Shown in pieces: positions 1 through 64,000 of a stretch of 64,000 bases of DNA. Under the pieces are notes generated by a model, which saw nothing but the letters and a program-made list of their open reading frames with translations, had not been told where the DNA came from and did no database searches. Numbering within the stretch: the stretch's first letter is position 1; every line of letters starts with the position of its first letter. Both the position numbers and the translations under genes were made by a program. Source of the stretch: Lachnospiraceae bacterium (GTDB lineage: Bacteria; Bacillota; Clostridia; Lachnospirales; Lachnospiraceae); assembly GCA_022845895.1 (NCBI GenBank), contig AP025573.1, positions 2,514,501-2,578,500 of the forward strand. The letters are read 5' to 3'.

Positions 1-2771
1 ATCTTGCAGATGTCTGGCAGTTCCTCTTTCTTCTCACACTCGTGTATGATGATGTCGAACACGATTCTGCCGGTCTTTCGTCCCCGCAGCATGAATTCTC
101 TGGAGACATAGGCGAGATATGCCTGCTTAAGCCGGAAATACACGCTGTCAGAGAGATAATAATCTTCAAATATATCTTCCTCCCTGAACAGGTCTTCAGA
201 AAAGACCATCTGAGTAATAATGCGTTCGCCCACCTTATTGGCCGGAATCCCATAATCTTTCAGAACCTTCCAGAGCTTTTTCATATCGGACGTAGCTCCG
301 CAGTAGTAATTGGCCAGATACATGAGCGTAGCCTTGTCATATTGCTCCTTCTTAAACAACTCGAAACAGAGGTAGCTTAAGAATTCATCCTCCTCATAGT
401 TATCCTCCCTTATCCGTTTGCTGCAGAGCCGGAAAATGTCTTTTTCATCAAACGCGTCCATTCCCATCTGCCTGATATTTTCAAAAGTTGCCTCCTGCTT
501 CTTCTCCTCATGCTTCCATATGCCGGCATGGGCCGCATACTTTTTATACATGTCGAGAAAACGTGGCTCATAGAACAGCCTTTTCGTCTCGTATGCGATG
601 GAATCCGTATAATGCCTTCCTTCCAGGGACTCCCACACGACTCTTGACTCCTTATCATACAGGAAGATAACCGCGCCGTCCTCCTCATCGTAAGGAATCC
701 TCTGGCGGACATTGCCGTCCTTCTCTATGACCAGCACGCAGTTCATGTTGCGCACCTTTGTCGTGATTTCATAGGCAAAGCAGATATCATGCAGTGCTTC
801 CATCCGTTCTGCATTCATCTCATCTTCCCTTAAGAATCTTTTGTACAGGATTTTCAGCGGCTCTGTGATGTGGCGCTTCTCCAGCTGATCCCACGCAAAG
901 GCGACCATCTGCTCTCTGTAGCTCAGATACAGGTCGCTCCCTTCCTCTTCAAAAGTAATCAGGTTGGCATACAGAAATGCCGCCTTTTTATAATCGAGCG
1001 TATTGCCGTGCATAAAGTACAGGAAGATGGACTTCGGAAGCGGGCCTCTCACCCGCTCTTCCTCTATCGTCACCATATAGTATTCATACAGCTGCGCTAT
1101 CTTAAGTTCTGCGTCCACAGCCCGCTTATACCACTCGAAATAACGCTGCTGGCTCTTGTTGCCCTTGATCAGCAGCGTGCAGATTGTATTCAATATCATT
1201 GTCTCGCTGTACATCTTGTAGATTCGTTCCAGAATGCGGAACAAGGCATCGCTGTAATTCTTCTGCTGGCTGGCAAAATTGGCGACATACAGAGCCAGCT
1301 CTTTCGTCATCAATCTGTATTTTGACGCGAAATTGAGCACCTGTATCTCAAATTCGCCTAACTTTTTCAGCAATGTCGGCTTTTCTTTATAGCACTCGTA
1401 TGCCGCCAGATAGAAGAGCACCTCATGAATCTCAAAGCTGAACTGCTGTTCCAGCACTTCAATCCGTTTATACGGATTGCGGTACCTGGGGTCCAGGTTG
1501 ATCAACATGCTGAGAAGCGGCCAGGAATCCTGATGCCGCATATAGGTCTTTCCTATTTCGTCGAGGACCCTGTCTACGTGACTACCTTTGCCTCTGATGA
1601 GCGCCGTGAGATAGAGATAGTAGCAGTTCGTTACCGGGTCTTTCCCTATGGCGAACCGGTTGTAATTATAGTTTTCAAGTATCCATTTCGCCTCTTCCGC
1701 CTTGTTGCCAATCACATATATATGGGCCTGCAGAAGCTGCAGCGTCTCGCTCTGGGGATCCATCTTACGCAGTGCCGCCATCTTCTCGATTGCACTTTCC
1801 ACCCAGTTGTTCAGTTCCACCCTTCCGGCCACATAACCGACATACCCCTTCAGAATCTGGGCCTCCAGCAGTTCCTTCATACGGTGATCTTCGTCATAAT
1901 CCTGGTTCTGCAGCACTTCTACCTCGTATATGAGTGTCTCATACGGCGTGATGAACTTCAATGCGCCGAAGTTCCTTCCGCCGTGCAGATGCTCTGGTCT
2001 TACGAGATATTCTACCTCGTACGTATTGCCGACGAAGTCTTCCGTGCTGAGCTCGGGACGGAGCACTTTGATGAACCTCTCCTCCGCCTCCACCTTGATT
2101 GGCATGAATCCCCATGTATTCTTCATGAGCGTAAGCGTGCCTTTTGTGGACTCTTCAATATCTTCAAACAGCATGCCTTCTCCGGGAAGGGTGAGGAAGA
2201 TGCACTCCTTCTGTTTGATGCCGACAAGGAATTCCTCCATCGCCTGCTCGCCGAGGGACCATTTCCTCATGTTGTCGTACAGGTAGAAGATCCTCTCGTT
2301 CTCATATTTTAATATTTCATAAAATTCTCTGGAGCGGAACAGCCGTCCTGCCTCCGAAAAATCTTTGATTGCCAGTTTTCTGAAATCATCTGTGCTCTGT
2401 ACTTTGCCGTAAGAAGTCATCACATACGGTTTCTCGATAATAGCAGTAAAGGAAAGTTCATACTCTCCCCCGTTGCAGACAACCGTAAACTTGCCTTCCT
2501 CCACATGCCCGGGACGTAATCCTCTGCCATCATAAGTAAATTCTACTCTTGCAGGATTTCCGTCAAATCCCTGGTCTTTAAAATGAACACGAAAAGAAGA
2601 CGGGTATATCAACCCCCGTATATTCCCCTCTGTCTGGCTTTTCACAGAAAAACTTCCCCTGTACACTTCACCTTCTCCGATAATCATAACGAGATTGGTT
2701 TCCTGGAAGAGAACATCAGGATGTGCATTATGGAAGTCACCCTTGGAAAATTTCTGAATTTTGTTTTTCAA
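1..2771 (-). CDS. DUF5717 family protein, N-terminal ~923 residues (runs off the left edge)
   Basis: An uninterrupted minus-strand reading frame runs from here to base 1, so the C-terminus lies outside the window. I recognise the product as the large DUF5717 family of Lachnospiraceae, whose function is unknown. The N-terminal ~130 residues (start KNKIQKFSKGDF) look beta-rich, and the remainder is mostly helical and repeat-like, resembling TPR-type solenoids. No signal peptide or clear membrane segment is visible. I prefer a TTG start at 2771 because AGGTGG lies 5 bases upstream; an in-frame ATG at 2798 adds nine residues but has no ribosome site. It is divergent from the aminotransferase at 2900. 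Family identity is from recognition, and no function is proposed. Confidence 0.75.
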   Translation of the reverse strand, partial: MKNKIQKFSKGDFHNAHPDVLFQETNLVMIIGEGEVYRGSFSVKSQTEGNIRGLIYPSSFRVHFKDQGFDGNPARVEFTYDGRGLRPGHVEEGKFTVVCNGGEYELSFTAIIEKPYVMTSYGKVQSTDDFRKLAIKDFSEAGRLFRSREFYEILKYENERIFYLYDNMRKWSLGEQAMEEFLVGIKQKECIFLTLPGEGMLFEDIEESTKGTLTLMKNTWGFMPIKVEAEERFIKVLRPELSTEDFVGNTYEVEYLVRPEHLHGGRNFGALKFITPYETLIYEVEVLQNQDYDEDHRMKELLEAQILKGYVGYVAGRVELNNWVESAIEKMAALRKMDPQSETLQLLQAHIYVIGNKAEEAKWILENYNYNRFAIGKDPVTNCYYLYLTALIRGKGSHVDRVLDEIGKTYMRHQDSWPLLSMLINLDPRYRNPYKRIEVLEQQFSFEIHEVLFYLAAYECYKEKPTLLKKLGEFEIQVLNFASKYRLMTKELALYVANFASQQKNYSDALFRILERIYKMYSETMILNTICTLLIKGNKSQQRYFEWYKRAVDAELKIAQLYEYYMVTIEEERVRGPLPKSIFLYFMHGNTLDYKKAAFLYANLITFEEEGSDLYLSYREQMVAFAWDQLEKRHITEPLKILYKRFLREDEMNAERMEALHDICFAYEITTKVRNMNCVLVIEKDGNVRQRIPYDEEDGAVIFLYDKESRVVWESLEGRHYTDSIAYETKRLFYEPRFLDMYKKYAAHAGIWKHEEKKQEATFENIRQMGMDAFDEKDIFRLCSKRIREDNYEEDEFLSYLCFELFKKEQYDKATLMYLANYYCGATSDMKKLWKVLKDYGIPANKVGERIITQMVFSEDLFREEDIFEDYYLSDSVYFRLKQAYLAYVSREFMLRGRKTGRIVFDIIIHECEKKEELPDICK

Positions 2772-2899
2772 GCCTGCCACCTGCTTCTTTCGTTGCATTT
2801 TTCTAAAAACATATTATAATGAATTATAGCATTGTTCTGGCTGAGATGGCAATGCTGTAGATACAAAATCTTGAAAATATGTAGACAGGAAGTATAGAT

Positions 2900-3997
2900 A
2901 TGGATAAAAAACCTGAATTTCATGGAAGTGATATTGAACAGATCTCGCAGTACTACCACATACCGCAGGAGGATATCGTAAGTTTCGGCGCTAATGTCAA
3001 TCCGCTCGGCCTCTCTGAGCATGTGAAGGAGCAGCTTGCATCCAACCTGGATGTAATCACCCGGTATCCTGACCGGAATTATGCCCGGCTCAGGGACACC
3101 ATCGGCGCCTATTGTCATGCAGACCCGGAGCACATCGTAGTCGGGAACGGTTCTACCGAGCTGATTTCTCTTCTCATCAGCGGTCTGCGACCGAAAAAGG
3201 CGCTCGTCATAGGCCCTACCTACTCTGAATATGCCAGGGAGCTCTCTCTCGTCGGCGGTACGCTGGAATATTACAATCTGAGGGAAGAAAAGGACTTTGC
3301 CCTCGACGTGCCGGACCTTCTGGACGCCCTTGCCCCGGACACCGGGCTGCTTGTCATCTGCAATCCGAACAACCCTACCTCCTCGGCACTTGCCTGCGCG
3401 CAGCTTGAGGAGATCCTCCGGTTCTGCAGGGAGAGAGGCATCTTCGTCATGATTGACGAGACATATGCCGAGTTTGCTCCGGAGCCGGAAGCCATCACCG
3501 CTATCGGGCTCGTACCGAAGTACGACAACTTTATGGTCATCCGCGGGGTGTCCAAATATTTTGCAGCCCCCGGCCTTCGTTTCGGATATGGTATCACGAG
3601 CAGCAGGGCGTTCCTCGACGTCCTGCACCGGCACCAGAATCCGTGGAGCTTGAGCAGCATCGGCGCCTTTGCCGGCAGGCTCATGCTCGAAGATGACACG
3701 TATATCCAAAAGACGTGGAACCTGATAGATTCCGAACGTACCCGTCTGTTCAACGAGCTCCGTACATGGAAGGGCGTGAAAACCTACCGCCCGTATGCCA
3801 ACTTTATCCTCGTCAGGCTCCTTAGGGAAGGGCTCACTTCTTCTGACGCATTCGAGCATGCAATCCGTCAGGGTCTCATGATACGCGACTGTTCCTCATT
3901 CCGGAGCCTGGACGGAGAGTATATCCGGTTCTGCATCATGGATCCGGAAGACAACGACAGGCTGATGGCCTGCCTTCGAGGTTATTTGGAGGTTTAG
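2900..3997 (+). CDS. PLP-dependent aminotransferase, HisC/CobD-like (fold type I)
   Basis: 365-residue aspartate-aminotransferase-fold enzyme. Visible landmarks are CNPNNPT (154-160), MIDETY with the PLP-pyridine Asp at 186, the Schiff-base Lys 219 in GVSKYFAAPGLRFGYG, and Arg 227 of GLRFGY for substrate carboxylate or phosphate. Length and motif order fit histidinol-phosphate aminotransferase or L-threonine-O-3-phosphate decarboxylase (CobD), which are hard to tell apart by eye. No his or cobalamin genes are adjacent, so the substrate is undetermined. The ATG follows AGGAAG. The gene is monocistronic and its 3' end abuts the composite repeat that begins just after the stop codon. Confidence 0.85.
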   Translation: MDKKPEFHGSDIEQISQYYHIPQEDIVSFGANVNPLGLSEHVKEQLASNLDVITRYPDRNYARLRDTIGAYCHADPEHIVVGNGSTELISLLISGLRPKKALVIGPTYSEYARELSLVGGTLEYYNLREEKDFALDVPDLLDALAPDTGLLVICNPNNPTSSALACAQLEEILRFCRERGIFVMIDETYAEFAPEPEAITAIGLVPKYDNFMVIRGVSKYFAAPGLRFGYGITSSRAFLDVLHRHQNPWSLSSIGAFAGRLMLEDDTYIQKTWNLIDSERTRLFNELRTWKGVKTYRPYANFILVRLLREGLTSSDAFEHAIRQGLMIRDCSSFRSLDGEYIRFCIMDPEDNDRLMACLRGYLEV

Positions 3998-4008
3998 TAA
4001 ACTAGGGC

Positions 4009-4191
4009 GCCGATGGGGAGGTATGGGGCAGATGCTCCGATGCGTCCGGGAACTGCGACTATCACACAGATTCCTAAGCCTGCGGGGTGTTCGCCGATAG
4101 CGGCTCTCACCCCACAAGCCAAGGAATCTGGCGAGGATTCTCCGTCCCTTCCGCTTATACCTTCGCATCTGTCCCATACCTCCCCATCGGC
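4009..4191 (-). ncRNA. Palindromic structured unit, type I, copy A
   Basis: Near-perfect terminal inverted repeat of ~26 bp (GGGGAGGTATGGG at one end, its complement at the other), a middle helix of ~23 bp (CAGATTCCT...GGGGTG with CACCCC...AGGAATCTG) and an apical GCCG/CGGC stem, separated by internal loops. Written on the minus strand, the loops carry TAAGCGGAAG, CGGAGAATCCT and CGGACGCATCGGAGCA. These are shared with the type II unit although all helix sequences differ. That pattern of conserved loops and compensating helices suggests a folded RNA, but expression and orientation are inferred. Confidence 0.5.
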
Positions 4192-4313
4192 TATCTACTT
4201 TACTGGCATGGGCGGGGGCGGTTGTGTAACGCTACTGGCTGATGGAAGGGATTTGGTTGTGTCAGCATAGTGATAAAGGGCTAAGCCCTTTGCCGAAAAG
4301 AAATTCTAATATG

Positions 4314-4382
4314 AAGAAGAGCCGGAATCAGGTACGAGGATGTTTATGAGATGACATCCCTTGCCTGATTCCGGCTCTTCTT
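4314..4382. repeat. Long hairpin between the paired units, copy A
   Basis: Perfect 19-bp inverted repeat: AAGAAGAGCCGGAATCAGG at 4314-4332 and its complement at 4364-4382, with an inner GGATGT/ACATCC stem around a TTATGAGATG loop. The counterpart in copy B (19453-19521) keeps the fold with a few changes. It lies between convergent genes and could terminate transcription from both sides, although no long T-run follows it. Confidence 0.65.
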
Positions 4383-4599
4383 GCAGCAACGGCGTGCTCG
4401 CCTCGCTGCAATTGCTTAACAACGAACCTATTCGCCAGCCTGATTCATCTGGACCAGCAAAACTCTTATCATTCATCTGCTCTTTGTGTTATTCACATTA
4501 AGCTTGTTATATTTTATCATTCATCTCACGCAGCCAGCGGCCATCCGCGGGCCAGTAACGTCACACAGCCATCCTCGCCCTTGTTATGTGAAGTAGATA

Positions 4600-4781
4600 G
4601 CGGGCGGGGAGCCGGGTGGGAGATGCGCAGGTGTAAGCGGAAGAGGCGGAGAATCCTTTCCGTAGCCCTTATCCTGCGGGATGCAAGCCGCAATCGGCGC
4701 GCATTCCGCAGGGTTAGGGATACGTGAAATAGTCGGAGCCTCGGACGCATCGGAGCAGATGCCACCCGGCTCCCAGTCCGC
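4600..4781 (+). ncRNA. Palindromic structured unit, type II, copy A
   Basis: Same architecture as the type I unit with different helix sequences: basal GGGAGCCGGGTGG/CCACCCGGCTCCC, a middle helix pairing GTAGCCCTTATCCTGCGG with CCGCAGGGTTAGGGATAC, and an apical GCCG-CAAT-CGGC hairpin. Loop sequences TAAGCGGAAG, CGGAGAATCCT and CGGACGCATCGGAGCA match type I. It is preceded by AAGTAGATAG, as is the type I unit when read in its own orientation. Confidence 0.5.
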
Positions 4782-4798
4782 AGCCACTTTACTTAAAC

Positions 4799-5143
4799 TT
4801 ACAGTTTCAGAATCAATGCCACGAAGGAAAGGTCTTCGGTCCCTGTATTCTTCAGGCCATGTCCGTCCCCGTCCTTACAGAATGTCACGTCTCCCGCTTC
4901 TACCGGTACCGCCTTGCCATTGTCGTCATACATCCCTCTTCCGCTTAATATATAATACGTCTCTGTCTCTCCGTGATGCTCATGATATCCGAGCTCACAG
5001 TTAGGCTTTAAAGTCACACGGCTGAACATCTTGCAGTGCTCTCCGAGCTGTTCCTGGCTAATCAGCGCCTCTTTCATGATAAATCCGGCGCCGCCGTTGA
5101 CATGTTCCACCGTAACTATTTCCCTTTCTCCTGTTTTTGTCAT
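4799..5143 (-). CDS. Small single-domain cupin protein
   Basis: 114-residue cupin. The metal-binding motif 1 is visible as GYHEHHGETETYYILSGRG and motif 2 as GDVTFCKDGDGHGLKNTG, which together give the His/Glu set typical of metal-dependent cupins. An upstream in-frame start would add 24 residues, but the ATG at 5143 has an excellent AAAGGAGG site. The stop codon lies just outside composite repeat A. Proteins of this size are isomerases, dioxygenases or sugar-binding regulators, and nothing nearby fixes the substrate. Confidence 0.8.
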   Translation of the reverse strand: MTKTGEREIVTVEHVNGGAGFIMKEALISQEQLGEHCKMFSRVTLKPNCELGYHEHHGETETYYILSGRGMYDDNGKAVPVEAGDVTFCKDGDGHGLKNTGTEDLSFVALILKL

Positions 5144-5310
5144 TCTGCTTCCTCCTTTATTCTCGCGAAGGCAACGAGCCAAGTGGGGGCAACCCCACAG
5201 CTCGCTGCACTGCAACTTTTATGCCCCGTTGCCTGCAGCGGGGTCTTTGACTATGTAATAGCTTGATAGATTCATTGTAATATAGTGTATTCAAAAATTC
5301 AAGTGTGTGA

Positions 5311-5366
5311 AATTTTGAAAGGGGTCAGACCCCTCTGTGCAGAGGGGTCTGACCCCTTTCGAAATT
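5311..5366. repeat. 28-bp-stem palindrome containing two GGGGTCWGACCCC cores
   Basis: A perfect 21-bp stem (5317-5337 with 5340-5360) and a 2-base loop, extended outward by AATTT/AAATT with one mismatch. Each arm contains its own small palindrome, GGGGTCAGACCCC. It sits between the permease stop codon (5370) and the cupin promoter region. A terminator for the permease operon or a dispersed intergenic palindrome are both possible; there is no strong T-run on the minus strand. Confidence 0.7.
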
Positions 5367-5369
5367 CCG

Positions 5370-7355
5370 TTAATTGACGATCTTATAATACTCTCTTGCC
5401 GTAATTGCGAATACAATAGCATAAAATATTGCGAATACCACGACAGTTATTATCGTACAGGTGAAGAACAACGGTACATTTACGAAATTCAATGTTTCCA
5501 GCATCCTTGTGATTACCTTGAACGCGACAGCTATGTGGATGATTGCAACTACCAGCGGAAGGAAGAATACGGTAAGCACCTGGCTTCTGATGGATCGCTT
5601 CACTTCTTTTTTACTCATGCCGACTTTCTGCATAATCTGATAGCGTTCTTTGTCGTCGAAGCCCTCTGATATCTGCTTATAGTAGATGATAAGCACCGTC
5701 GCCATCAGGAACATCAGCCCGAGATATATTCCGATGAACAGCAGCCCCCCATACAACAGATAAAAGCTTTCGATGCTCATTTCCCTGCTTTCGCAGAATG
5801 ACGGCGCTGCCTCCGATACGATCCGGTCACCCATGGCCTCCATCGCACTGAGTTCCTTCTTGCCATTCCCGTCGAAATCAATGCGGACGGTGTAACGTAT
5901 ATTTCCCATCTTCTGTATCCACGCCTCATCCATCTCGCTGCTGCCGTAGGCTTCGTCCGTGATGTCCTCCGCATGTTTAAGACTGGGTACTACGATAAAG
6001 AGATGCTCCACAACATTGGAATCGTTTTTCTTCTCCAGCGCCATGTCTTTTAGCTCTTCGGCCACTTTGAATTGCCTGCTGCCTATCTGAATTTTTTCTT
6101 TGCCATACGTCCGTCCCGTCATGTATACGAGAATCTCATCATTTTTTAGAGATACGTCCGTTTTTTCATATTTATTGTAATCCTCCAGCGGTATGACGCT
6201 TAATTCGATCACGTCGTTCACATCATAGTTTCCGCTTTCTTTCAGCTTTACCTTGTCTCCTTCCAGAATCGCGCTCATCTCTCCGGAACGGTATGAGATG
6301 ATATCCTTTATCGTGACGCCGGCTTTCTCTGTCTCTTCCCGGATGATACGATCTGTCTTTTCGATCCCTTCCTCACTCGCAGCATAATTGGTTACTTTGA
6401 ACTGTTCCGGGAATCTGGTGTTCATTATATCGTCCATTCCCGCATACAGGGATACCGTCGTCGAAATCATCACAAGTACCATCGTGCTCAGGATGCAGAT
6501 ATTGGCCAGCCCTACCGCATTCTGTTTCATCCGGTATATCATGCCTGATACAGAGGTGAAATGCTTCGTCTTGTAGTAGAACGACTTTTTCTTGCGCAGC
6601 GCTTTGAGCAGCGCGATGCTGCCGGCAGTAAACAGTGCGTATGTGCCGAGTATGACACAGATGACTGCCACGAAGAACAGCATAAGCGCCTGGAGCGGAG
6701 ATTCCGTAGCGATTGCTATATAGTAGCCGACTCCTATCGTGACGACTCCGAAAATAGTCATCAGAATCTTGGTCTTGGGCTCTTTCTCTCCCTGGTTCCC
6801 GCCCCGCAGCAGTTCCACCGGATTCGCCAGATGAATCTGCATCAGATTATAGAGCAGTGTGAGCGAAAATATGGCGGCAAAGAGCACGATGGTGCGCACA
6901 ACAGATACCGGTGATATATCAAATGTCATATTTACGTTATAGTGGAGGAGCTTCAGCAAAATGAGATACATCAGCCTGCTGAAAATTATGCCTGATACGA
7001 GACCTGCAGCTATACTTGCCGCTGCTGTAATGAACGATTCCACTGCAAGCATCTTTGCGATATGCCTCTTCCCCATTCCGAGGATATTGTACACGCCTAT
7101 CTCTTTCTTCCTGCGCTTGATCAGGAAACTGTTCGTGTAGAACAGGAAGATGACCGCGAATACGATAATGACGCCAAGCGCATAATTCAGGCACATTCTC
7201 AGAGTGCCATCCCCTACGCTTTTATTTCTCGCAAGGGCATCCATGATATAATACATCATCACTGTCAGGACTGCCGTGAGAATGTAGGGCAGATAGGTCT
7301 TCCGGTTGTTCTTGATATTCGTCACAGCCAGTTTGGAATATATGGACTTATTCAC
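5370..7355 (-). CDS. BceB-type ABC transporter permease (FtsX-like)
   Basis: About 661 residues with the BceB/VraG layout: one membrane helix near residue 25, a group of helices to ~residue 310, a ~200-residue extracellular domain (about residues 320-530), then three C-terminal helices. This is the permease of peptide-antibiotic sensing and detoxification systems, and it works with the ATPase encoded just upstream. A GTG at 7355 follows AGGAGG by 8 bases and overlaps the ATPase stop region, so I prefer it to the GTG at 7364, which leaves no room for a ribosome site. It is the last gene of the RR-HK-ATPase-permease set. Confidence 0.9.
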   Translation of the reverse strand: MNKSIYSKLAVTNIKNNRKTYLPYILTAVLTVMMYYIMDALARNKSVGDGTLRMCLNYALGVIIVFAVIFLFYTNSFLIKRRKKEIGVYNILGMGKRHIAKMLAVESFITAAASIAAGLVSGIIFSRLMYLILLKLLHYNVNMTFDISPVSVVRTIVLFAAIFSLTLLYNLMQIHLANPVELLRGGNQGEKEPKTKILMTIFGVVTIGVGYYIAIATESPLQALMLFFVAVICVILGTYALFTAGSIALLKALRKKKSFYYKTKHFTSVSGMIYRMKQNAVGLANICILSTMVLVMISTTVSLYAGMDDIMNTRFPEQFKVTNYAASEEGIEKTDRIIREETEKAGVTIKDIISYRSGEMSAILEGDKVKLKESGNYDVNDVIELSVIPLEDYNKYEKTDVSLKNDEILVYMTGRTYGKEKIQIGSRQFKVAEELKDMALEKKNDSNVVEHLFIVVPSLKHAEDITDEAYGSSEMDEAWIQKMGNIRYTVRIDFDGNGKKELSAMEAMGDRIVSEAAPSFCESREMSIESFYLLYGGLLFIGIYLGLMFLMATVLIIYYKQISEGFDDKERYQIMQKVGMSKKEVKRSIRSQVLTVFFLPLVVAIIHIAVAFKVITRMLETLNFVNVPLFFTCTIITVVVFAIFYAIVFAITAREYYKIVN

Positions 7356-8115
7356 CCCTTTCACCTCCTGTTGTCAGAACAGTCAGCGTGTCTGCAATCT
7401 TCTGGTACATCTGCTCGTTCGTCAGGTTCCCTCTGTACAGCTGATGGAATACCTCCCCGTCCTTGATGAAGAGCACCCGCTTTGCATTGCTGGCAGCCTT
7501 CACGCTGTGCGTCACCATGAGTATCGTCTGTCCGTCGTTGTTGATGACGCTGAAGAGATTCATCAGCTCATCCGCTGCTCTCGAATCCAGCGCACCCGTC
7601 GGCTCATCTGCAAGAATAAGCTGCGGCTTCGTTATGATGGCTCTTGCCACGGCCGCCCGCTGCTTCTGTCCTCCGGACACTTCATATGGGAATTTGTCCA
7701 GCAGGCTTTTTATCCCAAGGCGTTCGGCTATCGGCGCAAGCTTCTTTTCCATCTCCTCATATTTTTTACCGGAAAGAACCAGCGGAAGGAAGATATTATC
7801 CTTAAGAGAAAACGTATCCAAAAGATTGAAGTCCTGAAACACGAACCCAAGATTCTGCCGCCGAAAAGCTGCAAGCTCCTTTTCCTTCACCTTGGCCATA
7901 TCATTTCCTTTCAGGTACACTTTTCCGCTTGTAGGCTTATCCAGGGAGGCCAGTATATTCAGAAGTGTCGTCTTCCCGGATCCGGACTCTCCCATGATAG
8001 CCACATATTCTCTCGGCTCGACAGAGAAGCTCACATTCTTAAGCGCCTCCACCTGATTCCCTCCAAAGCGGGTCGTGTATATTTTCTTGACATTTTTGAC
8101 ATCCAATAATGACAT
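7348..8115 (-). CDS. BceA-type ABC transporter ATP-binding protein
   Basis: 255-residue ATPase with Walker A GESGSGKTT, Q-loop VFQDFNLLD, signature SGGQKQR, Walker B LILADEPTGALD and a switch His in MVTHSVK. It is of the MacB/LolD class that pairs with FtsX-like permeases. The stop codon overlaps the permease start, so the two are translationally coupled. The start follows an AGGTAGG ribosome site. Its promoter region carries a Bce-type operator overlapping the end of the kinase gene, which suggests separate induction of the transporter by the adjoining two-component system. Confidence 0.92.
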   Translation of the reverse strand: MSLLDVKNVKKIYTTRFGGNQVEALKNVSFSVEPREYVAIMGESGSGKTTLLNILASLDKPTSGKVYLKGNDMAKVKEKELAAFRRQNLGFVFQDFNLLDTFSLKDNIFLPLVLSGKKYEEMEKKLAPIAERLGIKSLLDKFPYEVSGGQKQRAAVARAIITKPQLILADEPTGALDSRAADELMNLFSVINNDGQTILMVTHSVKAASNAKRVLFIKDGEVFHQLYRGNLTNEQMYQKIADTLTVLTTGGERGE

Positions 8116-8156
8116 GTATCCTACCTACCTTTCTGTCAGTTCTTATTTACAAGTCC

Positions 8157-8232
8157 ATTATAATAAAAGAAGGAAATGTCCTGCCATTGATTTGACTTAC
8201 ATTTCCTGATTCTAACCTTACATTCGTGTAAG
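8157..8232 (-). promoter_or_regulatory. Putative BceR-type operator and activator-dependent promoter of the transporter genes
   Basis: CTTACA-N4-TGTAAG is a perfect 6-4-6 inverted repeat at 8217-8232, inside the last bases of the kinase gene region. A TATAAT -10 box lies at 8157-8162 with no recognisable -35, placing the palindrome about 70-75 bases upstream of the expected start site. TnACA-N4-TGTnA sites upstream of promoters with poor -35 boxes are characteristic of BceR-like regulation. Binding is inferred. Confidence 0.6.
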
Positions 8233-8239
8233 ATACCGC

Positions 8240-9259
8240 CTATTCCGGTACCATTTCTTTTCTTTCCAGAGACAGGTATACTTTCGTGCCGGCGCCGACC
8301 TCCGACTCAATCCACAGGCTGTGCCCGAGCTTGTCCATGACCGTCTTGCACAGATACAGGCCGATGCCAGTGGACTTCTTATCCTTCCGTCCGTTATAAC
8401 CTGTAAATCCTTTTTCAAACACGCGTGGAAGGTCCTCTGCCTGGATTCCGATTCCTGTATCTTCTATAACGAGCACTTTAACGTCTCTGTTCTGACCCAT
8501 ATGCACGGAGATACTGCCGGACTTCGTATATTTGAGGCCGTTGGAAAGCAGCTGTTCCACTACAAACACGAGCCATTTTTCATCCGTCAGCACCATCTCT
8601 GCAGACGGTGTAAATTGGAGCTTGATCTTCTGCAGGATGAACATCTGGGAATATTTGCGGACGGCCTGTCTCACGATATCGTCCAGCCCGTACCATTGCA
8701 GCACCATATCAGAAGACATGCTGCCGAGGCGGAGATAGGACAGCACCATCTCAACGTACTGCTCTATCTTGAACAGTTCCAGCTTCAGCCCTTTCAAGTG
8801 CATATTTCCTTCCGGTGTCCGCTCCTCCTCCCACGACTGCAGGAGCACACGCATAGCCGCAATCGGCGTCTTAATCTGGTGTGCCCACAGGCTGTAATAA
8901 TCTATCATCTCCTGCCGGGCTATCTCTCCTTCTGATTGTATCTCTGCCTTGCTTTCAAAAAGCGTTTTCAAAATCCTCTGGTAATCTTCCTCGAGGATGC
9001 CGGCCGCTTCCGGCAGCTCTGCCCAATCTGCCCGAATCCTTCGCTCCGCTTCCAGTAGCATCCTGTGCCTGCCCGAATACCTTAGATAGCCCACAGTCCC
9101 GTATACCGCAAGCCAGATGACAGACAGCAGAAATGCGTACAGGACGGCATCGATCGGAACGTTGCACAGATAAAAGATAATAGAAAATACGCCGATGAAT
9201 CCGGTATAGAGACAGACGGATTTGATATGTTCTTTCAGATATTCGCATAACAGCTTCAT
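8240..9259 (-). CDS. BceS-type intramembrane-sensing histidine kinase
   Basis: 339 residues. Two N-terminal membrane helices (about 12-30 and 35-55) are separated by a very short loop, with no extracellular sensor domain, as in BceS-type kinases that sense through their partner transporter. The H-box is WAHQIKTPIAAM, followed by N-box EQLLSNGLKY and G-boxes EDTGIGI and STGIGLYL. The ATG overlaps the response-regulator stop codon (ATGA). All catalytic elements appear intact. Confidence 0.9.
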   Translation of the reverse strand: MKLLCEYLKEHIKSVCLYTGFIGVFSIIFYLCNVPIDAVLYAFLLSVIWLAVYGTVGYLRYSGRHRMLLEAERRIRADWAELPEAAGILEEDYQRILKTLFESKAEIQSEGEIARQEMIDYYSLWAHQIKTPIAAMRVLLQSWEEERTPEGNMHLKGLKLELFKIEQYVEMVLSYLRLGSMSSDMVLQWYGLDDIVRQAVRKYSQMFILQKIKLQFTPSAEMVLTDEKWLVFVVEQLLSNGLKYTKSGSISVHMGQNRDVKVLVIEDTGIGIQAEDLPRVFEKGFTGYNGRKDKKSTGIGLYLCKTVMDKLGHSLWIESEVGAGTKVYLSLERKEMVPE

Positions 9260-9930
9260 ACTTCCACCATGTACCCTATTCCTTTTTTTGTTATAATCAT
9301 ATCTCCGAGCCCTATCGGCTCCAATCTTTTGCGCAGCCTTGCCACGTTGACCGTAAGCGTATTGTCATCGATGAATTCATCGCTCTCCCAGAGCCGTTCA
9401 ATTATGTCATCCCGGGACACAATCTGGCCCGCATGTTCCATCAGCGACTGGAGAATCTTGAATTCGTTCTTCGTGAGTTCCAACCTCTCTTCCCGGTAGA
9501 TAACCGTGGCATCGTTCAGATTCAGCAGCACCCCTTTGTGTTCTATCACATTGAGCGCCCCCTGGAACGAATATGTCCTTCTTAGCAGCGCCTGTACCTT
9601 CGCCGTAACGACATTCAGATCAAACGGCTTTTCAATGAATTCATCTCCGCCCATATTCATTGCCATCACGATATTCATATTGTCATTTGCCGACGAGATA
9701 AAGACAATCGGCACCTTTGACACCTTGCGCATCTCCGTACACCAGTGGAAACCGTTGAAAAACGGCAGCGCGATGTCCAGCAGCACAAGCTGAGGGTCAT
9801 ACTCCACAAACACGTTCATCACATTCTTGAAGTCTTCCACGCAGCGGACCTCATAATCCCATTTAGACAAGTGCCTCTCAAGGGCACCAGCGATAGTCTT
9901 ATCATCTTCAACAACCAATACTTTATACAT
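9256..9930 (-). CDS. BceR-type OmpR-family response regulator
   Basis: About 224 residues: receiver domain with the acidic pocket VEDD and phospho-acceptor Asp in LLDIALP, then a C-terminal winged helix ending in TKKGIGYMVEV. I place the start at the ATG at 9930 (MYKVLVVEDD), which follows GGGAG, rather than the GTG at 9951. It is the first gene of a four-gene set with its kinase and ABC transporter, the usual arrangement for bacitracin or lantibiotic resistance modules. The actual inducer cannot be read from sequence. Confidence 0.92.
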   Translation of the reverse strand: MYKVLVVEDDKTIAGALERHLSKWDYEVRCVEDFKNVMNVFVEYDPQLVLLDIALPFFNGFHWCTEMRKVSKVPIVFISSANDNMNIVMAMNMGGDEFIEKPFDLNVVTAKVQALLRRTYSFQGALNVIEHKGVLLNLNDATVIYREERLELTKNEFKILQSLMEHAGQIVSRDDIIERLWESDEFIDDNTLTVNVARLRKRLEPIGLGDMIITKKGIGYMVEV

Positions 9931-10061
9931 GTACTCAGCTCCCACTTTCACAAATCATCTATACTGAAAAATATTCTACAATATTTTCCGCCTAATGTGT
10001 AGTAAACCTTAAAAATTCAAAAAATCTTAACTTTTGCCCCACGTTCCAAAACGCAACATCG

Positions 10062-10123
10062 CATTTAGGTACAGGGCAAAACGCAATTGGGGACGTAACC
10101 CTTTTGAAAAAGATTACGTCCCC
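10062..10123. repeat. Dispersed repeat: CATTTAGGTACAGGGC plus GGGGACGTAA hairpin (copy 1)
   Basis: CATTTAGGTACAGGGC (10062-10077) precedes a hairpin whose arms GGGGACGTAA and TTACGTCCCC (10089-10098, 10114-10123) lie immediately 3' of the carB stop codon. The same pair of elements, in the same relative order, follows rseP at 20013-20100. It probably acts as a transcript end, but the T-run (TTTT) is on the plus-strand side, so its role for carB is uncertain. Confidence 0.6.
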
Positions 10124-10129
10124 TTTTAA

Positions 10130-13100
10130 CTATATTTTTGCAATATCTACCAATGTCAGTTTTCTTATATCTGTATTTTCAAGGCTGGTGATAAGTGCTT
10201 CTGCCGTATCTATCGCAGTCAGTACATTGACTCCGGTCTCTATCGCGTTCCTTCTTATTACGAAGCCGTCCTTCGACCGGTCCGCGCCCTGCGGCGGGGT
10301 ATCGATGACCAGATCTATCTTATGACCGAGTATCAGATCCATGAGGTTCGGTGATTCCTGCTCTATCTTGTTGACCGGATTGGCCTTGACCCCCGCTCTG
10401 TTCATAGCCTCTGCCGTACTGCGTGTGGCAAAGATGCGGTAGCCGATCTTCTCAAAGCGGCGCCCGATTTCTACTGCATCCGGCTTGTCTTCATCTCGTA
10501 CGGTTATTATCATATTTTTGTGCTTCGGCAGCTTGATGCCTGCACCCAGGAACGCCTTATACAACGCTTCGTCAAATGTCTTCGCAATGCCAAGGCACTC
10601 TCCTGTGGACTTCATCTCCGGGCCGAGGCTGATGTCCGCCCCGCGGATCTTCTCAAATGAGAATACCGGCATCTTCACCGCATAATAGTCTGCCTCCGGC
10701 TGAAGCCCCGGCGTGTAGCCAAGGTCTTTCAGCTTACAGCCGATAATCACCTTCGTGGCCAACGGTACGATCGGTATGCCGGTCACTTTGCTGATATAAG
10801 GAACCGTACGGCTGGAACGGGGATTCACCTCTATGACATAGACATCTTCACCGCACACGATAAACTGGATGTTGATCAGGCCGATGACGTGCAGCGACCG
10901 TGCCAGTTTCCTCGTATAATCTTCAATCGTCTTTTTCGTCTTTTCAGTGATGCTCTGCGCCGGATAGACAGAGATGCTGTCACCGGAATGGATACCTGCC
11001 CGTTCAATATGTTCCATAATACCCGGTATGAGGATATCCTCACCGTCACATACAGCATCGACTTCTATTTCCTTGCCCTGCAGATATTTGTCTACGAGAA
11101 TCGGATGGTCCTGTGCTATCCGGTTGATAATCCCGATGAACTCGTCTATATCATGGTCATTGATGGCTATCTGCATGCCCTGCCCGCCAAGTACATAAGA
11201 AGGCCTTACGAGCACCGGATAGCCAAGGCGGTTTGCCACCTCTTTCGCTTCCTTCGCCGTGTATACCGTCCCGCCTGTAGGCCTTGGAATCTGGCACTTT
11301 TCCAGAATTTCATCAAAAAGTTCCCTGTCTTCTGCCGCATCTACGTTCTCAGCAGATGTTCCAAGTATCGGAACGCCCATCTTCATCAGTGCCTCCGTAA
11401 GCTTGATGGCGGTCTGGCCGCCGAACTGCACCACTGCCCCATCCGGCTTTTCCAAATCTACGATGCTCTCCACATCTTCCGGCGTCAGAGGTTCAAAATA
11501 CAGCTTGTCTGCAATGTCAAAGTCTGTGCTCACCGTCTCCGGATTGTTGTTGATGATAATCGTCTCATACCCCTCTTTGGCAAATGCCCACGTACAGTGG
11601 ACGGAACAGAAGTCGAATTCAATTCCCTGGCCGATTCGGATGGGACCTGAGCCAAGCACGAGCACCTTTTTCCTGCCGCTTGTCTCTTCTGCTTCATTTT
11701 CGCTTCCGAACACGGAGTAGTAATACGGCGTCTCGGCCGCAAACTCGCCCGCACACGTATCCACCATCTTGTAGGATGCCGTTATTCCGTACTCGTGGCG
11801 CATGTCGTGGATCTGACGCTCCGTATTGCCGGTTAGCCTTGCGATGACATTGTCCGGAAATTCCATCCGCTTCGCCTCCTGAAGCACTTCTGCGGACAAT
11901 GTTGTATTCTGAAGCTTCTGCTCCATCTCGACCAGGATGGCAATCTTGTCGATGAACCATCTGTCAATTTTCGTCGCGCCGTGAATCTCATCAAAGGTGA
12001 TGCCCTTTCGCAATGCCTCTGCAATCCTCCAGATACGCATATCATCGACCTTTTCCAATTCTTCCAGAAGCTCTTCTTTCGTCAGCCCTGTAAAGTCATA
12101 CGACATGAGGCTGTCTACGTGCTGTTCCAGAGACCGGATGGCCTTCATCAGCGCGCCTTCAAAGTTGTCACAGATGCTCATGACTTCTCCGGTCGCCTTC
12201 ATCTGCGTCGTAAGTGTACGCTTCGCGCTGATGAACTTGTCAAACGGCAGTCTCGGAAGCTTCACGACACAATAATCAAGCATAGGCTCAAAGCTTGCAT
12301 ACGTCTTCTTCGTAACCGCGTTCTTAATCTCATCCAGCGTATAGCCGAGCGCTATCTTGGCGGCCACCTTGGCTATCGGATAGCCTGTCGCCTTAGAAGC
12401 CAGCGCAGAGGAACGGCTTACACGGGGATTCACTTCGATTACGCAGTATTCAAACGAATCAGGATGCAGCGCGTACTGGACGTTACATCCTCCTGTGATA
12501 TTCAGTTCACTGATGATGTTCAGTGCAGAAGTGCGGAGCATCTGATACTCTTTGTCTCCAAGCGTCTGCGACGGGGCCACTACGATACTGTCACCGGTGT
12601 GTACACCGACAGGATCGATATTTTCCATATTACATACTGTAATGCAGTTGCCGCTTCCGTCGCGCATCACCTCATATTCGATTTCCTTCCAGCCTGCGAT
12701 ACAGCGTTCTACGAGCACCTGCCCCACACGCGAGAGGCGGAGTCCGTTCTCCAGTATCTCCACAAGCTGTTCCCGGTCCTTCGCGATACCGCCGCCGCTT
12801 CCGCCGAGCGTATATGCCGGGCGCAGTACGACCGGATAGCCGATTTTTTCTGCAAATTTCACACCGTCTTCCACATTCTCTACAACGAGGGATGCCGCAC
12901 ATGGTTCGCCAATCTTTTCCATCGTCGTTTTGAATTCCAGACGGTCTTCCGCCTTTTTAATCGTCTCCGAAGTCGTACCGATAAGGCGAACATTATTTCT
13001 CCTCAGGAAACCATTTTCATCCAGCTCCATGGCAAGGTTAAGAGCCGCCTGTCCTCCAAGCGTCGGCAGGACGCTGTCCGGCTTCTCCTTCAGAATGAGC

Positions 13101-13327
13101 TGTTCTACCACTTCAGCAGTCAGAGGCTCGATATAGACGCGGTCTGCAATATCCTTATCCGTCATGATGGTCGCGGGGTTGGAATTCAGAAGAACGACTT
13201 CAAGCCCCTCCTCTTTGAGAGAACGGCATGCCTGTGTCCCCGCATAGTCAAATTCTGCTGCTTGTCCGATGACGATAGGGCCGGAACCTATCACGAGTAC
13301 TTTCTTAATCTCTGTATTTCTGGGCAT
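10130..13327 (-). CDS. carB: Carbamoyl-phosphate synthase large subunit
   Basis: 1065 residues, full length for CarB. It makes carbamoyl phosphate from bicarbonate, ATP and ammonia delivered by CarA, feeding pyrimidine and arginine synthesis. Two homologous ATP-grasp halves are visible, each opening with a VLVIGSGPI/VLVLGSGPI motif (residues ~10 and ~555), followed by RPSYVLGGQGM-type motifs and EVNPR catalytic loops. The C-terminal MGS-like allosteric domain occupies about residues 935-1065. The start codon overlaps the carA stop (TAATG), so the pair is translationally coupled. Confidence 0.98.
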   Translation of the reverse strand: MPRNTEIKKVLVIGSGPIVIGQAAEFDYAGTQACRSLKEEGLEVVLLNSNPATIMTDKDIADRVYIEPLTAEVVEQLILKEKPDSVLPTLGGQAALNLAMELDENGFLRRNNVRLIGTTSETIKKAEDRLEFKTTMEKIGEPCAASLVVENVEDGVKFAEKIGYPVVLRPAYTLGGSGGGIAKDREQLVEILENGLRLSRVGQVLVERCIAGWKEIEYEVMRDGSGNCITVCNMENIDPVGVHTGDSIVVAPSQTLGDKEYQMLRTSALNIISELNITGGCNVQYALHPDSFEYCVIEVNPRVSRSSALASKATGYPIAKVAAKIALGYTLDEIKNAVTKKTYASFEPMLDYCVVKLPRLPFDKFISAKRTLTTQMKATGEVMSICDNFEGALMKAIRSLEQHVDSLMSYDFTGLTKEELLEELEKVDDMRIWRIAEALRKGITFDEIHGATKIDRWFIDKIAILVEMEQKLQNTTLSAEVLQEAKRMEFPDNVIARLTGNTERQIHDMRHEYGITASYKMVDTCAGEFAAETPYYYSVFGSENEAEETSGRKKVLVLGSGPIRIGQGIEFDFCSVHCTWAFAKEGYETIIINNNPETVSTDFDIADKLYFEPLTPEDVESIVDLEKPDGAVVQFGGQTAIKLTEALMKMGVPILGTSAENVDAAEDRELFDEILEKCQIPRPTGGTVYTAKEAKEVANRLGYPVLVRPSYVLGGQGMQIAINDHDIDEFIGIINRIAQDHPILVDKYLQGKEIEVDAVCDGEDILIPGIMEHIERAGIHSGDSISVYPAQSITEKTKKTIEDYTRKLARSLHVIGLINIQFIVCGEDVYVIEVNPRSSRTVPYISKVTGIPIVPLATKVIIGCKLKDLGYTPGLQPEADYYAVKMPVFSFEKIRGADISLGPEMKSTGECLGIAKTFDEALYKAFLGAGIKLPKHKNMIITVRDEDKPDAVEIGRRFEKIGYRIFATRSTAEAMNRAGVKANPVNKIEQESPNLMDLILGHKIDLVIDTPPQGADRSKDGFVIRRNAIETGVNVLTAIDTAEALITSLENTDIRKLTLVDIAKI

Positions 13328-14397
13328 TATTGTGCTCCTTTCATCATATCCATGAATCTGTCAAACAAGTAACCGGAATCCTGAGGCCCCGGACATGCCT
13401 CCGGATGGAACTGCACGGTAAATATGTTCTTTCCGGTATAGGCAAGCCCTTCGTTCGTCCCGTCATTCACATTCACAAACGCTTCCGTGGCAACCGAAGG
13501 ATCCAGCGAGCTTTTGTCCACAGCATAACCGTGGTTCTGCGAAGAGATGTACACCCTGTTGCTGCTCAGGTCTTTGACCGGATGGTTTCCCCCGCGGTGC
13601 CCGTACTTCAGCTTATATGTCTTTCCGCCGTTGGCCAGGGCCATAAGCTGGTGTCCAAGACAGATGGCAAAAATCGGAATATTCGTATTGTACAGCTTTT
13701 TGATTTCTTCAATGACAGATACGCAAGTCTCCGGGTCTCCGGGACCATTTGACAACATGATTCCGTCCGGATTAGAATGAATGATTGTCTCAGCTGGTGT
13801 GTCAGCCGGATAGACGGTCACTTCACACCCTCTTCGATTTAAAGATCTGGCAATATTATGTTTCGCTCCGAAATCCATAAGTGCTACTTTCGGACCGCTG
13901 CCTTCTAAGATATAAGCTTCCCTGCTGGTTGCTTTAGATACGACATCACCGATTGAATAGGTTTTTAGCTTTGGAATGATTTCATCCAGATCGTAGTCTT
14001 GATTCGTGGTAATCATTCCGTTCATCGTCCCTTTTTCTCTCAGAATCTTCGTCAGAGCACGGGTATCCACCCCTGCGATTCCCGGAACATCCTGGCTTTC
14101 CAGGAACTCCTGTATAGAGCCCTCGCACCGGAAATTACTCGGTGTCCTGGACAGTTCTCTTACGATATATCCGTCAGGCCATGCCTTCTTCGATTCCATA
14201 TCAGGGGTAATGCCGTAATTACCGATGAGCGGATAGGTCATAGCAACGGCCTGTCCGGCGTAAGAAGGGTCGGTCAACACCTCAAGATACCCTGTCATCG
14301 AGGTATTAAACACAATCTCACTGATCATGTCCTTTTTGGAACCTATACTGGTTCCGGTAAAGACGGTTCCGTCCTCCAATATAAGAAATGCTTTCAT
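13327..14397 (-). CDS. carA: Carbamoyl-phosphate synthase small subunit (glutaminase)
   Basis: 356 residues: N-terminal CPSase small-subunit domain (1-150) and class I glutamine amidotransferase domain with Cys 246 in AICLGHQLMALANGG and His 331/Glu 333 in QFHPEACPGP. It hydrolyses glutamine and channels ammonia to CarB. The start has an AAGGGTGG site. It is transcribed with carB from a strong promoter ~180 bp upstream; no other pyr or arg gene is adjacent, so regulation may reside in the leader. Confidence 0.98.
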   Translation of the reverse strand: MKAFLILEDGTVFTGTSIGSKKDMISEIVFNTSMTGYLEVLTDPSYAGQAVAMTYPLIGNYGITPDMESKKAWPDGYIVRELSRTPSNFRCEGSIQEFLESQDVPGIAGVDTRALTKILREKGTMNGMITTNQDYDLDEIIPKLKTYSIGDVVSKATSREAYILEGSGPKVALMDFGAKHNIARSLNRRGCEVTVYPADTPAETIIHSNPDGIMLSNGPGDPETCVSVIEEIKKLYNTNIPIFAICLGHQLMALANGGKTYKLKYGHRGGNHPVKDLSSNRVYISSQNHGYAVDKSSLDPSVATEAFVNVNDGTNEGLAYTGKNIFTVQFHPEACPGPQDSGYLFDRFMDMMKGAQ

Positions 14398-14569
14398 ATA
14401 TCCACCCTTTCCCTTCCTTATCTGTATGTTAGATGACGGGGCACGAATAATTTGCCCCTTGGTACTATGGATTGCCGCACACTATCTGCTTACGGCAGAA
14501 TAAAAGGCAGTGTGTGCAAGCACAACCGCCTCCCCTATATGCTGCTGACAATCTTTGTCTGCACAAATT
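14398..14569 (-). promoter_or_regulatory. carAB mRNA leader with two hairpins
   Basis: About 170 bases separate the carA promoter from its start codon. Two inverted repeats are visible: GCACAC/GTGTGC-type arms at 14477-14517 and GGGGCA/TGCCCC at 14438-14458. I could not find the PyrR-binding consensus or a T-box, and no T-run follows either stem. An unrecognised attenuator is possible, but so is a plain leader. Confidence 0.35.
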
Positions 14570-14575
14570 GTAAAA

Positions 14576-14604
14576 ATTATACTACAGTTTCCGAGTTTTT
14601 TCAA
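14576..14604 (-). promoter_or_regulatory. carAB promoter
   Basis: TTGAAA at 14599-14604 and TATAAT at 14576-14581 are spaced by exactly 17 bases, a near-consensus housekeeping promoter. The IS481 element ends only ~48 bp upstream of the -35 box, so the core promoter was left intact but any upstream control site may have been displaced. Confidence 0.8.
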
Positions 14605-14626
14605 CTAAAAATATTTTAATTTTTAA

Positions 14627-14651
14627 GTCAGATATTACTTACTTCATTACA
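14627..14651. repeat. 25-bp direct repeat flanking the IS (left copy)
   Basis: GTCAGATATTACTTACTTCA followed by TTACA lies directly against the left IS end and recurs exactly at 15719-15743 against the right end. It is most simply a target-site duplication, and its perfection argues for recent insertion. Confidence 0.8.
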
Positions 14652-15718
14652 TGTAGGTTTGTCAAACATTTGTTACAGTGACCGTAAATAATCCTTTAAG
14701 ACCTCATTCGGTGTTTTCCAGCCTAGAGGGCGCATGGGGAAATTGTTATAGTCCCTACGGTTATACACCTTCAGCTGCGCAGCAAAGTCCTCAAAGGAAT
14801 AGAACAGATGGGTCGCATAAAAACGCTCATTGTCTTTCCGATGGCTGCGCTCTACCTTCCCGTTGTGACGAGGGGTAAAGGGACGGATGACCTTGTGCTT
14901 TATCCCATGTGTTTCCAAGCGCTTTTGGAAGAGGGTCGGCTTGTCCCGGTGAGAAGTAAAGCGGTTGGTGAACTCCGATCCATTATCCGTCTGGATGCAC
15001 GCGATGGAGAGGGGGAACGCTTTTACGAGGTGTTCCACAAACTGCGCGGAAGAATAGGTGCTGTGTTCCTCAAAGGCTTCCACGAAGCGCCATCTGGAAT
15101 ACTCGTCAATGGCAGTGTACTGGAAGAACTGCTTCCCGATGACCCTGCTGTTTTTGAGGCAGGCGGAAGGGACGAATTTCACATCCACCTGAATACGCTG
15201 GCCGGGATACTCCATCTGCTCATAGGGCTTGGGGATGTACTTTGGATTGGGCGGATGGACGGCCATGATGCCCCGTTTTTTGAGGAAGCGGTAGAGTCCG
15301 GTGATGGAGCGGGAATAGCCGCGCTGCCTGAGCTTGACCCAGAAGACGACCAGTCCGGCATCCGGGTTGCGGCGGCGCATATCCGAGATAAGCTTAGCCT
15401 CCTGAGGGGTATGCTGGCTGGGGTGATGGTGAGGCCGTCTGGAGCGGTCACGCAGGGAATCCATGGAGCCGTCAAAGCGGCGTTTCCAGCGGTAGATATA
15501 CTGCCGGTTGGTCTTGAATTTGACAGCGGCCTTGGTGACGCCATGCTTCTCAGCGTATCGGATCAGGGATAGACGGTATCTCATATCTTGTGTTATACTA
15601 GCCATAGCAGGGAACTCCTTTTTTGTTTGTTTTTGTTGTGGTGACTAAAATATAACACAAAAGGCAGTATCTCTGCTTTTTAAATATTCAGTTGTAACAC
15701 ATGTATTGTAATCCTACA
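14652..15718. mobile_element. IS481-family insertion sequence (1067 bp)
   Basis: One transposase gene lies between imperfect terminal inverted repeats of about 26 bp: left end TGTAGGTTTGTC, right end (reverse complement) TGTAGGATTACA, both continuing to a shared ACATnTGTTACA. It is flanked by 25-bp direct repeats. The element sits in the divergent intergenic region between carA and the CarD-like gene, leaving both core promoters intact. The element and its gene are complete, so it may be active. Confidence 0.85.
14673..15605 (-). CDS. IS481-family DDE transposase
   Basis: 310 residues. An N-terminal helix-turn-helix (about 12-55, with NRQYIYRWKRRF) is followed by an rve integrase-core domain. 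The catalytic triad is Asp 141 (IQVDVKF), Asp 207 (IQTDNGSEF) and Glu 252 (HNGKVERSHRKDNERF), and the YNRRDYNNFPMRPLG C-terminal motif is present. No frameshift or stop interrupts it. It occupies nearly the whole insertion sequence. Confidence 0.93.
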   Translation of the reverse strand: MASITQDMRYRLSLIRYAEKHGVTKAAVKFKTNRQYIYRWKRRFDGSMDSLRDRSRRPHHHPSQHTPQEAKLISDMRRRNPDAGLVVFWVKLRQRGYSRSITGLYRFLKKRGIMAVHPPNPKYIPKPYEQMEYPGQRIQVDVKFVPSACLKNSRVIGKQFFQYTAIDEYSRWRFVEAFEEHSTYSSAQFVEHLVKAFPLSIACIQTDNGSEFTNRFTSHRDKPTLFQKRLETHGIKHKVIRPFTPRHNGKVERSHRKDNERFYATHLFYSFEDFAAQLKVYNRRDYNNFPMRPLGWKTPNEVLKDYLRSL

Positions 15719-15743
15719 GTCAGATATTACTTACTTCATTACA
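15719..15743. repeat. 25-bp direct repeat flanking the IS (right copy)
   Basis: Exact copy of the repeat at 14627-14651, abutting the right IS terminus (CCTACA at 15713-15718). It ends just before the promoter of the CarD-like gene. Confidence 0.8.
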
Positions 15744-15767
15744 AGATTAGTAATTTTGTTAAAAGTA

Positions 15768-15776
15768 TGCTATAAT
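15768..15776 (+). promoter_or_regulatory. Extended -10 promoter of the CarD-like gene
   Basis: TGCTATAAT gives an extended -10 box (TGn plus TATAAT) with only a weak -35 candidate near 15748. It begins 25 bp downstream of the IS-flanking repeat and ~78 bp before the start codon. Confidence 0.55.
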
Positions 15777-15853
15777 AAAAAATGTAACCGCTGTTTGCTT
15801 AATAATTTAATTTTTTCAAACGGCTCTTTAGTGAAAGAAAGTATGGTGTAAAA

Positions 15854-16360
15854 ATGTATAAGGTTAATGACGTTGTTGTGTATGGCTGTAGTAAAGTCTG
15901 CTCTATCAAAAGGATCGCTACTCCTGATTTCATGAGCAAGCCTCAGGAATATTACTGGCTGCAGCCTATAGGCGACGCAGCGACAATGCTATACGTGAAA
16001 ACTGAGCACGAGGACAAAATGCGGTGCATACTGACCAGAGGCCAGGCTGACGAACTGATCAATGAGCTGCCGGAAATGGAAGAAATGTATGACAGCTCCA
16101 GCAAAGTACGTGACAGAGAATATATCCAGGTTATGAAGTCCAGAGACTGTAATGAATGGCTTAAGATGTGGAAAGGCATAACGATTGAAAAGATGCGGAA
16201 GGAGCAGGACGGCAAGAGCCTGAACGCCAGCGATGAGAGCAACCTCAAGCGGGTGCAGGACTGTATCTCTTCCGAATTCTCCGCCGTTTTCCAGACGACA
16301 AAGGATAAGATAGTAGACAGGATAAGGCACTCTCTTGATGCGGATCTGATAACTTTATAG
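15854..16360 (+). CDS. CarD/CdnL-type transcription regulator
   Basis: 168 residues. The N-terminal ~65 residues (YKVNDVVVYGCSKVCSIKRI) match the CarD/TRCF RNA-polymerase-interaction domain, a Tudor-like fold that contacts the beta subunit. The rest is helical, as in the DNA-binding part of CarD proteins, which stabilise promoter open complexes. The ribosome site is weak (GAAAGAAAG). It is monocistronic, convergent with the transglutaminase-like gene and separated from it by a strong hairpin. Its regulon cannot be inferred. Confidence 0.8.
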   Translation: MYKVNDVVVYGCSKVCSIKRIATPDFMSKPQEYYWLQPIGDAATMLYVKTEHEDKMRCILTRGQADELINELPEMEEMYDSSSKVRDREYIQVMKSRDCNEWLKMWKGITIEKMRKEQDGKSLNASDESNLKRVQDCISSEFSAVFQTTKDKIVDRIRHSLDADLITL

Positions 16361-16376
16361 ACTTGCAGCGGCAGAT

Positions 16377-16413
16377 AAGATCCCTTACGTTCCGGCCAAG
16401 CGTAAGGGATCTT
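16377..16413. terminator. Bidirectional terminator
   Basis: Perfect 13-bp stem AAGATCCCTTACG/CGTAAGGGATCTT around an 11-base loop. It lies between the stop codons of the two convergent genes (16360 and 16417) with short T-rich tails on each side. Confidence 0.85.
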
Positions 16414-16416
16414 CTG

Positions 16417-17637
16417 TTATTCATACTGCCAGTATATCGTAATCTTATTAAGTTCAGCTTCATCCATATACTTATATTTGACTTCAGACAGGCCATACCA
16501 GTCCGCCATGTTCTGCGCGGCCCGCTTAATCTGGCTGCCGAATATGTCTTCACGGGCCTGCTCATACAGGCGGCTGTCCGCATATTTGAAGACGACCGGG
16601 TTGGCTTTGGCGGCTATCACGTCATTCATCGCATCAAGCGCCTGCTCTCCGTCATATGAGGTATAATACATGCCATTGACGGCATAGTAGTTGAAATCCA
16701 TCTTGACGCATTCCGGCAATGGCACCTCTGTATCCGGGGTATGCGTCTTTTTCAGCTCCTCATCGTCGCAGCACATATAATCATAGCTGATGTAGGATGG
16801 ATCGATTTCTCCACCTTCAGATGCCTGGAACACGGGATCTCCCCATGTCGTGTCCACATAATAGTAGTCTCCCTCACATTTGACGAGATTCCATGCATGG
16901 CTCTGACCCCCTGACGTCGTCCCCGTGACATAAGTGCAGAATACGCCGAGCCGTTCCAGCAGGTACTGCGTAGCCTTCGAGTATCCGGCGCAGACAGACC
17001 TTTTATTTACGAATACGCTGTATATGTTCTGGTTGTCTTCGGATGCAATATCGTAATCGACCGTATCTACGATATACTCATACACATATAGTATCTTATC
17101 ATAATCTGCCGCATTTTCTCCGATACCGGACAGGCAGTCATTTACAGCTTTTTCAATTTCAGCTTTTTTCTGTGCCTTTTCTTCCTCTGTATAAGAGTAT
17201 ACGGGCTGAAGAACCGTATAAGTCTCCTGTCCTTCGTAGGACGTGCTTTTTGTCGTACCATCACACCAGAATATCTCCGGAAAGTCCTTCAGGACATATT
17301 GGAATATCGTATTCGTCCTGTCTGCATCCGCCGCATGCACATAGATCTCCTCTACATTCAGCTTGACCCCTTGTGCAATCTCTTTATATGCCGTTCTCTC
17401 ACCCTCGTCCAGCTGCTGATAGTAATATTTCTGCGCCAGCTCTTCATCTGTTATGGCTATCTCCTGAAACGGAATCTCCTTCGCATTTCCAACCCTCTGA
17501 GCCACACCTTCCGCCAGCCCTTTTTTAACACCATTGCCAAGGAAGCCTCCCAACGCAGCCAGCACGACGATACAGGCAATTGCAGACAGCCCGATGACAG
17601 CACTTAGGCATCCTGATCTTCTCTTTCTTCTTCCCAT
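16417..17637 (-). CDS. Membrane-anchored transglutaminase-like protein
   Basis: 406 residues. A basic N-terminus precedes one membrane helix (about 10-35), so the body is predicted to be outside the cell. A transglutaminase-like core has a complete triad: Cys 216 (RSVCAGYS), His 247 (SHAWNLV) and Asp 262 (YYVDTTWGD). Such bacterial proteins act as cysteine proteases or crosslinking/ligating enzymes at the surface, and the substrate is unknown. The start has an AAAGGAG site. It is divergent from the peptidoglycan-binding gene at 17766. Confidence 0.85.
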   Translation of the reverse strand: MGRRKRRSGCLSAVIGLSAIACIVVLAALGGFLGNGVKKGLAEGVAQRVGNAKEIPFQEIAITDEELAQKYYYQQLDEGERTAYKEIAQGVKLNVEEIYVHAADADRTNTIFQYVLKDFPEIFWCDGTTKSTSYEGQETYTVLQPVYSYTEEEKAQKKAEIEKAVNDCLSGIGENAADYDKILYVYEYIVDTVDYDIASEDNQNIYSVFVNKRSVCAGYSKATQYLLERLGVFCTYVTGTTSGGQSHAWNLVKCEGDYYYVDTTWGDPVFQASEGGEIDPSYISYDYMCCDDEELKKTHTPDTEVPLPECVKMDFNYYAVNGMYYTSYDGEQALDAMNDVIAAKANPVVFKYADSRLYEQAREDIFGSQIKRAAQNMADWYGLSEVKYKYMDEAELNKITIYWQYE

Positions 17638-17765
17638 GCCTGCTCCTTTACTGTTTCATATTATTATATTCAATTCTATATAAATGCACAACCTTTAATC
17701 TGTTGTAACTTTTATGGTTCTATTCACATAAGATAACAGTAACAGAGTCTCTACGAGGTACTGAC

Positions 17766-19031
17766 ATGAATGAAATGAACCCGAATCTGCCTGATACCCC
17801 TGATAAAGGACGGCTTAAGATTAGTATCACATCCGAAATTACGGCTTTTCCCGTCAATGACGCTACTATATCCATCTCATATACCGGTGTGCCCGACAGC
17901 CAGCTGGAACAGCTGAATACAGATGCCTCTGGCCAGACGGATACTGTCGAGCTGGCTGCTCCGCCTTTGGAATATAGCCTCGATCCAGCTATTGAGGAAC
18001 AGCCTTATTCAGAGTATACGCTCCAGGTCGAAGCGCCTGGTTTTGAACCGATCAGCATTGCCGGCACAGAGATTCTCCCTGACGTCACGGCACTGCAGAA
18101 CATACAGATGCGTCCGCTGGCTGACCCTGAAAGCAATGAAAATGTGTTTGTAATACCTGCACACACATTATATGGCGTATATCCGCCCAAAATACCGGAA
18201 GATGAGATAAAGCCTATGGATGAAACGGGCGAAATCGTACTGAGCCGTGTCGTCGTACCCGAATATATCGTCGTCCACGATGGAAGTCCGAGAGATTCTA
18301 CTGCCCAGAACTATTATGTAAAATACAGAGACTATATTAAAAACGTAGCTTCCAGCGAGATATATGCCACGTGGCCTGAAGATACAATCCGGGCTAATAT
18401 TCTGGCCATCATGTCATTTACCTTGAACCGAGTATATACCGAATGGTACCGGAATCAGGGATATGACTTTACGATTACATCTTCCACAGCTTTTGACCAC
18501 AAATGGATACCAGAACGGAATTTCTTTGACACTATCTCCGCTATAGTAGATGAGTTATTTGCCAGCTATCTTTCTCGTCCTAATGTTCGCCAGCCGATAC
18601 TTACCCAATACTGTGACGGCCGCCGGGTACAGTGTCCGAACTGGATGACCCAGTGGGGAAGCAAGGCGCTCGGCGACCAGGGGTACTCCCCTATCGAGAT
18701 TCTTCGCTATTATTACGGGGAAGACATGTACATCAACACGGCGGAGGCCATCTCCGGCATACCTTCTTCCTGGCCCGGATATATACTGGAAGTCGGCTCT
18801 TCCGGTGATAAGGTCCGTCAGATGCAGGAACAGCTCAATGTCATAGCAGGCGCCTATCCGGCCATTCCGAAGATAACTGCAGATGGCGTATATGGTCCGG
18901 CCACCGAGGCCACTGTCCGCAAGTTCCAGTCCGTATTCGGCCTGCCCGAGACCGGAACCGTAGATTACAGGACGTGGTATAAGATATCCGAGATATACGT
19001 AGGCGTCTCAAGAATCGCGGAATTGCAGTAA
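17766..19031 (+). CDS. SpoIID-like domain plus peptidoglycan-binding domain protein
   Basis: 421 residues in three parts. Residues ~15-117 resemble a carboxypeptidase-regulatory-like beta sandwich. The middle (~165-330) begins RDYIKNVASSEIYATWPEDTI with later ILAIMSFTLNR, closely resembling the SpoIID/LytB motif, where a Glu (here Glu 198) is catalytic for glycan cleavage. Residues ~345-412 form a PG_binding_1 domain (GSSGDKVRQMQEQL; ITADGVYGPATEATVRKFQ). No signal peptide is apparent, so action inside a forming spore or non-classical export are options. The SpoIID relationship is my reading, not a search result. Confidence 0.7.
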   Translation: MNEMNPNLPDTPDKGRLKISITSEITAFPVNDATISISYTGVPDSQLEQLNTDASGQTDTVELAAPPLEYSLDPAIEEQPYSEYTLQVEAPGFEPISIAGTEILPDVTALQNIQMRPLADPESNENVFVIPAHTLYGVYPPKIPEDEIKPMDETGEIVLSRVVVPEYIVVHDGSPRDSTAQNYYVKYRDYIKNVASSEIYATWPEDTIRANILAIMSFTLNRVYTEWYRNQGYDFTITSSTAFDHKWIPERNFFDTISAIVDELFASYLSRPNVRQPILTQYCDGRRVQCPNWMTQWGSKALGDQGYSPIEILRYYYGEDMYINTAEAISGIPSSWPGYILEVGSSGDKVRQMQEQLNVIAGAYPAIPKITADGVYGPATEATVRKFQSVFGLPETGTVDYRTWYKISEIYVGVSRIAELQ

Positions 19032-19054
19032 TTGGGGATTTAGTGAAACAGACC

Positions 19055-19236
19055 GCGGACAGGGAGCCGGGTGGCATCTGCTCCGATGCGTACGAGGCTC
19101 CGACTAGCCCACGGAATCCTAACTTTGCGGCAGAGTCGCTGATAGCAGCTCCTCTCCCGCAAACCAAGGATTCCGGGACGGATTCTCCGCCTCTCCCGCT
19201 TGCACCTGCGCATCTCCCACCCGGCTCCCCGCCCGC
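19055..19236 (-). ncRNA. Palindromic structured unit, type II, copy B
   Basis: Basal helix GGGAGCCGGGTGG/CCACCCGGCTCCC as in copy A. The middle helix has a different sequence (CGGAATCCTAACTTTGCGG paired with CGCAAACCAAGGATTCCG), and the apical loop is also changed. Loop motifs AGCGGGAG-type and CGGATGC-type remain recognisable. The element is oriented opposite to its copy-A homologue. Confidence 0.5.
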
Positions 19237-19452
19237 TATCTACTTCACTTAACAAGGGCGAGTGCGGCTGTGTGACGTTACTGGCCAGCGGATGGCCGCT
19301 GGCTGCGTAAGTTGAGTGATAAAATATCGCAAGCTTAATGTGAATAACACAAAGAGCAGATGAATGATAAGAGTTTTGTTCGTCCAGATGAATCAGGCTG
19401 GCGAATTTGTTCGTTGTTAACATTTGCGGCGAGGCGTGCACGCCGTTGCTGC

Positions 19453-19521
19453 AAGAAGAGCCGGAACCAGGCAGGGGATGTCATCTCATACACATCCCCG
19501 TACCTGATTCAGGCTCTTCTT
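19453..19521. repeat. Long hairpin between the paired units, copy B
   Basis: AAGAAGAGCCGGAACCAGG (19453-19471) pairs with CCTGATTCAGGCTCTTCTT (19503-19521) with two non-Watson-Crick positions, around an inner GGGGATGT/ACATCCCC stem. It corresponds to the perfect hairpin at 4314-4382. Confidence 0.65.
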
Positions 19522-19649
19522 CATTATATTATTACCAGCCAAGTTTTTCAGCTTGCTTTGTCCTTTATCACTATGTTTACACAGTCAAAGTCCTTCCATC
19601 AGCAAACCACGTCACACAGCCGCCCTCGCCCGTGCCAGTAAAGTAGATA

Positions 19650-19832
19650 GCCGCTGGGGAGGTATGGGACAGATGCGAAGGTCTAAGCGGAAGGGACGGA
19701 GAATCCTCACCAGATTCCTTGGCTTGTGGGGTGAGAGCCGCCATCGGCGAACACCCCACAGGCTTAGGAATCTGTGTGATAGTCGCAGTTCCCGGACGCA
19801 TCGGAGCATCTGCCCCATACCTCCCCAGCGGC
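19650..19832 (+). ncRNA. Palindromic structured unit, type I, copy B
   Basis: Ends GCCGCTGGGGAGGTATGG and its complement form the basal helix; here GCT/AGC replaces the GAT/ATC pair of copy A, a compensatory change. The middle helix CAGATTCCTTGG...GGGGTG with CACCCC...AGGAATCTG and the GCCG/CGGC apex are kept. The loops carry TAAGCGGAAG, CGGAGAATCCT and CGGACGCATCGGAGCA. Confidence 0.5.
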
Positions 19833-19964
19833 GTTTTAGTTTACTTAAACTCACATTTTATTAACAATATCTTCAAATTTTAAACACATATTTCTCACAT
19901 TTACCTCTTATACTAATAATTGTTCAGAAGAACAAACTTAAAATTCTTTTTCATAACTTTTCCT

Positions 19965-19998
19965 AAAGGACTGCACCTCCCAATAAAGCAGTCCTTTT
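19965..19998. terminator. Hairpin AAAGGACTGC/GCAGTCCTTT
   Basis: A 10-bp perfect stem with a 13-base loop and a TTTT tail on the plus strand lies between repeat B and rseP. The surrounding ~170 bases (19850-20010) are AT-rich with no gene that I can support. Confidence 0.65.
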
Positions 19999-20012
19999 AA
20001 AATGCCCTTTTT

Positions 20013-20100
20013 CATTTAGGTACAGGGCTATCCTCATTTTGGTACACCACAAAACTTAATTAGGGACGTAACCTTTTTCAATTTGGTTACGTCCCTAATT
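20013..20100. repeat. Dispersed repeat: CATTTAGGTACAGGGC plus GGGACGTAACC hairpin (copy 2)
   Basis: CATTTAGGTACAGGGC (20013-20028) precedes a perfect 16-bp stem AATTAGGGACGTAACC with its complement at 20085-20100, ending one base before the rseP stop codon. It corresponds to the element after carB at 10062-10123. It probably terminates the pyrH-rseP operon. Confidence 0.6.
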
Positions 20101-20101
20101 A

Positions 20102-21133
20102 TTAAAAAAACACGCGTCTGATATCGTTGTACATGACGAATACCATCAGTGCCATGAGGAGCATGATGCCTACCAGATGCACGTAGCCTTCTTTTTCCGG
20201 CGGTACGCGCCTTCCTCTTATCATCTCTATAAAGAGGAATACGAGGCGCCCTCCGTCCAGTGCGGGCAGGGGGAGCAGGTTCATGACTCCTAAGTTGGCG
20301 GACAGCAGGATGGATATATTCATCAGCTGCGCCAGCACGATTAAGAAACCGTACGATTTGCTCTGCTGGTACGTGCTGTCCACGACGTCCACGATACCTA
20401 CGGGGCCTGACAGCTGGTTGATGCCTATCTGGCCGGTCACGAGCATCTTCAGGCTTTCCATCGTGGTGCATATCCAGAACTTCACCTCATACATGCCGTA
20501 TTGCAGCGCGGTTCCGATATTGGCCTTCGTATTCGAACCGCCGCCGATTCCGATACGGTAGTAGTCTTTCTCTTCATCCAGCTTCGGCGTCAGCGTGGCT
20601 GTTTGCTTCTTACCGTCATGGATGTAGGTTACTTCTACTTTCTCGCCCTGGTGGAACTGGTTGTAAAAGTTGATCTCACGGAATATGTTGATCTTCTTAT
20701 TCCCCATCTTCACAATCGTATCGCCAGGCTCGATACCGGCTTCCTGGGCGGGATAGCCGCTGTCGACACTCTGGACGACGGGTTTGTCATAACCTACCAT
20801 CCCAATCAGGATGACGGCAAACACGAAGGCCAGTATAAAGTTGAATACAGGTCCTGCCGCTATGACGGAAATTCTCGCCCATACAGGCTTGTTGTTAAAA
20901 TTGCCAGGGGAATCCGTCGCCTCCTCATCTTCTCCCATCATACAAGAACCGCCCAACGGAAGCAGCTTTATACAATATCTCGTTCCTTTATACTCTTTTG
21001 ATAACAGCGTAGGCCCCATCCCGATGGAGAATTCTTCCACGTCGATACCATTTTTCTTCGCAAGGGTGAAATGCCCGAGCTCGTGGAAAAATACTATGAA
21101 GCTGAAAATGATAATTGCAAATATGATTCCCAA
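20102..21133 (-). CDS. rseP: RIP metalloprotease RseP (site-2 protease, M50)
   Basis: 343 residues. The zinc motif HELGH (17-21) lies in the first membrane helix, a PDZ domain follows at ~115-200 (GIEPGDTIVKMG), and the second motif LPALDGGR (~290) carries the metal-ligand Asp. It cleaves membrane-embedded substrates such as anti-sigma factors or remnant signal peptides. It is the last gene of the pyrH-frr-uppS-cdsA-dxr-rseP operon, 10 bases downstream of dxr, and is followed directly by a strong hairpin. Confidence 0.95.
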   Translation of the reverse strand: MGIIFAIIIFSFIVFFHELGHFTLAKKNGIDVEEFSIGMGPTLLSKEYKGTRYCIKLLPLGGSCMMGEDEEATDSPGNFNNKPVWARISVIAAGPVFNFILAFVFAVILIGMVGYDKPVVQSVDSGYPAQEAGIEPGDTIVKMGNKKINIFREINFYNQFHQGEKVEVTYIHDGKKQTATLTPKLDEEKDYYRIGIGGGSNTKANIGTALQYGMYEVKFWICTTMESLKMLVTGQIGINQLSGPVGIVDVVDSTYQQSKSYGFLIVLAQLMNISILLSANLGVMNLLPLPALDGGRLVFLFIEMIRGRRVPPEKEGYVHLVGIMLLMALMVFVMYNDIRRVFF

Positions 21134-21143
21134 AACTTATGTC

Positions 21144-22286
21144 TTACCTCCTGCTTTCAATCCGCTCATAAGTCGCCTTCTCCGTGTCCAGTATCTGCTC
21201 AAGGGTCGGATCATCCACATTCTTATGGGCTTTCATACAATCTTCTATAATCTCTATAATCTCCAGATACTTGATCTCCCGGTTCAGGAACTGCTTCACC
21301 GCCAGCTCATTTGCCGCATTGAACACGGTCGGAAGGGTTCCCCCCGCCCGTCCCGCGTCATAGGCCAGCTTAAGCCCATAGAAAGTATCCATATCCGGCT
21401 TCTCAAAATCCAGCCTGCCAAGGCTCCAGAAATCGAGCCGCTCTCCCGGCAGGTTTCTCCGTTCTGGATAGTACAGCGCATACTGTATCGGAAGCTTCAT
21501 ATCCGGAGTCCCAAGCTCTGCCATGATGGCACCATCCACATATTCTACCATCGAATGGATAATGCTCTGCGGCTGGACGACGACCTGTACCCGGTCCACA
21601 TCTACGCCGAACAGCCATTTCGCTTCTATAACCTCCAGCCCTTTGTTGACCATGGTGGAGGAATCTATCGTAATCTTCTGCCCCATGCTCCAGTTCGGAT
21701 GCTTCAGTGCATCCTCCACCCGTATATCAAGCAGATCTTCTTCCCTCTTTCCCCGGAAAGGGCCTCCGGATGCAGTCAGCAATATCCTGCTGACCGCCTT
21801 CGCCTCATTCCCCCTCAGCGACTGGAATATCGCGCTGTGCTCGCTGTCAACGGGAAGGATGGACACATGGTTCTCCTTTGCAAGCGGCATGATGATATGG
21901 CCCGCGGTCACAAGCGTCTCTTTGTTGGCAAGCGCGATATCTTTACCGGCTTTGATTGCTTCCACCGTAGGACGTATCCCTATCATGCCGACAATCGCTG
22001 TCACTAGTATCTCCACATCGTACATGGTTGATACTTCAATCAGTCCCTCCATTCCGGACGCTACCCTGATATCCGTATCCCGGAGCTTAACGCGCAGCTC
22101 TTTTGCTTTCTCTTCCGTCCAGACGGCTATGAGCTGCGGACGGAACTCCCTTGCCTGCTTTTCAAGAAGTTCCACATTCCCGCCTGCCGCCAGTCCAAGA
22201 ACTTCTATATCCTTGTTTTCTCTTACGACTTCCAGCGTCTGTGTTCCGATTGAACCGGTACAACCCAATATGGCAATTTTCTTCAT
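21144..22286 (-). CDS. dxr: 1-deoxy-D-xylulose 5-phosphate reductoisomerase
   Basis: 380 residues, normal length. It converts DXP to 2-C-methyl-D-erythritol 4-phosphate with NADPH, the second step of the MEP isoprenoid pathway. Visible are the NADPH-binding GCTGSIGTQTL at the N-terminus, LANKETLVTAG, the metal/substrate region VDSEHSAIFQSL and TASGGPFRG. It supplies precursors for the undecaprenyl pyrophosphate made by UppS, encoded in the same operon. Confidence 0.97.
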   Translation of the reverse strand: MKKIAILGCTGSIGTQTLEVVRENKDIEVLGLAAGGNVELLEKQAREFRPQLIAVWTEEKAKELRVKLRDTDIRVASGMEGLIEVSTMYDVEILVTAIVGMIGIRPTVEAIKAGKDIALANKETLVTAGHIIMPLAKENHVSILPVDSEHSAIFQSLRGNEAKAVSRILLTASGGPFRGKREEDLLDIRVEDALKHPNWSMGQKITIDSSTMVNKGLEVIEAKWLFGVDVDRVQVVVQPQSIIHSMVEYVDGAIMAELGTPDMKLPIQYALYYPERRNLPGERLDFWSLGRLDFEKPDMDTFYGLKLAYDAGRAGGTLPTVFNAANELAVKQFLNREIKYLEIIEIIEDCMKAHKNVDDPTLEQILDTEKATYERIESRR

Positions 22287-22307
22287 AGGATACCTCTCTC
22301 ATTTATA

Positions 22308-23105
22308 TTATGCAAGAAATGTTGCAAGATAGTATATAATCGGTGCTGTAAAGATGACACTGTCGAACCGGTCCAGAATCCCCCCATGGCCCGGAATCAG
22401 ATTTCCATAATCCTTGATCTCATGGTTCCTCTTGATGGCAGATGCAGCCAGGTCGCCAACCTGTGATATGGCGCCGCCTGCCCCACATATTACGCCATAA
22501 TAGAGAGGGCTGACAGACATTCCTGCCCAGGCGTTGACACCAAGCGCCAGCAGCACGCCGAGAAGCGCCGCGCCGACGATGCCGCCGATGCCCCCTTCTA
22601 CGGATTTCTTCGGACTGAGCTTCGGAGCCATCTTATGCTTTCCTATAAGCATGCCGACACAATAAGCACATGTATCGCATCCCCAGGAGCTTAAGAAGAT
22701 GAGGCATACTAATACCGCGCCGTCCTCCAGCATCCTCGTCTGATAGATATAAGACAGCATTACGGCAACATAGAAAAATCCAAAATAAACGGTCGTCACC
22801 TGTTCCGCTCTATACGCAGGGAAGGAGAATACATACACGGCCATGACAAGCACGAGGAATAAGATAGAAAGCATGGTCATATAGCCGAGGCTGCCCGTAA
22901 AGATAAGGGCATAATATAAGACCGCCGCAAGATAACCGGCTGCTCCAAGCCATCTGTTGTGTACCTCCGCCACTTTGTACAGCTCTTTCAGACCAATCAG
23001 GCTGATGGCTGCCAAAAACAATGCGAGCACATTCCCGCCATATCCGACTACGGCAGCCAGCACGATTACCAGAACGATACCGCTTAACAGTCTTGTCTTA
23101 AACAT
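22308..23105 (-). CDS. cdsA: Phosphatidate cytidylyltransferase
   Basis: 265-residue integral membrane enzyme with about eight hydrophobic segments and the CdsA signature in SAIKRNHEIKDYGNLIPG followed by HGGILDRFD. It makes CDP-diacylglycerol from phosphatidate and CTP, the branch point of phospholipid synthesis. Its first bases overlap the uppS stop codon by 8 bp, indicating translational coupling, and it precedes dxr by 21 bases. Confidence 0.96.
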   Translation of the reverse strand: MFKTRLLSGIVLVIVLAAVVGYGGNVLALFLAAISLIGLKELYKVAEVHNRWLGAAGYLAAVLYYALIFTGSLGYMTMLSILFLVLVMAVYVFSFPAYRAEQVTTVYFGFFYVAVMLSYIYQTRMLEDGAVLVCLIFLSSWGCDTCAYCVGMLIGKHKMAPKLSPKKSVEGGIGGIVGAALLGVLLALGVNAWAGMSVSPLYYGVICGAGGAISQVGDLAASAIKRNHEIKDYGNLIPGHGGILDRFDSVIFTAPIIYYLATFLA

Positions 23106-23814
23106 CTTGTTCCTCCTTCACTCCTCCGTAACGTCTGTCTCTAGCATTATATTGCGCGACAGCTTTTACCAATTCCTCTTTTGTAAAGTCCGGCCATAAT
23201 ACATCTGTAAAATAAAACTCCGTGTAGGCCAGCTGCCAGAGCAGATAATTGGAAAGTCTCTGCTCCCCGCTCGTGCGGATCAGCAGGTCCGGATCCGGAA
23301 TGCCATGCGTGTCAAGATAACGTTCGAACAACGTCTCGTCGATTTCTTCCGGCCCAATCTTGCCTGAGGCACAATCCTCAGCCAGTCTTCTGGCCGCCCT
23401 TACCATCTCATCCCGGCTTCCGTAATTGATGGCAATCTGGAAGTTGAGGCCCTTGTTATCCTTCGTCGCCTCAATCAGCTCCGCTATGCGTCCCCGTATA
23501 TCATCGTCAAGGCGGCCAAGATCTCCGATCACCCTTATCTTCATATCGTTTTTAGCCGCTGTCTTAAGGCAAGTCTTCATGTAATTACGAAGCAGCTTCA
23601 TAAGCGCGTCCACTTCATCCTGCGGGCGGTTCCAGTTCTCTGTAGAAAATGCATACACCGTCAGATATTTGATACCCATGCGGTATGCTTCCTCACAGAT
23701 CCGCTCCACGTTCTTACTTCCCTGCGCATGCCCGTAATTGCGCGGCATTCCCTTAGATTTCGCCCAACGTCCGTTTCCATCCAGAATGATGGCAACATGC
23801 TGTGGTACCTTCAT
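23098..23814 (-). CDS. uppS: Isoprenyl transferase (undecaprenyl diphosphate synthase)
   Basis: 238 residues from the ATG at 23814, which has GAGAGGAG nine bases upstream; longer in-frame starts give a non-homologous leader. Catalytic motif AIILDGNGRWAKSKG (Asp of LDGNGRW), then YAFSTENWNRP and the C-terminal RTSGEQRLSNYLLWQ with ELxF-type residues. It condenses eight IPP with FPP to make the C55 lipid carrier for cell-wall synthesis. It overlaps cdsA and follows frr by 72 bases. Confidence 0.95.
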   Translation of the reverse strand: MKVPQHVAIILDGNGRWAKSKGMPRNYGHAQGSKNVERICEEAYRMGIKYLTVYAFSTENWNRPQDEVDALMKLLRNYMKTCLKTAAKNDMKIRVIGDLGRLDDDIRGRIAELIEATKDNKGLNFQIAINYGSRDEMVRAARRLAEDCASGKIGPEEIDETLFERYLDTHGIPDPDLLIRTSGEQRLSNYLLWQLAYTEFYFTDVLWPDFTKEELVKAVAQYNARDRRYGGVKEEQDV

Positions 23815-23886
23815 GAACCAATTCTCCTCTCGCATACGAAAGACAGGTACCGTTCCTGCAAAACCGGTACCCGTCTCCACTTACTG

Positions 23887-24438
23887 TTACACAGTCATCA
23901 CTTCTTTTGACTTCGCTTCTACTGATTTGTCCACTTCCTTTATAAACTTATCTGTAAGCTTCTGAAGTTCATCTTCCAAATCCTTGATCTCATCTTCCGA
24001 AACTTCAGAACCCTTCAGCTTCTTCAGAGTATCGTTACCGTCACGTCTGATATTGCGGATGGCGACCTTTGCGTTCTCGCCCTTCTTCTTCACATCCTTA
24101 GCCAGCTCCTTCCTGCGCTCCTCTGTAAGCTCCGGGAACGCAAGGCGGATTGCAGAGCCGTCATTTGTAGGATTGATGCCAAGGTCGGAGGTCATGATCG
24201 CTTTTTCAATCTCCTTCACCATACTCTTCTCCCACGGCTGGATATGAATCATGCGCGCCTCTGGTACCGATACATTCGCCACCTGCTGGATTGGCGTCGG
24301 AGTCCCGTAATAATTGACCATGATCTTATTCAGCACGTTCGGGTTGGCACGGCCGGCACGGATTGCCGCCAGCTCCCCATCAAGGCTTGCAATTGTCTTG
24401 TTCATCTTTTCCTCATATACTTTCAGCTTTTCATCCAT
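23887..24438 (-). CDS. frr: Ribosome recycling factor
   Basis: 183 residues, the usual RRF length. The protein shows the conserved [11 protein letters not shown]-like motif ([13 protein letters not shown]), [21 protein letters not shown] and LTEERRKEL, with three long helices. It splits post-termination ribosomes together with EF-G. The start is preceded by an AAGGAGG site. It is second in the operon, 20 bases after pyrH. Confidence 0.98.
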
Positions 24439-24458
24439 AATATACTTTCCTCCTTATA

Positions 24459-25154
24459 TTAAACCGTTACTTTCGTACCTGCAAATGTACCTGACATCGT
24501 CTCCACGATGCTGTTCTCTTCATTCAGCCCGAACACGAGCATCGGCATCTTGTTTTCCAGACACAGGATGGACGCTGTCAGATCTACTGCCATAAGCTTT
24601 TTATCAATAATTTCCTGGATAGATATCTCGTCATATTTTTTTGCCGCCGGATTCACTTTCGGGTCACTGTCATAGATGCCGTCTATCGCTTTCGCGAGCA
24701 GCATTGCATCCGCCTCTATCTCAATCGCCCTGAGCACGGCCCCTGTATCGGTCGAAAAATAAGGATGGCCGGTCCCACCTGCAAAGAAGATGACCTTACC
24801 TTCTCCCAGTGCCTCTAACGCAGCATCTTTTGAGAACAAAGAAGTGAATGCCCCGCACACAAAGGGGGTGAACACTTCTGTCTTCATGCCCGCATAACGG
24901 AAAATATCAGATACATAGATGCAGTTCATCACCGTCGCCAGCATCCCTATTTGGTCCGCCTTCACCCTGTCTATCGTCTCGCTTGTCCTCCCGCGCCAGA
25001 AGTTCCCGCCTCCTGTCACGATTGCAACCTGGACGCCGTCATCCACCAGCTGCTTCACCTGACGCGCCACGCCTATGCACGTCGCCTCGTCGAACCCGGT
25101 CTTTTTATCTCCCGCAAGGGCTTCTCCGCTGAGTTTTAACAATACTCTTTTCAT
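24459..25154 (-). CDS. pyrH: UMP kinase
   Basis: 231 residues of the bacterial hexameric UMP kinase type. KLSGEAL lies at the N-terminus, GGGNFWRG forms the phosphate-binding loop, and KAIDGIYDSDP is the nucleotide-binding region. It makes UDP from UMP. It is the first gene of the envelope operon here; the rpsB-tsf genes that often precede it are absent, and the divergent-side neighbour is a MATE exporter. The ATG follows AAGGAG. Confidence 0.97.
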   Translation of the reverse strand: MKRVLLKLSGEALAGDKKTGFDEATCIGVARQVKQLVDDGVQVAIVTGGGNFWRGRTSETIDRVKADQIGMLATVMNCIYVSDIFRYAGMKTEVFTPFVCGAFTSLFSKDAALEALGEGKVIFFAGGTGHPYFSTDTGAVLRAIEIEADAMLLAKAIDGIYDSDPKVNPAAKKYDEISIQEIIDKKLMAVDLTASILCLENKMPMLVFGLNEENSIVETMSGTFAGTKVTV

Positions 25155-25233
25155 AGGTTTTGCTCCTTATTCTGTTATCATATTCATGCCTTCGCATACT
25201 TGTTTCAAGTATAACACAGGTTTTTAAAAAATG

Positions 25234-26562
25234 CTATATCTTACGTTTCATTATGAAGAAATACATGCACACCAATAATGCTCCCGCCAGAAGCCACGCC
25301 GCTGGGCTGGCAAGACAGATGCCTGCATAGCTTCCATAATGTGACGCCGTAAGCGCAGCAGCGCTTCTGCCGATAAGCTCAGCCACACCTGCCAGCATCG
25401 GGAGCATGCCAAAGCCCATACCCTGGATGCCGTTCCTGAATACGTTCACGAACACGAGCGGAATAAACGAAAGCCCCACGCATTTCAGATAGATATCCAC
25501 ATATGCTGTTATCTCCTTTACGTTCTCCGACACAAACAGGACGGTCATATACTTGCCTGCAAATATGATTACGGCGCCGGTTATCACAGCATAGACGATG
25601 CCAATCCATGTCGCCGAACAAAAGCCGGCCTTCACACGGTCCAGCTTCCTTGCGCCGGTGTTCTGGGCACAGTATGTTGCCATCGTCGTTCCGATTGCCA
25701 CGTACGCCTGGGTGACGATCTGTTCAATCTTGTTGGCTGCCGCGAATCCGGCCACGGCTACCGACCCCAGAATATTGAGGGCAGACTGCACGACGATTGT
25801 CCCGACTGCGGTAATCGAAAACTGCAGCGCCATCGGTATCCCTATTTTCAGCTGCCATTTGGCGAGACTTTTATCCATCTTCCAGTCTTCCCGGCACGGG
25901 TGAAGTTCCGGCATCTTCCGTATGATATAGATGAGGCAGAGGACACCCGACACTCCCTGGGAGATTACCGTAGCGTACGCCGCTCCCGCGGCCCCCATCC
26001 GAAATACGATGATAAATAGCAGGTCCAGGAAAATATTCAAAACCGCAGCCAGGATGAGAAAATAAAGCGGCCTTTTGCTGTCCCCTACGGCTCTTAATAT
26101 GCCTGCAAGCAGGTTATAAAGCACCTGTGCCGCGATACCTCCGCAGATGACCATGATATATCCGTACGCTTCCCGGTACATGTCAGAAGGCGTGTTCATC
26201 CAGTTCAGGACATGTTTCATCATCGCCATGCTCAAAATGGTAATCAGGACGGAGACCACCGCCGAGAGGACCGACGCGGATGCCACGGACTTGCGGACCG
26301 CCACCATGTTCCCGGCTCCGTAGTGCTGGGCCGTAATTACGGTAAATCCTGCAGTGAGGCCGAGTAGAAATCCCAGTATGAGGAACATGAGCGTACCACA
26401 GGCTCCCACGGCAGCCAGTGCCTCATTGCCCACAAATTTTCCTACTATGACAGTATCCACCATACTGTAAAGCTGCTGAAAGATGTTTCCGATGAATATA
26501 GGTATTGTAAAGTTCAGTATAATCTTAGCAGGACTCCCCACTGTCATGTCTCTTTCCATCAT
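25234..26562 (-). CDS. MATE-family efflux transporter
   Basis: 442 residues from the ATG at 26562, which follows AGGAAGG; an upstream in-frame codon adds ten residues without a ribosome site. Twelve membrane helices in two MatE halves; the first opens with TVGSPAKIILNFTIPIFIGN and DTVIVGKFVG, and the second half has the matching AANKIEQIVTQAYVAIG. It is a cation-coupled exporter of drugs or metabolites. It is not clearly part of the neighbouring sugar locus because it lacks that locus's operator motif on its side. Confidence 0.92.
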   Translation of the reverse strand: MMERDMTVGSPAKIILNFTIPIFIGNIFQQLYSMVDTVIVGKFVGNEALAAVGACGTLMFLILGFLLGLTAGFTVITAQHYGAGNMVAVRKSVASASVLSAVVSVLITILSMAMMKHVLNWMNTPSDMYREAYGYIMVICGGIAAQVLYNLLAGILRAVGDSKRPLYFLILAAVLNIFLDLLFIIVFRMGAAGAAYATVISQGVSGVLCLIYIIRKMPELHPCREDWKMDKSLAKWQLKIGIPMALQFSITAVGTIVVQSALNILGSVAVAGFAAANKIEQIVTQAYVAIGTTMATYCAQNTGARKLDRVKAGFCSATWIGIVYAVITGAVIIFAGKYMTVLFVSENVKEITAYVDIYLKCVGLSFIPLVFVNVFRNGIQGMGFGMLPMLAGVAELIGRSAAALTASHYGSYAGICLASPAAWLLAGALLVCMYFFIMKRKI

Positions 26563-26700
26563 TCTCTGCCTTCCTCTTTGCGCAAACTTCAAACATTATA
26601 TAAAATATGACTCTTGTTTTCAATATCCTATCTGACGAAAATAATTGTTCTGTGATGCGGTATATCGTCATTTCATCCTCACACGCAGTTCCGTTTCCCA

Positions 26701-26733
26701 TTGACATCTTTATCTCATTATGTTATAACATAA
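26701..26733 (+). promoter_or_regulatory. Promoter and GntR-type operator of the dehydrogenase-hydrolase-aldolase operon
   Basis: TTGACA at 26701-26706, 17 bases, then TATAAC at 26724-26729. The -10 box lies inside a perfect 16-bp palindrome, TTATGTTATAACATAA (26718-26733). Close relatives of its core ATGTTATAACAT sit at three other promoters of the locus, so repression by one or both local GntR proteins is likely. Confidence 0.65.
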
Positions 26734-26773
26734 TTATATTATTACTTTATTTTTTTAGAAAGGATGAGAATAT

Positions 26774-27706
26774 ATGAACAATTATGTAAAATCCGACACC
26801 CCTACTTTCTACTTTATAGGAGTCACCACATCAGCATCTTCGATCATGAAGGTTTTTCCTAAATGGGCGGAAGAACTGGGTCTTGACGCCTGCATCAAGG
26901 GATTTGATTTTGCCCCCCACTCCCCCGCCGGAGATTACAGAGAAGCTGTCGACTTTATCAAGAATGACCCCAACTCGCTCGGCGCACTCGTAACGACCCA
27001 TAAGATCGACCTCTACAACGCATGCAGAGACCAGTTCGACTACCTGGACCCTTATGCACAGAAGCTTGGGGAAATCTCTTCCATCAGCAAGAAGGACGGG
27101 AAACTGTGCGGTCACGCAAAGGACCCGATATCAAGCGGGCTCGCACTGGAGCACTTTGTCCCTGAAAACTACTGGTCAGACTATGACGGCGACGTGCTTC
27201 TATTGGGGGCAGGCGGCTCCTCCCTTGCCATGTCTCTCTATTTCAGCCAGGACTGCTTCGGCAGCAACGTGCCGAAGCATATCATACTTGCCAACAGAAG
27301 CATCCCCCGCCTTGAGGCTGCCAGGGTCATACTGGATGACTTGAATCCAATGATTCATTTTGACTTTGTACATAACCCGACCCCTGCCGATAACGACCGT
27401 ACGCTTGCTTCGCTGAAGCCCCACTCCCTCATCGTCAATGCAACCGGCCTTGGCAAGGACGGGCCGGGTTCCCCGCTCACCGACGCGTGCTGCTTTCCAG
27501 AAGACAGCCTCGTATGGGAGATCAATTACCGCGGCGAGCTCCTGTTCAAAGAACAGGCAGAAAAGCAGGCCGCCCGCAGACGGCTGCATGTGGAAGATGG
27601 CTGGATATATTTCATACACGGATGGACGCAGGTCATATCTGAAGTCTTCCATCTTCCCATCGACAAGGCACTCATCGACAGGTTAAGCGATATCGCGCGT
27701 TCTTAG
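26774..27706 (+). CDS. Shikimate-dehydrogenase-like oxidoreductase of unknown substrate
   Basis: 310 residues. Fold landmarks of AroE/YdiB proteins: VTTHK with the catalytic Lys 77, Asp 117 in GHAKDPISSG, Rossmann loop LLLGAGGSS (143-150) and the C-terminal GWTQVISEVFHLP. The N-terminal region that holds the SxS shikimate-carboxylate site in AroE reads VTTSASSIM here, so the substrate probably differs. It is the first gene of an operon with a phosphotriesterase-like hydrolase, an Eda-type aldolase and a 2-hydroxyacid dehydrogenase, which suggests oxidation of a sugar or polyol derivative rather than aromatic biosynthesis. Confidence 0.75.
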   Translation: MNNYVKSDTPTFYFIGVTTSASSIMKVFPKWAEELGLDACIKGFDFAPHSPAGDYREAVDFIKNDPNSLGALVTTHKIDLYNACRDQFDYLDPYAQKLGEISSISKKDGKLCGHAKDPISSGLALEHFVPENYWSDYDGDVLLLGAGGSSLAMSLYFSQDCFGSNVPKHIILANRSIPRLEAARVILDDLNPMIHFDFVHNPTPADNDRTLASLKPHSLIVNATGLGKDGPGSPLTDACCFPEDSLVWEINYRGELLFKEQAEKQAARRRLHVEDGWIYFIHGWTQVISEVFHLPIDKALIDRLSDIARS

Positions 27707-27729
27707 CCGCCGCGGACAGGGAGTTGACT

Positions 27730-28695
27730 ATGCCATATATACAGACCGTCACCGGGCAGGTACCGCCAGATACGCTGGTCTTCTGCCACTGTCATGAGCA
27801 TCTGATGATAAGGAAGGGACAATCCTTTCTTGTGAACGAAGCGCTCTGCATCGACAGCTATGATAAGACACGGGCGGAACTTGAACAGTTCCGGAAGGCC
27901 GGCGGCTCTACTGTCGTGGACGCACAGCCTGTAGGATGCGGCCGGGATGCAGAAGCACTCTGCCTGCTTGGGCATGAGACAGGTATCCAGATCATCGCTT
28001 CAACAGGATTCCACAAGATGGTCTTCTATCCGCAGGATCACTGGATCTTTGATATGGGCAAAGAGGCGCTGGCAGCCCTTTTTATCCAGGAACTCACCGA
28101 AGGGATGTACGCCGACGGCGATTACAGGCTGCCGGTACGCTCCGTGGACGCCAGAGCCGGTATCCTCAAGTGTGCGTATGATACTTGCGGGCTGACCGCT
28201 CAGTATAAGAAGCTGTTCGATGCCGCCATCTGCGCCTCCGTCCATACGGGAGCACCGCTTATGGTACATATCGAACAGGGGGCGCCGGCGCTTGCGCTCA
28301 TCTCATATCTGGACAAGAAAAAGATGCCTCTTGACCGGGTCATCTTCTGTCATATGGACCGGGCCGTACAAGACCTGTCCGTCCACAAAGAGGTATGCCG
28401 GCAAGGCATATATCTCGAATATGATACGATAGGCCGTTTCAAATATCACAGTGACAGAAGGGAGGCTGAGATCTTCGCGGCGATGCTCGACGCAGGCTAT
28501 GAGAATCAGCTCCTCTTTTCCCTCGACACGACGAGAGAACGACTCAAGTGCTATACACCGGGAGGGATTGGCCTCACTTACATCCTTGAAACTTTCCTCC
28601 CTCTTCTTACAGACGCAGGAATAACAGAGGAACAGATAAGAAAGATATCCTGTGCAAACTGTAGACGAATCCTTACAATAAACCAAGTCATCTGA
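27730..28695 (+). CDS. Phosphotriesterase-like amidohydrolase, possible phospho-lactonase
   Basis: 321 residues from the ATG at 27730 (GGGAG six bases upstream). All metal ligands of the binuclear phosphotriesterase family are visible: HEH (22-24), the carboxylated Lys 147 in AGILKCAYD, His 180, His 208 and Asp 266 in FSLDTTRERL. Characterised bacterial relatives include lactonases acting on phosphorylated sugar lactones. Between an oxidoreductase and an aldolase gene, a lactone-opening step is a sensible inference but is untested. It begins 23 bases after the preceding gene. Confidence 0.8.
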   Translation: MPYIQTVTGQVPPDTLVFCHCHEHLMIRKGQSFLVNEALCIDSYDKTRAELEQFRKAGGSTVVDAQPVGCGRDAEALCLLGHETGIQIIASTGFHKMVFYPQDHWIFDMGKEALAALFIQELTEGMYADGDYRLPVRSVDARAGILKCAYDTCGLTAQYKKLFDAAICASVHTGAPLMVHIEQGAPALALISYLDKKKMPLDRVIFCHMDRAVQDLSVHKEVCRQGIYLEYDTIGRFKYHSDRREAEIFAAMLDAGYENQLLFSLDTTRERLKCYTPGGIGLTYILETFLPLLTDAGITEEQIRKISCANCRRILTINQVI

Positions 28696-28719
28696 CATAC
28701 AAAAAAGGAGCTTTTTATT

Positions 28720-29352
28720 ATGAATATACCAGAACGAATCAGACAACACAGGCTCGTGCCTGTCATCAAATTAGACGATTCTTCCAAAGCAGCCCCTCTG
28801 GCAGAAGCGCTCTGCGAGGGCGGGCTTCCTATAGCAGAAGTCACCTTCCGGACGGAGGCTGCCAGAGCATCCATCGAGGCCATGGCTAAGCAGTATCCGC
28901 ATATGCTCGTAGGAGCAGGCAGCCTGACGAACAGCGAACAGGCCAGGCAGGCAGTTGACGCCGGCGCCCGCTTCTTAGTATCAGCCGGCTTTTCCCGGCA
29001 GGTGACGGAATATGCGCTGGACAACGGAATTCCTGTATTCCCCGGAATCTGTACCCCTACAGAGCTTATGCTGCTCGTAGAATATGGGCTTGCCATAGCC
29101 AAATTCTTTCCCGCAGAACAATACGGCGGGCTCAATACCATCAAAGCATTATCCGCACCGTTCCCGGGCATGAGCTTCATGCCTACCGGCGGAATCAGCC
29201 CGAAGAACGTTACTGACTATCTCGCCTTTTCCAAGATAATCGCCTGCGGCGGGAGCTGGATGGTAAAGGACTCGCTGATCCAAAGCGATGCATTCGGCAA
29301 AATAAAGGCTCTGACAGAGGAAGCAGTAGCCCTCGTACAGAAGGAGGCGTAA
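28720..29352 (+). CDS. eda: KDPG/KHG aldolase family protein (Eda-like)
   Basis: 210 residues. Class I aldolase with Schiff-base Lys 128 in AIAKFFPAE, catalytic Glu 40 in AEVTFRT, the phosphate-binding region MPTGGISPKN and the pyruvate region PGICTPTELM, all intact. It cleaves 2-keto-3-deoxy-phospho-sugar acids or 2-keto-4-hydroxyglutarate to pyruvate and an aldehyde. No sugar-acid dehydratase (Edd-like) is in the window, so the natural substrate of this copy is open. It has a strong AAGGAG site, and its stop codon overlaps the ribosome site of the next gene. Confidence 0.9.
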   Translation: MNIPERIRQHRLVPVIKLDDSSKAAPLAEALCEGGLPIAEVTFRTEAARASIEAMAKQYPHMLVGAGSLTNSEQARQAVDAGARFLVSAGFSRQVTEYALDNGIPVFPGICTPTELMLLVEYGLAIAKFFPAEQYGGLNTIKALSAPFPGMSFMPTGGISPKNVTDYLAFSKIIACGGSWMVKDSLIQSDAFGKIKALTEEAVALVQKEA

Positions 29353-29356
29353 GGAT

Positions 29357-30304
29357 ATGAAGATATTAGTCACTCCCACCTCTCTAAAACCCGATAAGAA
29401 CTCCTCTGCCCTAGAACGGCTCGGCAGCTTCTGCGGCGACCTCGTCTTCAATCCGACTGAAAAGCCTCTCTCCAGCGAGGAACTGCTGCCTCTTCTGAGA
29501 GACTGTGACGGATATCTGGCCGGCCTTGACCAGGTGACAGGGCCGGTCCTGAAAAGCTGTCCACAACTTAGGGCAATCTCCAGATACGGAGCAGGCTACG
29601 ACCGCGTAGACCTTCAGGCGGCACGGGAACTTGGCATCAAAGTGTCCAACACGCCAGGTGCCAATGCGCAGGCGGTAGCAGAACTGTCCTTTGCTCTCCT
29701 GCTGGCGCTGGCAAGGAAGATTCCCTGTCTGCATAACGAGACTGCCAGCGGAAACTGGGTACGATCTACCGGCACACAGCTGTATCATAAGACGCTCGGT
29801 ATCGTAGGCCTGGGTGCCATCGGACGGAAAGTCGCCTTCTGTTCCTCCGGCTTTTCCATGAAGGTGCTTGCCTATGACCCATACATATCGAAGCGCTACT
29901 GCACGGAACACGGGATTATCCCGACAGATCTGGATACGCTGCTATCCAAAGCCGATTTTATTACTCTGCATCTGCCGCTGAACGACGGCACGTATCATCT
30001 GATCAATGACAAGTCCATAGCTCTCATGAAGCCAGGTACCATATTGGTGAATGCATCCCGTGGGGGAATCATTGATGAAGAAGCGGCCTGTCAGGCACTT
30101 ACAGACGGAAGGCTTGGGGGGCTGGGACTGGACGCCTTTGAGCACGAACCGCCCGGACAGAATCCCCTGTTCACCCTGCAAAACGTCATAGCCACGCCGC
30201 ACACAGGCGCTCATACGCACGAAGCGGCAGAAGCGATGGCCGACATGGCAGTAGACAACCTCATCATGATGCTCAACGGTGAGAACTGCCCCTTCCTCCT
30301 TTAA
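29357..30304 (+). CDS. D-isomer-specific 2-hydroxyacid dehydrogenase (SerA-like)
   Basis: 315 residues. NAD-binding GLGAIG (151-156) and the catalytic triad Arg 235 (NASRGG), Glu 264 (FEHEP) and His 282 (TPHTGAHTHE). The C-terminal ACT/regulatory domains of true phosphoglycerate dehydrogenase are absent. It reduces 2-keto acids or oxidises D-2-hydroxyacids. As last gene after the aldolase, it could act on a 2-keto-acid product or oxidise a hydroxyacid substrate. It follows eda by four bases. Confidence 0.85.
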   Translation: MKILVTPTSLKPDKNSSALERLGSFCGDLVFNPTEKPLSSEELLPLLRDCDGYLAGLDQVTGPVLKSCPQLRAISRYGAGYDRVDLQAARELGIKVSNTPGANAQAVAELSFALLLALARKIPCLHNETASGNWVRSTGTQLYHKTLGIVGLGAIGRKVAFCSSGFSMKVLAYDPYISKRYCTEHGIIPTDLDTLLSKADFITLHLPLNDGTYHLINDKSIALMKPGTILVNASRGGIIDEEAACQALTDGRLGGLGLDAFEHEPPGQNPLFTLQNVIATPHTGAHTHEAAEAMADMAVDNLIMMLNGENCPFLL

Positions 30305-30316
30305 GGGCGTAATATA

Positions 30317-30342
30317 ACCCGTCCGTAATTCTCCGGGCGGGT
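30317..30342. terminator. Terminator between convergent operons
   Basis: ACCCGTCC/GGGCGGGT stem (one G-T pair) with a 10-base loop. It lies between the stop codons at 30304 and 30356 and is followed by CATTTGTG on the plus strand. Confidence 0.6.
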
Positions 30343-30355
30343 CATTTGTGATAAG

Positions 30356-30958
30356 CTACCACTTTGGATTATCTACTATCGCAGGCCTCCCCTCCTTTTC
30401 GACCAGCAGCTTCCGGTATCCCTTCGACTCTATCGTTCCGTAATCGTGGCCTGCGTCGGCGCGGAATACGAAGAAGGTGAGAAGTGGCTCTTTTGCGTCT
30501 ACATTGACGCTTCTGTGCGCATAACGTTTCGGCACATAAAGCGCTTTTCCGGGTGTGAGCTCGTGTGCAAGCCAATCCCCTTCCGGGCTCTCCATAAGCA
30601 TATATCCATGACCGCCAAGACAATAATATACCTCCGCCGTGTCAAGTATCGTATGGAAATGCCCCTTGGTCATATAATATTCATCTCCCACCTTGCCCGG
30701 ATATGTAATGCTGCACCCAAAGGCCAGGTCACCTGGGTGTTCCGGCACTCCCATCTCATGAAATTCATATACGAGCGCATCTCCCTCCTCCCGAAGCTTC
30801 TTCTCGTAGGCCGTATCATCGGAGAACATCCCTTTCATCTGGCTCAGATAACGTCTGGACGTCTCCTTCCTCTTAGACATTCCTGTTTTCATATCCAAAT
30901 CAATCGTATAACCTCTGATGTAATCAAAGGTCTGCTTATCTACATTAAAATCAGCCAT
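30356..30958 (-). CDS. Cupin-type glucose-6-phosphate isomerase family protein
   Basis: 200 residues from the ATG at 30958 (AAAAGGAG site). Contains the archaeal-type phosphoglucose isomerase signature: YPGKVGDEYYMTKGHFH and then AEVYYCLGGHGYMLME, giving the His-His-Glu-His metal site of this cupin family. It interconverts an aldose 6-phosphate and a ketose 6-phosphate. It is the last gene of a seven-gene operon that begins with the sugar-binding lipoprotein. The substrate may be a non-glucose phosphosugar made by the adjacent FGGY kinase. Confidence 0.85.
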   Translation of the reverse strand: MADFNVDKQTFDYIRGYTIDLDMKTGMSKRKETSRRYLSQMKGMFSDDTAYEKKLREEGDALVYEFHEMGVPEHPGDLAFGCSITYPGKVGDEYYMTKGHFHTILDTAEVYYCLGGHGYMLMESPEGDWLAHELTPGKALYVPKRYAHRSVNVDAKEPLLTFFVFRADAGHDYGTIESKGYRKLLVEKEGRPAIVDNPKW

Positions 30959-30993
30959 CCTTTTTCTCCTTTTGCTTCTCATTATTATCTTTC

Positions 30994-32523
30994 TTAAAGC
31001 ATCTTCTCCTGCACTCTTGCCATATGCCGGAACGGTGTCTGGAGCGTATCATGCAGTTCGGAAAATACGTCTTTCATCTCCCTGTATACGTGGAAATTAT
31101 CTCTGTTCGGTTCATATACCTTTTTGACTTTCACGACCGCGTCGGCCCCTTCTACCAGGTCGCCTATGATACCGACCGCATATGCGGCCATAAGGGACAC
31201 GCCGAGTACGCCGCCTTCATCTGCCTGAAGGGTGTAGATCGGCTTCTCATATATGTCTGCTTTTATCTGGTTCCACAAATCGCCCTTTGCACCACCCCCA
31301 CTGTGATACACCGCGTCAATGGAATTGCCGCTGCCTTCAAATACGTCCAGCGTACGTTTGAATTCCAGTGCCACGCCTTCCAGCAGCGCCCGGATAAAAT
31401 GTCCGATTTCCTTGTCCATGGACATTCCGATATAGCATCCTCTGGAATCCGCACTTCCCATTGTGCGCTCTCCCATGAGGTAAGGAAGAAAATATAAACC
31501 TGAAGAGCCTGCCGGTATCTTTTCTGCCAGAGCACACAGATACGCGTAGTCATCGATTCCCCTGCCGCGCGCCTCATCCCGTTCTTTCTTACACAGATTG
31601 TCGCGCAGGAAGCGGAAGGATACACCGGCTGCGTCGATATTGCCAAACGGCACCCATCCGTCCAGTACATGCCTAAGATTCATAATCCTGCGGTCCATGA
31701 CAGGAAGCTTTGTATAGCCGCATATGATCCCGCCTGTTCCGGTAATGTCCACAACCGTGCCTTTCTTATGCATACCGGATACGTAGAGCATGCTGAGCAT
31801 GTCCCCTCCTCCGGTAATGACAGCCGTCTTCGTGCTCAGGCCGGTCTCAGACGCCGCCTGCTCCGATACGGTGCCGACGATGTCGTAAGCCTTCTGGATG
31901 TGGGGAAGCTTCTCCTTGTCGATGTCAAGGACACCGAGCAGCCTGTCGGACCATTCTCCGGTATTCTGATCCATGGCAAACACACCTGCCGCTTCCGAGT
32001 AATCCGTACACGCCACTCCTGTCATCTTAAAATTAATAAAATCTTTTGGCGTCAGGAACTTATCTGCCTTGTCATATACGTCCGGTTCATTTTCTTTCAG
32101 CCATTTGATTTTAATCCCGTGCCACGATGATGTCGGCATATTGGCGGAGATATGATACAGCTCGTCTGTCATCTCTTCCGCTATCTTATCTGCCAGATAT
32201 CCGCCTCTTTTGTCGCTGTACAGCTGAATATCATCCTGGATGACACTGCCGTCCAGCCGGACCGGCACGGCTCCGTGCATATGTGCGCAGCAGCCGAAGG
32301 CAGACACCTGGTCTCCTGATATGCCTGTTTTCATGAGCAGCTCCTGGATGCTTTCCGTCAGGAGGCTCCACCAGGAAGACGCCCGCTGCGTCATCCACAT
32401 CGGTCTCGGCGTATCTACATACTGTTCCTTTGACACTGAACCGGCAAGTTTCAGCTCCTCGTCATACAGATGGACTTTGATTGACTGGGTACCAATATCG
32501 GCTCCGATAATATATCTTTTCAT
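30994..32523 (-). CDS. FGGY-family carbohydrate kinase
   Basis: 509 residues from the ATG at 32523, which follows TGGAGG. The N-terminal phosphate loop is GADIGTQSIKVHLYD. The FGGY ATPase core shows DITGTGGIICGY and the C-terminal GVALEFKRTLDVFEG and SGGGAKGDLWNQIKADI. Closest in appearance to xylulokinase-type enzymes, which phosphorylate ketoses, polyols or sugar acids. In this operon it should phosphorylate the imported compound before isomerisation and aldol cleavage. The exact substrate cannot be read from the sequence. Confidence 0.88.
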   Translation of the reverse strand: MKRYIIGADIGTQSIKVHLYDEELKLAGSVSKEQYVDTPRPMWMTQRASSWWSLLTESIQELLMKTGISGDQVSAFGCCAHMHGAVPVRLDGSVIQDDIQLYSDKRGGYLADKIAEEMTDELYHISANMPTSSWHGIKIKWLKENEPDVYDKADKFLTPKDFINFKMTGVACTDYSEAAGVFAMDQNTGEWSDRLLGVLDIDKEKLPHIQKAYDIVGTVSEQAASETGLSTKTAVITGGGDMLSMLYVSGMHKKGTVVDITGTGGIICGYTKLPVMDRRIMNLRHVLDGWVPFGNIDAAGVSFRFLRDNLCKKERDEARGRGIDDYAYLCALAEKIPAGSSGLYFLPYLMGERTMGSADSRGCYIGMSMDKEIGHFIRALLEGVALEFKRTLDVFEGSGNSIDAVYHSGGGAKGDLWNQIKADIYEKPIYTLQADEGGVLGVSLMAAYAVGIIGDLVEGADAVVKVKKVYEPNRDNFHVYREMKDVFSELHDTLQTPFRHMARVQEKML

Positions 32524-32541
32524 ACAATACACCTCCACACA

Positions 32542-33183
32542 TTATACTTTTACGATCTCACACGTTTCATTCAGAATTATCATATCAGCCCCGGCATTTT
32601 CTGCTTCTTCTACCTCATCCAGCGTATGAAACTGCCCGAAGGCAGCCACCTTCAGTCCGTCATGTGCATAGCTCTTCAGCCTGGACACCTCAGCAGCCGT
32701 GGCCCTCTTGACGTCATAGGGCAGGAAAGCCGTGGACGTCACGATTCCCCTTACCTTCTCTTCGCAGGCAATGCGGCACATCTTCTCCAGATCTTCTTCC
32801 GTCATCTCTGCGGCCTCGGTGATAAAACACACCGGCTTCCTGACGGACCCTGCACAGAGACGCATCTCTTCTCTTAAGTTATCTCCATGCCCGCTCATAA
32901 AATATCCGGCCGCCGCGGTGACAAAGTACATATCTGCTATGCCGCTGCTATTTTCACAGTCAAGAATCTCCTGAGCCTTCAGATCCGGAGAAGCTGTTCC
33001 GGCAGGATATGATATGCTCACGTACGTCTTTACCCCTCTTCCTCTGAACTTCTCTCCTGTCTTCATGCTGGAGGGGCTGATGAGAACGGCATCTGCCCGA
33101 TTGGCAATTGCCTTGTAATACAAGTTCTCACAGTTTTCATCTGATACATAGTAATTCGGTATATTTGTCAAAATGGTTTTCAT
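32542..33183 (-). CDS. DeoC-like protein A, lacks the Schiff-base lysine position
   Basis: 213 residues. By hand alignment to deoxyribose-phosphate aldolase (DERA), FITEAAEMTEEDLEKMCRIA matches the strand before the active site. The KTSTGF motif carrying the Schiff-base Lys appears as VTSTAF (Val 148). The second lysine is kept as Lys 178 in GLKVAAFGQFHT. It follows a second DeoC-like gene by two bases, and that partner has the opposite pattern. Alone it should not be a normal class I aldolase; a joint active site or complex with its neighbour, or a regulatory role, are possibilities. Confidence 0.7.
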   Translation of the reverse strand: MKTILTNIPNYYVSDENCENLYYKAIANRADAVLISPSSMKTGEKFRGRGVKTYVSISYPAGTASPDLKAQEILDCENSSGIADMYFVTAAAGYFMSGHGDNLREEMRLCAGSVRKPVCFITEAAEMTEEDLEKMCRIACEEKVRGIVTSTAFLPYDVKRATAAEVSRLKSYAHDGLKVAAFGQFHTLDEVEEAENAGADMIILNETCEIVKV

Positions 33184-33185
33184 GC

Positions 33186-33938
33186 TCAGATTCCTCCATA
33201 TTCTTTTAATTTCTTTACGATAAAGTCATCCGTTATCTCCAGCGCAGCCGCAGTATGTATATTGTTGCAGCCCATCTCCCTGTAGCGCAGCACATCGGAG
33301 AGTGTCCGTATGTTTCCGGACGGATGTATGTCAAACCGGTTGGGGAAGTTGCGTCTGATCAGCGCCACCTCTTCAAACGACACCCCCAGCGTTGCGCCTG
33401 GATTCACTTTCACAGACACGGTTCCGGCCGCATCCAGTGCCCGGCATGTCTCTATGATCTGCGTGTCGCTCATAAGCGTAGCCGGTATGACAAGCGCCAC
33501 CCTGTAAAAATCATCTTGGAACTCTTCTACAATCTGCCTTGCTTCGTTCTCCACATCTTTGTATCTCCCTGAAAAGACTGCCTGCCAGTCCAAGCACACG
33601 CACACGTCATCTACGCCTATCGCCCTCAGCCTGTCAAGCGCATGCATCTTGGATGCAGGAAGGAGCCGTCCCATCGGATAGGACACTGCACAGTGGAGCC
33701 TCACCTTGCAGCAGTAGTCCGAAAACAGTTCCCTCACCATAGGCACGAACTGCATCTCCGTGTCAAATGCCAGCGGTGCCATCTTCGTCTCCTTCAGCTT
33801 CCCTACGACTTTCCTAACATCATCTTCTGTCCTCGTGATGCCCTGCAGCCCAAAATGGCACAGGGAGAGAAACTCCTTCGCCTCTTCGAATACTTTCGCG
33901 GCTATCTCCTTATCTTGTACTGTACTAAAATCAAACAT
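33186..33938 (-). CDS. DeoC-like protein B, keeps the Schiff-base lysine, lacks the second
   Basis: 250 residues. Hand alignment to DERA gives VKVNPGATLGVSFEEV for the KTSTGF-containing motif, so the Schiff-base lysine is Lys 177. The second active-site lysine of KASGGIRT is replaced by His 205 in DIHPSGNIRTLSDVL. The residue in place of the catalytic Asp also looks changed (Cys in DDVCVCLD). It is a TIM-barrel aldolase homologue, probably cleaving a phosphorylated deoxy or keto sugar. It is fourth in the operon after the ABC importer genes and adjoins DeoC-like A. Confidence 0.72.
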   Translation of the reverse strand: MFDFSTVQDKEIAAKVFEEAKEFLSLCHFGLQGITRTEDDVRKVVGKLKETKMAPLAFDTEMQFVPMVRELFSDYCCKVRLHCAVSYPMGRLLPASKMHALDRLRAIGVDDVCVCLDWQAVFSGRYKDVENEARQIVEEFQDDFYRVALVIPATLMSDTQIIETCRALDAAGTVSVKVNPGATLGVSFEEVALIRRNFPNRFDIHPSGNIRTLSDVLRYREMGCNNIHTAAALEITDDFIVKKLKEYGGI

Positions 33939-33958
33939 ATCTGTCTTTCCTCCTCTGC

Positions 33959-34921
33959 TTACCGGGATTTTTTATTTTTCAGCTGGTCGATGATAACCGC
34001 AATCGTAATGAGCACGCCCGTGCTGATTTCCATAATGAAAGAATTGATACCGAACTGGATTCCTGCATTGTCAATCAAGGTCATAAGAATCGTACCAAGC
34101 GCCGTCCCCCACACAGAACCTTTCGCCCCGGACAGAGAAGCGCCTCCGATGACTGACGCGGCTATCGCGTTCATCTCATATCCCGTTCCAGCCGTAGGTA
34201 CCGCACTATTGATTCTGGATGCCAGCATGATGCCCGCGATACCGCACAGCAAGCCAGCTATGCCATACGTCATATATGTAACACGTCTGATAGAGATGCC
34301 GCACAGCCTTGCCACTTCCTGTCCGCTTCCGAGCACATAGAGGTTCCTTCCGAATGTGGTTGAATGGAGAATCAGAAAGCCAATCAGCACTACAATGACC
34401 CATATGACTGCCAGCTTTGGTATGAATGCAGCCGATTCGCTGGCAAATGCTCCAAACTTCTTGTTAAGTCCCGCAATCGTACTGGCATTGCTGATTACCT
34501 TTATAAGCCCCCGCAGGATGGTCATGCTCCCCAATGTGGCGATAAACGGCGGTACCTGGAACTCATTGATGATTACCGCATTGTAGAGTCCACAGACAAC
34601 AGATACGGCCAGTGCAAGAAGAATGGATACCGGTACGGACATTCCCCATTTCGCCTGCCCCATGGCAACCATCAGCGTACTCATTCCGCAGATTGCCCCG
34701 CAGCTCAAGTCGATACCGCCCGTAATGATGATGAACGTAGCCGATATCGATATGACCCCTATGATAGAACACTGTTTCAAAATATTAGTCAAGTTATAAT
34801 TGGTCAGAAAATTATCTGTCCCGAAGGCCGCCACGAGAAAGATGACGACAATTATAACAACAAGAGAAAACTCTGTACGCTTCAGCAGTGAACCTGCCTT
34901 TCCTGTTTTTAATCTATTCAT
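33959..34921 (-). CDS. Ribose-type sugar ABC transporter permease
   Basis: 320-residue membrane protein of the BPD_transp_2 (RbsC/AraH) family with about 8-10 helices. The GIDLSCGAICGMSTL motif near residue 70, the ALGTILMTLIDNAG segment and the SGQEVARLCGISIRRV cytoplasmic loop that contacts the ATPase are visible. It forms the channel of the importer with the ATPase (34944) and binding protein (36529). The start is preceded by a GGAGGGATAA ribosome site, and it follows the ATPase gene by 22 bases. Confidence 0.92.
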   Translation of the reverse strand: MNRLKTGKAGSLLKRTEFSLVVIIVVIFLVAAFGTDNFLTNYNLTNILKQCSIIGVISISATFIIITGGIDLSCGAICGMSTLMVAMGQAKWGMSVPVSILLALAVSVVCGLYNAVIINEFQVPPFIATLGSMTILRGLIKVISNASTIAGLNKKFGAFASESAAFIPKLAVIWVIVVLIGFLILHSTTFGRNLYVLGSGQEVARLCGISIRRVTYMTYGIAGLLCGIAGIMLASRINSAVPTAGTGYEMNAIAASVIGGASLSGAKGSVWGTALGTILMTLIDNAGIQFGINSFIMEISTGVLITIAVIIDQLKNKKSR

Positions 34922-34943
34922 ATTATCCCTCCGAACTCCATGT

Positions 34944-36455
34944 TCATATCATTGCCGACGCCAGGCGCAGCACATCTTCTTCCTCGGCAGCATCGATTTC
35001 CTCTCTATCTAATACACCCGATATCCTGCCTTCCGACATGACGATCATCCGGTCCGAAAGCCCCATGACTTCCGGGAGATAAGAGGAGATAAGGATGATT
35101 CCTTTCCCCTGTGCGGCAAGCATCTCCATAATCTTGTATATCTCCTGCTTTGCCCCGACATCCACGCCTACCGTCGGCTCGTCAAATATGAGTATATCCG
35201 GGTTCCTGCAAAGCAGCTTGGCTATGACGACCTTCTGCTGGTTTCCTCCGGACAGGTTCTCTGTCTGCTGATTAATATCTGGTGTTTTTACTCCTATTTT
35301 AGTCTTGTATTCTTCTGCTCGTTCTGCCTCTTTTCTCAGATTGATTACGCCTGCCTTGCTGATCAGGTCGTAAGAATACATGTTTGTATTGACTTTCACG
35401 CTCAGAGGCAGCGCCAGCCCGTCCAGTCTCCGGTCCTCCGTCAGAAACCCGATACCGTTTCGTATGGCATCCTGAGGGGTCTTGATTACCGTTTTTTCTC
35501 CTCGTATATAGATATGTCCCGAGTCTGCCTTATCCACGCCGAAGATGGCCCGCATTATCTCACTTCTCCCGGCTCCCACCAGTCCGGCGAAGCCAAGTAT
35601 CTCTCCTTCGCACAGCCGGAAATTGATGTGTTCAAACCTGCCTTTCAAGGTCAGTCCTTCTACCTTAAGCAGTTCAAGCCCGGCCTTCCTGTGCCTGATG
35701 TTATACAGATTGTCCACCTCACGCCCTACCATGAGGGAAACGAGCATATCCTTGTCCACTTCACTGATATTCTTTGTATCTACATACCGGCCGTCCTTTA
35801 AGATAGTGGCCGTATCACAGATATCCATCAGCTCTTCCAGACGGTGAGAGATATAGATGATGCTGACACCGCTTTCTTTCAGTTCCCTGATATACCGGTA
35901 CAGAATCTCAACCTTGTCGTTTTCCAGAAGCGCCGTAGGCTCGTCGAAGATTACAAGCCGTATCTCGTCATTGACTGATATCTTGCTGATTGTGACCATT
36001 TCCTGCATTGCCACCGAGAGTTCGCTTATTTTCTTCCTTGGATCTACGTCCATCTCGAATCTATCGATGATCTTACGGCTCTCTTCATACATCAGCTCCC
36101 AATCTACCGTCTTACACTTCGTTACCGGCAGCCGTCCTAGAAAATAATTCTCCGCAATGCTCAGCTCCCTTGCTATATTCACATGCTGGTAATTGGCGTG
36201 CATTCCACATTCTTTGCTCTCCGCCACGCTCTGAGGCGTCTTCCATATGCCATCACAGCTGATGCTCACGGACCCCTCTTCCGGCTTTTCCACACCCATG
36301 ATACATTTGATCAGGGTTGATTTTCCGGCTCCGTTCTCACCGAGCAGAGCCCTGACTTCACCTTTCCTGACCGTCAGGCTTATGTTCTGGAGCGCCTTGA
36401 CACCCGGATATGATTTGCTGATATTGTCTACTTTTAAAATAATATCTTCTCCCAT
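34944..36455 (-). CDS. Ribose-type sugar ABC transporter ATP-binding protein (two ABC domains)
   Basis: About 503 residues with duplicated ATPase domains, as in RbsA/MglA. The first has GENGAGKSTL, an ELSVAMQEM signature variant and Walker B LVIFDEPTA. The second has GLVGAGRSE, signature LSGGNQQKV and ILIFDEPTVGVDVG. I choose the ATG at 36455 (MGEDIILKV) because GGTGG precedes it. It energises uptake of a sugar or polyol. A hairpin between this gene and the binding-protein gene probably lowers its expression relative to the latter. Confidence 0.92.
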   Translation of the reverse strand: MGEDIILKVDNISKSYPGVKALQNISLTVRKGEVRALLGENGAGKSTLIKCIMGVEKPEEGSVSISCDGIWKTPQSVAESKECGMHANYQHVNIARELSIAENYFLGRLPVTKCKTVDWELMYEESRKIIDRFEMDVDPRKKISELSVAMQEMVTISKISVNDEIRLVIFDEPTALLENDKVEILYRYIRELKESGVSIIYISHRLEELMDICDTATILKDGRYVDTKNISEVDKDMLVSLMVGREVDNLYNIRHRKAGLELLKVEGLTLKGRFEHINFRLCEGEILGFAGLVGAGRSEIMRAIFGVDKADSGHIYIRGEKTVIKTPQDAIRNGIGFLTEDRRLDGLALPLSVKVNTNMYSYDLISKAGVINLRKEAERAEEYKTKIGVKTPDINQQTENLSGGNQQKVVIAKLLCRNPDILIFDEPTVGVDVGAKQEIYKIMEMLAAQGKGIILISSYLPEVMGLSDRMIVMSEGRISGVLDREEIDAAEEEDVLRLASAMI

Positions 36456-36480
36456 ATGATCCACCATTCTTTCTTATACA

Positions 36481-36514
36481 ATCAGGCCGCCACTCTGTAA
36501 GACGGCAGCCTGAT
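36481..36514 (-). terminator. Intercistronic hairpin between binding-protein and ATPase genes
   Basis: ATCAGGCTGCC pairs with GGCGGCCTGAT (one mismatch) around a 12-base loop, with no following T-run. Such hairpins after the binding-protein gene commonly stabilise its mRNA or partly terminate transcription, giving excess binding protein over transporter. Confidence 0.6.
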
Positions 36515-36528
36515 ATGTCAGGTTCTAT

Positions 36529-37593
36529 TTATTTTTTGAGGATTGTAGGGTCAAGCAGAGCCTTGCTCTCCTCGGTATCCATATTCTCTTTCGTAACCGC
36601 CTGTGACGGACAGTTGATATGCTTCTCGCTCTCAGGGTTCTCCCCTGTCTTAAGATATTCTACTGCATTTTCAACAGCCTTATAGCCTTGGTCATAAGGT
36701 GTCTGTACGATAATCGCATAGAGGTTGCCGGCTGCGAGCGCCTCGATTTCCAGGCTGTCGGAGTCCACGCCGATACCGAGTATCTTCTTGCCGCTTCCGG
36801 CATTCTTCAGGCCGAGGGCGATGCCGTCGCCTGATACGTTATTGCCGCCGTATAATCCTATCAGCTCGTCGCCGTATGTAGAAATCTGGGTCTCTACGTT
36901 AGACTGTGCATTATTTACATCATTTTCGTTATAGAGCGTGTCCAGGCACTCGATATCAGGCGCATGCTCTGCCATATAAGCCTTAAAGCCATCCATTCTT
37001 TCTTCCAGCGTCTCTACGACAACCGACATATGCATCCCTATCTTACCTTTTGGCTCTATATTGTTGGCTTCCAGGCCGTCCAGCATCGACTGGGCTGCCG
37101 TCTCACCTATGGTCGTATTGTCGCAGTAGTAGTGCACGCCATAGTAGTCGCCATAATCATTGGAATCTCCGCCTTCTAGCCCCATGCTGACAAAGTTGAC
37201 ATAGATACCGGCATCCTTGGCTTCCTGCGTCTTAGGGACCGTTCCGTCCGGAGCCAGTGTTGCTGTAATGATTGCATCGGGTGAAGATGCGATGACGCTT
37301 TCATATGCCTTGATATAAGCATCCGTCTCGGATTCGGAAGCAGGTCCGCTCACCGAGAAATTGATCTTGATACCTTCTTTCTCCTCGATATCGGCAATCG
37401 CGTTTCTCATTCCTATCTCTGCATACTGCCAATACTCTGACTCTGTAGATGGTGACAGATAGACGATGTCATACTCATCCTTTCCATCGCCTCCTTCTTT
37501 TTTAGAATCTGAAGATTCCTTGTTTCCACAGGCTGCCAGTCCGAAGATCATAAGACCTGCCAGAACTGCCGGCAACATTTTTTTCATTTTCAT
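36529..37593 (-). CDS. Sugar ABC transporter substrate-binding lipoprotein (RbsB-like)
   Basis: 354 residues. A lipoprotein signal MKKMLPAVLAGLMIFGLAAC ends in the lipobox Cys at residue 21, then a Ser/Lys/Glu-rich linker and a periplasmic-binding-protein type I fold (DIVYLSPSTESEYWQYAEIG; ATLAPDGTVPKTQEA; YGGNNVSGDGIALGL). It captures the substrate outside the membrane. The ATG has a GGAGG site. It is the first gene of the seven-gene minus-strand operon and is controlled by a consensus promoter with an overlapping operator. Confidence 0.92.
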   Translation of the reverse strand: MKMKKMLPAVLAGLMIFGLAACGNKESSDSKKEGGDGKDEYDIVYLSPSTESEYWQYAEIGMRNAIADIEEKEGIKINFSVSGPASESETDAYIKAYESVIASSPDAIITATLAPDGTVPKTQEAKDAGIYVNFVSMGLEGGDSNDYGDYYGVHYYCDNTTIGETAAQSMLDGLEANNIEPKGKIGMHMSVVVETLEERMDGFKAYMAEHAPDIECLDTLYNENDVNNAQSNVETQISTYGDELIGLYGGNNVSGDGIALGLKNAGSGKKILGIGVDSDSLEIEALAAGNLYAIIVQTPYDQGYKAVENAVEYLKTGENPESEKHINCPSQAVTKENMDTEESKALLDPTILKK

Positions 37594-37649
37594 ATCTTTT
37601 CCTCCTTCTGATATCCGCTTCGTTAAAATGATGACGTTACTATATAGTA

Positions 37650-37690
37650 TTGTTATGACATATTATATTTCTATTTACCCCATTTGTCAA
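37650..37690 (-). promoter_or_regulatory. Promoter and operator of the importer-kinase-aldolase operon
   Basis: TTGACA (37685-37690), 17 bases, TATAAT (37662-37667) is a perfect consensus promoter. TTGTTATGACAT at 37650-37661, directly after the -10 box and over the likely start site, matches 10 of 12 positions of the palindrome ATGTTATAACAT seen at the other units of the locus. This is a position typical of repression. Confidence 0.7.
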
Positions 37691-37743
37691 TTATCAACTA
37701 TATATTTTTACTTATTTTTTACTATTTGTGCATTTTAACCATA

Positions 37744-38151
37744 TTACAACCTTTCATTCAGTTCGATGTTCTCTCCGTCAGGACCCCTGAAGAATACCCA
37801 TCTAGATCCCTTTGGCGGAAATACGTGAGGTGCTTCTGTATAGCTTCCTTCCTCGAATCTAATCCCATTCTGCTCCAGCTGTTCCATCACCTTGTCCAGA
37901 TCATGCACTGCAATCGAGACGTGGTCAAACCATCCGTCTTCTCTCTTGACTGCATACGGAAACTGCACAAGCTCAAGCATACAAGAGCCATTTTGTACAA
38001 ACTTCACAAGCACATCACCTTCCGGAATTTTGCTTACTGCCTCATGGACCAGTTCAAAACCCAGCTTCTCCTCATAAAACTGTAGCGTTCTTCTGATGTC
38101 ATTGACATACAGCCCTACGTGTGCAAGGCCTTCCAATTGTATCCTTCCCAT
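37744..38151 (-). CDS. VOC/glyoxalase-superfamily protein
   Basis: 135 residues from the ATG at 38151 (GGAGG seven bases upstream); the in-frame extension upstream has no ribosome site. Two beta-alpha-beta-beta-beta modules are visible: GLAHVGLYVNDIRRTLQFYEE and DHVSIAVHDLDKVMEQLEQ, ending FFRGPDGENIELNE. Putative metal ligands are His in AHVGL, Glu in MLELVQF, His in FDHVSI and Glu in NIELNE. It could be an epimerase, isomerase or detoxifying enzyme. It sits 3' of a GntR gene and has the locus operator in its own promoter. Confidence 0.82.
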   Translation of the reverse strand: MGRIQLEGLAHVGLYVNDIRRTLQFYEEKLGFELVHEAVSKIPEGDVLVKFVQNGSCMLELVQFPYAVKREDGWFDHVSIAVHDLDKVMEQLEQNGIRFEEGSYTEAPHVFPPKGSRWVFFRGPDGENIELNERL

Positions 38152-38202
38152 ATGATACCTCCATTCGATTTCATCCATATAGCAATTCATCATTATATTG
38201 TA

Positions 38203-38214
38203 ATGATATTACAT
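38203..38214 (-). promoter_or_regulatory. Operator upstream of the VOC gene
   Basis: ATGATATTACAT (plus strand) matches the locus motif ATGTTATAACAT at 10 of 12 positions. It lies about 50 bp upstream of the VOC start, beside a TATAAT at about 38192-38197. Confidence 0.5.
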
Positions 38215-38228
38215 AACTATGTATTTGT

Positions 38229-38254
38229 AAAGGAAATTCTTTTGAATTTCCTTT
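38229..38254 (-). terminator. Terminator of the GntR gene at 38265
   Basis: Perfect 11-bp stem AAAGGAAATTC/GAATTTCCTTT with a 4-base loop, beginning 11 bases beyond the GntR stop codon. It separates this gene from the VOC gene promoter. Confidence 0.7.
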
Positions 38255-38264
38255 AATCATGCGT

Positions 38265-39011
38265 CTATATATTCACTTCACAACGGAACACATTTCTGTC
38301 ACCCCTGAATTTGGCAATAGAATACTCGATCGGTTTCCCGTCTGCCGTATAAGTTACTGATGTCGTGAGCTGAATCGGATCCCCTTCCTTGATGCCGAGC
38401 AGTTCTGCCTCGCTTTCCTCGGCGGAGATAGCTTCCAGCTCCCTGACTGCTTTCACCGGAGTCGTCTCTGCATTTTTATCCAGGAACTCATACAACCCTG
38501 TTTTGTTCATGTCCATATCCAGCATGCCTCTGCAGCATATAGGAAGATATGCATCAGCCAGGACATTCGGCTCATCATTCACAAACCGGAGTCTGCGCAG
38601 ATGAATCACATCCTCGCCTTCCATCAGCTGAAGCATCTTGCTCACGAGATCATTCGCCTTTATGACCGACAGCTCCAGCACCTTCGTCGTCGTCTTGACA
38701 TTCTGCGACTGCAGCAGATTGTGAGAAGCCCGGATAACATTTGTAAAATCTTGTATTACTCTCTTTTCAGCAACGAAAGTGCCTTTACTTTTGATACGGT
38801 AAAGCTGCCCTTCCATCACCAGTTCCATAATCGCCTGTCTGGTTGTCGTCCTGCTGATTCCAAATATATCACTTAGCTCCAGTTCTGTAGGAATCATATC
38901 GCCCGGTTTCAGTTTGCCCTCCCTTATCATATCCAGTATAATCTTCTTTAACTGGTAGTACATCGGCACCGGTGTGTTTTTATCGATACTCTCTTTTGAA
39001 AACTGATTCAT
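38265..39011 (-). CDS. GntR/HutC-family transcription regulator (UTRA domain), copy 1
   Basis: 248 residues. The winged helix occupies ~10-80 (YQLKKIILDMIREGKLKPGD; FGISRTTTRQAIMELVMEGQ), followed by a UTRA effector domain (VIHLRRLRFVNDEPNVLADAYLP; PIEYSIAKFRGDRNVFRCEV) that binds small sugars or phosphosugars. It is divergent from a paralogous regulator at 39228 with about 50% similar residues by eye. Together they probably control the catabolic locus through the AT-rich palindromes. Which protein binds which site is unknown. Confidence 0.9.
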   Translation of the reverse strand: MNQFSKESIDKNTPVPMYYQLKKIILDMIREGKLKPGDMIPTELELSDIFGISRTTTRQAIMELVMEGQLYRIKSKGTFVAEKRVIQDFTNVIRASHNLLQSQNVKTTTKVLELSVIKANDLVSKMLQLMEGEDVIHLRRLRFVNDEPNVLADAYLPICCRGMLDMDMNKTGLYEFLDKNAETTPVKAVRELEAISAEESEAELLGIKEGDPIQLTTSVTYTADGKPIEYSIAKFRGDRNVFRCEVNI

Positions 39012-39136
39012 ATTTGATATCCTTTCTCTAACTCAACCTTACCCTTTTATATTATTCTATTTCTTTGCAAAAGGCAACGTATATTTGCATTGTATTTAAC
39101 TTACCCGCTCCTTTCCGTTAATGCATTTTTATTTTC

Positions 39137-39178
39137 TTGACCTATTTTCAAATTAATGATATCATAATGATATAACAT
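39137..39178 (+). promoter_or_regulatory. Promoter with two operator-like palindromes before the second GntR gene
   Basis: TTGACC (39137-39142), 17 bases, TATCAT (39160-39165). Perfect palindrome ATGATATCAT at 39156-39165 covers the -10 box, and ATGATATAACAT at 39167-39178 (11 of 12 to the locus motif) covers the likely start site. Autoregulation or cross-regulation is implied. Confidence 0.6.
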
Positions 39179-39227
39179 AATTACATTTACGCTAATAACC
39201 AATAAAATATAAGATAGGAGTTATCGT

Positions 39228-39986
39228 ATGTTGACCAATCCATCGAAAATTGACAAATCGACACCTGTACCACTTTATTTCCAGCTGAAACAGCTGATTA
39301 TGGAAGAAATCAAGAATGGCAGCTATAAGGTAGGCGGAATGATACCAACTGAAAAAAAGCTGAGCGACACCTTTTTAATCAGCCGCACCACCGTGCGCCA
39401 GGCTATCACTGAGCTGGTGCAGGAAGGATGGCTCTACCGCATCAAAAGTAAAGGTACCTTCGTCTCACAGCCTAAGATAAGCCAGGACTTCATCAAAAAG
39501 CTGGAAAGCTTTAACGACCAGATACTCAGGGCAGGCATGTCGCCCAGTACTGAAGTGCTGAAGCTCGAAGTGCAGAAGGCGACCGCGAAAGTAGCTGCGA
39601 GCCTTGACTTGAAGGATAAGGAATCCGTCATATACCTCCACCGCAAACGGCTTGCAAACGGAGAGCCGATTGTCACGATTGAGACATGCCTGCCTTATGA
39701 GGACTGCAGCTTTATCCTGTCACATGATTTGGAAAAGGAGCTGCTGTACAGTATACTGAATGAGCGGAAAGAGACGAGCGTCTTCCGCGTCAACAGAATC
39801 GTAGAAGCCGTGGAAGCAGATTCCCGCGATGAGCAATATCTGGATATAGAAAGAGGAAAACCAATCCAGCATTTCACTTCTACCGGCTATAATGCCTATG
39901 GCAAACCGATAGAGTATTCCCTGGCCAGATACCGGGGCGACCGCAGCAGCTTTGAGATTACGGTCTTTCCCGACAATTCACAGTAG
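39228..39986 (+). CDS. GntR/HutC-family transcription regulator (UTRA domain), copy 2
   Basis: 252 residues. The winged helix (YFQLKQLIMEEIKNGSYKVG; SRTTVRQAITELVQEGWLYR) and UTRA domain (VIYLHRKRLANGEPIVTIET; PIEYSLARYRGDRSSFEITV) are both intact. The recognition helix is almost the same as in the divergent paralogue (SRTTTRQAIMELVMEGQLYR), so the two may share operators while sensing different ligands. The start has a GGAG site. It ends three bases from the convergent diguanylate cyclase gene. Confidence 0.9.
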   Translation: MLTNPSKIDKSTPVPLYFQLKQLIMEEIKNGSYKVGGMIPTEKKLSDTFLISRTTVRQAITELVQEGWLYRIKSKGTFVSQPKISQDFIKKLESFNDQILRAGMSPSTEVLKLEVQKATAKVAASLDLKDKESVIYLHRKRLANGEPIVTIETCLPYEDCSFILSHDLEKELLYSILNERKETSVFRVNRIVEAVEADSRDEQYLDIERGKPIQHFTSTGYNAYGKPIEYSLARYRGDRSSFEITVFPDNSQ

Positions 39987-39989
39987 CAG

Positions 39990-41654
39990 CTACGGGCCGC
40001 TGTGAAAACGCTTCTTCTCTTCATACATCCTGGCATCCGCCTTCTCTATAAGTTCATGTATGGCTGCCGCATCTGTCCCCGCGTCCGGTGCGGCATAGCC
40101 CATGGATACGGACAGCTTGACGTCCTGCCCGTCATTATGCTTCTTGATGCAGCTCCCAAGCAGTCCCCGGCACTCCTTCTCTTCGAGATACGCCCCTCTT
40201 AACAGGATGACAAATTCGTCTCCACCGATACGATAGTACATCCCCCGGGTTTCATAAGCTTCTCTGAGACATCTGGCTGCAAGCTTCAGCAGCTCATCAC
40301 CCGCCCTGTGCCCATACCGGTCGTTCACCTCCTTCAGATTGTTGATATCGAGTACAATGATGCCTGTAACTGCCGCAGAGCGCCCGGCTTCGATGTCAGC
40401 TATATGCTCTTCGTACAGCGTACGGTTTCCAATGCCCGTCATCATATCTTTGTAGGCCAGCTCCTGCAGCACTTCCGACCGTGCCGATTCTTCAGATACT
40501 TCCTGGAATTTATGTATGGCAAGCATGATGAGAATCGAAAGGAAGATAAAAAAACCGATAATAAAAAACTTTTCATTCTGGTTACCGCCTGTCTCGTAAA
40601 AGCTCAGCAGAGACAGGGAGGAAAAGCCTGCAAATATCCCGACACCTCCCATCGTCCATCTTACGTACAAGGAATTTCTGTTTACCGCACCTCGCAGGAT
40701 AAAGTAAGCAATCGCTATGATACTTACGATGATTAGTATATGGGTCAGATAGACCATATGTTTAAAATCTGATATCATGACTGCATATGCCACATTCTGT
40801 ACCAGGAAATTAACGATATAGACTGTCACCAGAATACCGAACATTTTCCGGCTGTACTCGCATACGAGCTGGACGAACAAAAGCAGCGGCACCGGCATAA
40901 GCATAAACAGCTCGAAGGACAGTACCATCAGCACCTGGCTGTCGTCAAATATAAGCTGCGGAAGCCCTGAGTCGGTAAATACCCATGCGGCCGACAGCAG
41001 GGCAAAGAGTCCAAGAAAGAAGAATATCATCGGGGAATCCCCCGCTTTCTTGACATGCTGCCAGAGCGACACAGTTAACATGCACATACCTGACATGGCC
41101 GTCATCACACAGAATAAGAAGGCCCAAAGATTATCGGCCAGTATGCCGTCCGCCATCTCTCCCGCAGAAGTAAGATAGCCCTGCTGCAATACGGCCTTTC
41201 CTGATTTTTCTGTATGAACCAGATGTATCTCCAGCTCCTGCCCGCCGCTGCCTGCCGGAATCCTGATTCCACAGTTGATGCGTGCCTCCATATAATATGA
41301 AGAATCATTATCTATTCCATATTCATAAAGGGACTCCCCATTCAGCGTCACTTCTATCTTCTGGTATACGTTTGGCAGCACAAGAACAGAATCGTCCGGA
41401 ATATCATCGGGCAGTCTATAATAAAAATATCCTTCCTGCCCCTCCGAACGGTAAGGATATGACCTGACCTCTTTTCTTCCACCGTCCACCAGGCAGCTTA
41501 CGCCTTCATCCATATATCGTTTTTCTGCTTTTACAAGCTGCATGCTGTCATCTTTCCCCGACCGGGCGGCAATTGCCATAACGACAAGAAAAGACACTGC
41601 TGCAGCGATACAGATAATCAGGGCAGGCAGCTTCTTTTTTTGATGCACATTCAT
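39990..41654 (-). CDS. Membrane diguanylate cyclase (7TM-DISM-like sensor plus GGDEF)
   Basis: 554 residues. N-terminal helix, extracytoplasmic beta-rich domain (~40-170; YRLPDDIPDDSVLVLPNVYQ), about seven membrane helices (~175-385), then a GGDEF domain with an intact RIGGDEFVILL active site and the substrate motif DINNLKEVNDRYGH. Predicted to make c-di-GMP in response to an external ligand. There is no EAL domain. No clear RxxD inhibitory site was found in front of GGDEF. It is monocistronic and convergent with the GntR gene. Confidence 0.87.
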   Translation of the reverse strand: MNVHQKKKLPALIICIAAAVSFLVVMAIAARSGKDDSMQLVKAEKRYMDEGVSCLVDGGRKEVRSYPYRSEGQEGYFYYRLPDDIPDDSVLVLPNVYQKIEVTLNGESLYEYGIDNDSSYYMEARINCGIRIPAGSGGQELEIHLVHTEKSGKAVLQQGYLTSAGEMADGILADNLWAFLFCVMTAMSGMCMLTVSLWQHVKKAGDSPMIFFFLGLFALLSAAWVFTDSGLPQLIFDDSQVLMVLSFELFMLMPVPLLLFVQLVCEYSRKMFGILVTVYIVNFLVQNVAYAVMISDFKHMVYLTHILIIVSIIAIAYFILRGAVNRNSLYVRWTMGGVGIFAGFSSLSLLSFYETGGNQNEKFFIIGFFIFLSILIMLAIHKFQEVSEESARSEVLQELAYKDMMTGIGNRTLYEEHIADIEAGRSAAVTGIIVLDINNLKEVNDRYGHRAGDELLKLAARCLREAYETRGMYYRIGGDEFVILLRGAYLEEKECRGLLGSCIKKHNDGQDVKLSVSMGYAAPDAGTDAAAIHELIEKADARMYEEKKRFHSGP

Positions 41655-41688
41655 ACAAAAGTCCCCTTACGTTATTTCTTAAATTATT

Positions 41689-41697
41689 ATTATATCA
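41689..41697 (-). promoter_or_regulatory. Extended -10 promoter of the diguanylate cyclase gene
   Basis: TGATATAAT on the minus strand, 35 bases before the start codon, with no good -35. It is the only convincing promoter element in the 184-bp gap. Confidence 0.4.
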
Positions 41698-41767
41698 TAT
41701 TCTATTCACCGGATGGGTAAAAACAGTTTATTATTACCTATATTGTAACATTCGGACTGTAACGAAA

Positions 41768-41820
41768 GGAAAGCGGGGACGGGGATGTCATATGATATGA
41801 CATCCTCGTCCCCGCTTTCC
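41768..41820. terminator. 25-bp-stem palindrome after the surface-protein gene
   Basis: GGAAAGCGGGGACG-GGGATGTCATA pairs with its complement with one mismatch and a 3-base TGA loop. It starts 18 bases past the surface-protein stop codon, so it probably terminates that gene. The inner GGATGTnATA/TATGACATCC resembles the hairpin apex in the composite repeats. Confidence 0.65.
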
Positions 41821-41838
41821 TATTAGATATAAATCGTC

Positions 41839-44800
41839 TTATTTTATTTGGGTTGATGCCTGCTGCATTGCAAAGCATCTAAGCTGCTCTTTCTTCCTGC
41901 TTCTGATATAGAATAGTTCCAGTACAAAGGCTGCCAGGATTATGAAGAAATGAAGGATGCACCTGCTCTGCACCGGTGCCTTCCCGCCATCCGCTAGAGG
42001 CACTTCTTCATCCTCGCTCTGTACTGTCTTCTGATAATCAGCAATCGAGTCTGCCACCCTTCCGGCAAGCGCTGTAACCGGTTCAAATATAGTCTGTATG
42101 ACGCTGGCAGGCGTTATAGCCCCGCCAACGGCATCTGGTGCGGACGGAGATGCCGGCACCGTTTCCGAAGGCGTCCCTGCCGCCACAGCGTCCGCATCTG
42201 CCTCATACTGTACGCTGATAATGTTCTCTTCCAGATCGTCGCTCACTTTAAGCTCATACGTGCCGTCCGACAGCCGATACCTCTGTCCATCATATTCTGA
42301 CATCTCCGGCGCCGGTGCGGCAACCGTGGTTCCGTATTCAGCCTGCGCCGTCACGCTCCGGGATTCGTCCAGGACATCCCCATAATAATACTGTACCGTA
42401 TAATCGTAGCTGTTTACTTCAAAAGTCCCTTCTATCACGATATTCTCTGCCGGCATGTCGAAGCTGTATGGACGGTTCCACCCGCTGAAGCGAAAGCCCC
42501 TCTTGACAGGCTCCGGATCCGGTGTAACCGTACTGCCGTATTCATGCAGAACAGGCATCCCATATATCTCGCCGTCAACCATATACGTGACGGAATAGCT
42601 GTTGATATCATAGCTTCCCTCGACGACGATATCCGCCGCAGGCATCGTCTCAGGAAGGGCATCTATATTCCACCCGCCAAACGAATATCCTGTCTTCGCA
42701 GGAGCTTCTTTGAGTTCTCCGGTCTGTTCTCCGAACAGATAAGTATCTGGTTCTGCGATACGCTGCCCGTCCGGCTGCTGATAGATTACCTGGTAGCTTT
42801 TCCGGTCATAGTACAGTCTTAATACAAGCTCCTCCTCTGCGCTGACAGTGCCTGCAGCTATGCTGCCTTCCGCATCCGGATTGTAGTCAAACCCTTCAAA
42901 ATCAGTCGGCACCGCCGTCACCTCTTCACCTGTTTTGCCACTCCTATCTTCGACAGCATTGGCATCCAGGACATATGATCCGTCCAATCCTTCTTTATAA
43001 TGCTCTACCCGGTAAGGCGTGTCGCCTCTGGCCACAAAACTGCCGTAGATAGTTACATCTTCATCCGGCATGTCAAAATCCTGCTCCACATTCCACCCGT
43101 CAAAGTCATAGCCCGCTTTTGCAGGAACTTCCCGAAGAGTAACTTTATCGCCGTATTTATATGCCTCCTTTACAGCGTCGGCCTTACCATCTATCTCATA
43201 AGATACTTCATGGACATTTCTGTCATAGTACAGCCTCAATACGAGGCTTTCCAGGCCGGTCACAGTTCCTTCCGCCACAGTCCCCTTCGCATCTGGGTTG
43301 TAAGCATATCCTGTATACCGTGCCTGCTCAGCCTTGACTTCTGTGCCAGGATCGTATACGTCCCCTTCCACATCATCCTCAAGCCGATAGCTGCCGTCCA
43401 GCTGTTCCAGATAATGTTCGGTATGGACTTTGAACAATGCCGGCTCCACCTGGATATGGATATCCGAATCCGGTTCAAAATAAGTGAAGTTAAAGCCATT
43501 GCATACGTATGCACCTGTCTGGCCGTTACCACTCGTTCTTAATTCTGATATAACGCTTCCTTTGGCGAATGTCACCGGATTACCCTTGTCATCGGTCCCC
43601 TTTACATCACTTGACAGCGTCATCTTCACCGGCATCACCTGGCTGTTTCCGGCCTTCAGCCATACGCCGAATGAAGTGAAACGGCTGCTGCACCACTGCG
43701 AGTATCTTGTATAATCCAGCCCGGAAGCACCGTTCCCTGTCAGCGTATACCCAACTCTGTATCCGTCCGCCACATGGTACGTCACCTGATATGTGGCTTC
43801 TTCCGCCGGTGACACTTCTATCTGTATATTAGAATCAGCTTTAAAATACGTATGGCTGTACGGCATGACGACTTTGGCGTTCCTTCCGTCCAGTTTGGAT
43901 ATTACGGTTCCTCTCGTATACCTGACCGGATTTCCGTTCGTATCTGTGCCTGTCACGTCATTGGCAAGTGTCATCGTTACCGGCATCACTGCCGTTCCTG
44001 ACTTTGTTTTGAGCCAGACTCCAAAAGACGTCAGTCTTTTTTCACAGGCAATCGAATCTGTCGTATATGTCTTTCCGTCGCTGCCCTTCGTAAGCTTATA
44101 TGCGTTCTGGAACTGTCCGGCCACCTTATACGTAATCGTATAATTGCCCTCAGGAACTGCTGCCCTGCTACTACCGGTAGCGCTCAGCGCACTTGACGCC
44201 CCGGCACTCTCAGCAAAAGAGATCTCGACGACTTTATCTTCTGTAATTTCCCGAATCTCATATGTAGAGGCGCCATCTTCTGTTCCTGTGGCATCGAGTA
44301 CCACGCCGTTGGCTGTCACCTGCCTAACCTCATATCCATCGTCTGGTCTGACTTCCAGCGTTACAGAGGACGCTTCCTCTACCTGCCTTTCGTAATCCCC
44401 TGACAAGTCTATTTCCGCTGTCTCACCGGCGGTTTTCATTACCGCGCTGCCTGGGGCGGAATCTGCCGCCTTGACGGTCAATTTGTGCTGCGCCACGACA
44501 GGTGAATCTTCTCCACCTGCATCCGGGACTGCCGTCTCCAGCTGTGCCGGTCCGGCTTCTGGCTGCACCGGTTCCTCTTTTTGATCTTGCTGCCCCGGCT
44601 CCTGTCCCGCCACGCTGTCCGTCTGTCCAGATGGCTCCGGCTGAGAGTCTGTCACCTCCACGTCCACTCCGTCTGAGCTGAACTTCTGCTGTCCGGCCTC
44701 AACCGTGCTTTCCGCCTGTGCATCCTGCTGTTCTCCCTCAATCTCATTCGCCTTGAGCTCGCTGCCCATGGAATAGACCACATTGGCTCCGAGGAGAGCC

Positions 44801-44841
44801 ACGGCCAGAACAAGCGCCAGCCATTTCTTAAATCTTTTCAT
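41839..44841 (-). CDS. Large repeat-rich surface protein (InlB-B/MucBP-like repeats)
   Basis: 1000 residues. Signal peptide (KKWLALVLAVALLGANVVYS), an acidic Gln/Pro-rich stalk (30-120), a small beta domain, then two ~115-residue repeats (about 233-345 and 349-466), each with TSFGVWLK, VMPVxMTL, GTDxxGNPV and TYFxxDSxI. From ~470 to ~870 come alternating MucBP-like (YRVEHYKEGLDGSY) and Listeria/Bacteroides-repeat (KAGYDFDGWN) modules. The C-terminus has one membrane helix (ILHFFIILAAFVLELFYI) and a basic tail but no recognisable LPxTG. Probably an adhesin or wall-spanning protein. The two FGVWLK repeats match no domain that I recognise. Confidence 0.82.
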   Translation of the reverse strand: MKRFKKWLALVLAVALLGANVVYSMGSELKANEIEGEQQDAQAESTVEAGQQKFSSDGVDVEVTDSQPEPSGQTDSVAGQEPGQQDQKEEPVQPEAGPAQLETAVPDAGGEDSPVVAQHKLTVKAADSAPGSAVMKTAGETAEIDLSGDYERQVEEASSVTLEVRPDDGYEVRQVTANGVVLDATGTEDGASTYEIREITEDKVVEISFAESAGASSALSATGSSRAAVPEGNYTITYKVAGQFQNAYKLTKGSDGKTYTTDSIACEKRLTSFGVWLKTKSGTAVMPVTMTLANDVTGTDTNGNPVRYTRGTVISKLDGRNAKVVMPYSHTYFKADSNIQIEVSPAEEATYQVTYHVADGYRVGYTLTGNGASGLDYTRYSQWCSSRFTSFGVWLKAGNSQVMPVKMTLSSDVKGTDDKGNPVTFAKGSVISELRTSGNGQTGAYVCNGFNFTYFEPDSDIHIQVEPALFKVHTEHYLEQLDGSYRLEDDVEGDVYDPGTEVKAEQARYTGYAYNPDAKGTVAEGTVTGLESLVLRLYYDRNVHEVSYEIDGKADAVKEAYKYGDKVTLREVPAKAGYDFDGWNVEQDFDMPDEDVTIYGSFVARGDTPYRVEHYKEGLDGSYVLDANAVEDRSGKTGEEVTAVPTDFEGFDYNPDAEGSIAAGTVSAEEELVLRLYYDRKSYQVIYQQPDGQRIAEPDTYLFGEQTGELKEAPAKTGYSFGGWNIDALPETMPAADIVVEGSYDINSYSVTYMVDGEIYGMPVLHEYGSTVTPDPEPVKRGFRFSGWNRPYSFDMPAENIVIEGTFEVNSYDYTVQYYYGDVLDESRSVTAQAEYGTTVAAPAPEMSEYDGQRYRLSDGTYELKVSDDLEENIISVQYEADADAVAAGTPSETVPASPSAPDAVGGAITPASVIQTIFEPVTALAGRVADSIADYQKTVQSEDEEVPLADGGKAPVQSRCILHFFIILAAFVLELFYIRSRKKEQLRCFAMQQASTQIK

Positions 44842-44955
44842 ATTATATTCCGCTCCTTATATACTAAATCGCAAACTTGATAATCATGCTCTATAATAAT
44901 AAGACAATGCCGGAGCTTAAAACGGCTCATAAAAACAAAAAAATTTATAGCTGTT

Positions 44956-45579
44956 TTACGATACATACCACTCTATCACCCGATTGCCCCACATGATTCC
45001 CATCAGCATACCTATACAGAGGAACGGACCGAAGGCAATGGCATCTCCTATCTTCCTCCTGCCGGCAGCCATCCCGTACACGATGCTGGCGCCCGCCGTC
45101 AGAACCGCCGCTGCCGCAGATACGGCTGTAACCTTCCACCCGAGAAATAATCCGCAGGCGGCCATCAGTTTGATATCACCACCACCAAAAGAACCTGGCA
45201 CGATAAGGGCAATGACAAGAAACGGCACGCTGACACAGAGACTTCCGGCTGCTCTATCCCACAAGGACAGGCCGGGCAGCGTCCATACCGACAAGAACGC
45301 CAGTATGATGACTGCCGCACAGCATATATCCGGAATCTCTCTGCGGTACAAGTCAGTGAGCGTCACCGCTGCCAGGATACATAAAAACCCGAACATGGTC
45401 AGGCAGGCACCTGTACCCTTGTACCGGTACAGGCAGTACAGTACCGCTGCGGTACCTGAAGCGCAGCAGATCCACGTACGCGAAGATGCGTTCCCTGATA
45501 TGCCTCCCCGGGTACAGCATCGCCCGATTATATGGAATACAGCGGCCCCGACGGCCGCTGCTGTAATGGTACGGATCAC
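44956..45579 (-). CDS. Prepilin peptidase, A24 family (short, CpaA/TadV-like)
   Basis: 207 residues, six to seven membrane helices, no N-terminal cysteine methylase domain. The two catalytic aspartates are present in LTDLYRREIPD and GGGDIKLM. It would process type IV-pilin-like leader peptides. No pilin, ATPase or platform gene occurs in the window, so its substrates lie elsewhere. The GTG start immediately follows the dus stop codon (TAAGTG), so translation is coupled. It contains an unusually high number of cysteines for a membrane peptidase (about nine). Confidence 0.85.
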   Translation of the reverse strand: MIRTITAAAVGAAVFHIIGRCCTRGGISGNASSRTWICCASGTAAVLYCLYRYKGTGACLTMFGFLCILAAVTLTDLYRREIPDICCAAVIILAFLSVWTLPGLSLWDRAAGSLCVSVPFLVIALIVPGSFGGGDIKLMAACGLFLGWKVTAVSAAAAVLTAGASIVYGMAAGRRKIGDAIAFGPFLCIGMLMGIMWGNRVIEWYVS

Positions 45580-46569
45580 TTATATCAGGGTCTCCTTTCC
45601 TTCGCTGCTCCTGTCTTCTGGCTCCCTGTCCGGCTCCTGTGCCCGGCACTCCCGGAACAAGGCATCGACTGCATCTTCATAGGCGGCAAGCCGCTCCGAC
45701 TTGCGAATCCTCTTCGCATGCTTCTTACTGTCCGGGAACAGATGAATCATATAGCACCACAGTTCCTTCATCTTGAATAGGATAACCTTGTCCCCGGAGA
45801 GCACTTCTCTGTAACCGCTGTACACTCTGTCGTGAAACCTTCGTATCCGCTCCTGATCCAAAGCCTCTCCTCTTTCTGCCGACTCTATCAGCATCGGATT
45901 GACAAGCAGCCCTCTTCCGAGCATCACCTTATCTACGTCCGGGAAGCGCGCCCGGAACACTTCCAGGTCCTCTGCCGTAAATATGTCACCGTTATAACAC
46001 ACCGGGCATGTGCTCATCGCCAGCGCCTGTGCAAACACTTCCAGATTAGGACTGTTCTTATAGAAATCCTGCTGTGTCCTCGGATGGATGATAAGTTCCT
46101 TAAGAGGATATTGGTTATAGATTTCCATGAGCCTGTGGAATTCTTCCGGGCTGTCCCTTCCGATCCTCGTCTTGACCGATATATCCGCCTCTGTCCTGTC
46201 GAATATCTCACACAGAAATCGGTCCAGCTCCTGGGGCTTTGCCAGAAATCCAGATCCCCTGTACTTGGATACGACAGTCTTGGACGGACAGCCAAGGTTC
46301 AGATTAATCTCATCATATCCAAAGTCCTTCAGCTTCTTCGCCGTCAGGATAAAGTCATCGGCATTGTTCGTGAGAAGCTGTGGTACGACGCGCATTCCCT
46401 CGTTATGTTCCGGAAGAATGTCATTTCTTTCCCTGGAACTGAGCTTCCCGTGCTGGTTTGGCGCGATAAATGCAGTGATATATTTGTCAATGCCAGGAAA
46501 GAACGCCTGGAATGCATTGCGGTGTATGTAACCGGTAATCCCCTCCATCGGGGCAAAATAATACTTCAT
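45580..46569 (-). CDS. tRNA-dihydrouridine synthase family protein
   Basis: 329 residues. FMN TIM-barrel with the N-terminal motif YYFAPMEGITGYIHRN, the active-site region NLNLGCPSKTVVSKYRGSG (catalytic Cys in GCPS) and KTRIG, followed by VMLGRGLLVNP and a C-terminal helical tRNA-binding domain. It reduces specific uridines in the tRNA D-loop with NADPH. The subfamily (DusA/B/C) cannot be assigned by eye. The start has a GGGAGG site. The prepilin peptidase gene is directly attached downstream. Confidence 0.93.
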   Translation of the reverse strand: MKYYFAPMEGITGYIHRNAFQAFFPGIDKYITAFIAPNQHGKLSSRERNDILPEHNEGMRVVPQLLTNNADDFILTAKKLKDFGYDEINLNLGCPSKTVVSKYRGSGFLAKPQELDRFLCEIFDRTEADISVKTRIGRDSPEEFHRLMEIYNQYPLKELIIHPRTQQDFYKNSPNLEVFAQALAMSTCPVCYNGDIFTAEDLEVFRARFPDVDKVMLGRGLLVNPMLIESAERGEALDQERIRRFHDRVYSGYREVLSGDKVILFKMKELWCYMIHLFPDSKKHAKRIRKSERLAAYEDAVDALFRECRAQEPDREPEDRSSEGKETLI

Positions 46570-46653
46570 GATTCATCCTCCCATCCCCGCCCCCTGCTTC
46601 CTACATCCTGCTCTGATGCGGAGATACAGACTATTATACCTGTCCGGCGCCTG

Positions 46654-47484
46654 TTATTCAATACAGGCTTTTATACTTGCCGCAAATAATGGGTTGGATG
46701 CCAGGTGTCTCCATCCCATATGTACCTTGATCATCTCCAACTTTTCTGCTTCTGTCCTGTCCGGATACAGCTCCTCCACCCGCAGCACACACTGCTTCAG
46801 CTTATCCAGGAGTGTTTTGCTCCTTTGGAGCGCTTCTGTTATCTGGCTGCCTTCATATATCTGGTCCCATGCGGGACAGCAGTACCGTATATGTTCCAGA
46901 GTCTGTAATGTCTGAATGGATTGCATACTCCTGCTTATATCAGTAAGAATCGGCAGATCATCCCGCGCAGGTATGGCATCTCCCGTAAAGACCGCACCTG
47001 CTTCTTCCAGTACATAAGATACCGAGCCGGCAGAATGCCCTGGCGTATCAAGCACCCGTATCGTCACGCCTTCTGCCGGCCGGATGATGCTCCCTTCCCT
47101 GACCGGTACATCTACCGTAACGGAATCCCCTGCCAGGTTATAGAAGTTAGGTATAGGCCGCTCTGCAAACTGTACGCCGATATCCTCTATCCACTCCCGT
47201 TCCGCCTCCGGCGCATATACCTTGCAGCCTGTAATCCGCCTGAACGCAGATGCCCCGCCGATATGGTCGGGATGGGCATGTGTCAGGAACAGCGCATCGA
47301 TCTCGTCCTGACTTCGGCCTATCTGGCCCATGTACGCTATGATACTATCTTCACATCCCGCCACCCCGGCATCTATGAGACAGCACCGCCTGCCTGTGAT
47401 GAGGTAGAGATAGACATACCTCTTGATTTGATCTGTCACATGAAAATCTATCCTGATTTGATGTACATTGCTGCATACTTCCAT
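46654..47484 (-). CDS. MBL-fold metallo-hydrolase
   Basis: 276 residues. The zinc motif THAHPDHIGG (HxHxDH) lies near residue 80, with later ligands His in DTPGHSAG and Asp in VFTGDAIP. An extra C-terminal helical region (190-276) is present. Related proteins are glyoxalase II-like thioesterases or lactonases. It follows the DUF1330 gene by three bases and is presumably controlled with it by the TetR protein encoded upstream, which suggests response to a small organic signal or toxicant. Confidence 0.88.
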   Translation of the reverse strand: MEVCSNVHQIRIDFHVTDQIKRYVYLYLITGRRCCLIDAGVAGCEDSIIAYMGQIGRSQDEIDALFLTHAHPDHIGGASAFRRITGCKVYAPEAEREWIEDIGVQFAERPIPNFYNLAGDSVTVDVPVREGSIIRPAEGVTIRVLDTPGHSAGSVSYVLEEAGAVFTGDAIPARDDLPILTDISRSMQSIQTLQTLEHIRYCCPAWDQIYEGSQITEALQRSKTLLDKLKQCVLRVEELYPDRTEAEKLEMIKVHMGWRHLASNPLFAASIKACIE

Positions 47485-47487
47485 CTT

Positions 47488-47778
47488 CTACCCCTCCACG
47501 ATAACTGCCCTGCTGTCCACTGAGTTCTCTCTTTTCGATACGATCTTTTTATATGCTTCCGACTTAAGGCACCTCTCAAGATCCCTTCTGCTCTCCCACT
47601 CGATGACGATGACACGTGCAGGCTTCCATCTCTCATCCAGTGGCATGACGTTATCGGAACGCACGATATACGTTCCCCCGTACGCTTCAACGAGGGGTCT
47701 GACCTCCTGTATGTACTCGTCATATGAACCTCGTCCCTGTTTCTTGTCTGTATATATTGTAACGATAAAATAGACCAC
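47488..47778 (-). CDS. DUF1330 family protein
   Basis: 96 residues from the GTG at 47778 (AAAGGAGGG site); longer in-frame starts run back through the operator and terminator and are unlikely. Dimeric alpha-beta-barrel fold: YFIVTIYTDKKQGRGSYDEY, RPLVEAYGGTYIVRSDNV, RVIVIEWESRRDLERCLKS. The function of DUF1330 is not established, although related folds are monooxygenases and isomerases. It lies between the TetR gene and the MBL hydrolase. Confidence 0.82.
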   Translation of the reverse strand: MVYFIVTIYTDKKQGRGSYDEYIQEVRPLVEAYGGTYIVRSDNVMPLDERWKPARVIVIEWESRRDLERCLKSEAYKKIVSKRENSVDSRAVIVEG

Positions 47779-47794
47779 TATTCTCCCTCCTTTA

Positions 47795-47812
47795 TGCAAG
47801 TGTTCACTTGCA
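47795..47812 (-). promoter_or_regulatory. TetR operator before DUF1330-MBL genes
   Basis: TGCAAGTGTTCACTTGCA is a perfect inverted repeat (8-2-8) 17 bases upstream of the DUF1330 start. The same sequence with CT in the centre lies upstream of the tetR gene at 48447-48464. Confidence 0.75.
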
Positions 47813-47827
47813 TCACTGTCATAAAAG

Positions 47828-47848
47828 AATGGTACCGGAGGTACCATT
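47828..47848 (-). terminator. Terminator of the tetR gene
   Basis: AATGGTACC/GGTACCATT, a perfect 9-bp stem with a 3-base loop that overlaps the tetR stop codon and is followed on the minus strand by CTTTTAT. Transcription of the downstream pair therefore probably restarts at the operator-bearing promoter. Confidence 0.7.
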
Positions 47849-48431
47849 AGCTTTTCCGTATCCCGTCCGCAAATACGCGGACGCTGTTGCAGATATACTT
47901 CTCTTTTTCAACCTGGGTCAGATTCGTTCCGAAGGATGCATGTAAGAATACAAAACCAAAGTTCATGGACAGGAACATCATTGCCAGGCTCTCGCAGTCA
48001 CCCTCTTTTATCTTCCCTTCGCCGGCCATCTTTTCCAGATACTCCGTCAGCACCTTCTTGAATACCGCCGGCACTTTTAATATGGAGTCCGCCGTATGTG
48101 GATATAGTTCCGGCGTCCGAAGACCTATGGACACTTTTACCATGCGGGGCGTCACCTTCCGCATGTACGTCCTGGAAAAAGACAGAAGGTCGCTTAAGAC
48201 ATCCCCGCTGTATGGAAAATCTTCCTCCGACAGGCATGGGTTCCACTCCGGCAATTCCATTGCCGACAGCACAATCTCTTTCTTTCCCTTAAATTTACGG
48301 AAAATCGTACATTCGTTCACTCCTGCTTTCAATGCGATGTCTTTTGTCGTCGTCGAGGAATACCCCCGCTCCATGATAAGCGACATGGCCGACGATATGA
48401 TCTTCTCCTGTGTCTCGTCCTGCAAGTGCAT
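47847..48431 (-). CDS. TetR/AcrR-family repressor
   Basis: About 194 residues. N-terminal helix-turn-helix (DIALKAGVNECTIFRKFKGKKE), then a helical ligand-binding domain ending NLTQVEKEKYICNSVRVFADG. The start is ambiguous: an ATG at 48431 lies only two bases past AGGAGG, while a TTG at 48425 is ideally spaced from AGGAGGTGAT; a GTG at 48434 is also in frame. An operator palindrome lies just upstream, consistent with autorepression, and its twin precedes the DUF1330-MBL pair. Confidence 0.88.
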   Translation of the reverse strand: MHLQDETQEKIISSAMSLIMERGYSSTTTKDIALKAGVNECTIFRKFKGKKEIVLSAMELPEWNPCLSEEDFPYSGDVLSDLLSFSRTYMRKVTPRMVKVSIGLRTPELYPHTADSILKVPAVFKKVLTEYLEKMAGEGKIKEGDCESLAMMFLSMNFGFVFLHASFGTNLTQVEKEKYICNSVRVFADGIRKS

Positions 48432-48446
48432 CACCTCCTCCGCTCA

Positions 48447-48464
48447 TGCAAGTGCTCACTTGCA
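48447..48464 (-). promoter_or_regulatory. TetR operator before its own gene
   Basis: TGCAAGTGCTCACTTGCA, an 8-2-8 perfect inverted repeat about 16 bases upstream of the start codon. A further half site, TGCAAGTG, occurs over the first codons at 48421-48428. Confidence 0.75.
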
Positions 48465-48604
48465 TATTACCATTTCTGATACGATGTGTCAACCGGCTGC
48501 TTCAAGGTGCTGTTATGCGGGGACAGGTGTCATATCTTACAAGAATCTTTTCTTGGTTTGTATTAAAATAGCCCAAGAACAGGAACCAGGAAAGGAAAAG
48601 AATA

Positions 48605-49021
48605 ATGGAAATACAGGATCAAAAATGTGTCATGGTAATAGACGAAGCGCTTCCGGCCGGCATTGCCGCCAACACGGCCGGCATCATGGGCATCACCCTG
48701 GGCAGGCATATTCCAGAGGCCGTAGGGCCTGACGTGCGTGATAAAGATGGCAGGACCCATCTCGGCATCATCGCGGTACCGGTACCCATCCTCAAAACGT
48801 CCGCTGATAAGATCAAAGACATAAGGGAGCAGCTCTATGCCCCCGAGTTCTCAGACTTGACTGTCGTCGACTTCTCCGATGTGGCACAGAGCTGCAACGT
48901 ATATGAAGAATTCATCGAGAAAGCGGCAGGTGCGGATACATTTACCTATTATGGCATCGGAATCTGCGGAAGAAAAAAAGCGGTAAACAAGCTGACCGGC
49001 AGCCTCCCTCTGCTGCGATAA
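48605..49021 (+). CDS. DUF2000 family protein
   Basis: 138 residues. Recognisable DUF2000 sequence: KCVMVIDEALPAGIAANTAG, TLGRHIPEAVGPDVRDKDG and TYYGIGICGRKKAVNKLTGS. It is a small alpha/beta protein of unknown function related to peptidyl-tRNA hydrolase 2 folds. The start follows AGGAAAGGA. It is a single gene, divergent from tetR and convergent with the formate-channel gene. Confidence 0.82.
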   Translation: MEIQDQKCVMVIDEALPAGIAANTAGIMGITLGRHIPEAVGPDVRDKDGRTHLGIIAVPVPILKTSADKIKDIREQLYAPEFSDLTVVDFSDVAQSCNVYEEFIEKAAGADTFTYYGIGICGRKKAVNKLTGSLPLLR

Positions 49022-49063
49022 GCTATGCTTAACGGCGCGTATCGGCCTCTCCGTGGTATGCCT

Positions 49064-49675
49064 CTATCCTTCCGGCCTCTTTATCGCCGGTATGAGCATG
49101 CCCCCCAGGCTGTTGCCCAGTGTCATAATCAGCAGATATCCCGCCGCTTTCGGCGACCATGCGCCGGCCAGCGTGAAATAGAACATATTTGCGACACAAT
49201 GTTCAAAGCCGCACAGGATAAACACGCTGACACAGAGAAATAAGATCAGCGGGTTCCCCTTCTGCTTGAAGCCATCTACGGCGATAAACATAAGAAGGCC
49301 ACAGAAGATGGAAAGCAGCAGGATGCTGAACGGAGTATCGTCAAGCTTCGTCCTGCAGATTCCTGCCGCTGCTTTTCGTATCCCTCCTATCCGTGTCATG
49401 AGCACGGCCTGTGCGGCAAGCGCGGCGCCGGCCAGATTGCCGGCCCAGGTGACACCGAGCAGTAAGCCGTATGTCTTCTTATCCGTCTGACCGACAAGAT
49501 AGCCTACTTTGCCAGTGTAGAGATAGAGGCCGTTCAGCACGACCGCATACAGCCCGACAGTAAAGAGCACGGACCCCAGTACCTTATGATCCACAGAGAG
49601 ATAGACCGTTCCCCCCATGCCGATGGACAGTCCGGCCGCCGCCGCCAGAAAAAACATCTTCGTATATCGTCTCAT
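49064..49675 (-). CDS. Formate/nitrite transporter (FNT) family channel
   Basis: 203 residues, short for FNT (typically ~260), starting directly at the first membrane helix (AGLSIGMGG). Six helices are predicted. The central-pore histidine motif FEHCVANMFYF is present, and the C-terminal LGNSLGGMLIPA ends the fold. As the last gene of fhs-fchA-folD-FNT, formate is the most plausible substrate, moved in for assimilation or out as a product. It begins 24 bases after folD with a GGGTGG site. Confidence 0.85.
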   Translation of the reverse strand: MRRYTKMFFLAAAAGLSIGMGGTVYLSVDHKVLGSVLFTVGLYAVVLNGLYLYTGKVGYLVGQTDKKTYGLLLGVTWAGNLAGAALAAQAVLMTRIGGIRKAAAGICRTKLDDTPFSILLLSIFCGLLMFIAVDGFKQKGNPLILFLCVSVFILCGFEHCVANMFYFTLAGAWSPKAAGYLLIMTLGNSLGGMLIPAIKRPEG

Positions 49676-49699
49676 AGTTCCACCCTTCCGGAAGATCTT

Positions 49700-50557
49700 C
49701 TAACGGCTCCCACTTAAATATGCCGCTCCTCTTACGACATGCTTCGCCAGTACCGAAGATGTCACGCTGCCGACTCCTCTTGGTACCGGGCTGATATAAG
49801 ATGCCTTGTCTTGTACGGCATCATAATCCACATCACCGCAGAGATTTCCTTGTGCGTCTACATTAATCCCCACATCAACCACGACAGCGCCGTCCCCGAC
49901 CATACTGCCGCTGACCATCTTGGCCTTGCCGGCCGCCGCCACTAATACTTCCGCCTCCCGGCACGTCTGTTCCAGTTGTTCCGTTCTTGTATGGCACACT
50001 GTGATTGTGGCATGCCGCTTCAGCAGAAGCATGGACAATGGTTTCCCGACGACCATGCTCCTTCCGATGACGGTCACTCTCTTTCCTCTCGGGTCTATCT
50101 TATAGTAATCCAGCATCTCCATCACTGCCTCTGGGGTGCACGGCGCATAGCCTGACTCATCGCCGGTAAATACCTTGGCGATATTCACCGGACTCATGCC
50201 GTCCACGTCCTTCATCGGATGTATCATCTCCCTGACCGGATCCTCATCCAGGTGTGCCGGAAGAGGTCTAAAGAGAAGGATTCCGTGTATGTTCGGATTG
50301 TCATTTACTCTGCAGAATTCTTTCTCAAACTCTTCCTGCGTGATGTCTTCCGGCAGTTCCGTCACCTGGCATCCGATTCCGATGGCCTCCATCCTCTTCC
50401 TGGCCCCACGTTCATACGCCAGGTCGTCCGGCCTTGCCCCCACACGTACGATGCCAAGACATGGGAGTATCCCCTGCTCTGTCAATCTCTTTGTTTCCTC
50501 TACAAGGCGCTCCTTCATAGCCGCCGCTACGTCTGCCCCTTTCATCACTATGCCCAT
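49700..50557 (-). CDS. folD: FolD-family methylene-THF dehydrogenase, cyclohydrolase site altered
   Basis: 285 residues, full length. The NADP-binding region GRSMVVGKPLSMLLL, KDVDG (116-120) and SPVPRGVG are intact. Gapless hand alignment to E. coli FolD shows Tyr 48 conserved, but the catalytic Lys of YVASK replaced by Ala 52 (YERGA), and the Gln of VQLPLP replaced by Phe 96 (LFRPLP). These two residues are needed for cyclohydrolase activity in characterised enzymes. With fchA next door, this FolD may be only a dehydrogenase. Confidence 0.9.
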   Translation of the reverse strand: MGIVMKGADVAAAMKERLVEETKRLTEQGILPCLGIVRVGARPDDLAYERGARKRMEAIGIGCQVTELPEDITQEEFEKEFCRVNDNPNIHGILLFRPLPAHLDEDPVREMIHPMKDVDGMSPVNIAKVFTGDESGYAPCTPEAVMEMLDYYKIDPRGKRVTVIGRSMVVGKPLSMLLLKRHATITVCHTRTEQLEQTCREAEVLVAAAGKAKMVSGSMVGDGAVVVDVGINVDAQGNLCGDVDYDAVQDKASYISPVPRGVGSVTSSVLAKHVVRGAAYLSGSR

Positions 50558-50573
50558 TGTCTTCCCTCCTGCC

Positions 50574-51203
50574 CTAACGGATATGTTCCAATACGCCGCC
50601 GTATATCCTTTCCTTCATAATCCTGGCTTCCCGAATCAGCATATCTGCTTTCTCGTTCAGCTCCTCTGCCCGATTTCTGTCCTTCATCAGCTTCGTATTG
50701 ATGAATACATTCAGGGAGGCCCCATTAAGCGCCGCCTGGGCGAACAGGGCCCCTACGCCTACGTCACTTAGCGCTATCCTGCTGCCTTTCTCACCGAGCA
50801 CGCCGAGCAGGCATATCACTTCTGTCACCGTCTCCATAATCTCAAGCGGCACGATGCTTGCATCATACAGCGCCTGTTCCAGCACGTTCGCCTTTTCTTC
50901 TTTTTGCTCTTCTGTCTCTTTGGGCAGCCCGTAAGCTCTTGACAGAGGCTCGAACGCCTGCGCGTCCTTATCTGTAAGTTCCACCAGCCGTTCCCGCAAG
51001 ACTTCCAGCCTGTCTCTGACCGCCGCAACTTCTGCTTCCACATCCGCATACCTTTTCTTGCCGACCGTCAGGTTCGCCACCATCATGCCAAGGGCGGCGC
51101 CCAAGGCTCCCGCGGCAGCAGAGGCCCCTCCGCCGCCCGGCACCGGAGCGGCAGAAGAAAGAGCCTCGAGAAAATCCGTCGTCTTCATCTCCAGCATCAT
51201 CAT
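50574..51203 (-). CDS. fchA: Methenyl-THF cyclohydrolase / formimino-THF cyclodeaminase family (FchA)
   Basis: 209 residues of the FTCD_C fold, mostly helical, with the substrate loop APVPGGGGASAAAGALGAAL near residue 20 and a C-terminal helical bundle. FchA proteins interconvert 5,10-methenyl-THF and 10-formyl-THF. The gene sits between fhs and folD, exactly at that step of the pathway. It could also be a formimino-THF cyclodeaminase, but no formimidoyltransferase is adjacent. The ATG follows AAGGAGGAG. Confidence 0.88.
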   Translation of the reverse strand: MMMLEMKTTDFLEALSSAAPVPGGGGASAAAGALGAALGMMVANLTVGKKRYADVEAEVAAVRDRLEVLRERLVELTDKDAQAFEPLSRAYGLPKETEEQKEEKANVLEQALYDASIVPLEIMETVTEVICLLGVLGEKGSRIALSDVGVGALFAQAALNGASLNVFINTKLMKDRNRAEELNEKADMLIREARIMKERIYGGVLEHIR

Positions 51204-51216
51204 TCTTATCTCCTCC

Positions 51217-52896
51217 TTAGAACAGCCCGGATATCACGCCGTCCTCATCCACATCAATCTTCTCCGCAGACGGCACCTTCGGAAGCCCCGGCATCTTCAT
51301 GATATCACCTGTCAGCGCCACGAGGAAGCCGGCTCCTGCAGATGCGGCTATGTCCCGTATCGTAATACGGAAGCCTTCCGGCCTGCCGAGCTTTTTCGGG
51401 TCATCGGTCAGAGAATACTGGTTCTTTGCCATGCATACGGGAAGATTGCCAAGTCCGATGCTTTCCAGGTTCCTGATTTCTCTTATTGCCTTAGGTGTGT
51501 AGTCAACACCGTCCGCTCCATATACTTCACCGGCTATGGCCTCTATCTTATCCTGTATGGACGCTTCCGTATCGTATACGAACCGCATCGTGCTCTCCCC
51601 TTCGCAGAGACGGATTACTTCCTCCGCCAGTTCCCGGCCGCCGGCGCCGCCGCCAGCCCATACGTCGGACAATGCCACGTGAACCCCTAGCTCCCGGCAT
51701 TTTTCCCGTACAAGATCCAGCTCCCTCTGCGTGTCTGTCGGAAACTTGTTGATTGCCACTACGGCAGGCAGGCCGTATACTTTTGTTATATTCTCAATAT
51801 GCTTCAGCAGGTTCGGAATGCCCTTCTTAAGCGCATTCAGATTCTCCTCCTGCAAGTCCGCTTTCGCCACTCCCCCGTTGTATTTCAACGCCTTGATGGT
51901 CGCCACAAGAATCACGGCATTGGGGCGGAGGCCGGACATCCTGCATTTGATGTCCACGAACTTCTCAGCCCCCAGGTCTGCACCGAACCCTGCTTCCGTC
52001 ACCATGTAATCTGCCAGCTTCATGCCCATCTTCGTGGCGATGACGCTGTTGCATCCGTGTGCGATGTTGGCGAACGGTCCGCCGTGGATAAATGCCGGCG
52101 TCCCCTCCAGCGTCTGGACAAGATTCGGCTTCAGGGCATCCTTAAGAAGCGCCGCGACAGCTCCCTGTGCATTCAGGTCGCCTGCCGTCACAGGCTTTCC
52201 TGTCCTGGAATATGCAACGATGATTCTGGCTACCCTCTCCTTCAGGTCCGTGATATCCTTCGCAAGGCAGAATACTGCCATAATCTCAGAAGCGACCGTA
52301 ATGTCAAAGCCGTCCTGTCTCGTCACCCCGTCCGCTTTTGAACCGAGCCCGTCCACGATGCTTCTGAGCTGGCGGTCGTTCATGTCCACGCATCTTCTCC
52401 ACGTCACCTTGTTCGTGTCGATATCCAGTGCATTGCCCTGATGGATATGATTATCCAGCATGGCGGCTATAAGATTATTGGCAGCCCCGATGGCGTGCAG
52501 GTCTCCGGTAAAGTGGAGATTGATATCTTCCATCGGTACGACCTGTGCATAGCCGCCTCCCGCCGCGCCGCCTTTGACTCCGAATACCGGTCCAAGCGAC
52601 GGTTCCCTTAAAGCGACCATCGTCTTTTTGCCAAGACGGTTCATGGCGTCTGCCACGCCAATGGTGGTCGTCGTCTTTCCTTCTCCTGCCGGAGTCGGAT
52701 TGATTGCCGTCACTAGCACCAGCTTTGCGTCTGGGCGGTCCGCCAGCTCATCCGTGTAATAGCGATAGTCGATCTTAGCCTTATATCTCCCGTAGTTCTC
52801 TATATATCTGTCCGGAATCCCAATAGAGGCGGCAATATCATTAATTCTTTTCATCTTTGCATCCTGGGCAATTTCAATATCACTTTTATATCCCAT
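51217..52896 (-). CDS. fhs: Formate-tetrahydrofolate ligase
   Basis: 559 residues, the usual length. The ATP-binding loop [14 protein letters not shown] lies near residue 65, followed by [20 protein letters not shown] and [13 protein letters not shown]. It activates formate with ATP to give 10-formyl-THF. It is the first gene of fhs-fchA-folD-FNT. The 72-bp gap to lpdA is AT-rich with two CATATTAT direct repeats and could hold its own promoter, so it may be transcribed independently of the gcv genes or by readthrough. Confidence 0.97.
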
Positions 52897-52968
52897 CTTT
52901 CTATCCCTTACACCTTATGGCAGATGTATTATCCTTTCTATAATATGCTTTACATAATATGTCCTGTA

Positions 52969-54378
52969 CTATCGCCTCCGTGGGACGACATGGATGGCTT
53001 CTCCAAATACTTCCTCCAGAGCCTCGCCGGCCCCTTCATTGTAAGTCGGGTGTGCACGCATCCCTTTCAATAGCTGCTCCACGGTCAGCCTGTTGGCAAT
53101 GGCCGTCGTGAATTCACCAATCATATCCGTGGCTCTCGCACACATCATTTGAGCGCCTAAGATAACTCCTGTATGAGCCTCTGCAACCACTTTGATAAAG
53201 CCCCGTTCTTCCTTTGTGATGAGAGATTTTCCGTTGGCGCTCATGATGAATTTGCCTGTCTTGATCTCGCACCTTTTATCTCTGGCCTCTTCCTCTGTCA
53301 TGCCGACCGACGCGATCTCCGGCTCCGTGTATACGCAGCCGGGGATTACGCCCAGGTCCACGGACGGGCTCCTCCCGGCTATGATATCCGCTACATACAT
53401 CCCCTGTGCGGCGGCGGTATGGGCGAGCTGCGTACCCTTTATCAGATCGCCCACCGCATAGACGCCGTCCATGTCTGTGCAGAACCTGTCATCCACCACG
53501 ATTCTTCCTCTATCCAGGCGGATACCCGTACCCTCTTCCAGAAGGTCATCCGTATCCGGACAGCGGCCAACTGCACACAGCACATACCGGGCGGAACTTC
53601 TTACTTCCTGCCCCTTTTCTTCAAATGCGCAAACGAGATGCTCTCCCTCTTTCTCGATACGCTTTACCGATGCTCCTGTGTGGATATCCAGCCCCCGTTT
53701 TTTCATAAGCATCTTCAGATTCTGGGATATCTCCTTATCCATGTTCGGCACAAGGCGCGGAAGCGCCTCCACGACGGCAACCTTGCTGCCAAGGGCCAGA
53801 TACACGGTCGCAAATTCCATGCTGATAACACCGCCCCCGATTATGAGCAGGCTATCCGGCACTTCCGCAAGCTTGAACAGCCCATCGCTCGTCAGCACCC
53901 CTTCCAGGTCCATTCCAGGGATGGGCGGCAGCATGGGCTTTGACCCGGCCGCCAGCAGCACATGCCGGGCCTCATAGACTTGTGCTGCCCCACTTGCGTC
54001 TATGACCCTGACTTCCCGGTCACCCGTAAGCGTCCCTTTTCCATATATCACCGTCACCTTATTCGCCTTGAGGAGCTGTTCTACCCCCTTACAGAGCTGG
54101 TCTGTCGTCTCTTCCTTGTAGGCCAGGATCTTACCGTAATCATAGGCGACCCCGGAAGCTGTCACCCCGAACGTCCCGCCCGAAAGCATCTCCTGGTACA
54201 AAGAAGATGCGTGAATCATAGCCTTTGCCGGGATACAGCCCCGGTTCAGGCAAGTACCGCCGACCCGTCCGGCCTCTACGACCGCTGTCTTAAGCCCGTT
54301 CTTTGCCGCTCTGATTGCAGCTGTATATCCTCCGGGCCCTGCACCAATTATAATCAAATCAAATGTATCTTCTGCCAT
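52969..54378 (-). CDS. lpdA: Dihydrolipoyl dehydrogenase (L protein)
   Basis: 469 residues from the ATG at 54378 (AAGGAGG site); an upstream in-frame start has no such site. FAD-binding GAGPGGYTAAIRA, redox disulfide GGTCLNRGCIPAK, NAD-binding GGGVISMEFA and the C-terminal HAHPTYNE-like motif (MRAHPTYNEGAGEALEE) with the catalytic His. It reoxidises the dihydrolipoyl group of GcvH. It lies downstream of lplA in the glycine-cleavage operon, so it probably serves GcvH specifically. Confidence 0.95.
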   Translation of the reverse strand: MAEDTFDLIIIGAGPGGYTAAIRAAKNGLKTAVVEAGRVGGTCLNRGCIPAKAMIHASSLYQEMLSGGTFGVTASGVAYDYGKILAYKEETTDQLCKGVEQLLKANKVTVIYGKGTLTGDREVRVIDASGAAQVYEARHVLLAAGSKPMLPPIPGMDLEGVLTSDGLFKLAEVPDSLLIIGGGVISMEFATVYLALGSKVAVVEALPRLVPNMDKEISQNLKMLMKKRGLDIHTGASVKRIEKEGEHLVCAFEEKGQEVRSSARYVLCAVGRCPDTDDLLEEGTGIRLDRGRIVVDDRFCTDMDGVYAVGDLIKGTQLAHTAAAQGMYVADIIAGRSPSVDLGVIPGCVYTEPEIASVGMTEEEARDKRCEIKTGKFIMSANGKSLITKEERGFIKVVAEAHTGVILGAQMMCARATDMIGEFTTAIANRLTVEQLLKGMRAHPTYNEGAGEALEEVFGEAIHVVPRRR

Positions 54379-54392
54379 ATCATGCCTCCTTA

Positions 54393-55391
54393 TTAGAATT
54401 CTGCTGCCGACAGCCACGTGATGATATCCGCCAGCATCGCTTCTTCCTGCGCGTCATCGGACCAGAAGAGCCCCAGTTGCGCGCACACGGCGGTACGCCT
54501 GTATTCCAGGTTCTTCATGTATTCCGGGAGAGCAAGCATGAAGCCAGGCTTCATGGAATCCGACCAGACCGCCGCATCTGCTATCCTGCCGTTCTTCACC
54601 TTGAACTGAAGCGTCAGATTCCCCCACGGGAACCGGTGGGAGAGCTCATGCTCGAATTCCATCCTGCGTCCATAAGTCCAGTCCCAGGAAGCATATTTCT
54701 GCTCTGCCGCTTCCAGCTTCTCGCCTTCTAATTCCTTTTGCCTGCGAATCCCGCACTTTCTTCCATATACTTCCTCAAATGCCTGGCGCAGAGACTCTTT
54801 CAGCATGCCGATGGTCAGTTCCGGGCAGAACTGCTTCAGATTGACGACTCTTGACTTCACAGATTCCACACCCTTCGACTTCAGCTTCTCCTTTGACACG
54901 GTCAGATATTTTGACAATTCCCCGATATTGACATCCACCATCAGCGTGCCGTGATGATAACAGCAGGCTCCCTGCTCATAAAACGCATTGCCGGAGAACT
55001 TCTTTCCCTGCGCCAGTATGTCATTGCGTCCGGACTTTTCCGCCTCTATGCCAAGCTTCTGCACTGCCCGCACGATGACCTCCAGCTGTCTGTCCAGGTC
55101 ATAATTATCTTTACTCACAAGAAAGGTAAAGTTCAGGTTGCCCAGGTCATGATATACCGCGCCGCCTCCGGACAGGCGGCGCACAAGATACCCGCCGTCG
55201 TCCTTCAGCCTGCTGACAAGGCATTCCTTCCACGCATTCTGGTTCCGTCCGATGACGACCGTGTTGGCATTCTGCCAGAGGTACAGGATACATTCATCGC
55301 CGGCACAGCTTAAGAGAAGCCGCTCTTCCAATGCCAGATTCTTCCGGGGGTCGGTCTGCTCTGCCTCTATGTATGTGATTCGTTCCACCAT
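54393..55391 (-). CDS. lplA: Lipoate-protein ligase A
   Basis: 332 residues. The BPL/LplA catalytic fold shows ILYLWQNANTVVIGRNQNAW, the RRLSGGGAVYHDLGNLNF motif and the lysine-containing QGKKFSGNAFYE, followed by a C-terminal accessory domain (YGRRMEFEHELSHRFPWGN). It attaches scavenged lipoate to the GcvH lysine. Its place inside the gcv operon indicates that the host lipoylates GcvH by salvage. It starts 15 bases after gcvPB. Confidence 0.92.
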   Translation of the reverse strand: MVERITYIEAEQTDPRKNLALEERLLLSCAGDECILYLWQNANTVVIGRNQNAWKECLVSRLKDDGGYLVRRLSGGGAVYHDLGNLNFTFLVSKDNYDLDRQLEVIVRAVQKLGIEAEKSGRNDILAQGKKFSGNAFYEQGACCYHHGTLMVDVNIGELSKYLTVSKEKLKSKGVESVKSRVVNLKQFCPELTIGMLKESLRQAFEEVYGRKCGIRRQKELEGEKLEAAEQKYASWDWTYGRRMEFEHELSHRFPWGNLTLQFKVKNGRIADAAVWSDSMKPGFMLALPEYMKNLEYRRTAVCAQLGLFWSDDAQEEAMLADIITWLSAAEF

Positions 55392-55406
55392 ATATCCGTA
55401 TTCTCC

Positions 55407-56837
55407 CTATGCTTCAAAGTGATAACGAAGGACCGGATGCCTGGCGGCTCCCACCTCATCGAGCCGTGACACCGGCGTAGTAACCGGCGCGTCGTGCAGA
55501 CGCTGCACGTCTTCTTCTGCCTCATGATACAGCTTACGGAATACCTCTATCGCCCTGTCCAGCGTCTCTTTCGATTCTGTCTCGGTAGGCTCCGCCATCA
55601 GTGCCTCTTTTACAATAAGCGGGAAGTACATGGTAGGCGGATGAATGCCGTTGTCAAGAAGTCCCTTGGCGATATCTGTCGCGGCTGCTCCGGTCTTCTT
55701 TTTCAAGTCCTCCAGGCTCATGACAAATTCGTGCATACACACTTCGTCATAGGCCATCGTATACAAGTCTTTTAACTGGTGCATCATGTAGTTCGCGTTC
55801 AATACCGCATTCTGGCTTGCCTCCCGGACTCCATCCCTTCCAAGTGTGAGCATATAAGCCAGGGCCCGTACGACGACGAGGAAATTCCCGTAGAAGCTCT
55901 TCATCTCACCGATGCTCTGCTCCGGCCTGATAAAGGACAGCCGCTCTTTTCCGTCCACGAGTACGGAAGGAAGGAACGGGACGAGAAATTCCTTACAGCC
56001 TACCGGACCGCTTCCCGGCCCTCCTCCACCGTGAGGTGTGGAAAATGTCTTGTGCAGATTCAGATGGATGACGTCAAAGCCCATATCTCCCGGCCTTACT
56101 ATACCCATCACCGCATTCAGGTTGGCTCCGTCATAATAGTTCAGGCCGCCGCAGCTATGGATAATCTCTGTAATCTCCAGTATATTCTTGTCGAACAGGC
56201 CTACCGTATTCGGATTGGTCAGCATCAGACCCGCTATGTCGTCTCCTGCCGCCTCCTTAAGCTTCGCAATATCCACGCATCCGTCCGGGCCGGAGGGCAC
56301 GCTCACGACAGAATAGCCGGCCATAGTGGCGCTTGCCGGATTCGTGCCATGTGCCGAATCGGGAACGATAATCTTCGTTCGCTTCTTATCTCCTCTGCTT
56401 TCATGGTATGCCTTGATCAGCAGAAGGCCTGTAAATTCTCCGTGCGACCCTGCCGCAGGCTGCATCGTCATGCGGTCCATCCTCGTAATCTCACAGAGGT
56501 ACTCCTCCGCAGTCCGGATGACTTCAAGACATCCCTGTACCGTTTGTTCCGGCTGCAGCGGATGAACCTCTGTAAAGCCGGGAAGTTCGGCCATGTCATT
56601 GTTGATTTTCGGGTTGTACTTCATCGTACAGGAGCCAAGGGGATAGAATCCATCGTTGACTCCGTGGGATTTCTTCGCCAGCTCCGTGTAATGCCTGCTC
56701 AAATCATTTTCCGACATCTCCGGCAGATGCAGCGCCATCTTCCGCCTGTCTTTTTCTGCAGGTTCCACTACCGGCACGTCACATGCCGGAAGCAGATCCA
56801 TGCCTCTGCCCGGTCTGCTTTTTTCAAATATAAGCAT
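55407..56837 (-). CDS. gcvPB: Glycine dehydrogenase (decarboxylating) subunit 2
   Basis: 476 residues, the C-terminal half of P protein. The PLP-binding lysine is in HLNLHKTFSTPHGGGGPG, with GSCTMKYNPKIN and AAGSHGEFTGLL near the N-terminus. With GcvPA it decarboxylates glycine and transfers aminomethyl to lipoyl-GcvH, or runs in reverse. The start overlaps the gcvPA stop region with an AAGGAGG site, so the two subunits are coupled. Confidence 0.97.
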   Translation of the reverse strand: MLIFEKSRPGRGMDLLPACDVPVVEPAEKDRRKMALHLPEMSENDLSRHYTELAKKSHGVNDGFYPLGSCTMKYNPKINNDMAELPGFTEVHPLQPEQTVQGCLEVIRTAEEYLCEITRMDRMTMQPAAGSHGEFTGLLLIKAYHESRGDKKRTKIIVPDSAHGTNPASATMAGYSVVSVPSGPDGCVDIAKLKEAAGDDIAGLMLTNPNTVGLFDKNILEITEIIHSCGGLNYYDGANLNAVMGIVRPGDMGFDVIHLNLHKTFSTPHGGGGPGSGPVGCKEFLVPFLPSVLVDGKERLSFIRPEQSIGEMKSFYGNFLVVVRALAYMLTLGRDGVREASQNAVLNANYMMHQLKDLYTMAYDEVCMHEFVMSLEDLKKKTGAAATDIAKGLLDNGIHPPTMYFPLIVKEALMAEPTETESKETLDRAIEVFRKLYHEAEEDVQRLHDAPVTTPVSRLDEVGAARHPVLRYHFEA

Positions 56838-58151
56838 CTACTGCACCTCCTTCAAAATACGGACCACCCTGTCGATCTCTTCTTTTGTGTTCATCTCCGT
56901 ACAGCACCAGAGTATCTTTCCGTCCGCAAGTGGATAACCTCCGAGAATCCCTTCCTTTTCCAATGCTTCCAGTGCTCTTTGCGCCGGCACGTCTGAGCCC
57001 GTGACAAATTCATGGAAGAACTCTGCCTTGTTCAGAGTCTTATAACCGATCGCGTCAAGCTCTGCTGCCATATAATGTGCCTTAGACATGCACTGCCGCG
57101 CAGCCTTCTGTATGCCCTCCTGTCCCATCGCCGCCAGATATACGCCCACTCCGAGTGCACAGAGTGCCTGGTTGGAACAGATGTTGCTGGACGCCTTCTC
57201 CCGCCGGATATGCTGCTCTCTCGCCTGAAGCGTCAATACATACCCTGTATTCCCATTAGAATCTTTCGTCTCGCCAACGATGCGGCCTGGAAGCTTCCTT
57301 GTCATCCCTTCTACGCAAGTCATAAAGCCAAGATACGGTCCGCCAAACCCAAGCATAAGCCCAAGCGGCTGCCCTTCTCCGACTGCCACATCGGCACCGT
57401 ACTCCCTCGGCGTCTTCAGGACGCCAAGCGATATAGGATTCACACCCATGACATATCTGGCACCCGCGCTGTGGGCAATCTCGCCTGCCTTTGCAGCATC
57501 TTCCAGATTGCCGTAATAATTCGGATGCTGGATATAGACGCAGGCTGTCTGCGCGTCAATATGCTCTTCCAGCCAGGACAGGTCTGTTACGCCGTCTGCC
57601 TCCGGTATCACTTCCAGCTCCATCTCGTTGCCGAAGCAATAGGTCCTGACCGTCTCCAGTACATACGGCGGCGCCGCTGCCGACACAAATGCTTTCTTCC
57701 GCTTCCGTTCCCGGCACATGGCAACCCCTTCCGCAGCGGCTGACGCTCCGTCATAGACCGAAGCGTTGGAGGCGTCCATACCGGTCAGGTCACAGATCAT
57801 CGTCTGATATTCGTAAATCGACTGGAGAATTCCCTGGCTGATCTCGGCCTGGTACGGTGTGTAGGCCGTCATCAGGTTCTCTTTTGAAGTGACGCTTTTC
57901 ACGATGGCCGGTATAAAATGGCGGTATGCACCGGCCCCTCTGAAAATGCTAGGAAATACCGTGTTTTTTGCAGCCATCTGCTGCATCCTTCTTCGGACCT
58001 CCAATTCGGACATGCCTTCGGGCAGATCCAGGGTGCCCTTTACTTTTACTTCATCCGGAATGTGGATGAATAAATCCTCCATAGAAGAAAAGCCAATTTC
58101 ATTCAGCATGGCTTTCTGCTCTTCTCTGGTGTTTGGAACGTATGAGCCCAT
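56838..58151 (-). CDS. gcvPA: Glycine dehydrogenase (decarboxylating) subunit 1
   Basis: 437 residues, the N-terminal half of P protein. Conserved segments are GAGAYRHFIPAIVKSV, YTPYQAEISQGILQSIYEYQ, the DASNASVYDGASAAAE loop and REQHIRREKASSNICSNQAL. It forms the heterotetramer with GcvPB. It follows gcvH by 12 bases with a strong AAGGAGGTG site. Confidence 0.97.
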   Translation of the reverse strand: MGSYVPNTREEQKAMLNEIGFSSMEDLFIHIPDEVKVKGTLDLPEGMSELEVRRRMQQMAAKNTVFPSIFRGAGAYRHFIPAIVKSVTSKENLMTAYTPYQAEISQGILQSIYEYQTMICDLTGMDASNASVYDGASAAAEGVAMCRERKRKKAFVSAAAPPYVLETVRTYCFGNEMELEVIPEADGVTDLSWLEEHIDAQTACVYIQHPNYYGNLEDAAKAGEIAHSAGARYVMGVNPISLGVLKTPREYGADVAVGEGQPLGLMLGFGGPYLGFMTCVEGMTRKLPGRIVGETKDSNGNTGYVLTLQAREQHIRREKASSNICSNQALCALGVGVYLAAMGQEGIQKAARQCMSKAHYMAAELDAIGYKTLNKAEFFHEFVTGSDVPAQRALEALEKEGILGGYPLADGKILWCCTEMNTKEEIDRVVRILKEVQ

Positions 58152-58163
58152 AGGAACACCTCC

Positions 58164-58544
58164 TTACTCTTTCTCGCTCTCGACTAATGCTTCATACTCT
58201 TTTGCTGATAATAATTCTTCCTTTTCAGACACGTCCTTCACTTTTACGAACCATGCCTCGTAAGGTGATTCGTTGATACGTTCCGGGGCGTCCAGCAGTT
58301 CTTCATTGACCTCGCTCACAACGCCAGATACCGGCGCGTATACATCTGAGACTGCCTTGACAGATTCCACGTCTGCAAAAGGCTCTCCCACCGTTATCTC
58401 ATCCCCCTCCTCCGGGAGGTTGACAAATACAAGGTCGCCAAGCTCAGACTGTGCATAGTCTGTCAGGCCTATCACGAACACTCCGTCTTCTTCTTTTACC
58501 CATTCATGTGATTTGGAATACAATACTCCTTGCTCTAATTTCAT
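58164..58544 (-). CDS. gcvH: Glycine cleavage system H protein
   Basis: 126 residues. Lipoyl-carrier fold with [20 protein letters not shown] at the N-terminus, [12 protein letters not shown], and the lipoylated lysine in [17 protein letters not shown]. It shuttles the aminomethyl group and reducing equivalents between P, T and L proteins. It is second in the operon, 42 bases after gcvT. Confidence 0.97.
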
Positions 58545-58586
58545 AACTATCCATTCCTTTCTTTTTCTATCTTTCCTGTCATCCGT

Positions 58587-59675
58587 CTACTTGTTTCTTT
58601 TATAAAAGGGAAGTGCCGTAATCTCTGCTTCAACCATACGGCCCCGCACTTCTGCCGCTACCTTTGTGCCCGGTTCCGTATATTCTGCCTCGAGAAGCGC
58701 CATGGCAACGGGATAGCCAAGATATGGACAGTGCGTGCCGGACGTCGTATGTCCGATTACGGTATCGCCCACATATACATCCTGATGCTCCCGGATGATT
58801 CCCCGTCCGGTCACTTTAAGCCCTACACGCTTTCTCTTTGGCTCTCCTAGCTTCTCCATGGCTTTCTTGCCGATAAAGTCCTCCTTGGCCATCTTGACTG
58901 CGAATGTAAGCCCCGTCTCAAGCGGCGTCACCTCTTCGTCCATCTCATGTCCGTAGAGCGGCATGGCCGCTTCCATGCGCAGCGTGTCCCTGGCCCCCAG
59001 TCCGCAAGGAATCAGTCCGTCTTCCTTTCCGGTTTCCAGCAGAAGATTCCACATCTGCTCTGCTTTCCCACTGTCCAGATACAATTCCACTCCATCTTCT
59101 CCTGTATATCCCGTCTTTGATATGATGCAGGGAATCCCGCCCGCCTCCGCCTCGAACACCGCATGGTAATACTTCTGCGGAATGCACGCTTCCTCCGTAA
59201 TCCTGCGGAGGATATCCATGGCCCTTGGCCCCTGGAGCGCAAGCTGCGCATACCGTTCGGAGACATCGGTGAACGTAACCTCGCCCGACTGGTGTGCCAC
59301 CATCCATTCATAATCCTTATCTTTGTTTGCGGCATTGACTACGATAAAGTAACGTTCCTCTCCTTCTTTGTAGACAATCAGGTCGTCTACGGTCCCGCCA
59401 TTCTCATTGCACATCGGACTGTACCTCGCCTGCCCGATTGCCATCCCTTCAAAGTTGTTCGTAAGCAGCATCTGCAGATTGGAAAGTGCATCCCTGCCCT
59501 CACACCGTATCTCTCCCATGTGGGAGACATCGAACAGCCCTGCCTGCGTCCGCACTGCCATGTGCTCTTTCATCACCCCGGTGCCATACTGCACGGGAAG
59601 TATGTATCCGGCAAACGGGACCATCTTCCCGCCTGCCTGCACATGCGCTTCGTAAAGCGGCGTCTTTCGCTCCAT
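58587..59675 (-). CDS. gcvT: Aminomethyltransferase (T protein)
   Basis: 362 residues. Folate-binding GcvT fold with FDVSHMGEIRCEG, TVDDLIVYKEGEERYFIVVN (the conserved Asp of DDL), ISKTGYTGEDGVELY and the C-terminal barrel domain ending AEITALPFYKRNK. It moves the methylene group between GcvH and tetrahydrofolate, linking this operon to the fhs-fchA-folD genes. It is the first gene after the glycine riboswitch. Confidence 0.97.
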   Translation of the reverse strand: MERKTPLYEAHVQAGGKMVPFAGYILPVQYGTGVMKEHMAVRTQAGLFDVSHMGEIRCEGRDALSNLQMLLTNNFEGMAIGQARYSPMCNENGGTVDDLIVYKEGEERYFIVVNAANKDKDYEWMVAHQSGEVTFTDVSERYAQLALQGPRAMDILRRITEEACIPQKYYHAVFEAEAGGIPCIISKTGYTGEDGVELYLDSGKAEQMWNLLLETGKEDGLIPCGLGARDTLRMEAAMPLYGHEMDEEVTPLETGLTFAVKMAKEDFIGKKAMEKLGEPKRKRVGLKVTGRGIIREHQDVYVGDTVIGHTTSGTHCPYLGYPVAMALLEAEYTEPGTKVAAEVRGRMVEAEITALPFYKRNK

Positions 59676-59766
59676 ATCCCTACCTCCTTCATAGTCTGTA
59701 TCGATTGACTTTTACAAGTTCATACCGGCGATGGAACGCTCGACTTCTGCCCCCGATGATGCAAAA

Positions 59767-59809
59767 AGGGGCAAATATAAATATCACACTGATATCCATA
59801 CTCACCCCT
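59767..59809 (-). terminator. Expression-platform terminator of the glycine riboswitch
   Basis: AGGGG/CCCCT outer stem around an inner GATATCA/TGATATT stem, followed directly by TTTTT on the minus strand. It begins five bases after the aptamer, so glycine binding can plausibly decide readthrough into gcvT. Confidence 0.6.
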
Positions 59810-59813
59810 GTCA

Positions 59814-59905
59814 TCCAGAGTATCGTCCGAACTTAATTCCTTTGCCTGAGAGTTTCGGTCATCCCTTTCCCCTTCGGCGCTATCACACAGATAGACTCTC
59901 TTAAA
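59814..59905 (-). ncRNA. Glycine riboswitch (single aptamer with ghost element)
   Basis: Minus-strand landmarks match the glycine aptamer: P1 GAGAGT with ACTCTC, P2 CTATC/GATAG, the core GCGCCGAAGGGG and CTCTCAGGCAAAGGA, then GGACGATACTCTGG at the 3' side. Only one full aptamer is visible, and the 3' ACTCTGG part resembles the ghost aptamer of singlet riboswitches. It controls the gcv operon, most probably as an on-switch for glycine excess. Confidence 0.92.
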
Positions 59906-59934
59906 TCCATCACCCGATATATGAAACTACTTTG

Positions 59935-59963
59935 ATTATAACGGGCTTTAAATTATCTGTCAA
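59935..59963 (-). promoter_or_regulatory. Promoter of the gcv operon
   Basis: TTGACA (59958-59963), exactly 17 bases, TATAAT (59935-59940): a perfect consensus promoter that places the start site near 59927, about 20 bases before the riboswitch aptamer. Confidence 0.88.
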
Positions 59964-60031
59964 TAATTGTTTTTTTATTAACATTTCGCTCAATTGATTT
60001 ATATTTCACATAATTGTCTATATGTTATCAA

Positions 60032-62821
60032 TCAGTCTGTCTGCGCCATCCGCTGCGTCAGCCCCGTCTTCTCCATCCTTTTATAGACAATCGCAGGTAC
60101 GGAGATACAGATACATGCAAGCACGGAGATCATAACCGCATACAGAACCCACGGATAGGTAAATGTAAAGTATGCAAGCCTGGCCTTCATATAGATGCAT
60201 ACAAGACCAAGTATGCCGCTTCCTGCCGTAAGCATAAGCCCTGCCGTCAGAAGACAGTAATACAGGCCTTCTGCCATGAGCATCCGTTTAAGCTGCCTGT
60301 GCGTCATCCCCATACCTTCCAGCAGTGCCAGCTCTTTCTGTCTCGACCATATGCCTGTCACCATCACATTCAGGTAATTCATCAGTCCGGCGAATATCAG
60401 TATCATGCCGAGCACACCCAGTATCAGCCGGCTCCCCTGCATATATCTCTGGGCCTCTAAGAGCAGGCCCGACTTGCTGAGGATCAAGAGCCCCGCCTCT
60501 TCTCCCCGTCTGATGTTCTCCCTGCCTGCTATCTGCTGAATCGCTTCTCCTGCGGCGTGCTCCTTGCCTTTCTCCACGCTCAGCTCCAGAAAGAAGGTCT
60601 TTTTTGTAATCCCAAGCTTTTCAAATCCTTCCTCACTGATGACAAAATAGTCGATGCGGGGGCCGTGCCACGTCCGCTTAAGTTCCGGGAACCCTTCCGC
60701 TTTCGTGTCCATATAGCCGCACAGCGTCATCGGCTCAGACTTTTCTGTCTTAACCTCTCCCATCTCTTCCAGCTCCTGCACGGAGGCATCCATCCGCCTG
60801 TCACGTTCTTCTTTGGACCATAACCTGGAAAATACGACAGGTTCCCCGACACTTTCCACGGCCTGCTTTTCCTTGGCCGGTGAGAGGATATGGTCGTGCA
60901 GGTACAGTACGCCGGTGCCATCTTCCAGACTCTCCATATCGGCCGCCGCGCCGCTCTCCCTGGCATATTCCTTCAGTTCTTCTATCTCTTTCCTGTCCAG
61001 AATCTGTATCGTACAGCTTCCCGCCGCTTCGATAAGGTCTATGACCGTGCCGATGCTGTCATCATAATTCTCATCTGTCTCCGCCTCTTTGTCCCTCACC
61101 AGCGGGCGGACGCCTTTTTTCGTATACCTCGGATACATGTATCCGCCGATAGCCGCGTATGATTTCTTCTTATCCACCCCGTCCACGGCCAGCAGCTGTT
61201 CTGTTACTTCCTCGCTTAACGGCGAGAACGTATCATAATCGTTGTCTGTCAGAAGGGCAAAGTTATCCCCTTCCGTCTCCAATGGGTCCTCCTGGGGGTT
61301 CCTGCCTTTATATTCTTCTCCATATCCCTGCGACTTTCCCCATGGACCGAATGCGCCGGATATGAGGAAGTCCGGCCTGCTTTCTATCGCATGGCTGTAA
61401 TCGGTCCCCGCTGCAATTACGGCGGCTCCCAGAGCCACCTCAAGCCCGAGGAACAAGGATAGTACCGTACGCAGGAATCTGCCGCGGTGGCGGAACAGGT
61501 TCTGCCACGCCATGTGGCACACCTCCCGTTCCGGCGACCTCCTTCTCCTGCCAGCCGTGCCTGTCTTTGGCTGCCGCCTTGTCTTCTTCTGCCCTGTTCC
61601 GGTATAGTGCAGCGCCTCTACGCAAGAGCGGCTGACTGCACGGCAGATCGTCTCTGCCGCAGCACCTATAGCCACAATGCCGGTGAAGATAACGGCAAGG
61701 GCAACCAGCTCAGGGTGAAGCACCTTCAGCCCTGCCGCCCCTCCGTACCGGAACAGGTACTGTCTGCCGAGTATCCGGGGAATCACGGTTGACAGAATCA
61801 CTATGGATAAGATTACGCCCGTGGGAATCCCCATACATAAGATACGCCATATCTGCCCGAAGTAGATGCGGCGGACCTGCTTTTCTGTCGTGCCGATCGT
61901 ATTCAGAAGGCCGATCTGCCGGATATCCTTTGCCATGGATATGTGCATGACGTTATGTATGAGGAAAAAGATGCTTGCTAGCACGAGCGCTGCTCCGGCT
62001 GCCGCAAGACCGTATCCTCCCATAAACCGGTTCACAGCAGCATAGTTGTACGTATTGCCCCCTGTAAACCTCTGAGACGTGCTGTCCATCTTGATGTCTT
62101 CATAGAGTCTTTCTTCCGTCCTCCGCCCATCCATGCTGTCTTTCTGCCGGATAAGAAGGGAATCTGGCTTTCCGATACTGCCGCCCCACTCCTTCAGCTT
62201 TTCTTCTGATATGTATCCCTTTGCCATATGTGAGGACGGTTCCACATAATCTTCGTACCAGCCGCACAGGGTAAATGTCTCCTCTTCTGTCCGAAACAGC
62301 CCTATCTCTACCGTAAGCCGGACTTTCATCCCCTTCTTGGGCTCACGGATGCCGAGATGTTCCAGTGCCCGAAGCGGCAGCATAAGATCTTGCCTGCCCT
62401 TCGGATAGCCCCCGCTTATACCTGTATATGCAGGCCGTTCCATCACTTCCCAAGCCGTCTTGTCCAGACATGTCATCTCACAGAGAGGGGTGCTGTCCGG
62501 TTCTTCATATGCATATCCGGGGGTACTGCTTCTCCCCACTTCCTTTATGTAGCTTAAGCTCTTTGTCTTTTCATACTGTCCCTTCGTCGGATCTTCCAGA
62601 TATGTGGCAGCCGCCGTACCGTCCTGCCGCACCGACTTCAGGTATTCTGCCTGGATCTTTCCGCGGGAGACGCCGAACACCATGCAGAGCGTCACGATTC
62701 CGAGCACTACCGCGCCGAATAGGATCCGGTTCCTGCCTCTGCCTGCCTTCCCGATCTTCCTTGACAGCATACGTATGACCTGGCTATTTGTATTGGGAAC
62801 ATGACCGCTGCTTCGTCTCAT
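60032..62821 (-). CDS. ABC transporter permease with two FtsX-like halves
   Basis: About 929 residues from the ATG at 62821, which overlaps the ATPase stop (ATGA) and follows AGGAGG. One N-terminal helix, an extracellular MacB-like domain (~60-255), three helices (~265-395), a cytoplasmic basic segment, one helix near 455, a second ~330-residue extracellular domain and three C-terminal helices. It exports or extracts lipids, peptides or lipoproteins with the adjacent ATPase. It ends at 60032, convergent toward nothing: the next gene upstream of the gcv promoter region is in the same direction. Confidence 0.88.
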   Translation of the reverse strand: MRRSSGHVPNTNSQVIRMLSRKIGKAGRGRNRILFGAVVLGIVTLCMVFGVSRGKIQAEYLKSVRQDGTAAATYLEDPTKGQYEKTKSLSYIKEVGRSSTPGYAYEEPDSTPLCEMTCLDKTAWEVMERPAYTGISGGYPKGRQDLMLPLRALEHLGIREPKKGMKVRLTVEIGLFRTEEETFTLCGWYEDYVEPSSHMAKGYISEEKLKEWGGSIGKPDSLLIRQKDSMDGRRTEERLYEDIKMDSTSQRFTGGNTYNYAAVNRFMGGYGLAAAGAALVLASIFFLIHNVMHISMAKDIRQIGLLNTIGTTEKQVRRIYFGQIWRILCMGIPTGVILSIVILSTVIPRILGRQYLFRYGGAAGLKVLHPELVALAVIFTGIVAIGAAAETICRAVSRSCVEALHYTGTGQKKTRRQPKTGTAGRRRRSPEREVCHMAWQNLFRHRGRFLRTVLSLFLGLEVALGAAVIAAGTDYSHAIESRPDFLISGAFGPWGKSQGYGEEYKGRNPQEDPLETEGDNFALLTDNDYDTFSPLSEEVTEQLLAVDGVDKKKSYAAIGGYMYPRYTKKGVRPLVRDKEAETDENYDDSIGTVIDLIEAAGSCTIQILDRKEIEELKEYARESGAAADMESLEDGTGVLYLHDHILSPAKEKQAVESVGEPVVFSRLWSKEERDRRMDASVQELEEMGEVKTEKSEPMTLCGYMDTKAEGFPELKRTWHGPRIDYFVISEEGFEKLGITKKTFFLELSVEKGKEHAAGEAIQQIAGRENIRRGEEAGLLILSKSGLLLEAQRYMQGSRLILGVLGMILIFAGLMNYLNVMVTGIWSRQKELALLEGMGMTHRQLKRMLMAEGLYYCLLTAGLMLTAGSGILGLVCIYMKARLAYFTFTYPWVLYAVMISVLACICISVPAIVYKRMEKTGLTQRMAQTD

Positions 62822-63498
62822 GGCTGTTCCTCCTGTCCCCATATCTTTCCGTCTTCGATACGGACGATCCGGTCCGCCATCTGGGCCACTTCTTCTTCAT
62901 GGGTGACGATAATGAGTGTCTGGTGGAACTGCCTGGCACATGTCTGAAAGAGTCCGATGACTTCCATGCTTGTCCTGGAATCCAGATTGCCGGTCGGCTC
63001 ATCAGCCAGGATGATTGCAGGCTTGACGGAGAGCGCCCTCGCGATTGCCGCCCTCTGTTGCTGACCGCCGGAGAGTGTCTCCGGCATCTCGTAAAGCTTC
63101 TCCTTCAGCTTCAGCACTTCGGCAATATGGTCTATATACGCTTCGTCCACAGGCATCCCGTCCAACCTAAGCGGCAGGAGGATATTCTCGTACACGTCCA
63201 ATACCGGCACGAGATTGTACTGCTGGAATACAAATCCGATATTTCTTCTGCGGAAGATGGTACGTTCTTCCCTGTCCATATCCCTCAAGCTGTTCTCTCT
63301 GATCCACACCCCGCCTGCCGTCGGCTCGTCCAGCCCGCCCATCATATTCAGAAGGGTGCTCTTCCCGCTGCCGGAGCTGCCGACGATAGCCAGGAACTCC
63401 CCTTCCTCAACCGTAAGGCTCACTCCGTCGAGCGCACGTACCTCGTTCGCCCCATTTGTATAATACTTCCTGAGGCCTGCTGCCTTCACCATCTCCAT
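62818..63498 (-). CDS. ABC transporter ATP-binding protein (MacB/LolD class)
   Basis: 226 residues. Walker A GSSGSGKSTL, Q-loop VFQQYNLVPVLD, signature LSGGQQQRAAIARAL, Walker B IILADEPTGNLD and switch VTHEEEVA. It energises the large permease encoded just downstream, with overlapping stop and start codons. It follows a sensor-kinase gene by 57 bases, so the exporter is probably induced by that two-component system. Confidence 0.94.
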   Translation of the reverse strand: MEMVKAAGLRKYYTNGANEVRALDGVSLTVEEGEFLAIVGSSGSGKSTLLNMMGGLDEPTAGGVWIRENSLRDMDREERTIFRRRNIGFVFQQYNLVPVLDVYENILLPLRLDGMPVDEAYIDHIAEVLKLKEKLYEMPETLSGGQQQRAAIARALSVKPAIILADEPTGNLDSRTSMEVIGLFQTCARQFHQTLIIVTHEEEVAQMADRIVRIEDGKIWGQEEQP

Positions 63499-63555
63499 AT
63501 GCTGTCTCCTCCTCTTAAATACTGCTGTATATAAGTGCCAGTATAGAGGATAAAT

Positions 63556-64000
63556 CTAACAAAGTTCTAACAACTGCATCTCTACTTTTACCCCCGGATC
63601 CATCCTGACTATCCTCATGAACCCTCCATGGCGTGCTACGATCTCTTTTGCGAGGTACAGGCCGATGCCATAGCCTTCCTCGGACGTGACCCGGCTACCC
63701 CGGTAGAAACGCTGGAACACCTTGTTTTCTTCGCCTTTTGCTATGCCGATTCCGTAGTCCCGGACCTGGATGCTGCAGAACATCTCATTCTTTACCGCCG
63801 AGACTTCCACCACTCCTTTGGCCCTGCTGTACTTTACAGCATTGTCCAGTACATTGAGCAAGGCTTCGCCGAGCCAGCCGGCGTCATGGGGACATTGTAT
63901 CTTCTCCGGGACTGCCGCCTCGACAGTGACTCCTCTTTCTTGTGCCTTCCGTCCTATCTGCCCCAGAGCCCCGGATATCGTGGCGGACAGATCCGTCTCC
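63556..64000 (-). CDS. Sensor histidine kinase, C-terminal part (runs off the right edge)
   Basis: The frame is open to base 64000, giving the last ~147 residues: N-box LNVLDNAVKYS, G1 DYGIGI, F-box QRFYRGSRV and G2 GYGIGLYLAKEI, i.e. the HATPase_c domain. The dimerisation domain and any sensor lie outside the window. Its position before an ABC exporter pair suggests a second cell-envelope stress or peptide-response system beside the Bce-type one at 5.4-9.9 kb. Confidence 0.9.
   Translation of the reverse strand, partial: ETDLSATISGALGQIGRKAQERGVTVEAAVPEKIQCPHDAGWLGEALLNVLDNAVKYSRAKGVVEVSAVKNEMFCSIQVRDYGIGIAKGEENKVFQRFYRGSRVTSEEGYGIGLYLAKEIVARHGGFMRIVRMDPGVKVEMQLLELC

What the first reader, a model, noticed from the sequence alone, without database searches (positions are those of the whole stretch)
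4009..4781. Two classes of ~183-nt palindromic units share loop sequences but have different, still-paired helices
Types I and II align only in the presumed internal loops (TAAGCGGAAG, CGGAGAATCCT, ATAGTCG, CGGACGCATCGGAGCA) and the GCCG-loop-CGGC apex. The basal helix (GGTATGG/CCATACC against GCCGGGTGG/CCACCCGGC) and the middle helix (CAGATTCCT... against GTAGCCCTT...) differ in sequence but pair in both. Compensating helices with fixed loops are a hallmark of a functional folded RNA, or of a DNA cruciform recognised by a protein. Four units are present in the window, and I do not recognise them as a known RNA class.
Basis: partly seen in the sequence, partly recalled or inferred. Interest (0 to 1): 0.8.

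Follow-up and report, generated by a model that had tools for sequence, protein, structure and literature searches.

The report
Paired giant hairpins replacing gene terminators
Some gut bacteria carry dozens of copies of an 820-base non-coding element made of two inverted giant hairpins, sitting directly behind the stop codons of genes where a transcription terminator would normally be; its folded shape is kept while its sequence changes, and no known family that was tested matches it.

Summary
The four units are two copies (3984-4806, 19030-19858) of one ~825-nt non-coding element: an inverted pair of ~180-nt folded units around a central hairpin, with terminal repeats. The own genome has 27 large copies plus fragments. 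A covariance model built only from four OTHER Lachnospiraceae genera recovers all four window units at 152-162 bits. In those genera 52 of 57 pairs show compensatory changes and 93.6% of cells pair, against 38-44% for slid controls. No Rfam match.

New here: elements abut stop codons. 38 of 52 ends have a sense frame ending at the terminal repeat (background 9%), 27 of 32 in one reading frame. At 3 of 8 sites checked, a related species has a plain terminator instead; at 4 it has a different giant-hairpin element. Pairs combine two unit types with similar loops but different helices; elements flip end-for-end at fixed sites. G-U is not significantly above A-C in any unit set, pointing to DNA rather than one RNA strand. 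Best reading: REPIN-like, formerly mobile DNA that took over terminator sites. RNA function and a mutational origin of covariation remain open.

The parts
3984..4806 (.). Copy A of the element, terminal repeat to terminal repeat
   Evidence: Terminal motif AANTGKGRGTTTA (2 and 1 mismatches here); other genomic copies share these ends
3984..3996 (+). Left terminal repeat of copy A; the stop TAG (3995-3997) of the upstream gene overlaps it
4010..4190 (+). Unit of type I (outer stem reaches about 3996-4204)
   Evidence: R1 195.2 bits; R2, built without Extibacter, 151.6 bits at 4011-4189
4313..4382 (.). Central hairpin (GAAGAAGAGCCGGAATCAGG ... CCTGATTCCGGCTCTTCTT)
   Evidence: sequence; related short matches in G002
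4601..4780 (-). Unit of type II, inverted relative to the type I unit (outer stem about 4588-4797)
   Evidence: R1 209.5 bits; R2 160.6 bits
4794..4806 (-). Right terminal repeat of copy A; holds the stop TAA (4799-4801) of the convergent gene
2900..3997 (+). Upstream flanking gene (365 aa, aminotransferase-like by eye, not searched), ends in the terminal repeat
   Evidence: C-terminus compared with G002 by eye
4799..5215 (-). Convergent flanking gene (138 aa, cupin-like by eye, not searched), ends in the terminal repeat
19030..19858 (.). Copy B of the element
   Evidence: terminal motifs at both ends (0 and 1 mismatch; L018)
19056..19235 (+). Unit of type III in copy B (third middle-helix type, apex GCTGATAGCAGC)
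   Evidence: R1 204.7, R2 161.7 bits; type (L018)
19454..19522 (.). Central hairpin of copy B
   Evidence: sequence
19651..19831 (-). Unit of type I in copy B
   Evidence: R1 197.2 bits; R2 156.0 bits at 19652-19830
17766..19031 (+). Gene whose stop TAA (19029-19031) abuts copy B (421 aa, peptidoglycan-binding-like by eye, not searched)

Best explanation
A family of non-coding dispersed DNA elements, each an inverted pair of ~180-nt folded units around a central hairpin with terminal repeats. Shown: the fold is conserved across five genera while the helix sequences are replaced; loops are more conserved than helices; most element ends lie at the stop codon of a gene, and at three sites a relative without the element has a plain terminator there; the two-unit elements examined mix two helix types; element sites are largely shared among three species while the element flips end-for-end and switches type. 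Inferred: the folded strand (hairpin or cruciform DNA) is recognised through its internal loops by a protein acting in trans that once spread the elements (working like a very large REPIN); they now persist as terminators or insulators at gene ends, homogenised by recombination between copies. The two arms stay different in helix sequence because an inverted pair of identical units would be a long near-perfect palindrome.
For: Copies and terminal repeats: 27 large copies; the exact terminal motif is found 30 times in the genome, 15 forward and 15 reverse, reversed-pattern control 0; compared by position, 29 coincide with element ends and one lies 1.5 kb left of L005, apparently an element split by an insertion. 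Structure; cross-genus recovery of all four window units. No significant G-U excess. Stop-codon anchoring: with background 9.1% for the same range; in other genera 24 of 27 units examined (of 29 fetched) have a sense gene ending 6-29 nt upstream. Terminator replacement: of 8 G000 sites compared with G002, 3 have a plain hairpin terminator between the two stops (by eye), 4 a different giant-hairpin element, 1 no synteny. Two unit types per element, flips (7 of 20 comparisons) and type II/III switches (9 of 20); in G181 3 of 3 pairs examined are of unlike units (loop identity 0.73-0.77, helix 0.55-0.57).
Against: No mobilising protein found: no unit near 22 of the 32 Y1-transposase loci fetched. 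No target-site duplication seen by eye. Little recent mobility: of 39 element rows of the two sister species 36 have at least one flank matching a G000 element locus, 26 both. Copy A has no terminator-like site by the simple scan, so termination is inferred from position alone. 14 of the 52 ends have no such gene end of 100 codons or more. Sense orientation to the abutting gene would also fit an RNA function.
Confidence: 0.5

Rival explanations
1. A structured RNA module of 3' untranslated regions: each gene's mRNA reads the first unit in sense directly after the stop codon, and the fold stabilises the 3' end, ends transcription or affects the terminating ribosome, as REPs within 15 nt of a stop codon are reported to do in E. 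coli.
For: Units lie in sense to the gene they abut, 24 of 27 examined in other genera, including loci of G257 and G378 where only one unit was found; start at the stop codon; terminator replaced at 3 sites; T-rich central hairpin in G349 by eye. REPs within 15 nt of a stop stall ribosomes (passage in PMC12306157). In G002 units G-U is slightly above A-C (21 and 13, not significant).
Against: No significant G-U excess in the sense strand; in Extibacter A-C exceeds G-U (97 G-U, 145 A-C). Promoter-like sites at chance level around copy A. Elements flip end-for-end at fixed sites, though an inverted pair tolerates this at DNA and RNA level alike.
Confidence: 0.27
2. An inert old repeat: compensating helices come from template switching between the arms during replication, without selection on the fold; loops look conserved only because switching acts on the arms.
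For: Template switching can create multiple compensatory changes and inverted loops (PMC8794818, passages). Mostly Watson-Crick pairs and no significant G-U excess. A segment GCAGATGC / GCATCTGC is flipped between copies.
Against: In other genera unpaired columns are more conserved than paired ones (0.78 and 0.64); neutral loops should drift at least as fast. Homologous units in five genera. Stop-codon anchoring in one reading frame and retention at shared sites are not expected of inert DNA.
Confidence: 0.17
3. A known family: a REPIN/BIME, a transposon end, or an Rfam RNA not recognised by the reader.
For: Inverted paired palindromes in extragenic space are REPIN-like (PMC3116915, passages).
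Against: No Rfam match to the element at gathering threshold; below threshold microRNA-type models and one snoRNA model, of which the best, MIR1858 at 76.4 bits in a G002 element, is far under its gathering score of 137. Units 180 nt against 20-40 bp for REPs (PMC3733652, abstract in listing); no Y1 transposase association in 22 loci; no match in plasmids and phages, no exact pattern match in viral contigs.
Confidence: 0.05

Closest known systems
REPINs / REP-BIME elements (RAYT-associated)
   Same: Non-coding, dispersed, inverted pairs of palindromic units in extragenic space
   Different: Units ~180 nt with conserved internal loops instead of 20-40 bp; tens of copies; pair made of two helix types; starts at stop codons; no RAYT nearby in 22 loci searched. 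A RAYT-like gene of this genome is flanked by a different repeat (GGGGTCAGACCCC)
MITEs
   Same: Terminal repeats, no conserved coding frame, many copies
   Different: No target duplication seen, no parent transposase found, complex fold conserved between genera
Bidirectional intrinsic terminators between convergent genes
   Same: Same place: from stop codon to stop codon; a plain terminator is the alternative state at 3 sites in G002
   Different: ~825 nt instead of ~50-100 nt, no T-run hairpin by the scan in copy A
Rfam structured RNAs
   Same: Covarying helices with conserved loops
   Different: No family matches; no significant G-U excess

Membership tests
REP / REPIN (RAYT system) | 20-40 bp palindromic repeat unit | tested here: not met
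   Model length 176-180 positions with 57 pairs
REP / REPIN (RAYT system) | Two units as an inverted pair | tested here: met
   Two-unit elements are (+ ... -); at least six inverted pairs in G181
REP / REPIN (RAYT system) | Associated Y1 (RAYT) transposase gene flanked by the repeat | tested here: not met
   0 unit hits in 22 of the 32 Y1 loci; L128 is flanked by another repeat
REP / REPIN (RAYT system) | GTAG-type tetranucleotide at the foot of the hairpin | not tested
   No formal test made
MITE | Terminal inverted repeats | tested here: met
MITE | Target-site duplication | tested here: inconclusive
   None apparent in the end listing (by eye); insertions may be too old
MITE | Parent transposon with the same ends | tested here: inconclusive
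   29 of 30 exact terminal motifs are ends of known elements; the thirtieth belongs to an element (L005) split by a ~1.5 kb insertion that was not analysed; diverged ends were not searched
Rfam RNA family | Match above gathering score | tested here: not met
   Window: only a glycine riboswitch at 59824-59913
Structured RNA | Covariation beyond control | tested here: met
   52 of 57 pairs; slid controls 20-27 pairs
Structured RNA | Strand-specific pairing (G-U tolerated, A-C not) | tested here: not met
   G-U/A-C 23/45, 17/18, 97/145; G002 units 21/13, p 0.23
Structured RNA | Transcribed | not testable with these tools
   No RNA-seq
Intrinsic terminator | GC hairpin followed by T-run | tested here: not met
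   Copy A: the only terminator-like site in 3900-4900 lies at 3974-3956, outside the element. The scan also reports none in L182, where I see a T-run hairpin by eye, so it is not very sensitive; copy B was not scanned

The most novel reading that the evidence does not exclude
A new class of gene-end element: a large, loop-conserved, hetero-paired hairpin module that displaces ordinary terminators exactly at stop codons in several Lachnospiraceae genera and is read, as folded DNA, by a dedicated and so far unknown protein; the rule that the two arms must differ in helix sequence while sharing loops would be a new solution to keeping a giant inverted repeat stable.
Probability: 0.3. Interest if true: 0.87.

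Novelty: new variant of a known kind. Interest (0 to 1): 0.72.

Why it matters
Dozens of loci in one gut-bacterial genome appear to use this element in place of their terminators, so it bears on how these bacteria (Extibacter muris makes secondary bile acids, PMC7781625, abstract in listing) end genes. It is also a natural experiment on covariation: either a folded DNA is under selection across genera, or template switching can mimic RNA-like covariation at large scale. Both are testable, and either answer matters for how structured RNAs are called from sequence.

Tried and rejected
Known RNA: Rfam at gathering and at E-value level gave, apart from the riboswitch elsewhere, only sub-threshold matches to microRNA-type models and one snoRNA model; rejected. 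Protein-coding: inside frames of 80-186 codons sit at changing positions and strands, and some copies have none (41 loci). RAYT/Y1 mobiliser: four Y1 loci in the genome, 28 in seven others; 22 of these 32 searched with R2, no unit. General gene-end motif: rejected, 29 of 30 exact terminal motifs coincide with element ends and the last is next to one (matched by position, by eye). Mobile in phages or plasmids: no match; viral contigs: no exact match of two patterns. RNA-strand G-U test: first run on a structure predicted from one strand, which biases towards G-U; G002 units then gave 50 G-U and 13 A-C; on pairs predicted on both strands 21 and 13. The H-type element of G002 as member of the same unit family: R1 weak (31.3 bits, E 0.0014, and 27.1 bits), R2 none; inconclusive.

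Rows dropped: A1 had 33 units; 4 (L090, L063, L042, L109) were left out of A2 (an insertion, a stretch of N, two cut units). The 27 copies cover 653-864 bases of the query; L019, L021 and L025 are incomplete. One search used 52 of their 54 ends (one end each of L019 and L021 is missing); the frame count uses the 32 ends with at most 2 motif mismatches and a frame of 100 codons or more. Its first background (7.1%) used a narrower range; for the same range it is 9.1%. One search used 27 of the 29 other-genera loci (L193, L205 left out). The 28 locus pairs were picked and by eye; 20 have two units on both sides. The 39 rows include some loci twice. In some searches only 6 candidates per genome were scored, so their misses are weak. 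The tree ignores pairing and is only indicative; one of 26 G181 units (L180) falls with G257. L124 was fetched for G002 comparison but not searched there. My notebook entries are looser than this report ('~50 units', 'every intact element'); the counts here come from the calls.

Full report
WHAT IS THERE. Copy A spans 3984-4806 and copy B 19030-19858. In each, a ~180-nt folded unit with an outer stem of about 209 nt is followed by a linker, a central hairpin, a second linker and a second unit on the opposite strand. The parts of copies A and B match as inverted repeats over 382, 298 and 113 nt at 86-91%. In the own genome (G000, 4,158,096 bases, one contig) the search lists 27 copies covering 653-864 bases of the query at 80-100% identity, plus fragments. 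The element is also in G001 and G003 of the same genus; G002 of that genus has only short matches to the central hairpin, and 0 of 57 genomes outside the genus match by DNA similarity. No match in 72,556 plasmids and 50,697 phage records; no exact match of two patterns in the viral contigs.

IS THE FOLD REAL. Unit types I and II (II on the other strand) fold alike; 123 distinct unit sequences give a joint consensus fold of -150.5 kcal/mol. A third helix type, III, shares the basal helix of II but has another middle helix and apex. On 29 units, 57 pairs, 96.0% of cells pair and 26 pairs have two-sided changes; slid controls give 40-51% and 2-6 pairs. These are few evolutionary events, so I looked further. 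Model R1 searched in 397 genomes of the family hit 6: G000, G001 and four other genera, G181, G257, G349, G378, the latter at 76-126 bits. In 12 units from these four genera 52 of 57 pairs have two-sided changes, 93.6% of cells pair, covariation score 0.775; slid controls give 38-44%, 20-27 pairs and 0.10-0.13. That alignment was fitted to R1's structure and leans towards it. The independent check is R2, built from these 12 units only: it finds all four window units at 151.6-161.7 bits, on the expected strands, and none of them on the other strand at E up to 1. With 32 units (30 distinct, most from G181) the result stands (52 of 57 pairs, slid 26-33). Unpaired columns are more conserved (mean 0.78) than paired ones (0.64) across these genera.

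DISTRIBUTION. R2 hit 2 of 392 genomes of the order sample (G000, G181) and 1 of 391 of the class sample (G000); only six candidates per genome were scored. Scored more deeply, G181 has 45 matches above 100 bits, among them at least six inverted pairs (+ ... -) with starts 413-628 nt apart; G257 has four units, G349 two places, G378 one, and G002 none. The family is patchy and so far seen only in this bacterial family.

WHERE IT SITS. In G000 I took 52 ends of the 27 copies. 38 have an open frame of 100 codons or more, reading towards the element, that ends within -40..+25 of the terminal motif; 9.1% of window positions have such an end in that range. Of the 32 clean ends, 27 are in one reading frame (expected one third; p 4e-9) and 19 have TAA placed as T|AA of the terminal repeat; stops are 25 TAA, 4 TAG, 3 TGA. 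Frames without a stop close to the repeat could be under-counted by this range. In other genera 24 of 27 units examined have a gene on the same strand ending 6-29 nt upstream. The exact terminal motif occurs 30 times in the genome, 15 on each strand, none for the reversed control. Compared by position, 29 are element ends and one lies 1.5 kb from the element in L005, which seems split by an insertion.

WHAT IT REPLACES. Eight G000 sites were compared with G002, seven through searches and one (L024, against L087) by flanks seen by eye. At copy A, L043 and L014, G002 has a short gap with a plain hairpin terminator between the two stops, by eye. At copy B, L003, L020 and L024 it has another giant-hairpin element; one site (L025) has lost synteny. 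The C-termini shift by only a few codons at copy A and L043 (by eye). So at these sites the element fills the place of the terminator from stop to stop. This is the basis for inferring that it ends transcription; the simple scan finds no terminator-like site in copy A itself, while in G349 the central hairpin carries a T-run by eye that the scan does not report.

HOW IT EVOLVES. Element sites are largely shared among the three Extibacter-group species: of 39 element rows of the two sister species 36 have at least one flank, and 26 both flanks, matching a G000 element locus; L065, L106 and one end piece of L070 have none. Yet in 20 comparisons with two units on both sides 7 are flipped end-for-end and 9 switch between type II and III. 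In these elements one side is type I and the other type II or III, always (+ ... -); two Dorea copies (L063, L064) have an extra type II unit. G181 shows the same pattern with its own types: in three pairs loop identity is 0.73-0.77, helix identity 0.55-0.57. In an indicative tree the Extibacter types form one clade (support 0.90) and 25 of 26 G181 units another (1.0), so the split into unlike arms arose, or was re-homogenised, separately. I infer that identical arms would form a long palindrome; a 246-bp interrupted palindrome causes inverted chromosome duplications in E. coli lacking SbcCD and RecA (PMC3315005, abstract).

DNA OR RNA. On pairs predicted on both strands, G-U and A-C cells are 23 and 45 (Extibacter, 29 units), 17 and 18 (other genera), 21 and 13 (G002 units), 97 and 145 (123 units). 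Only the A-C excess in Extibacter reaches nominal significance (p 0.01 and 0.002), the G002 difference does not (p 0.23), and related copies are not independent. An RNA of the sense strand should tolerate G-U and not A-C; this is not seen. It fits pairing kept at DNA level or copied between arms. Template switching can make clusters of compensatory changes and inverted loops (PMC8794818, passages), and the GCAGATGC/GCATCTGC flip between copies looks like one. It does not explain loop conservation across genera or the stop-codon rule. I therefore prefer a folded DNA recognised by a protein, REPIN-like in working (PMC3116915, passages), now resident as terminator; but the sense orientation and stop-codon position keep an RNA role at about one in four. 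REPs within 15 nt of a stop codon are reported to stall ribosomes (PMC12306157, passage), and stable stem-loops in many bacteria favour convergent gaps and the 50 bp after stop codons (PMC1590033, passages), which makes the place, if not the element, familiar.

MEMBERSHIP. It is not a REP/REPIN by size or by RAYT linkage, not an Rfam family, and shows no target duplication by eye. My literature searches listed no paper whose title or abstract start describes it; PMC8040213 (passages) reports 250 palindromic candidate RNAs in human microbiomes, 230 of them terminator-like, but names neither Dorea nor hylemonae in its main text, and its supplements could not be read. 'Not in print' is thus limited to these searches of an open-licence library.

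LIMITS. G002 is unnamed; I take it to be a C. hylemonae relative by recall only. Gene names given 'by eye' were not searched. The G002 element shares the end motif, the central hairpin (80-93% over short matches) and sites, but its units do not match R2; whether it is the same family is open. Statements about typical G-U rates in RNAs rest on recall; no known RNA was run as control.

Noticed in passing
window 5323-5360; L128; L123:6633-6710: A second, unrelated palindromic repeat, GGGGTCAGACCCC...GGGGTCTGACCCC, flanks a Y1 (RAYT-like) transposase gene in L128 and has dozens of matches in G002.
   Followed up: partly
L078, L083-L089, L131, L136 (G002): G002 has giant-hairpin elements of other sequence at the same kind of sites; one 740-nt piece folds at -470.8 kcal/mol, and in nine copies 49 of 118 predicted pairs have two-sided changes.
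   Followed up: partly
L070 (G001); L005 and L146 (G000): Elements are themselves interrupted: pieces of a transposase-like gene (by eye) in L070, and a ~1.5 kb insertion near the left end of the element in L005.
   Followed up: no
L063, L064, L066, L067 (G001): Elements of 1.25-1.46 kb with internal partial duplications of unit, centre and linker.
   Followed up: no
window 19858-19930, minus strand: The right end of copy B does not abut a large gene; a 12-codon frame (MCLKFEDIVNKM) after a possible ribosome site runs up to the element and is conserved in part in G002 (by eye).
   Followed up: no
window 14651-15718: Insertion-sequence-like transposase gene (310 aa, by eye) with 95-99% identical copies in G001 and G003.
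   Followed up: no
window 59824-59913 (-): Glycine riboswitch, 61.4 bits.
   Followed up: no
window 38773-38903 and 39333-39463: 131-nt inverted arms, 70% complementary; by eye the starts of two divergent GntR-like regulator genes.
   Followed up: partly
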